This document shows positions 1 through 26,025 of a stretch of DNA of 26,025 bases, in pieces. Source of the stretch: a virus; the IMG/VR virus record IMGVR_UViG_3300035199_000145, positions 1 to 26,025 of that record. One strand, 5' to 3'. The stretch's first letter is position 1. Every line of letters begins with the position of its first letter. Under the pieces are notes generated by a model. That model was given only the letters and a program-made list of their open reading frames with translations. It made no database searches and was not told the origin of the DNA. Both the position numbers and the translations under genes were made by a program.

Positions 1-72
1 GCAAGCAACTCGTCGACACAGACTAAGTACGCCCGAGAAGATGGGTATTCCTATCCAAAGAAGGAAAATTAA
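1..72 (+). CDS. 3' end of a truncated gene, product unknown
   Basis: An open frame enters from the left edge and stops at TAA (70-72), giving the last 23 residues, which are polar and rich in Ser, Thr, Lys and Tyr. It lies on the same strand as all following genes and ends four bases before the next start, so it fits the tightly packed cluster. Too little is present to say what the protein is. By position it is probably another virion protein of the block that continues to 2797. Confidence 0.55.
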   Translation, partial: ASNSSTQTKYAREDGYSYPKKEN

Positions 73-76
73 GCCG

Positions 77-202
77 ATGCCCGATCTGTTGTCCAAGGTC
101 AGAAGTCAAAGAAAGAGGCTAGACGGCATATTCGGCCCGTCGAATAGACCCGTACCAAAAGGCGGCACCTATCATGGTAGAACCGAGAGTATGAACATAT
201 GA
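77..202 (+). CDS. Small basic protein, 41 residues, function unknown
   Basis: This short frame starts at ATG 77, has an AAGGA sequence at 61-65 upstream, and ends at TGA 200-202, which overlaps the ATG (199) of the next gene in an ATGA junction. Such a four-base overlap is typical of translationally coupled phage genes and is the main reason to accept it. The product has a very basic N-terminal half (SQRKRL) and a Gly/Pro segment, with no membrane segment or known domain. It could be a small virion component related to the glycine-rich proteins downstream, but nothing in the sequence proves a function. Confidence 0.55.
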   Translation: MPDLLSKVRSQRKRLDGIFGPSNRPVPKGGTYHGRTESMNI

Positions 203-696
203 TTAACAGGATGCTAAGAGGAGCTGGCAAATACGCTGGTGCCATCAGTCCTATTGAGATATTCAACGCAGAGCAGTGGAGTAAGCTCGGTAGCTCTGGT
301 TTCCGAAACAACATACAAGACGCTACCGCTATGGGCGTCATGAACATAAAAGACGCCATGTCCAGGCGTGGTAAGGAAGGTTATGCCGGTTTCAAGAACT
401 ACTTCGAGGGATATAACGTCGGAGAGGAAATTGGCACCATAGCAGGCAACACTATGGACCTAAGGAGACGATTGAGACTAGGTACAGCTATGGGCGCAGG
501 TCTATACGCAGCTAGTAGTCTAACTATGGGTAGTGACAGCTTGGTCCCTAAGAGCATGCGCACTGCAGCCAAAATAGGAATACACGGTACCATTGCGGCA
601 GGTCTAACTAAGGCACACCCAGCAGCAGGCGCGGCCTATGCAGGGTGGGGCATACTTAACATGACAAGGCGCGGTGACAACATGGGGCCATTCTAA
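199..696 (+). CDS. Glycine/alanine-rich hydrophobic protein, function unknown
   Basis: 165 residues. The first half is mixed and polar; the second half (about residues 90-155) contains glycine- and alanine-rich hydrophobic stretches, such as the segments around GTAMGAGLYAASSL and AAGAAYAGWGIL, which could insert into membranes. The start ATG 199 overlaps the preceding stop (ATGA), and the gene ends in a TAATG junction with the next one. Only a weak ribosome binding site is visible, so coupling is likely. It is the first of three adjacent proteins of similar composition (199-2797). I do not recognise a family. Inference: a virion-carried protein that may act at the membrane during DNA entry. 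A different structural role is equally possible. Confidence 0.7.
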   Translation: MINRMLRGAGKYAGAISPIEIFNAEQWSKLGSSGFRNNIQDATAMGVMNIKDAMSRRGKEGYAGFKNYFEGYNVGEEIGTIAGNTMDLRRRLRLGTAMGAGLYAASSLTMGSDSLVPKSMRTAAKIGIHGTIAAGLTKAHPAAGAAYAGWGILNMTRRGDNMGPF

Positions 697-1901
697 TGTT
701 CGGACTAATAGGTGCTGGAGCCAGGATGGGCATTAAGGGGGCCTTCAGAGGGGGCATGGCCACAGGTGGTGCTCTTGGGTGGGGTAACGTTGGTCGTATG
801 GCCGGTGGTGCCTCCCTGTACATGGGTGCGGGTGCAGCTGCCAATGTAATGGAGCGTGATCAGATCCCCGGCTACTCAATCGGTGGCGCATACCCATTTA
901 TGGCTCGTGGTATAGGTCTACTCGGTGGTGGTGGCATGTTTGCCACTGGTGCAGTGAGAGGACTGGGTAGTGCAGCCGGGAAGGCATATGGTTCCATGAA
1001 TCGCATGGATCTGGCAGCAGGGGCAAGATCTCGCTTATCGGGCAATAGAGGTAGGCTAAGCTACAATAAAGATCAGATAGCTGCCAATAGAACGCAGTAC
1101 AGCGTCATGGATAGAAGGTTTAACAGAGAAACCGATAGACTTGTTGGTGAAATCAACACCCCAATGGCCCGACCTAGGAAGCACACAAGCAGGAAAAATA
1201 GACAGAGGCTCAAGGGGGAGTACAGTCAGCGTTGGAGGGAAAACACGGCAGCTGCTAATCAGAATGAGATTGCTGCAGGCCAGTTCAGGGGTGAAAACCT
1301 TGGACGAAGAGCAGAACTCGGAGGAAGATCAGACAGAATACGAACTCACCAACAATCTATCAGGAATAGGTATACCCAGGCCAAGGGCGGCGATATGGGG
1401 GCCATGCAGAGCTTCGGTGTTGGCAAGACAGGGGCTGGGCGCTTCATCGGTGGGATGCAGAACTTCAGCTCAGCCAGGCTCATGGGCAAGGGCGCTATAT
1501 TTGGCGCTAAGATGGCAGGAGCCGCATCCTATGGTGTGGTGAAAGCACCAGGCGTGGTAGCTGCTGACTCGTTACGTATGCTCAGATTCGGACTAGACAA
1601 GGGATATAGAAATAGCAGAACCATGTTCTCCTTTGCCGATGAAGGCCTGGGATTCGCCACGGGCAATCCTTTGGGCGGTATGGGTTCTCGTGCCGTCGGT
1701 TGGGGAGCACTAGCCGGTGCAGGCACAGTAGCCTTCAATTTGAACGTCTTCGGAGGGGAGATGGACCCAACAAGGGGTATAGCTGGTGCAGGCACCCAGT
1801 TCTATGATCCAAGCAGTGGTAGAAAGCCTCGTCGCATGATGGACAGCGCTGCACACCACTCAACAGTCGGACTCACTCAGTCACTACACAGGAATAGGTA
1901 A
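696..1901 (+). CDS. Large glycine-rich basic protein with Arg-rich central region
   Basis: 401 residues in three parts. Residues about 1-105 are glycine/alanine-rich and hydrophobic, with repeated small-residue patterns (GGGGMFATGAVRGLG). Residues about 109-233 are strongly basic, rich in Arg, Asn and Gln, and probably helical, like a nucleic-acid-binding or coiled segment. The remainder is again glycine-rich with a hydrophobic stretch near residues 328-350. The protein ends in a basic tail (RKPRRMMDS ... SLHRNR) that resembles the end of the next protein. Both junctions are TAATG overlaps (696 and 1901). No family is recognised. Inference: an internal or ejected virion protein, since hydrophobic glycine-rich plus basic segments would suit membrane passage of DNA. 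Scaffold-like or tail roles cannot be excluded. Confidence 0.75.
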   Translation: MFGLIGAGARMGIKGAFRGGMATGGALGWGNVGRMAGGASLYMGAGAAANVMERDQIPGYSIGGAYPFMARGIGLLGGGGMFATGAVRGLGSAAGKAYGSMNRMDLAAGARSRLSGNRGRLSYNKDQIAANRTQYSVMDRRFNRETDRLVGEINTPMARPRKHTSRKNRQRLKGEYSQRWRENTAAANQNEIAAGQFRGENLGRRAELGGRSDRIRTHQQSIRNRYTQAKGGDMGAMQSFGVGKTGAGRFIGGMQNFSSARLMGKGAIFGAKMAGAASYGVVKAPGVVAADSLRMLRFGLDKGYRNSRTMFSFADEGLGFATGNPLGGMGSRAVGWGALAGAGTVAFNLNVFGGEMDPTRGIAGAGTQFYDPSSGRKPRRMMDSAAHHSTVGLTQSLHRNR

Positions 1902-2797
1902 TGTCAATCTTAGGTGGATTAAGCACTGCAATGGGTAGCACAATGGTAGGCGGTACACTCGGCGCTGCCGGCGTACTCGCACTTGGCTACGGGATTGGCA
2001 AGTCTACCTACGAATATTCCGGAGCCAACACGAATGATCCCACCGAAAGAGAGGGCCTAATCAGTCCATGGGCTGCTCGGACAGCACATGGAGTCTTCTC
2101 GGGTGAGAACATGCTACTCAACATCGGGGCAGGCCTAGGTGGAATGTTCGGTGGCAACATGATGATGAAGAGTGCCATGAACGACCCGAGTATGCGTGGA
2201 GCCATACATAGGATGTCGGGCGCGGCCCAAACTATCGATATTGGGCAGGCACGGCTCGGTGTCGGCAACGATCCCATGCTGAGACAGGGAGCAGCAGCAC
2301 AACAGCTTGCTAGAGCTAGGAAGGCTAGACCTACTGGTTTCCTTAACAGGATATTCGGTCGTGGCGCTAGACGCGGCAACATCAGTACTCTTGAGTACCT
2401 ATCCAATGATGGTGCCAAGGTAGACAGCGGTAGGCTCATTCAACACAATACGGGTGGCAAGGTAGGCAGCGCAAGAGCTACAGCGGCACTGACGAAAGCA
2501 GGTGCTAGTGCCGGGGCCATGAAGAGGCTCAGGACGGGCGCTGGCCTGAGAAGGTTCGGCAGCATGGCCATGTGGGCACCACTTGCCTTCATGGGCTTCG
2601 ACATGGTGGCTAGTTCACTAGAGATGTCGGCACCAGGACCTCCAAGAGAGCAACCAGACAGACCATTCATGGGTGGAACATTCATGGATTCAGATCAAGC
2701 GTTTACCCAGAGACGTAGAGCCCTACAGGTAATACATGACTCTCAATACTCAGGAAGGGCAGGCCTAGGAAACGAAGCCTCTCTCGTACACAGATAA
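1901..2797 (+). CDS. Glycine-rich basic protein ending in GLGNEASLVHR
   Basis: 298 residues. The N-terminus (about 5-35) is a glycine-rich hydrophobic segment (GGTLGAAGVLALGYGIG), followed by a second one near residues 70-90 (LLNIGAGLGGMFGG). The middle is basic, with clusters such as RARKARPTGF and GRGARRG. A hydrophobic stretch near residues 220-240 is followed by a proline-rich linker and a charged end. The last 20 or so residues carry DS-x6-GL-x4-SL-x-HR, matching the end of the preceding protein. The start is in a TAATG junction and the end is in another that leads into the terminase gene. No family is recognised. Its position and composition suggest a virion protein of the same group as its two upstream neighbours. 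Confidence 0.75.
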   Translation: MSILGGLSTAMGSTMVGGTLGAAGVLALGYGIGKSTYEYSGANTNDPTEREGLISPWAARTAHGVFSGENMLLNIGAGLGGMFGGNMMMKSAMNDPSMRGAIHRMSGAAQTIDIGQARLGVGNDPMLRQGAAAQQLARARKARPTGFLNRIFGRGARRGNISTLEYLSNDGAKVDSGRLIQHNTGGKVGSARATAALTKAGASAGAMKRLRTGAGLRRFGSMAMWAPLAFMGFDMVASSLEMSAPGPPREQPDRPFMGGTFMDSDQAFTQRRRALQVIHDSQYSGRAGLGNEASLVHR

Positions 2798-4734
2798 TGA
2801 CCGACGATCGCGTCAATATGATAGAGAACGAGGATAATGTACACGACTATGGTCGTCCGTACTTTCCTGAGCGTAACTACCTAGCAAATGGTTATGTACC
2901 TATCGGTGAGCCTAAGGAACACTTCTGCAAGCAGTGTGTCAAGTACTATGCACGACTGAACATCAAGAACATCTCCAAAGAGCCGTTCATGCCTCAGTGT
3001 CATGGTGACATAGTAGATCACAACAAAATAGAGCAGGGGAACATGACAGATGAGGAATACGGCCTCTACAATGTCTATGCTGACCCTGTGGCCTTTGCCA
3101 AGGCAGAATTGAACTGGGTACCTCGCTGGTATCAGAAGGAGATGCTCAGGTGTACCTCATACAAGAAGGTAGCACGTGCTGGACGTCGTTCTGGCAAGAC
3201 AGAGGTCATGGCAGTCAAGATCCTCTATTTGATGTACACCAATGTTGATTTCCAGATACTAGTCGTCTGTCCCTACCAGTCACAGGTAGACAGGGTGTTC
3301 GAGATCGTCAGGACACTGATTGCTGGCTCTTACTCATACAAGGAGTCAGTCACTAAGGACAACAGCTCTCCACCACAGCTAATCAAGCTGGAGAACGGCT
3401 CACAGGTCAAGGGCTTCTCATCTGGTGCCAAGTCAGGCGGTAAGTCAACTCAGATTCGTGGTCAGGACGCTCACGCTATTTTCCTTGATGAGATGGACTA
3501 CCTTGGTGACGATGACCTAGAAGCTATCCTCGCTATTCTGGCCTCGCACCCTGACTGCCAGCTATGGGCCTCTTCAACACCCACAGGCAACAGAGGGTAC
3601 TTCTTCCACTGGATCATTGACAAGAACAACAGGTTCAAGGAGTTCCACTACCTGTCGTCTGAATCCCCTAGCTGGACACCAGAGACAGAGGAGTTCCTGA
3701 AGGAACAGTATCCGGATGCTGTGTATGCGCGTGAGTTCCTCGCTGAGTTCGGTGAAGAGAGCTACGGTATCTACAAGAACGTCGATATCAACAAGGCACT
3801 AAGAGACTACACGTACGAGAAGTGTCAGTACAACGGTGGCTCTAGATACATACTCGGTGTGGACTGGAACCAGAACGCTGGTACTCACATGGTAGTAGTG
3901 GAGTGCTTCAAGACAGGCGATGGCACCAATGACCTTGTGTATCTAGTGGTAGACAAGCTGATCATCGCTAGGCAGGAGTTCACCCAGATCAAGTCAGTAG
4001 AGGAGATAGTCAGGCTCACACACAAGTGGAGTGTTGACTACATCTACGTTGATGCTGGGTATGGTGCCACACAAGTCGAGATGCTGAGGAAGTTCGGCAA
4101 GGACAACCCCAAGACCAAGATAGCTCAGAAGGTCAAGCCAGTAGAGATGGGTGGTAACCTACTGATCCGTGATCCATTCACAAATGAGAAAGTCAAGAAG
4201 CCAGCCAAGGCATTCATTGTGGGTCAGTCTGCCAAACAGCTGGAGGCAGGGCTATGTGTCTTCCCCCGCTCAGAGGACACTAACGCTGTTGTGTCTGAGG
4301 AAGATGGGGATGGTGGCGAGCAGGTTGGCCTAGTGCAGCAGATGCGCATGTATAGGGTTGAGAAGATTGCGAAGTCTGGTTCACCTACGTATACTCAGGG
4401 ATACGACCATACCTTGACTGCATGGCAGCTAGCTATAGCCGGGTTCGTACTAGAGTACTCCGACATCAGGAAGATGATGAGTTCCTTTGTCATAGCGACA
4501 TCTGGTAGGTTCGGAGAAAAGCAGGACAAGGATGGGGCAGCCAAGAAGACAGATGACCTAAAGAAGAAGCTTATGCCAGCACCCAGGGCACTGTCTATCG
4601 ATTCAGGGTCATATGGACAGGGTACTCTTGGGGCCCTAAAGAGAGACAAGTTTGTGAAGCAGTTCGAACACAAGCAGAGACAAGACAGAGGCAAAATGCC
4701 TCCGTTCAAACCAGGTAAGCGGTCTAGCTTTTAA
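2797..4734 (+). CDS. terL: Terminase large subunit (packaging ATPase and nuclease)
   Basis: 645 residues. This motor protein uses ATP to pump DNA through the portal and cuts the genome concatemer. The ATPase half shows a Walker A loop GRRSGKT (129-135), a Walker B AIFLDEMD (227-234, D231/E232) and a coupling motif SSTPTG (259-264). The RNase H-like nuclease half shows D356 in GVDW, D419 in YVDAGYG and D537 in GYDH, the expected acidic triad. Ahead of the ATPase are about 110 extra residues with C44, C47, C68 and H69, a possible metal site. The start is in a TAATG overlap without a clear ribosome binding site. No small terminase gene is recognisable directly upstream, where it is often found. 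Identification is very secure. Confidence 0.96.
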   Translation: MTDDRVNMIENEDNVHDYGRPYFPERNYLANGYVPIGEPKEHFCKQCVKYYARLNIKNISKEPFMPQCHGDIVDHNKIEQGNMTDEEYGLYNVYADPVAFAKAELNWVPRWYQKEMLRCTSYKKVARAGRRSGKTEVMAVKILYLMYTNVDFQILVVCPYQSQVDRVFEIVRTLIAGSYSYKESVTKDNSSPPQLIKLENGSQVKGFSSGAKSGGKSTQIRGQDAHAIFLDEMDYLGDDDLEAILAILASHPDCQLWASSTPTGNRGYFFHWIIDKNNRFKEFHYLSSESPSWTPETEEFLKEQYPDAVYAREFLAEFGEESYGIYKNVDINKALRDYTYEKCQYNGGSRYILGVDWNQNAGTHMVVVECFKTGDGTNDLVYLVVDKLIIARQEFTQIKSVEEIVRLTHKWSVDYIYVDAGYGATQVEMLRKFGKDNPKTKIAQKVKPVEMGGNLLIRDPFTNEKVKKPAKAFIVGQSAKQLEAGLCVFPRSEDTNAVVSEEDGDGGEQVGLVQQMRMYRVEKIAKSGSPTYTQGYDHTLTAWQLAIAGFVLEYSDIRKMMSSFVIATSGRFGEKQDKDGAAKKTDDLKKKLMPAPRALSIDSGSYGQGTLGALKRDKFVKQFEHKQRQDRGKMPPFKPGKRSSF

Positions 4735-6821
4735 TGCCACAATATAGAGACTACTTCTTCGAAGGCGACTTCAATATACGGCGTAAGCGTATACTTGACC
4801 ATGTAGATGGCAGGATGCGTGATCTGAACAAGCTCCGCCTCAGTGATGAGGAGGAGTCACAGCGTTTTATCAACAATGTGTTCAGCGCCTACGAGCGTGC
4901 CTCCGACAAAGCCAACATCATCATCAAGAACGCTGCCAGGGTAGCTGACAAGTACACTATCACTGTGCCGGTAGAATCTAATGATGTGCGTATGGCCGTC
5001 CATAGGCAGGACCCAGAGGGCAGCAATAGAGGTGAGTTCCTTACCTTCGAGCTGTTCACACGCTGCGCAGACAAGATAGAGGACCAAGCCACAAGGGTAA
5101 GCTTCGATCTAGTCGATACCCGTGTCAGTGTGGACCCGGTCGGTAACGAGCTTAGGGTACGTGGCAAGATTGATGCTGAGATAGCAAATGATGGTGACCT
5201 AGGATTCATACTAGCCCTAGGCGCTCAGTTCCTAACCTTATATCTCATACATGAGATCACAGGGATGTGGAGGGGCCCTGAGAAGATACAGGCAGCACAG
5301 GTGGCTGCTGGGCCATTAGCCGTTGAAACAGCGACTCCATTTCTGGAGACACTTAGGGAAATGGCTATAGGCATGGCTGTCGGCTTCACTGTCATGGGTA
5401 TCAATGAGACATTGGCTTTCCTTCTAGCAGATCAGGGCGCAGACAAGTCCCTGGACCGAGATAAGTTCGTCCAGGGGGCAATTGGACAAGCTAGCCAGGT
5501 TGATCTACCCCCTCTCACCCAAACTGCCATCAAAGCCATAGGTATCAATGACCACATGACCATCATGAAGTTCGCCATGAAGTTCGTGTCGGCCACACCC
5601 GACAGGGGCTATGAGTTCTGGCTAGCATATATGATCGCCCGCAGGACACGTTACTTTTCTAAACGTGCCCTCTCCATGAAATCTATCTACTCCCGCAAGG
5701 CTTACGCGTCTAAAAACTTGGGCTTCACCTCAGACGGTGCGCTTATAGAGCCAGACGACGTAGTGCTACAGGACCCCAACCTAGCCAACAGCCCAGGAGG
5801 TACCAACTTCGTTGAGTTCCTGGCTGCCGGTGTGGTCTCCACCCTCAACTCCTCTGTCACTAGGCCACATGATAGCTTCCTATGTGTAGCTGATGAGGAG
5901 AGCTCTGGGTTTGAGGACTCCCTGAACGAAATAGCGCAGGTACTTGACACTAAGCTCGTTAGGGACGCCATCTGCTGTCTAGTCAGGTTCCTGGGTAATC
6001 TGGATGTATCTATGCTTGAGAAGATAGCCGTACTGATGCGTGTGTATCTAAACGCACAGGTCAACCTCCTAAACTTACGCATCGAGAACTTTTTGACCGC
6101 GCTGCTTAACTGGGTCAAGAGCACCATCTTGAGGATGATCGCGGCCATCATACAGCAGATTATCGACAAAATTGCCAGGTTGATCCTTGACTTATTGCTC
6201 GATTTGGTGGAGCACATCAACATTCTCATGGAATGTCCTCTCATCATGGACCTAATCAATGCTATACTAGACGCGGTCTACAAGATACTCCTCGACCTTG
6301 AAGAGCTGATAAACAGGCTTATCATCGATGTGGTACTAGATGGACTGTTGGGGTTGAGGTTAAACGTTCCTGAGCAGATGAAGAGTAGTGAAACTTCATC
6401 CTCAGGGCTGTACCATGTACACAAGAAACGATCTATCAACAACATCTTGAGGATCCTCGAAAGGATACTCAGCACGCTCACGGACAGTATCAGAATCTGT
6501 GAGGACGATGAGGTTGAACAATTGAGAGCAGAGGGTCGGCAATTCATCACCTTCGATGACCTGACTGACGAACTGACCGAAGACCTAAATGACTACCTTG
6601 ACATCCCACAAGATGTTAAGGAGGCTTACTTTAGTGACGCAAAGCCGATCAGGCTTCAGGATGGCTCATTGCTACCTGATTATCGGGACGGTGCGATAAG
6701 GTTAGGCACGTATACTCAGAGTGACCCAGATGTGGTGCTCGATTGTCTGCCCTTATTCGGGTCCGAAAACATAGCCAGGATCCTTGGTGAAAATGCAAGG
6801 AGGCCAAATAATGGCACTTAG
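4734..6821 (+). CDS. Unknown 695-residue protein between terminase and portal
   Basis: The N-terminal 140 residues are mixed and charged. Two hydrophobic segments follow, at about residues 153-178 (FILALGAQFLTLYLI) and 205-232 (AIGMAVGFTVMGI). Residues about 412-545 form a remarkable run of Leu/Ile-rich amphipathic helices (for example RMIAAIIQQIIDKIARLILD). The last 100 residues are acidic. The start is a TAATG overlap with the terminase stop, and the end overlaps the portal start by 11 bases. Placement between terminase and portal suggests a structural or assembly protein of the head vertex, but I recognise no family. Membrane association or a coiled bundle on the portal are the two readings I would consider. 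Neither is proven. Confidence 0.8.
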   Translation: MPQYRDYFFEGDFNIRRKRILDHVDGRMRDLNKLRLSDEEESQRFINNVFSAYERASDKANIIIKNAARVADKYTITVPVESNDVRMAVHRQDPEGSNRGEFLTFELFTRCADKIEDQATRVSFDLVDTRVSVDPVGNELRVRGKIDAEIANDGDLGFILALGAQFLTLYLIHEITGMWRGPEKIQAAQVAAGPLAVETATPFLETLREMAIGMAVGFTVMGINETLAFLLADQGADKSLDRDKFVQGAIGQASQVDLPPLTQTAIKAIGINDHMTIMKFAMKFVSATPDRGYEFWLAYMIARRTRYFSKRALSMKSIYSRKAYASKNLGFTSDGALIEPDDVVLQDPNLANSPGGTNFVEFLAAGVVSTLNSSVTRPHDSFLCVADEESSGFEDSLNEIAQVLDTKLVRDAICCLVRFLGNLDVSMLEKIAVLMRVYLNAQVNLLNLRIENFLTALLNWVKSTILRMIAAIIQQIIDKIARLILDLLLDLVEHINILMECPLIMDLINAILDAVYKILLDLEELINRLIIDVVLDGLLGLRLNVPEQMKSSETSSSGLYHVHKKRSINNILRILERILSTLTDSIRICEDDEVEQLRAEGRQFITFDDLTDELTEDLNDYLDIPQDVKEAYFSDAKPIRLQDGSLLPDYRDGAIRLGTYTQSDPDVVLDCLPLFGSENIARILGENARRPNNGT

Positions 6822-8970
6822 AGACTACTTACCTTGGAATAGAAAGAAGGAGCCAGTACCAGTAGTTGATGATAGAACAAGAGGCGCACGAGTAGCTGAG
6901 GATGTCGGTAAGATCGTACAAGACATCAAGCTGGCCATAGGGCAGGCAGAACCCAACAAACCATCCGCACGAGTAGTGAAGATGGAGCGTAGGGCAGCCA
7001 ACCCAGCCATAGGCTACAACGTTGTATCTACACCCCTCGGGTCTAGGAACAACAATTTTAGGGGCCCATTCCATGACCTGAGCGAAATTGCCAGGGCGGT
7101 GGATACGGAGTCACTATTGGCGCGCTCAATCCAGAAGCATAGGGAGCTAATCCTCAAGGAGGGCTACGACCTACGCGGTAAGGACAAGGATACCATCAAG
7201 TACATCAAGGACAGGCTCAGAGAGTTCGAGTGGGTCACAGACGTGACTACCGAGCAATGGGTGAGAGATCTAGCTACTAACATAGTGACTTTCTCAACCG
7301 CGTTCATGGTACTGAGGAGAGACCCCCTCAAGTCTAGCGGCAATGTTATCCGTAGACACGGCAAGAGGCTAGATCCGATTGCTGGTATCTTCCCTATGGA
7401 TCCGGTGTCTGTATTGGTGGAGCAGAACCTCCACGGCAGGCCGACCAGATGGAAGCAGGATATCGAGGGGCACATCAAGATCCATGATTCTGATGATGTC
7501 ATAGATCTCACTATAGATCGCAAGACTGGCTTCGTGTTTGGTACCCCATACTCGATCCCAGTACTAGACGATATTAGAGCACTGAGAAGGTTAGAGGAGC
7601 TTGTAGAACTAGTCACCCATAAGTGGCTGTTCCCCCTATTCCACTACACGGTAGGCACCGAGGAGGAGCCAGCCGGTGTTATCGAACTACCAGATGGCAC
7701 CAGTATGGAAGAGGTGGACATCGTTCGCGCTCAGGTCCAGTCCATGCCCACAGAAGGTGGCATGATTACGCCTCATAGACATCAGATCGAGTTAATTGGT
7801 GCAGAGGGGCAGGTACTGGATATAACTGCGTATATCGAGCATTTCAAAATACGTGTGATGTCCGGCCTGAGATTGTCTGGTATAGACGTGGGTCAGGGGG
7901 ACACTGCTAACCGTGGTACGGCCACCACTATGGCCAAGAGCATGGTTGACTCGGTAAAAGACTACCAGTGCGTACTGTCGGACCATATTACGACTAGGCT
8001 ACTCGACGTCCTCCTACTAGAGGGTGGATTCGATGTGACCCCTGAGAACAGGGTTACCTTCGTCTTCCCAACCCCTGATAGGGAGGAGTTGAGGAGTCAT
8101 CAGAACCATGGGCTGACTCTATTCCAGTCCAACGCAGTGACCATGGATGAGTTCAGGCGTGAGTACCTAAACAGGGAACCCATGAGCCAAGATGAACTTG
8201 AAAATGACACGTTCTTCGGTCTGTTCGAAAGGCCGGAAAGTGAGCTACAGGCTAATATTGCGCTGTCTAAGCCAGCTGGCGGTGGTAGTTCCTCCTTATC
8301 CCCTGGGTCTAAGCCCACTGGGTCGTCTGGAGGTGGTGCCGGTAAGCTCGCCAAGTCCCTAAGTACCCCATCTAATCAGTTTGGAAAAATGCCTACACGA
8401 CCAACAATACCAGCCAATGACTATGTCAATGGCATAATGAACCTATGGTCCGACTTCAAAAATGAAGTGATCGCATCCCCAGGTAAGATCAAGGATGCCT
8501 CTGCTACGTTCGAGGATTGCGCTATTTACACTGGTAAAAGGCACATCCACCGAGCTACAGATGAGGGACTTGAGAAGGCAAAACAGGATTCTGGTAACCA
8601 GGACCTATCGCTATGTCACGAAGTTTATGATGTCTTAATGCTAAAGACGCTTAAAAACGACTTGCAAAAAATCTGTCATAAGCTTATGATTCTAGTTAAG
8701 GATAAGACCAGCGATCCATCTGGTACGTCTGGTGTCTTCGGTGCGGTAGGCATAGAACTACGCTTCATGATGAGGAGACATACACAGACTGCATACAGGT
8801 ATGGGTACGCGCAGGCCTGCAAGCAAGCAGGTTATGATACGATTGCATTAGAAAATTCTGACGGAGAGACGCAAGATGAAATACGACTTGACAATCTCAC
8901 AGTCAGGGATATGTACGCGCATCTAGAACCTGGATACAACTTGAAAGTCAAAGGAAGGATCGATGGCTAA
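6811..8970 (+). CDS. Portal protein with a C-terminal extension
   Basis: 719 residues from ATG 6811, chosen because AAGGAGG (6797-6803) sits seven bases upstream; TTG and GTG codons further upstream in frame lack a site. The portal is the dodecameric ring through which DNA enters and leaves the capsid. Portal-like features are the early segment with RSIQKHRELILKEGYDLRG, the part around LATNIVTFSTAFMVLRRDP, a beta-rich middle with PMDPVSV, and the long helical section with LRRLEELVELVTHKWLFPL. At about residues 487-525 a Gly/Ser/Pro linker leads to a separate 190-residue C-terminal domain. That domain contains RRHTQTAYRYGYAQACKQAG, which resembles the MuF-type head morphogenesis motif. The gene overlaps both the previous and the following gene. 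Confidence 0.88.
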   Translation: MALRDYLPWNRKKEPVPVVDDRTRGARVAEDVGKIVQDIKLAIGQAEPNKPSARVVKMERRAANPAIGYNVVSTPLGSRNNNFRGPFHDLSEIARAVDTESLLARSIQKHRELILKEGYDLRGKDKDTIKYIKDRLREFEWVTDVTTEQWVRDLATNIVTFSTAFMVLRRDPLKSSGNVIRRHGKRLDPIAGIFPMDPVSVLVEQNLHGRPTRWKQDIEGHIKIHDSDDVIDLTIDRKTGFVFGTPYSIPVLDDIRALRRLEELVELVTHKWLFPLFHYTVGTEEEPAGVIELPDGTSMEEVDIVRAQVQSMPTEGGMITPHRHQIELIGAEGQVLDITAYIEHFKIRVMSGLRLSGIDVGQGDTANRGTATTMAKSMVDSVKDYQCVLSDHITTRLLDVLLLEGGFDVTPENRVTFVFPTPDREELRSHQNHGLTLFQSNAVTMDEFRREYLNREPMSQDELENDTFFGLFERPESELQANIALSKPAGGGSSSLSPGSKPTGSSGGGAGKLAKSLSTPSNQFGKMPTRPTIPANDYVNGIMNLWSDFKNEVIASPGKIKDASATFEDCAIYTGKRHIHRATDEGLEKAKQDSGNQDLSLCHEVYDVLMLKTLKNDLQKICHKLMILVKDKTSDPSGTSGVFGAVGIELRFMMRRHTQTAYRYGYAQACKQAGYDTIALENSDGETQDEIRLDNLTVRDMYAHLEPGYNLKVKGRIDG

Positions 8971-10612
8971 AGAACTTATCATGTATGATCACGTATCGCT
9001 TGAGACACCAGCGATATATTCTGACACGCTCAATCTCCTAGAGGACATGTATTCCCACAACGGGGCAGCCAATGCCCCCACGCTAGCCGCGAACATCCGA
9101 GCTACCCACTCCGGTTATCTCTGCAACAACAGGGTGTATCCTGGCGTTCACATGAGGGACTCCGTAGGTAGCTGGACTAGCAAGTCTCAGGGAGGTACAG
9201 CATCATTCAACAAGCCAGTACTAATCCACCATCGTCAATCAGACGGCGGTGGATTATTTAGTACCGGCATTCCTGCAGAAGATCCCATTGGCAGAGTAAT
9301 GCAGGCAGCCTTCACACAGCTGAAGGAAGGGCAGGACTTTGTCTCTGATTTTCGTACCCCCGCGCATGGGACAGATCTAGGCTCAGGTCACATTAACCTG
9401 GGTGCCATGATCAGTGATCCCGGCGCTATACAGAAAATCCTCGACGGCAGGTACGACTCGGTGAGTGTTGGTTTCAATACTGCCGAAGCTTTGTGCTCTG
9501 TATGCGGGGACGACTGGCTGTCTGACAGTAAGAAGTCGGACGACGAAAGCTGCGATCATAGGCCTGGTAGAACATACGAGATCGACGGGAAGAACTACAA
9601 GTGCTTCTTAGTCACTGGTATCATGAATTACAACGAGGTTAGCTACGTAAATAACCCCGCCAGTCCAAACGCACGCACGCTTAGCAACAATCTCAACGCC
9701 CTTGAATCGGCGATGTCTGGCGACAGTAGTACGCCATTCGAGTCGTTTTCAAATGACGGTTCCGTTCTTTCATTGGCCATTAGGGACTCTGAAGGACATC
9801 ATCTGGAGCTAGTCATGGAGGACGGGCAAAAGGACGAGCTTCCTGACTTAGCTGCTAAGATGATCCAGAGAACCATCGTTGCAATGCCTGAAGTGGCAAT
9901 CGACGACAAGAAAGAGGATGGTAACATGGCAAAGGACAACAAAGAAACCAAGGTCCAGGACGATGTGACCACACCAACTGACAAGGCAGACAGTGTGATC
10001 AGCGACTGGGTAAAGGACAACGACAAGAAAGTACAAGACACAAAGAGCGACGACACGAAGGACCAGAAGACCGACGACGTCAAGGACAATGATCAGAAGG
10101 ATGATGTCAAGGACGACGACAAGGCTGGTCTAGACAAGGCGCTCGCGACAGCACTCAACGCTGTCACAGATGAACGAGATGAGCTCAAGACAGAACTGAA
10201 AGCTTCCAAGAGCGCTCTCGATGCAAAAGTTTCACTATGCAATGAGCTGACCGACGAGATCTCCGAGCTGAAGGCAACTCGGACCAAGGACCTCTCTCGC
10301 CAGCTTGCAGTGATCAATATCAACCTACAGAGGCCAGGCACCCTGAGCATCGGTGGGTCTAGTGAGAAGTTTGACAAGTATGTAGATAGTCTGGCTACAC
10401 GCTCTGATGACTCCCTCACTGACTCGATTACCGACGCTCTACCGGAGCTAGACCTTCTTGTTCGCAACAGGGGCAACGCCCAGTCAACGAATACTGATGT
10501 AAAGGTCGACGATCCTACCATCCAAGGCAAGGATCAGACGAACAACAGTAACGTTGATGTTGATGAGAAGAGCAAGGCCATGTCAGTAGATGACTACCTC
10601 GATTCCCTATAA
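8963..10612 (+). CDS. Prohead protease fused to a scaffold domain
   Basis: 549 residues. Residues about 40-240 look like a capsid maturation serine protease: ATHSGYLCNNRVYPG, then His89/His90 in KPVLIHH, then DSVSVGF (165-171, probable catalytic Ser166 or Ser168), then EVSYVNNPASPNA (225-237). A small Cys/His cluster (C178, C181, C197, H199, C214) sits between the Ser motif and the last strand and may bind zinc. Residues about 300-549 are extremely rich in Asp and Lys and predicted helical, the usual look of a phage scaffold, which helps the capsid protein assemble and is then degraded. The ATG (8963) has AAGGAAGG upstream and overlaps the portal stop by eight bases. The next genes are decoration and capsid proteins, as expected. 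Confidence 0.88.
   Translation: MAKELIMYDHVSLETPAIYSDTLNLLEDMYSHNGAANAPTLAANIRATHSGYLCNNRVYPGVHMRDSVGSWTSKSQGGTASFNKPVLIHHRQSDGGGLFSTGIPAEDPIGRVMQAAFTQLKEGQDFVSDFRTPAHGTDLGSGHINLGAMISDPGAIQKILDGRYDSVSVGFNTAEALCSVCGDDWLSDSKKSDDESCDHRPGRTYEIDGKNYKCFLVTGIMNYNEVSYVNNPASPNARTLSNNLNALESAMSGDSSTPFESFSNDGSVLSLAIRDSEGHHLELVMEDGQKDELPDLAAKMIQRTIVAMPEVAIDDKKEDGNMAKDNKETKVQDDVTTPTDKADSVISDWVKDNDKKVQDTKSDDTKDQKTDDVKDNDQKDDVKDDDKAGLDKALATALNAVTDERDELKTELKASKSALDAKVSLCNELTDEISELKATRTKDLSRQLAVININLQRPGTLSIGGSSEKFDKYVDSLATRSDDSLTDSITDALPELDLLVRNRGNAQSTNTDVKVDDPTIQGKDQTNNSNVDVDEKSKAMSVDDYLDSL
9913..9928 (+). promoter_or_regulatory. Ribosome binding site and start codon inside the protease-scaffold gene
   Basis: AGAGG at 9913-9917 lies eight bases before an in-frame ATG, exactly at the change from the protease part to the acidic scaffold part. 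It decides the proposed internal start. Confidence 0.6.
9926..10612 (+). CDS. Internal in-frame start giving free scaffold protein
   Basis: Codon 322 of the protease-scaffold gene is an ATG (9926) preceded by AGAGG (9913-9917) with an eight-base spacer, a better ribosome binding site than many real starts here. Translation from it gives a 228-residue protein of only the acidic Asp/Lys-rich helical part. This matches the known design in lambda, where scaffold Nu3 is made from an internal start of protease gene C, so that many scaffold copies are made per protease. The protein itself was not observed, so its separate expression is inferred from the start site and domain boundary. Confidence 0.6.
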   Translation: MAKDNKETKVQDDVTTPTDKADSVISDWVKDNDKKVQDTKSDDTKDQKTDDVKDNDQKDDVKDDDKAGLDKALATALNAVTDERDELKTELKASKSALDAKVSLCNELTDEISELKATRTKDLSRQLAVININLQRPGTLSIGGSSEKFDKYVDSLATRSDDSLTDSITDALPELDLLVRNRGNAQSTNTDVKVDDPTIQGKDQTNNSNVDVDEKSKAMSVDDYLDSL

Positions 10613-10626
10613 ACAGGAGATAACAC

Positions 10627-11748
10627 ATGCCAAGTTATAGGATTCCTCGCGGTTTTGCTAGGCGACACCCCTCTTACCAGGAGGTCATGGAAGGCCAGCG
10701 TCCGACAGTCAAGGGACTGCGCGCTGCTCCTTGGCTACCGATTGCCGAAGTAGAACCACGTCACGATGACCCGATTGTAATTCCAGCCGGCACATGGGTT
10801 GGAGTTGTCAATGAAGACGGAGCCAGCACTGGCGCCGTCACGCCATACACTGGCCTAGTCAGTAATGGCACAGCCGGTCACGGTGTCGCTGTGGAGTCGT
10901 ACCTCGTACCTGCTTGTTCAGAGCAGTACAAGGTTCAGTACAGCACAAAAGACACTGATACCACGTTCCACGCAGCTGGAACAATTAATCTTGCCAACGT
11001 AGACGACGGTGGCGGTACCCTAGTAACTGCCGCTGGACTGTCTAGCCTATTCGTCGGACAGACCGGTGTAGGCATTAAGCCTCTTGGTATTGCATACCAG
11101 GACATCTATGCCAGCTGGATCAACGACAACTACCTGAACTATGAGAAGCAGCCCAACATCGGCTTCCTAATGAGCAACCAGATTATCCAGGTTCCTGCTG
11201 TTACGGCACAGGAGCAGGTAATTAAGCCTGGTGACCTCGTTATGATCGATGGCCACACCATTCCGACTGAGACTGGTAGGGCATGGGACCCAACTAACAC
11301 CAACGTAGCAGCCTACGAAATGCGTGTTGGTCACCTCATCTCGGTACAGGATGCGAATGCTGGAGCCCGTGGTTCCGATGCATTGGTGCCACATACGACT
11401 GCTGGTCCGGGTGCGTCAGAAGCATGGCTTGCAGGCGTAACTGGTGCAGTCACGGCTATTGCTAATTCGATTACACGTCAGCCTGAATGGATCGTTGGAC
11501 GTTGCGTCCGCAGGATCAAGATCGCTGCTATTGGCGAAAGCAACACTTACGCCGCGCTATCGGCTAACATCCCGTCAGCACGTAGCAATGTTAACGTAGA
11601 GTGGCGTCATGCCTCTCGTGTACAGACAGTACCAGGGCTGGGACTACAAGGTTCCGGAACTCTAGGTATTCCTGGGCACCTTCTAACGGCTCGTGCCGAT
11701 GCTGAAGGTTTCTGTTACGCACTCGAAATTGCCGTAGGCACTTACTAA
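10627..11748 (+). CDS. Probable capsid decoration (head stabilising) protein
   Basis: 373 residues, mostly beta-type sequence with many Gly, Thr and Val and no membrane segment. The gene lies between scaffold and major capsid genes, the standard place of capsid decoration proteins, and has a good ribosome binding site (AGGAG) before its ATG. Arg codons are mainly CGN, as in the capsid gene, which suggests high expression. At 373 residues it is much longer than the classical lambda D type (about 110). Phrases such as DDPIVIPAGTWVGVV and IKPGDLVMIDG resemble decoration or structural folds, but no exact family can be named. An alternative is another abundant head protein such as a vertex or fibre component. 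Confidence 0.6.
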   Translation: MPSYRIPRGFARRHPSYQEVMEGQRPTVKGLRAAPWLPIAEVEPRHDDPIVIPAGTWVGVVNEDGASTGAVTPYTGLVSNGTAGHGVAVESYLVPACSEQYKVQYSTKDTDTTFHAAGTINLANVDDGGGTLVTAAGLSSLFVGQTGVGIKPLGIAYQDIYASWINDNYLNYEKQPNIGFLMSNQIIQVPAVTAQEQVIKPGDLVMIDGHTIPTETGRAWDPTNTNVAAYEMRVGHLISVQDANAGARGSDALVPHTTAGPGASEAWLAGVTGAVTAIANSITRQPEWIVGRCVRRIKIAAIGESNTYAALSANIPSARSNVNVEWRHASRVQTVPGLGLQGSGTLGIPGHLLTARADAEGFCYALEIAVGTY

Positions 11749-11761
11749 TAGGAGAATTGCC

Positions 11762-13195
11762 ATGAGTAAATTCAATCCAGAACTAGTAGGGAAGGTGTTT
11801 GACAGCGACCAGAAGGAAGTTCTCCTCGACCTACAAGGTGACCTAGCTTCACAGCTAGATTCCAAGATCGAGTCGGGAACTGAAAAAGCTGTTGCATCTA
11901 TCCTGCAGAAGCAGGGCATCGACCGTGAGATCGTTGGTCTTACTGATGCCGAGCAAGCTTACCTCAAGATGCAGAAGACGGTTAGCCGTACCCGCTCACT
12001 GTGGGACAACAACGGCTTCGTTCCAGGGGTTAGGGGACGTATTACTCTCGCAGACCTTCAGAAGAAGGATGTTGCTCACAAGGCTAACTGGGAAAAGAAT
12101 GGACAGATGATCGATGGTGTGTTTAGCACCGATCAGCCGCTCATCCTTCCCCGTGTGCTTGAGCAGGTTGTGCGTGAGTCTATCGAGCCCAACCTAGTAC
12201 TCACTCCGCTGTTCGAGCGTGTCAGTGTTACTGACGCGGGTACGACTATCACCTTCCCTGCTGTTGGTAACGCGCTAGTCGCTGCTGATATCCCAGAGGG
12301 TGGTGAGTACCCAGAGCAGAGCCTTGAGTTCGCCGGTGAGGTCGTAGCGAAGATCGGCAAGTCTGGTGTGGCTGTAAAGCTCACTGACGAGATGATCCGC
12401 TACAGCATGTTCGACATTATGTCGATGCACCTGCGCGCTGCGGGCCGAGCAATGACTCGCCACAAGGAGCAGAAGGTTGCCGACCAGATCTTCGGAAATG
12501 GTACGACTTTCTTCGACAACACCGTCGCTGGTAAGCATACTGCAGGTCGTGGTCCTGATGGTTTCGGTAACGACACCATGACTCTGGACGACATCCTGTT
12601 CCTGTATGCTGACCTATCTAACGCAGGGTTCATCCCTGATACGCTGATCATGCACCCGTTTGCATGGTTCGGTATGGCTCGTGAGCCCGTCATGCGTGAG
12701 CTATTCATGCAAGGTGGGGGACAGGGTATGTACTACCAGAGCTATCAGGGAACCGTTGGTAGTGCAAATGCTTGGCAGGCTAATTCCCTGGTCAACAACA
12801 CTACCTTGGATGACCCGCGTGCGGTCGCGAGTACTTTCACGATCCCCGGAATCACCCCGACACCTCTGAGTGTTATCGTGACTCCCTTCCAGGAGAGCAA
12901 CTCAGCTACTCATACGACTACGATCACTATGTGCTCGCGGTCTGAGCTGGGTCTAATCCTTGAGGATGAGGCACTGGTGACGGAAGAGTGGGATGATCCC
13001 GCGCATGATATCCGTAAGGTGAAGTTCCGTGAGCGCTATGGCCTAGCACTCAAGAACAACGGAACTGCCATTCGCCATGCAAAGAATGTGAACTGGTTCA
13101 ACAAGGGTCACTCCTTCGACGACCTACTCACATGGCAGGCTGGTACTGGTACACTACCTGATATCAGCACTGGTGCTCTCAACATTGTTGGGTAA
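11762..13195 (+). CDS. Major capsid protein, HK97 fold
   Basis: 477 residues. This protein forms the icosahedral shell. An N-terminal helical part of roughly 110 residues (with ESGTEKAVASILQKQG) is likely the delta region that interacts with scaffold and may be cut by the protease. The fold core is recognisable from LFERVSVTDAGTTITFPAV, then EGGEYPEQ (about 178-185), KIGKSGVAVKLTDEMIRYS and the long spine-type helix region. The C-terminal part carries MCSRSELGLILEDEALVTEEW, typical of the P and A domain strands. AGGAG lies at a good distance before ATG 11762. Of 21 Arg codons I count 20 as CGN and one AGG, unlike the early genes in this window. A strong hairpin follows the stop. Confidence 0.93.
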   Translation: MSKFNPELVGKVFDSDQKEVLLDLQGDLASQLDSKIESGTEKAVASILQKQGIDREIVGLTDAEQAYLKMQKTVSRTRSLWDNNGFVPGVRGRITLADLQKKDVAHKANWEKNGQMIDGVFSTDQPLILPRVLEQVVRESIEPNLVLTPLFERVSVTDAGTTITFPAVGNALVAADIPEGGEYPEQSLEFAGEVVAKIGKSGVAVKLTDEMIRYSMFDIMSMHLRAAGRAMTRHKEQKVADQIFGNGTTFFDNTVAGKHTAGRGPDGFGNDTMTLDDILFLYADLSNAGFIPDTLIMHPFAWFGMAREPVMRELFMQGGGQGMYYQSYQGTVGSANAWQANSLVNNTTLDDPRAVASTFTIPGITPTPLSVIVTPFQESNSATHTTTITMCSRSELGLILEDEALVTEEWDDPAHDIRKVKFRERYGLALKNNGTAIRHAKNVNWFNKGHSFDDLLTWQAGTGTLPDISTGALNIVG

Positions 13196-13214
13196 CCGCT
13201 GCTAGATTGATTTT

Positions 13215-13240
13215 GGGAGGGGGATTAACGTCCCCCTCCC
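13215..13240 (+). terminator. Perfect GC-rich hairpin after the capsid gene
   Basis: Arms GGGAGGGGGA (13215-13224) and TCCCCCTCCC (13231-13240) pair perfectly over ten bases around the loop TTAACG. The downstream tract is TTCCCCTT, so the T-run of a classic intrinsic terminator is weak. It may partly terminate, or protect the 3' end of the capsid mRNA. Its arms resemble those of the hairpins at 16414 and 20549. Confidence 0.7.
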
Positions 13241-13265
13241 TTCCCCTTAACGCGAGGACAAGAAT

Positions 13266-13880
13266 ATGCCACCGGCAAAGAAGAAGACAGAAAAGCCTAA
13301 GACAACCAACCTATCCGGCAGCCCTACTCCTAAGCCTAAGGCAACTAGCCTTAGTGGTGGTGTGGTTGCAGATTTCTCTCACTTGCTACAGCCAGGCGAC
13401 AAGGTCAGCCTGAATTGCAGGGTACAGTCACGGTACTATGCCCCTGGGATAGCACTGAATAGGGAAGAGCCGTATGGCTCTGTTCCACAGAGCGCATCAG
13501 CTGCAGACGTAGAGAGATACAACAAATCCCTACAGATGAAGATCCTGTTGAAGGGCCACGTAAAGACCATCGACAGTGGCGCTCCTGAAGTGCTAGACTT
13601 CTACATAGAGAAGCTGGATAGATGTAAGAGTCACATAGACCTTAGGGACCCAGTCATTGGGTTGACTAAGACCGACACAATGATATCTGGCTGGCGACCG
13701 ATAGACATTCTGATCAAGATGCATGAAAGAGAAAGAGACAACATGGCTAGACAACAGGTGCTACAATACCTGGAGCAAGCCAAAAGAGCATCTGGATCAT
13801 GCGGGACCATCAGTGAAGACTTTAATGAAGAAAAGCACGCAAAAGCTGAAACTGTATTCAGGCCAAATTACAACCGGTAA
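13266..13880 (+). CDS. Unknown protein with Lys/Pro-rich N-terminus
   Basis: 204 residues. The first 35 residues are a Lys/Pro/Ser/Thr-rich, probably disordered tail (PPAKKKTEKPK). The rest is mixed alpha/beta, with GDKVSLNCRVQSRYYAPGIA, and ends in a charged helical region (KMHERERDNMARQQVLQYL). GAGGA lies upstream of ATG 13266, just after the hairpin that follows the capsid gene. Position after the capsid gene would suit a head completion or neck protein, but no family is recognised. The stop TAA is followed by one codon and then the ATG of the next gene in the same frame. Confidence 0.7.
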   Translation: MPPAKKKTEKPKTTNLSGSPTPKPKATSLSGGVVADFSHLLQPGDKVSLNCRVQSRYYAPGIALNREEPYGSVPQSASAADVERYNKSLQMKILLKGHVKTIDSGAPEVLDFYIEKLDRCKSHIDLRDPVIGLTKTDTMISGWRPIDILIKMHERERDNMARQQVLQYLEQAKRASGSCGTISEDFNEEKHAKAETVFRPNYNR

Positions 13881-13883
13881 ATC

Positions 13884-15326
13884 ATGGCTACACCAACGGT
13901 ATCTAGCACAACACCCAGTAACGGTGCAACCGATGTAGGTCTGAACGCGACCATAGATGTCGTGTTTTCAACAGGTCTAGATACCACTACAGTTATTCCC
14001 GCGAACTTTCTTCTGACGCATAACGCGTCTAGTATGAAGATCAGTGTGGCCGTTACCTACACTTCGTCTACGAAGACGGTAACGGTCACTCCCAACTCCC
14101 TCCTCTTCAAGAACTCCACATACAAGCTGCGTATAGTCGGTGACGACCTATCTGCCGTTACGGGTGCTGTTGAATCAGACACAGATACCAAGCTAGTAGA
14201 GACGTCGGACATCACGTTTACTACTGGTGATCAGATAGATGTACCTACTGACTCCAAAGACACGACTGAGAAGGCAGCAGAGGGGCAGCTGGATCTACCA
14301 AGCAGCCTCATAGTAGGACCCACTGCTAGGTTCCAGCTTGTATCGGTAAAGCCGAAGAACAACACATACAACTTCACTGGTGACAACATCACCCTGACGT
14401 TCAACAGAGCAGTGAACAACAAGTCAGTCACCGGGAATATCATACTGGAGCAAGTACCCTTCCTAGATGAGGATGGGTGGATTGCTCGCGCCAATTCTGG
14501 CAGCACAGATGACCCATTCATCTTTGCATGGGACGCCTCTGAGTTCCCGAGTACTGCAGTATCTGGATTCCATACACCACCCAACTGGGGCTTCCTCATC
14601 TCTGGCTCAACGGTCAGACTGAACATCGCAGAAGCCTCTGGAAACGCGTACAGGAATATCAGGTACGAGCTAACAGTCACAGAGGATCTATATGACCAGA
14701 CGGGTAACTATCTGACTAGAGATGAGTTCATCACCTTCACTAGCAAGTCGTACCCGGACTACGTTACACCCCGAACAATACGCAATGAAGTAAACTCTGT
14801 CTTTGATAGCCTAAACCTTGACTTTGTACACGAGCTAGTATGGAAGTATTCAGTAGATGCATTCCGCCTAGCCGGTATGTCGAAGAATCAGTTCACTGAT
14901 AACAGCAAGGGTCACAGGGAGATGAAGAACTACGTGAAAGCGTCAACTGCCTTGGCAATTATGAGAGACCTGTTCATGACCAAGACCGTCATGGCGGGTA
15001 TCACGAAGACGCTCGGTGATATGACTATCGCATACCACCCCAACGCCGGTAACGCAGACATGACTAAGCATCCAATACTAAAGCACTACACGGACCTCCT
15101 GAAGAGAGCGGAGAGGGCTATAGCTTTCAGGACTCACATTGGTAGGCCGTTTATTCGTGGCTGGGCCTCAGATCTTGAGCCTTCTAACTACAGGCAGAGG
15201 CTGTGGAAGAACCCCACCACGTCCAGGAACAATTCTGGATTTGTCCAGGCAAGCAACTTGCCAGTGTCTAACACAAGAGGACAAAGAGCCGGTAAGCTAC
15301 CAGGGGTGAATGACTTATGGAGCTAG
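13884..15326 (+). CDS. Virion protein with two Ig-like (Big_5 type) domains
   Basis: 480 residues. Residues about 4-115 match bacterial Ig-like domains of the Big_5/SbsA type: SSTTPSNGATDVGLNATIDV, KTVTVTPNSLL, and the ending ITFTTGD. A second similar domain spans about 149-287 (NNTYNFTGDNITLTFNRAVN, ending EFITFTSK). Residues from about 290 on are helical (VHELVWKYSVDAFRLAG), with no membrane segment. Ig-like domains occur on many phage surface proteins and are thought to give weak binding to carbohydrates or cells. Its site after the head genes points to a head-surface or neck protein. The start is one codon after the previous stop, with no clear ribosome binding site. Confidence 0.78.
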   Translation: MATPTVSSTTPSNGATDVGLNATIDVVFSTGLDTTTVIPANFLLTHNASSMKISVAVTYTSSTKTVTVTPNSLLFKNSTYKLRIVGDDLSAVTGAVESDTDTKLVETSDITFTTGDQIDVPTDSKDTTEKAAEGQLDLPSSLIVGPTARFQLVSVKPKNNTYNFTGDNITLTFNRAVNNKSVTGNIILEQVPFLDEDGWIARANSGSTDDPFIFAWDASEFPSTAVSGFHTPPNWGFLISGSTVRLNIAEASGNAYRNIRYELTVTEDLYDQTGNYLTRDEFITFTSKSYPDYVTPRTIRNEVNSVFDSLNLDFVHELVWKYSVDAFRLAGMSKNQFTDNSKGHREMKNYVKASTALAIMRDLFMTKTVMAGITKTLGDMTIAYHPNAGNADMTKHPILKHYTDLLKRAERAIAFRTHIGRPFIRGWASDLEPSNYRQRLWKNPTTSRNNSGFVQASNLPVSNTRGQRAGKLPGVNDLWS

Positions 15327-15649
15327 AACTACTAACTCAGGTGGGTGTAGGTGGTTTATTCGCCTATGTTATAATCAAAGAGGTCCTTTCGTTCCTTAGC
15401 AAGCACAGGGAACCGAAGGTAACGCCGGTACTCACAAAGGCAAGCTGGGATAAGACTTCCTATCAGCTGCAAAGATTGTATGATTGGCATAACATCATGG
15501 ATCAGGATGGCGTACCTGTGTGGTATGTCAGGCAATCTCTTGAGGATGCTATAGGCAAGTTGTCTACCAACCTAGAGAACCAGAACAAGATCCTTGAAAG
15601 GCAGACCACGATCCTTGAGAAACTGGTCGACAGAGTTGAAGCAAAGTAG
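15317..15649 (+). CDS. Small membrane-anchored protein, holin-like
   Basis: 110 residues. One hydrophobic segment near residues 9-28 (GVGGLFAYVIIKEVLSFL) is followed by a charged region and a C-terminal coiled-coil-like helix (LENQNKILERQTTILEKLV). The start overlaps the end of the Ig-domain gene by ten bases, with AGGGG upstream. An N-terminal membrane segment plus a soluble helical tail, next to another membrane protein and a lipoprotein, suggests a lysis-related cassette. A structural membrane-facing virion protein is an alternative. The family is not recognised with certainty. Confidence 0.65.
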   Translation: MELELLTQVGVGGLFAYVIIKEVLSFLSKHREPKVTPVLTKASWDKTSYQLQRLYDWHNIMDQDGVPVWYVRQSLEDAIGKLSTNLENQNKILERQTTILEKLVDRVEAK

Positions 15650-15657
15650 GAGTTATT

Positions 15658-16026
15658 ATGTGGGAAACAATCCTAACATTAGAGGCATTCTGGGGCACAG
15701 TCGCCGTAGTACTTACTCTCCTGTCTGGCCTCGTACTTAAGCAGTTAAGGAAGGTAGGACTGGAGAAGGAGGCCATTGACTCGCTACGCTCAGGCGTGGC
15801 ACAGGCACAGGAAAAGCTCGTGACATTTGCTAAGCGCGCAGCAGCTGATGGGAAGCTATCAGCTGATGAGCGACAGCAGGCACGTGACCTCGCTATACAA
15901 GAAGCCATCGAACTGGCCAAAGGGCCGGTTAGGGATGTCCTAACTGAGTGGACGAAGAGCAAGCTCGAAGCACTGGTTGGGCGTATTGTGCGTGGTAACC
16001 AGGCGAGTGGGCAGGCAGGCAACTAA
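15658..16026 (+). CDS. Holin-like protein (resembles LL-H type)
   Basis: 122 residues. A strong hydrophobic segment at about residues 8-30 (FWGTVAVVLTLLSGLVL) is followed by a charged helical region (VAQAQEKLVTFAKRAAADGK, then LSADERQQARDLAIQEAI). Single N-terminal membrane helix plus long soluble helix resembles holins of the LL-H type, which form the pores that time lysis. A TAGGAG site lies before ATG 15658, and the stop overlaps the next start in TAATG. No endolysin gene is in the window, so the holin call rests on topology and neighbours only. Confidence 0.55.
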   Translation: MWETILTLEAFWGTVAVVLTLLSGLVLKQLRKVGLEKEAIDSLRSGVAQAQEKLVTFAKRAAADGKLSADERQQARDLAIQEAIELAKGPVRDVLTEWTKSKLEALVGRIVRGNQASGQAGN

Positions 16027-16250
16027 TGGCTTGGCTAGGGCAACTACTAATGGCCCGGATAGGAGACATAGTCAGAGGGTTCTTTCAGGCCTTTTTACCA
16101 TTCATAAAGGAGGTGCTCAGTGCGCCGGATACTGGACAAGTCGCTGATACTGATCCTTTGCTTCTCGATCGTTTGCATGATCGGGTGCGGGAGCACGAGA
16201 GCGATATTCGTGGAAACGGGGTCCATCGCAAGGATTGGACCGAACGTTGA
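16026..16250 (+). CDS. Small membrane-associated protein overlapping a lipoprotein gene
   Basis: 74 residues. The N-terminal 30 residues form an amphipathic to hydrophobic helix (MARIGDIVRGFFQAFLPFI), then a charged tail. It starts at a TAATG junction with the holin-like gene. Its second half (16120-16250) is overlapped in another frame by a lipoprotein gene, a geometry known from the Rz/Rz1 spanin pairs of Gram-negative phages. It is shorter than a normal inner-membrane spanin and lacks a clear long periplasmic coil, so the assignment is tentative. The second half of the protein may simply reflect the overlapping frame. Confidence 0.5.
   Translation: MAWLGQLLMARIGDIVRGFFQAFLPFIKEVLSAPDTGQVADTDPLLLDRLHDRVREHESDIRGNGVHRKDWTER
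16107..16122 (+). promoter_or_regulatory. Strong ribosome binding site before GTG start of the lipoprotein gene
   Basis: AAGGAGGT (16107-16114) sits five bases before GTG 16120, inside the coding region of the previous gene. It fixes the lipoprotein start at a GTG. Confidence 0.75.
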
Positions 16251-16356
16251 AGGACGCATATACGTCAAGGTAGACGGTAGATGGGTTCTTACAGATGACA
16301 CAGTCAAGATACCTGAGGGGTACTACATCGTACCTCCCGAGCCAGAAAAGGAATAG
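16120..16356 (+). CDS. Small lipoprotein, candidate outer-membrane spanin
   Basis: 78 residues from GTG 16120. A basic start (MRRILDKS) and a hydrophobic run (LILILCFSIVCMIG) lead to a lipobox-like MIGC, so the mature protein would start at Cys23 and carry a lipid. The mature part is beta-like (GRIYVKVDGRWVLTDD) and ends in a Pro/Glu-rich tail (IVPPEPEKE). A small lipoprotein nested out of frame in a small membrane-protein gene beside holin-like genes fits an Rz1-like role, fusing inner and outer membranes at lysis. Met at position -3 of the lipobox is not ideal. A surface or superinfection role is possible instead. Confidence 0.7.
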   Translation: MRRILDKSLILILCFSIVCMIGCGSTRAIFVETGSIARIGPNVEGRIYVKVDGRWVLTDDTVKIPEGYYIVPPEPEKE

Positions 16357-16386
16357 CCCCTGCCCCGGGCTTTGTTAGGGGCGGCT
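16355..16386 (+). terminator. Imperfect hairpin at the end of the lipoprotein gene
   Basis: AGCC (16355-16358) pairs with GGCT (16383-16386), and GCCCC (16362-16366) with GGGGC (16378-16382), giving nine pairs with a three-base bulge on the left arm and an 11-base loop. The following tract is CTTGTCTTCCTTTC, moderately pyrimidine-rich. It could help the stronger hairpin at 16414 end transcription, or be fortuitous. Confidence 0.4.
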
Positions 16387-16413
16387 CTTGTCTTCCTTTC
16401 TGCCCTCGCGACC

Positions 16414-16449
16414 GGAGAGGGAGGGCTTAGGCTCTTCCTCTCCACTTTT
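16414..16449 (+). terminator. Strong hairpin with T-tract, probable intrinsic terminator
   Basis: GGAGAGGGAGGGC (16414-16426) pairs with GCTCTTCCTCTCC (16431-16443) over 13 positions, two of them G-T, around the tetraloop TTAG; ACTTTTA follows. This is the best terminator-like structure in the window. It lies between the lipoprotein gene and the next gene and argues for starting that gene at ATG 16460 and not at TTG 16388. Confidence 0.7.
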
Positions 16450-16459
16450 ACTATTAACT

Positions 16460-16969
16460 ATGAAGAGACGCTTAGACAGTATTGATCTGCGGTTCGAAAT
16501 GGACCAGATCCTCGATAAAATGGGGCACTGGATGGCCATCCGTCAAGCTTTACCTGGACGCCTCTGTTCGTGTATTAACCCAGTCACCGACGATGCCCTC
16601 CCAGGCTGCAGCCTCTGTCTGGGCTCCGGTAGGGCATACACGGACCGTGTAACGAAGATGAGAATGAGCAGGCCAGTGAAGATCACCCAGACACTGGGTG
16701 CTGAACAGCGAACAGGGCCGATAGCAGGTAGCTCTCCTGACTATATTTTCTACATGGATAGGATTATAAAACCTACTCAGGGCGATTACATACTCGAACT
16801 TGCCCTTAGTGACACGGACTTAGACCCTATCATCCCCTTCCACGTAGTCACAGTCTATGATATCTCTGATGTTAGAGAGCTACGAGACCTGGAGGGCAGG
16901 GTAGAGTATTACGCAGTGACAGCGGAGAGACAACTGTTCCCTGAGTTTGACATAGGTGGCAGTAGTTAA
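16460..16969 (+). CDS. Neck/connector-type protein with CxC and CxxCxGxGR motif
   Basis: 169 residues from ATG 16460. Cys36 and Cys38 (CSC), then Cys50 and Cys53 in CSLCLGSGR form a compact motif that probably binds zinc, similar to the CxxCxGxG of DnaJ. I recall comparable cysteine motifs in proteins encoded between head and tail genes of other large phages, which suggests head-tail joining. The rest is mixed beta. ATG 16460 has no ribosome binding site and comes 16 bases after a strong hairpin. An in-frame TTG at 16388 has AGGGG upstream but would put the hairpin inside the gene. The end is a TAATG junction. Confidence 0.68.
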   Translation: MKRRLDSIDLRFEMDQILDKMGHWMAIRQALPGRLCSCINPVTDDALPGCSLCLGSGRAYTDRVTKMRMSRPVKITQTLGAEQRTGPIAGSSPDYIFYMDRIIKPTQGDYILELALSDTDLDPIIPFHVVTVYDISDVRELRDLEGRVEYYAVTAERQLFPEFDIGGSS

Positions 16970-18258
16970 TGTACGGCTATAGATCAGACCAACGCAAGGA
17001 CCTAGAGCGATTCGACCATGAGTATATCTCGTGGTTTGATACACGTCGTAGGGTCCAGCGTGTTAGAGGTACGCAGAGGGGTACTAAGCAGAGTACCTGT
17101 GACCTCACAGACATCTCAGACATGATCGACCTGCTGTTGGAAAAGCACCAAGAGCATTGGGAGCAGGATAAAGCCTATCTCTGGAAGCTGTATTTCCCAT
17201 ATTTATTCATACAACCTGATCCCGGTGATATCATTGTCAATGACACCACCAATGAGGAGTACGAGATCCTGTTCGTAGAGGAGATAAATCCTAACATGCG
17301 ACGCAGGAGCCCCGGCCCCTTCATAAAGGATCATAAGAGAGATTCGTTTAGTGGTCTCATAATCTTGAAGGAAGGCACCCAGGCCCCTAACAGGACCGAC
17401 AAGCTGTACTTTAAGAACTCAAAGAACTATATTAGCTTCTTTGAGTGGGGGCCAAGAAAGAATGTAAGTCACCCCGCACCAAGTACTTCAGACGGTGCTG
17501 AGGAGCAAAGGGGTGGATTCAATCCGACGATCACATGGAGTGTGAAGAGGGTTGAACCAGGCACTATAGGAAAGAGACCATTCGATCCTCAGAAAGAAGT
17601 CAAGCCTCATGTGAGGGATGTCTTTGAAGATCCGGCTCATACGTACCTCCTGGACTCTAAGGAGCACATGGATACGTTGGCCTTGCAGGGTGGACTCCAC
17701 GAAACTGGAGCCCCAGTCGCAGCCATAACAGGTAACTATGAAGCACTAACGGAATCCCAAAGACGGCCAGACGTATCAACCCAGTCCATAATCGTATGGG
17801 GACAGTGGTTTGACAATCTGGTACAATTCGACTGCTGGAGCACCAGTAACTTTGAGGCTAATAGACTCATATACTGGTTCGAAGATTTTATGGACCTCTA
17901 TGCTCCTGTACTGATTAATAATGGCGTCAATCAGTTGCTATATTGGCAGCGTCAGCAAGACCAGACAATTGAACGCTGGCGTGACGATATAGACAACAGA
18001 ACCGTACAGTATTATTTCAGGACGGAGAAGCTTAGGCTAGAAAGGAAACCCAATTTCAGATCCTTCGACCTTAAGCTACGAATTGCAAGGCCAGGTGAAG
18101 AAACGATACTCGTTGGGCAACCATCGGGTATCACAACGCACACAGGTGTCTATGGCTGGTCGGCCAGCGATGTACAGTTAGACATCTTTACGGGCGTACA
18201 CTTTACCGGTGCTAGCAATTACCTATGGGGTAGTCTTGATATTCAAGAGGGATTCTAG
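16969..18258 (+). CDS. Probable neck or tail completion protein
   Basis: 429 residues, soluble, with no signal or membrane segment. It contains an aromatic-rich section with WEQDKAYLWKLYFPYLFIQP, a segment with FNPTITWSVKRVEPGTIGKR, and later VQFDCWSTSNFEANRLIYWF, similar in feel to tail terminator domains that cap the tube. It lies immediately before the tail sheath gene, where neck and tail completion proteins are found. The start is in a TAATG junction, so it is probably coupled to the Cys-motif gene. No exact family is named. The role is inferred from position and the terminator-like segment. Confidence 0.65.
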   Translation: MYGYRSDQRKDLERFDHEYISWFDTRRRVQRVRGTQRGTKQSTCDLTDISDMIDLLLEKHQEHWEQDKAYLWKLYFPYLFIQPDPGDIIVNDTTNEEYEILFVEEINPNMRRRSPGPFIKDHKRDSFSGLIILKEGTQAPNRTDKLYFKNSKNYISFFEWGPRKNVSHPAPSTSDGAEEQRGGFNPTITWSVKRVEPGTIGKRPFDPQKEVKPHVRDVFEDPAHTYLLDSKEHMDTLALQGGLHETGAPVAAITGNYEALTESQRRPDVSTQSIIVWGQWFDNLVQFDCWSTSNFEANRLIYWFEDFMDLYAPVLINNGVNQLLYWQRQQDQTIERWRDDIDNRTVQYYFRTEKLRLERKPNFRSFDLKLRIARPGEETILVGQPSGITTHTGVYGWSASDVQLDIFTGVHFTGASNYLWGSLDIQEGF

Positions 18259-18271
18259 AGGAGTGTAAACT

Positions 18272-19810
18272 ATGGCACTACCAGGAGTAACAGTAAATGT
18301 CAATGATGGTGGTCTACGCGTCGCCCGACCTGTGTCGGGAACACGCGTGCTACTGCTTGGCACTACAACCTCAACAGGCATCACTGTCAATAACCCAGTA
18401 ACCGTCACGAACGTCGGTCTGGCTATGGCAGCACTTAAGGACGTCGACAACTTAGAGAGTGAACTCTCCCTCGCTCTTGCTGACGCGATTAATGGCGGTG
18501 CTGAATTGGTTGAGGTAATGAAGATTGAAACGGTAGATGGCATCCTCTATACGGGCTATTCTACCCTAGACAGGTTCATAGCACTGAGTGGTGCCTATGA
18601 TGCTCTTGCAGCTCATGACACGGACATCATTGTTCCTGTCGGAGCTTATGCAGAGGACCCAATCGGTGAAGAGTTTAATTGGGTCAACGAAATTGGCGCG
18701 CATATGGGCGGCCAAGTCTATACAGGTGGAGTGTTCCAGGGCGACAACTCGTTCCTACGCCAGCTTGCTCAGTTCTGCTATGACCAGACGAGAGAGCACA
18801 ACACGACCCTTGGTGTTATCGGTGTTAAGCCACCGCTACTAGCACCTGTCAATGGGGCAGCCTACTCGGTTCTTTCAACGGGAGCTGAAGGACATGCAGG
18901 AGCTGGCACATCAGCATACGGAGTTACTGGCCTATTCCCGAATGCCGCCTCTGATACAGGGTACTATTTCGGTACTCCGTCTAAGACGGTCATCGATAAC
19001 TGGGTGGACGGCTACCTACTGAAGACGACTACCAGCGGCACCAACGCTGACTGGAAGGCGTTCTTGAGTGGAAGCAACGATGTTGCAAATGCGGTAACAA
19101 ATGCTTACCTGATTCCTGCTGCGTTCCAGGCTACTGAGGATGGTGTTGGTGTGACTGACGATCTAGGTAACAAGGTTGACCTTGGTGCTTACGTCTCTGT
19201 CATAGCCGCGCCTATGAGGACACTAGGAGCTAACGTGAGCAAGTTCGCTATCGAGAGAGGAGCTGCTGGTTCAAACCTCAGCTTCAACACCGATGGTGCT
19301 GCTGCCTACGCTGGCATGATCAGTTCGCTGTCTCCACAACGTGGGACTACGAACAAGCCACTACCTGGTATCGTATCCTCACGTAGGGTATCGCGTAGCC
19401 AGGCAACTGCTCTTGTTGATAGCAGAATGGTCACCATGATCGAGAGGTCGCGTGGTTTTGTGGTTGCAAAGGGAGTGACTGGCGCTTATCATGTAGATGA
19501 CTACAACAAGTCAGACTTCACACAGCTAACAACTGTTCGTATCACGCATGCCGCGATCGATCAGGTGAGACTAGCTGCTGAAGGATACATTGGCGAGCCG
19601 ATCAACAACGCAACCCAGAATGCTATGAGGCAGGCCATCGAAGGTGGTCTACGCTCTATGCAGCTTGCTGGCGCTATCAACAGGTTCGACTTCGCTCTAA
19701 TAGCGACGCCAAACCAGGTTGTGCTGGGTCAGACAACTATCGAGCTAACCATAGTACCGGCATTCGAGCTTCTGAGCGTCACCGTTCAGGTTCGTCTGGC
19801 TAAGGAATAA
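18272..19810 (+). CDS. Tail sheath protein
   Basis: 512 residues. The sheath surrounds the tail tube and contracts to drive it into the host. The N-terminus PGVTVNVNDGGL followed by RVLLLGTTTSTG is the usual sheath opening, and the C-terminal part is a typical sheath end: VRITHAAIDQVRLAAEGYIG, then NNATQNAMRQAIEGGL, then a final beta strand that forms the linking mesh in sheaths (LLSVTVQVRLAKE). The length is in the usual range for sheaths. GAGGAG lies upstream of ATG 18272, and the tube gene follows after 13 bases. This gene shows that the phage has a contractile tail. Confidence 0.92.
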   Translation: MALPGVTVNVNDGGLRVARPVSGTRVLLLGTTTSTGITVNNPVTVTNVGLAMAALKDVDNLESELSLALADAINGGAELVEVMKIETVDGILYTGYSTLDRFIALSGAYDALAAHDTDIIVPVGAYAEDPIGEEFNWVNEIGAHMGGQVYTGGVFQGDNSFLRQLAQFCYDQTREHNTTLGVIGVKPPLLAPVNGAAYSVLSTGAEGHAGAGTSAYGVTGLFPNAASDTGYYFGTPSKTVIDNWVDGYLLKTTTSGTNADWKAFLSGSNDVANAVTNAYLIPAAFQATEDGVGVTDDLGNKVDLGAYVSVIAAPMRTLGANVSKFAIERGAAGSNLSFNTDGAAAYAGMISSLSPQRGTTNKPLPGIVSSRRVSRSQATALVDSRMVTMIERSRGFVVAKGVTGAYHVDDYNKSDFTQLTTVRITHAAIDQVRLAAEGYIGEPINNATQNAMRQAIEGGLRSMQLAGAINRFDFALIATPNQVVLGQTTIELTIVPAFELLSVTVQVRLAKE

Positions 19811-19823
19811 GGGAGGCTGAATA

Positions 19824-20537
19824 ATGGCAACTAGTTATTACACACAGACGTACGATAGTTTCTCTGGCGCTGACATGATCGTAACCTTTGATGGCAAGAT
19901 CATCGGCGAGCTTCAGGGTCTATCTTATACCGTCACAAGAGAGAAGGCGCCCCTCTACACTATGGGCTCTGCTGACCCTCGGTCATTCTCTCGCGGTAAG
20001 CGTGGTATCGCTGGTTCGCTCATCTTCCTTGTGTTCGACAGGTCCGCCCTGCTTGACACGATGAAGGAGAGGGGCCTGTACCTCGCCAACGCTTATGAGA
20101 TCTACGGTCGGCAGTCTATTAGGGAGATCAACCCGGGTATAACCAACAACATCTTCCAGAGCAATGCTGACGGAAAGGTAGGTGAGTCCGTTGCGCTTAT
20201 CAACGCAACAGATGAAGGCGGTAGCAATGTCATCACAAATGACAAGGTTATCGCTACGCCGATGTACCATGATCAGATCCCACCGTTCGACATCGTAGTG
20301 AGTGCAGCTAATGAGTATGGCTCAATGGCTCAGCTCGCTATCCAGAACGTTGAGATCCTGAACTGTGGTTCTGGACTTTCAATCGATGACATCACTACTG
20401 ATGAAGCCTGCACGTTTATCGCTACTGCGATCATACCGTGGAGTCACCAGTACAGCATCGACACCAGGACTGCACTAGGTCAGGTACCAACACCGTCGCC
20501 GACTAACTTCTCGGGCGCAAGACCAAGCCCAATCTAA
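19824..20537 (+). CDS. Tail tube protein
   Basis: 237 residues, following the sheath gene directly with a GGGAGG site upstream. Tube proteins form the inner channel as stacked rings. Typical parts are FDGKIIGELQGLSYTVTREK, then KRGIAGSLIFLVFDRSALLD, and near the end PPFDIVVSAANEYGSMAQLA. These match the two later proteins at 20590 and 21480 at equivalent positions, so the three form a paralogous set; this copy is nearest to the sheath and has the strongest ribosome binding site, so it is the likely main tube protein. A hairpin follows. Confidence 0.85.
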   Translation: MATSYYTQTYDSFSGADMIVTFDGKIIGELQGLSYTVTREKAPLYTMGSADPRSFSRGKRGIAGSLIFLVFDRSALLDTMKERGLYLANAYEIYGRQSIREINPGITNNIFQSNADGKVGESVALINATDEGGSNVITNDKVIATPMYHDQIPPFDIVVSAANEYGSMAQLAIQNVEILNCGSGLSIDDITTDEACTFIATAIIPWSHQYSIDTRTALGQVPTPSPTNFSGARPSPI

Positions 20538-20548
20538 CTTAGGATGAT

Positions 20549-20577
20549 GGGGAGGGGAGCATAACGCTCCTCTCCCC
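20549..20577 (+). terminator. GC-rich hairpin after the tail tube gene
   Basis: GGGGAGGGGAGC (20549-20560) pairs with GCTCCTCTCCCC (20566-20577), 12 pairs with one G-T, around the loop ATAAC. No T-tract follows. The shape and the AACG at the loop edge closely match the hairpin after the capsid gene. It may stop transcription weakly or stabilise the mRNA end. The next ATG is only 12 bases away and has no ribosome binding site. Confidence 0.65.
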
Positions 20578-20589
20578 TGGTTACTCCAA

Positions 20590-21480
20590 ATGGCATACCC
20601 ACAAGGTGGAAGATACGGGGACTTCGTTCTCGGCAACGACAAGCGCAAAGTGGCGCCTCAGGCAAAGTTCAACTCCTATAGTGGCACAGACATACAGTGC
20701 TTCTTCTTTGACAATGACCTGTGGGCAGTTCAAGATGAGATAGACTCCAGCACTCTGCTGACGGAAGAGGAGAAGATACGTCTATCCCAGGACAACCTGG
20801 GTAGGCGTCGTGCCGACAAGGTAGAGACCTTCGGTGACCTCTCTACACTGACCATATCGTCAGCAAGATCGTTTGGGCCAATAAGACGACTGGGTGAGCT
20901 TAAGCCTGTCGATTACAAGGGTGGATCCAGGACTATTGCGGGCAGCATGATCTTTGCTATGCTCAACAGGGATGTCTGGTCCGACTTCATGAACGGCCTA
21001 ATCCCCGGTTCGGAGGGTGTTGGTACATGGAGGGGCCCGACGTTCGTTGACGAGATCCCAGCATTCAATATACTCATTCGTGGTGCTAACGAATACGGCT
21101 CTGTTGCTACCGGCTTGTTAGTAGGCGTTAGGCTAACCAACTTCGGCACCACCTTCTCTGTGGATGACCTGTACACAGAGGCAACATACAGCTATGTCGC
21201 TACGGAGTACTACCCCTTCACAGACGACTGGTTGTCGACGCTGAAGCACCACGCGGGAATGATTCCTACGAGACGTGATCCGCCACTAAGCATACAGTGG
21301 CTAAATTCTAAGGCCTACGAGTTTGTTAAAACGTCTGACGGTGAGTACGTACCATGGGAGAGGGAAGTTTATGACTTCATGAAGAGCTTGCCACAGAATC
21401 AGCATGAAATGATGATAGAGCTTGGGCCGAACATTGTCTGGGGCCTAATGCAAGGCTCGCCGAGCCCCTCGGGAATGTAA
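20590..21480 (+). CDS. Second tube-like virion protein
   Basis: 296 residues. It shares the core pattern of the tail tube protein: LSTLTISSARSFGPIRRLGE, then SRTIAGSMIFAMLNRDVWSD, then IPAFNILIRGANEYGSVATG, with an extra N-terminal region of about 60 residues (GTDIQCFFFDNDL) and a C-terminal extension of about 60 residues. Such tube-like copies can form the tail end, a baseplate connector ring or a tail terminator. ATG 20590 has no ribosome binding site and follows a hairpin. The end is a TAATG junction with the third copy. The relation to the tube is visible directly; the specific role is inferred. Confidence 0.75.
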   Translation: MAYPQGGRYGDFVLGNDKRKVAPQAKFNSYSGTDIQCFFFDNDLWAVQDEIDSSTLLTEEEKIRLSQDNLGRRRADKVETFGDLSTLTISSARSFGPIRRLGELKPVDYKGGSRTIAGSMIFAMLNRDVWSDFMNGLIPGSEGVGTWRGPTFVDEIPAFNILIRGANEYGSVATGLLVGVRLTNFGTTFSVDDLYTEATYSYVATEYYPFTDDWLSTLKHHAGMIPTRRDPPLSIQWLNSKAYEFVKTSDGEYVPWEREVYDFMKSLPQNQHEMMIELGPNIVWGLMQGSPSPSGM

Positions 21481-22265
21481 TGAACCATCCAGCGACTAAC
21501 TATCCCAGCCCAGCAGAAACCAAGATATACATCAATAATAGCTGGATTGACGATGCATACAGGGTTGACTATACAGTCTCAAACCCCCGTACTCCCTTGT
21601 ATGACTATACCTCCACATTCTTCAAGGATGTAGCAGAGGGACACACTATAGTGCATGGACAGCTCATATTGAACTTCAGATTCCCTGGGTATCTGATGAC
21701 AGCCATAAAGGATAACCTTGGATACCAGAAGCAGAGAGGTATTTTCAAGACTGGGCTAGTAGCAAGACAGTTTCAGAGTAGGTCTTTAGATGGTTCACGA
21801 GGAACTGCACAATCAAGTGAACTGATCAGGGACTTACTAGAGGGTAGTGCTCAAGAGAGAGTCAGTAAACTACTGGCGTATAAAAGGTTGGGAGCATTAG
21901 AACACGTGAAGCAGGTGAGCGATGCGCTATTTGGAGATGGCACTAATATGATTAGCCTTGGTGGCGAAACAGCCGGGGCAGTAGCCACTCATCAAGGAAG
22001 GCTTCCGTTTAGCATAACAATGCGTTATGGTGGAGAAGAGGCTCTCTATACCAAGACGATAGAAGAATGTTATCTGGTGGGTGAGAGTCAGGTCATCAGT
22101 GCATCGGCTATAGCGGGTGGAGACCTCTCTGCTTCTGGTATGCCGATATTTGAGATCTATTCGTTTTTTGGTAGAAAGGTATCTGACACCGTTACAGAGA
22201 AGGCCGTGAAGCTCAACAAAAAGCTTCAGGGCCGTGCCCTAGGTGACAGAGCTGGCAATAGATAG
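21480..22265 (+). CDS. Third tube-like virion protein, divergent
   Basis: 261 residues. The N-terminal part AETKIYINNSWIDDAYRVDY, then SNPRTPLYDYTSTFF and HTIVHGQLILNFRFPGYLM align by pattern with the core of the two proteins before it (strand, PLY motif, then G-x-L/M-I-F). A central helical insertion (RDLLEGSAQERVSKLLAYKR) is absent from the others. The later segment PFSITMRYGGEEALYTKTI matches their PFDIVV/AFNILI part. The start is in a TAATG junction. It is probably a tube-related ring at the tail end or baseplate interface. It is the least similar of the three, so confidence is lower. Confidence 0.7.
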   Translation: MNHPATNYPSPAETKIYINNSWIDDAYRVDYTVSNPRTPLYDYTSTFFKDVAEGHTIVHGQLILNFRFPGYLMTAIKDNLGYQKQRGIFKTGLVARQFQSRSLDGSRGTAQSSELIRDLLEGSAQERVSKLLAYKRLGALEHVKQVSDALFGDGTNMISLGGETAGAVATHQGRLPFSITMRYGGEEALYTKTIEECYLVGESQVISASAIAGGDLSASGMPIFEIYSFFGRKVSDTVTEKAVKLNKKLQGRALGDRAGNR

Positions 22266-22274
22266 GAGGACATA

Positions 22275-22754
22275 ATGTCTACAGCAGAAACTGAAATAGA
22301 AGCCCCAGCACCAACAGTGGATCCTATTAAGGAAGCACAGAAGGCAGCTGAGGTACAGGCTGAGCAGCTACGCAAGCTAGCAGTTAGCATGATGCCGAAA
22401 GATGCATTGGCTGCTGCTGAGCAGGCAAAACAAGCTGGTACCCAGCCGTATACGGTTCAGGTCGGGGAGGACTTCTATGTGTATAGGACAATCAACCGAT
22501 TTGAATTCCGTGCGTTTACTATGGATCAGGCCAAGCAGATTACTCAGCTGATGGAGAGCGCGGAGGACCCGACACAGGGTCAGATCCTAGCTCAGATTAA
22601 GCGTGAGGAGGCCCTGGTCATGAAGTGCGTGGTACATCCAGTTCTAAACGAGTTCTCGATTAAGGAGCTACCTGCCGGTGTGATTGAGACCATACATAAC
22701 TCGATCATGGCCACTAGTGGCTTCGGTATGGAACCCATTCCCGTAAAGCTATAA
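22275..22754 (+). CDS. Tail assembly chaperone-like protein, first of a pair
   Basis: 159 residues. The first 60 residues are Ala/Glu/Gln-rich and helical. The C-terminal part reads FYVYRTINRFEFRAFTMDQA, then EEALVMKCVVHPVL, then LPAGVIETIHNSIMATSGFG, which is matched segment by segment in the next gene. An AGGAGG site precedes ATG 22275. Between tube genes and a very long gene is the standard location of tail assembly chaperones, which coat the tape measure before the tube forms. The stop TAA, one codon, and the ATG of the next gene follow in the same frame. The chaperone role is inferred from position. Confidence 0.65.
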   Translation: MSTAETEIEAPAPTVDPIKEAQKAAEVQAEQLRKLAVSMMPKDALAAAEQAKQAGTQPYTVQVGEDFYVYRTINRFEFRAFTMDQAKQITQLMESAEDPTQGQILAQIKREEALVMKCVVHPVLNEFSIKELPAGVIETIHNSIMATSGFGMEPIPVKL

Positions 22755-22757
22755 TGT

Positions 22758-23498
22758 ATGTCTATAATCAGCGCACTACCGCCCGACTTAAGGGCGATCA
22801 TACCTGCCGTCAAGCAGGACTATAGTGTTCTCTTTGTAGTTGACATTACTGAACTGTGTATCAATCCAATCGCGCCTGGTTATGCCCTCATAAGGCCTCT
22901 GACTAGGCGCGAATTTAATGGGTTTGCACCCGCCTACGAAGATGACCCAACAACAGTAGAAGACGATGTGATATCATCTTGTCTTGTCTACCCAGATATG
23001 ATTGCGCATAGCAAGCACTATCTGGCTGGCTTTGATCAGTTCGTATCTCAGGCTGTCTTCCTGTGCTCTGGTTTCGCTGGAGAGCAGACCCTCATACGGG
23101 GTGTGCTTGAAGGCAGAGACTATGCCAAGTCCCTCGAAGCAGCTATCACGACTTGGATCTGTAAAGCATTCCCGCGATATATCCCGTCTGATGTAGAGGA
23201 CATGATCTTCGAGGATCAGATGAAGCTCGCCTGTATGGCAGAGAACATCCTCAGCACACCCATTCCGTATGAGGACTTCCTAGACCCGGGTGCTAAGAAA
23301 CAGAAGGAAGAAGACCCGGTAAAACGCATGAAGCGGGACAGAATAGAAAGATTCAATGACAGACAGAAGGCTGCAGCTGCTCCACCTCCCCCAGCAGGGT
23401 CAGTGTCCTTCGGTGAGGGTGCAGAGGGGTACGTTACATCCGACAAGTTCCAGGACGGTCTTGATGGACTAGAGGCTTTCATTGGTCGACCGCAATAG
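22758..23498 (+). CDS. Tail assembly chaperone-like protein, second of a pair
   Basis: 246 residues. ALIRPLTRREFNGFAPAYED, then EDDVISSCLVYPD, then YLAGFDQFVSQAVFLCSGFA repeat the pattern of the previous protein, so the two look like diverged copies. A helical middle is followed by a Lys/Arg-rich segment, a Pro run (PPPPAG) and an acidic end. ATG 22758 has no ribosome binding site; it is in frame with the previous gene, three bases after its stop, so coupling, re-initiation or rare readthrough is likely. The 3' end overlaps the next gene by 17 bases. Confidence 0.68.
   Translation: MSIISALPPDLRAIIPAVKQDYSVLFVVDITELCINPIAPGYALIRPLTRREFNGFAPAYEDDPTTVEDDVISSCLVYPDMIAHSKHYLAGFDQFVSQAVFLCSGFAGEQTLIRGVLEGRDYAKSLEAAITTWICKAFPRYIPSDVEDMIFEDQMKLACMAENILSTPIPYEDFLDPGAKKQKEEDPVKRMKRDRIERFNDRQKAAAAPPPPAGSVSFGEGAEGYVTSDKFQDGLDGLEAFIGRPQ
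23471..23484 (+). promoter_or_regulatory. Ribosome binding site and TTG start of the large final gene
   Basis: AGAGG (23471-23475) lies six bases before TTG 23482. The same frame has a stop at 23470-23472 and no ATG or GTG until ATG 23776, so this site decides the start. Confidence 0.6.
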
Positions 23499-26025
23499 AA
23501 CAGACATAGATAGAGGCGCCAACCTATACCGTGACTTCGTACAAGGAGGTCGCAGTGAGGGTGCACGTCAGAGTCCGTTCATTGATAGAGAGCGACGGGA
23601 AGAGTACCTACGTAGAGCCCGAGAGAAGGAGTCCTCATCTGCCTTCGCAACCATTGGTAAGGTTGCTGCCCTGAGCCTTGGTGCCTGGGCTCTCGGGCGC
23701 ACCATCCCCAAGGATGTTTGGGTAGAGTCTCTACACAAGCTAGGGCACTATGGCAAGAATACGTTCGGTGCCTTCATGGAGGCCAGGAACGAAGCCGTCC
23801 TAAGCATGATGGATCACCGTCATGCTCGTGCTGCTGTCAGTAGAGAGGCCGGTAGTGAGACTGAGCTATCTCGTATCTTCAGGGAGGAGCTCAGGCCATT
23901 CCTCGCAGATATAGATTCTGCGAGGACTGATATAGGCGCAAGGCAACAAGCCGAGCGCATGACCAAAAACATACTGCAGAAGCGCTTCGCTCGCAGTCAT
24001 GTCTCATCTAGCAAGCACGCTGGTCTAACAGTTGGTGATCTAAACCGACTGGGTGCATCTCACGAGTCTAAGTTCGACGTTGTCTCTAAGAGAGCCTACG
24101 AAGACATCATGGATGCACGCCAGAGGCTTGACCCCACTGGCAAGTGGTTCGACAAGCTCGTCGTAGACAGACACCTATACGTAGCACAGCAGGGTAAGAT
24201 CCCTAATGCTATCAATGCCAAGAACGTTAGAGACCTAAGGTGGGCCAGTAAGCGTGCCTTGGGACAAGGTGCGTATAAGGCATTAGGCTTCCAGATCCCG
24301 TTTGTCGGCTTTAAGCCTGTCGATCTCTTCGCTCCCTTATTCAGGCACTTCGCAGGAGAGGGTCCATCAGTAGTCAGGGTCGGTGCCGGTAAGCGCCTAG
24401 CCAGTGACGTAGTGACACCAAGGGGCGGCAGTAGCTACATCGTAGGTGGTGACCTAATGCACTTTGGCGGTGAGGGTGCCTATAACATAGCACCGGGCAG
24501 AAAGTTCACCGCTCGCACGATGGACGCCATAGGCCAAGCCAACAAGGCTCGCCTGGGGCTCAGTCCACTACAAGCAGAAGGCCTTGAGACAGGAGCAGTA
24601 GGGAGCAGAGGAACCTTCTGGGGCAAGATACAAGACGCTCTCGGTATGGGGCCCAAGTTCCGTACCCAGCCTCAGGTGTTCCAGAGGTTCAGTCAGGCTG
24701 CGAGACGTGCAGCTGACCTCAAGTCGGGTAAACAAGAGTTCAGGTTCTTCGATACCATCAGGGCTGGCGACCTACCATTCAAGGATAGGCTCAGGCATCA
24801 AGCCAGAGCAGGCGGTGCATGGAGCCCAGACGATATAGTACCGAACCCATACGCTGGGAAGTCTATTGATGACCTGGGGCGTGTGGAGCGTGCTGCTGCA
24901 TTCATGGGAACAGAGGCTGGTACCCTTGGTGGCGCTAGGCTTGGTGAGTTCATACCCAAAGGTGGTACCCCAACAGCCGCTCGTCCTCTTGGCCAGCAAG
25001 CTCCCAACTGGGCCTTCTTCGAAGATAAGCTATCTACTAAGCTATTCAATACGGCCCACTTCGCAACCAACCGCCTAAACGACCTGATAGGTTCTACCAT
25101 TGGTATAGGTTTCAGACCTTCCATGGGGAACTGGGGCTTCCTATATAACGGTGTCAAGCTCGCTGCGCTTGGTGCCATGCTCAACCCGTTCAATGGCTAT
25201 GCCGTTGACGCCTACAAGTATGTGGATTACCTCTTCAAGAGCGTGACCAGTGGGTTCGGCTATGCACCATGGGAGGGTGTTGGTCCGACTGACGTAGCCA
25301 TCAAGATGTACGAGGGGGCTACCCTCGCTGCAGCTGCTGCCAAGGACATGATCGGGTTCACTATGGCGTCCAGGTACGTCGAGGACCTGATGCCAGGCAC
25401 CATGAGCAGCCAGCTCTCTGGTATAGCTCGTACTGCTGGTGGTGGGTATCTTGGCGCCAGAGCTGGTGGTGCCATTGGCATGGGCGTGGGTATTCTTGCT
25501 AGTGGCATAGGAACAGGTGGTATCTCAGATATCTTCGGTACGCCTATCCTGGGTGCTCGCTCTACCGACACCGCTGCCAACATGTACGACTATTACTTCA
25601 ATCAGAAGGAAGTAGCAGTTAAGAGCAGCCGTTGGTGGATGCTGGGTAGGCAGGACTTCCAGGGAGAGGGTATTGATAGGTTCGAGCCGCACTGGGTCTC
25701 AATGGCCAAGAGTGACTGGCAGTACACCAACACCCTATACGGTAGCAGGAAGGAATACTTCGAGCAGCAGTCCACACTGCCAACACCACACAACCTTTTC
25801 AGCTTCGGTAAGGACGAGGATTACTTCGCAAACAAGCTTGCGGGGTCACGCCCATATCCAATTGCGCCATCTGGCGCGGCAATGCATGAGGGTGAGAGTC
25901 TGCCAATGAGGGCATCTCTACCTCGTGGTCTGTCAGAGGGTGAGCTAGGCAGTATGGGGATGCATCCCCTGACACCTGACTACTCCGATGCTGTCAGCGC
26001 TGAGTCATTTGGCGTACGCGCTAAG
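23482..26025 (+). CDS. 5' part of a very large glycine-rich virion protein (in tape-measure position)
   Basis: I translated this frame from TTG 23482 to the window edge and found no stop: at least 848 residues, continuing beyond. The N-terminus is Arg-rich (RERREEYLRRAREKE), then a hydrophobic stretch at about 54-73 (AFATIGKVAALSLGAWALG). A long mixed region follows. Around 648-682 is a glycine-zipper-like hydrophobic stretch (GGGYLGARAGGAIGMGVG), then a Trp/Arg-rich segment near 716-738 (SRWWMLGRQDFQG, then FEPHW). Position after the chaperone-like pair is that of a tape measure protein, but composition resembles the glycine-rich basic proteins at 199-2797. Either a tape measure with membrane-active parts or an ejected virion protein is possible. 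Confidence 0.75.
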   Translation, partial: MVDRNRTDIDRGANLYRDFVQGGRSEGARQSPFIDRERREEYLRRAREKESSSAFATIGKVAALSLGAWALGRTIPKDVWVESLHKLGHYGKNTFGAFMEARNEAVLSMMDHRHARAAVSREAGSETELSRIFREELRPFLADIDSARTDIGARQQAERMTKNILQKRFARSHVSSSKHAGLTVGDLNRLGASHESKFDVVSKRAYEDIMDARQRLDPTGKWFDKLVVDRHLYVAQQGKIPNAINAKNVRDLRWASKRALGQGAYKALGFQIPFVGFKPVDLFAPLFRHFAGEGPSVVRVGAGKRLASDVVTPRGGSSYIVGGDLMHFGGEGAYNIAPGRKFTARTMDAIGQANKARLGLSPLQAEGLETGAVGSRGTFWGKIQDALGMGPKFRTQPQVFQRFSQAARRAADLKSGKQEFRFFDTIRAGDLPFKDRLRHQARAGGAWSPDDIVPNPYAGKSIDDLGRVERAAAFMGTEAGTLGGARLGEFIPKGGTPTAARPLGQQAPNWAFFEDKLSTKLFNTAHFATNRLNDLIGSTIGIGFRPSMGNWGFLYNGVKLAALGAMLNPFNGYAVDAYKYVDYLFKSVTSGFGYAPWEGVGPTDVAIKMYEGATLAAAAAKDMIGFTMASRYVEDLMPGTMSSQLSGIARTAGGGYLGARAGGAIGMGVGILASGIGTGGISDIFGTPILGARSTDTAANMYDYYFNQKEVAVKSSRWWMLGRQDFQGEGIDRFEPHWVSMAKSDWQYTNTLYGSRKEYFEQQSTLPTPHNLFSFGKDEDYFANKLAGSRPYPIAPSGAAMHEGESLPMRASLPRGLSEGELGSMGMHPLTPDYSDAVSAESFGVRAK

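Follow-up and report, generated by a model that had tools for sequence, protein, structure and literature searches.

Two adjacent glycine-rich proteins, p2 and p3, are encoded in a 26-kb (26,025-nucleotide) viral record, the whole of which is referred to here as the window. The two proteins end in superficially similar residues, and the question raised by this locus was whether these ends represent one tag borne by both proteins or distinct elements, and what purpose such ends might serve. The window carries a myovirus morphogenesis operon with the following features:

2–202, + strand: C-terminal end of the upstream gene, clipped at the window edge, placed in a PD-(D/E)XK-type nuclease slot by position only
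199–696, + strand: p1, 165 residues, ending ..MTRRGDNMGPF, with full-length homology to L010 1060–1650 (33% identity, E 2e-25)
696–1901, + strand: p2, 401 residues, Gly/Ala-rich (32%), net basic, bearing tail B
1851–1898, + strand: tail B of p2, AHHSTVGLTQSLHRNR, a conserved C-terminal motif, from a leave-window-out profile and alignment
1901–2797, + strand: p3, 298 residues, Gly/Ala-rich (29%), net basic, bearing tail A
2537–2620, + strand: predicted hydrophobic helix of p3 (residues 213–240), before the linker (AlphaFold2, pLDDT about 56–67, low overall confidence)
2687–2794, + strand: tail A of p3, DSDQAFTQRRRALQVIHDSQYSGRAGLGNEASLVHR, from profiles and alignments; a predicted single helix (residues 265–297, pLDDT 61–77)
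2768–2776, + strand: G-x-E (GNE) motif within tail A, unchanged across 21 aligned tails
2797–4734, + strand: terminase large subunit (TerL), directly downstream of tail A (phrog_2, E 8e-36; Pfam Terminase_6N, E 3.5e-8)
6784–8970: portal (Pfam/PHROG profile search)
from 8963: gene in the protease position
11762–13195: major capsid protein (Pfam/PHROG profile search)

The slot before p1 is occupied by a PD-(D/E)XK-type nuclease protein (phrog_1706) in the related loci L010 (3–1118) and L014 (1–1428). Of the gene in this slot, the window keeps just the final 66 residues, and because this fragment had no significant match to L010, its assignment is positional. Positional homologues of p1 in L010, L014 and L012 have comparable ..GN/DNxGPF-type ends. 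Searches with p2 and p3 gave zero Pfam hits and only marginal PHROG matches of unknown function. We take the genes after the major capsid protein to be of sheath/tube type, followed by a large gene from 23482 that is clipped at the window end, these roles being assigned from position. The large protein (23482–26025) follows two chaperone-like genes, which places it in the tape-measure position, and had no match in Pfam, PHROG or the PDB; it has a block in common with CDS0026 of Moorella phage MTATph1 near RWW/RYW..W.Y..T.Y....LPTP (E 9e-7). In MTATph1, the gene after the tape-measure-position gene (CDS0027, L002 30512–34441; 1309 residues) encodes a DNA-polymerase-exonuclease-like domain (phrog_192, E 5e-11).

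The initial annotation had proposed that p2 and p3 share one C-terminal motif. Its reading frames (696–1901 and 1901–2797) were confirmed, with ends ...RRMMDSAAHHSTVGLTQSLHRNR and ...QRRRALQVIHDSQYSGRAGLGNEASLVHR, as was the hydrophobic Gly-rich stretch and linker preceding each. The common motif did not hold up, as local alignment of the last 32–34 residues against shuffles was at chance (p = 0.76, 0.67 and 0.41 for three gap settings, one each) and 9–36% of unrelated ORF tails scored as well as the p2/p3 pair. When the window was left out of the motif A profile, p3 scored 56.8 bits (E 4e-16) and p2 -1.0 bit. Nor do DS, GL and SL form a common signature among relatives: GL..LHR is retained in p2 homologues and DS is not, and the residues retained in p3 homologues are T, R, G and E. 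Cross tests of the family profiles against shuffles (A-to-B p 0.41, B-to-A p 0.16) indicated that A and B are not detectably related, and each tail is present as a single copy per genome, on a separate gene. An identical tag on both proteins has the superficial GL..SL.HR likeness of their ends in its favor, but in the face of these scores we consider it highly improbable. Proteins p2 and p3 share no demonstrable motif; each separately ends in its own conserved tail.

Tail A comprises 36 residues with the pattern TxRQRAxxAIxxSxxxARSAxGNEAxxMHR-stop. A tblastn search with p3 returned one weak match, to the last 46 residues only, in MTATph1, at the second gene before the terminase. Further loci were found via TerL relatives by reading the genes upstream of their TerL, and a p3-like end was identified in Bacillus phage KLEB27-3 gp009, Acinetobacter phage ME3_12 and environmental contigs, from which 23 distinct loci were aligned. 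The T, R, G and E residues did not vary in a 21-row alignment of representative tails plus a consensus row. When IMG/VR was scanned with a degenerate pattern built on a 7-row subset of this alignment, 108 of 111 matches were confirmed, and 80 loci were retained for position and neighbor counts. Tail A was found in MTATph1, KLEB27-3 and ME3, and in no fewer than 80 environmental phage contigs. The window's p3 fits the family pattern (TxR..AI..S...R...GxEA, at the leave-window-out score given above), and TerL then follows. Tail A occurred exactly once per record in 15 records, three whole isolated-phage genomes among these. A pattern scan of the genome contigs of 84,980 bacterial and archaeal species produced no confirmed match, consistent with lytic viruses. 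The suggestion that p3 ends in a docking or targeting tail survived in part: motif A was 0–4 residues from the stop in all 80 IMG/VR loci and also C-terminal in the 23 diverse loci, on bodies that were unrecognizable, and what was lost was the single tag common to p2 and p3. The AlphaFold2 models were poor (mean pLDDT 49 and 57) and suggest, with low confidence, that tail A is a helix.

Tail B has a different motif (STxGLxxxLHRxR / GDLVxxMHNxR) and was on the gene preceding tail A in 59 of 71 scorable loci of the IMG/VR set; in several of the apparent misses the tail-A gene was shortened or split. The ends of tail B are ..GASGSMVFGMHNARKG in KLEB27-3 gp008, ..GATGDLVFALNALRRG in MTATph1 CDS0251, ..NASGDIVLGMHNSRRGY in freshwater phages, ..NTDGLVQSLHRLR in L010, ..STAGLTLALHRNNRKY in L011 and ..STVGLTQSLHRNR in p2 of the window. 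Of 5853 tails scored with a leave-window-out profile, p2 was the best outside the training set, with a modest score (8.7 bits, E about 1), and its last 87 residues were 40% identical to those of its positional homologue, L010 1654–3423 (E 5e-5). It also fits the family pattern [ST]xG[LDI]..x[LM]H[RN]xR, carried by the gene that precedes the tail-A gene. Taken individually, the B tails that diverge most (L010, L014 and L028) failed leave-one-out, and they were assigned largely by gene position. In whole-genome scans, every genome found to have tail B had one copy.

A third conserved end, tail D (..TAGVVGNLDRNKIGHhrMGNdKYNHLY), was present as a single copy per genome in 11 of 15 records (E <= 1e-18), with one extra marginal match (E 0.81). 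A related variant, with a ..H......K..HLF-type end, is present in L005, L012, L013 and L015, and a profile of either D subset ranked the members of the other next after its own, with weak E-values of 0.07–0.4. Profile cross tests (D-to-B p 1.8e-4, B-to-D 0.16) indicate that D and B may be distantly related in sequence; apart from this one-way signal, no core common to tails A, B and D was found. Carriers of tail D include the following:

L005, 4388–5185
L012, 2694–3611
L013, 1251–2420
L015, 1518–4010
L020, 3878–7417
L003, 3038–3814

The bodies that carry tail D differ, with some having an M15 peptidase plus phrog_3108, some phrog_3108 alone, and others being large proteins without known domains. 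The genes upstream of B encode an M15 peptidase plus phrog_3108 in L013, phrog_3108 (lysozyme-like) alone in L005 and L012, a staphylococcal nuclease (SNase) in L026, and a PD-(D/E)XK-type nuclease in L010 and L014, with weak exonuclease matches in L025 and ME3_11. The SNase protein of L026 (2–1585; PF00565, E 5.5e-19) ends ..MKRENIIRHHRG, and a similar end, ..MKRENVVKHYRG, is present on ORF 2276–2464 of the same locus.

Comparison of three ~200-kb relatives revealed how different the ends and bodies of these proteins are in their conservation. Among 121 reciprocal-best orthologues of G003 and G007, with the third genome, G013, included where present, the B and A genes ranked first and second, respectively, by how far identity in the final 30 residues exceeded that of the body. 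The identity of the last 30 residues versus the body was 0.50 v 0.04 for the B gene and 0.70 v 0.28 for the A gene. Tail D ranked 70 in this test, with a last-30 identity of 0.0, yet it was recovered by profile, and the low rank is probably due to a mis-aligned end. Ranks 3 and 4 were held by G003 2824–3243 (+) and 150408–150974 (-). Within the tail codons, pS was 0.69–0.77 and pN 0.03–0.11, and the body pN/pS was 0.22–0.64; saturated synonymous sites together with low pN in the tail indicate that constraint acts on the peptide. Between groups, similarity of the bodies was undetectable across the 23 distinct tail-A loci. The bodies of the tail-bearing proteins are 20–33% Gly+Ala and net positive, their hydrophobic segments are weak as transmembrane helices, and one B protein had a weak glycine-zipper match under the curated cut-off. 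An all-against-all comparison of C-terminal tails within four genomes yielded noise and repeats only. The possibility of many tag copies per genome was rejected by whole-genome scans, in which A and D were each present once per genome. The tails are strictly C-terminal, conserved at the protein level, present one each per genome and tied to gene order, and their bodies are divergent.

A constant end on a changing body, of one kind per gene and with neighboring genes for enzymes acting on cell walls and nucleic acids, fits tails dedicated to docking or loading virion cargo. We put at about even the chance that the tails individually serve as dedicated docking/loading elements for a set of virion-associated, probably ejected, proteins. 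This proposal places p2 and p3 in a set of genes immediately before the terminase, in a large lineage of contractile phages with long tails, each member ending in its own tail: A on p3, B on p2, and D on a further-upstream protein in many relatives. Each tail, probably helical, would dock onto a conserved partner in virion assembly, for which the portal/neck, the tail lumen, the tape-measure/hub complex and the prohead interior are candidate sites, and the fast-changing Gly/Ala-rich basic body would be the cargo or membrane-active part delivered at infection. Location in the virion, ejection and the docking partner are inferred, the virion link from gene context and by analogy. Nuclease, peptidase and lysozyme-like domains are kinds described in head-packaged, injected phage proteins (Iyer et al. 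2017, PMC5512222), and other head-packaged injected proteins (PMC5694885) and the T4 capsid targeting sequence (PMC9026906) offer further analogies for the virion link.

It could be argued that the tail is simply the best-conserved domain, such as a helical oligomerization segment, of an ordinary structural protein that has otherwise drifted. Like any structural protein, the tail bearers are single orthologous genes with one copy per genome, and within a freshwater subgroup the bodies are still alignable, at 30–87% identity. However, the tail is always terminal, and the 36-residue end is kept on tail-A ORFs of 108 to 729 residues whose bodies cannot be recognized between groups, so that we regard this explanation as unlikely.

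The position of tail A raises the prospect that p3 is a partner of the packaging motor, similar to a small terminase, with tail A binding TerL or the portal during DNA packaging. TerL was the next gene after tail A in 77 of 80 loci, and in the window the p3 stop and TerL start overlap as TAATG. This role appears quite unlikely, as no tail-A protein tested matched a small-terminase profile, the proteins vary widely in size with Gly/Ala-rich bodies, other genes intervene between tail A and TerL in L004, L005 and L026, and tails B and D would be left unexplained. Small HNH-endonuclease-like ORFs (HHI.P....NG.TLC..CH) were observed between the tail-A gene and TerL at L004 685–1089, L005 6143–6451 and L010 4275–4583, and the TerL relative L019 has a different gene directly upstream of TerL, resembling one located between A and TerL in L026.

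We give similarly little credence to a lysis cassette, in which small membrane proteins would work as holins or spanin-like factors next to an endolysin that is exported. In its favor, signal-peptide-like N-termini are present on the M15 peptidase and phrog_3108 proteins encoded upstream in L013, L005 and L012, and ME3 has an annotated lysozyme upstream. Yet the tail-bearing proteins reach 500–1179 residues and are basic with few true transmembrane helices, and nucleases are encoded in the same region of relatives.

The prohead protease of phage SPN3US cleaves after A-x-E (PMC10052503), and the G-x-E that is invariant in tail A could conceivably be a prohead-protease site at which the last ~six residues are trimmed inside the prohead. 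This is very doubtful, since P3 is G and not A, T and R are just as constant, and a G-x-E site is absent from tails B and D; the G-x-E of tail A only resembles the glutamate motif cut by the protease. Lastly, conservation at the DNA level (a pac site, or a ribosome-binding or regulatory signal before TerL) might be entertained from the adjoining TerL and the stop/start overlap, but it is refuted by the codon analysis, as saturated synonymous change (pS 0.69–0.82) with retained amino acids means that such a signal is not the reason for the conservation, and TerL is not directly next in several phages.

The docking/loading reading has partial parallels in known systems. The T4 capsid targeting sequence (CTS) is a short terminal peptide that takes variable cargo proteins into the particle (PMC9026906). 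The tails here are likewise short terminal peptides on variable bodies, with their cargo role proposed from sequence. However, the CTS, which the prohead protease removes after a glutamate motif, is N-terminal and about 10 residues long, whereas the tails here are C-terminal (tail A in 80/80 loci), up to about 36 residues long and different on each protein. Polyvalent proteins (Iyer et al. 2017) are similar in their late-gene phage context and in that the neighbors of loci related to ours encode the enzymatic domains predicted there as injected. The consulted part of that paper describes no common C-terminal tail (PMC5512222), and p2 and p3 are without a recognized enzymatic domain, let alone the two or more disparate recognized domains per polypeptide of polyvalent proteins. 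The likeness to the ejection or pilot proteins of T7 and P22 is in proposed function only, as virion-internal proteins delivered with the DNA; no informative homology to them was found for p2 or p3 in Pfam or PHROGs, and a sequence search of the PDB with tail A gave no match. The T6SS effector Tde1 (PMC10240207) also has glycine-rich membrane-translocation segments and is delivered by a contractile machine, but the only counterpart in the B proteins is the below-cut-off glycine-zipper match in one of them, and no homology is claimed.

A limited literature search did not find a prior description of such tails. To our knowledge, the sole well-dissected address label is the N-terminal one of T4. 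Bacillus phage 0305phi8-36 is reportedly the classical relative with virion mass spectrometry. How very large virions select and inject their cargo is little understood. We tentatively suggest, as a possibility below even odds, that tails A, B and D are loading addresses for an injected arsenal, making them a C-terminal equivalent of the T4 capsid targeting sequence with several addresses. The lineage of large contractile phages that carries them is worldwide and mostly uncultured, and its quickly changing arsenal may comprise nucleases, peptidases, lysozyme-like proteins and glycine-rich membrane proteins. A strictly C-terminal conserved tail provides a search handle for possible virion cargo with unrecognizable bodies in uncultured phages.
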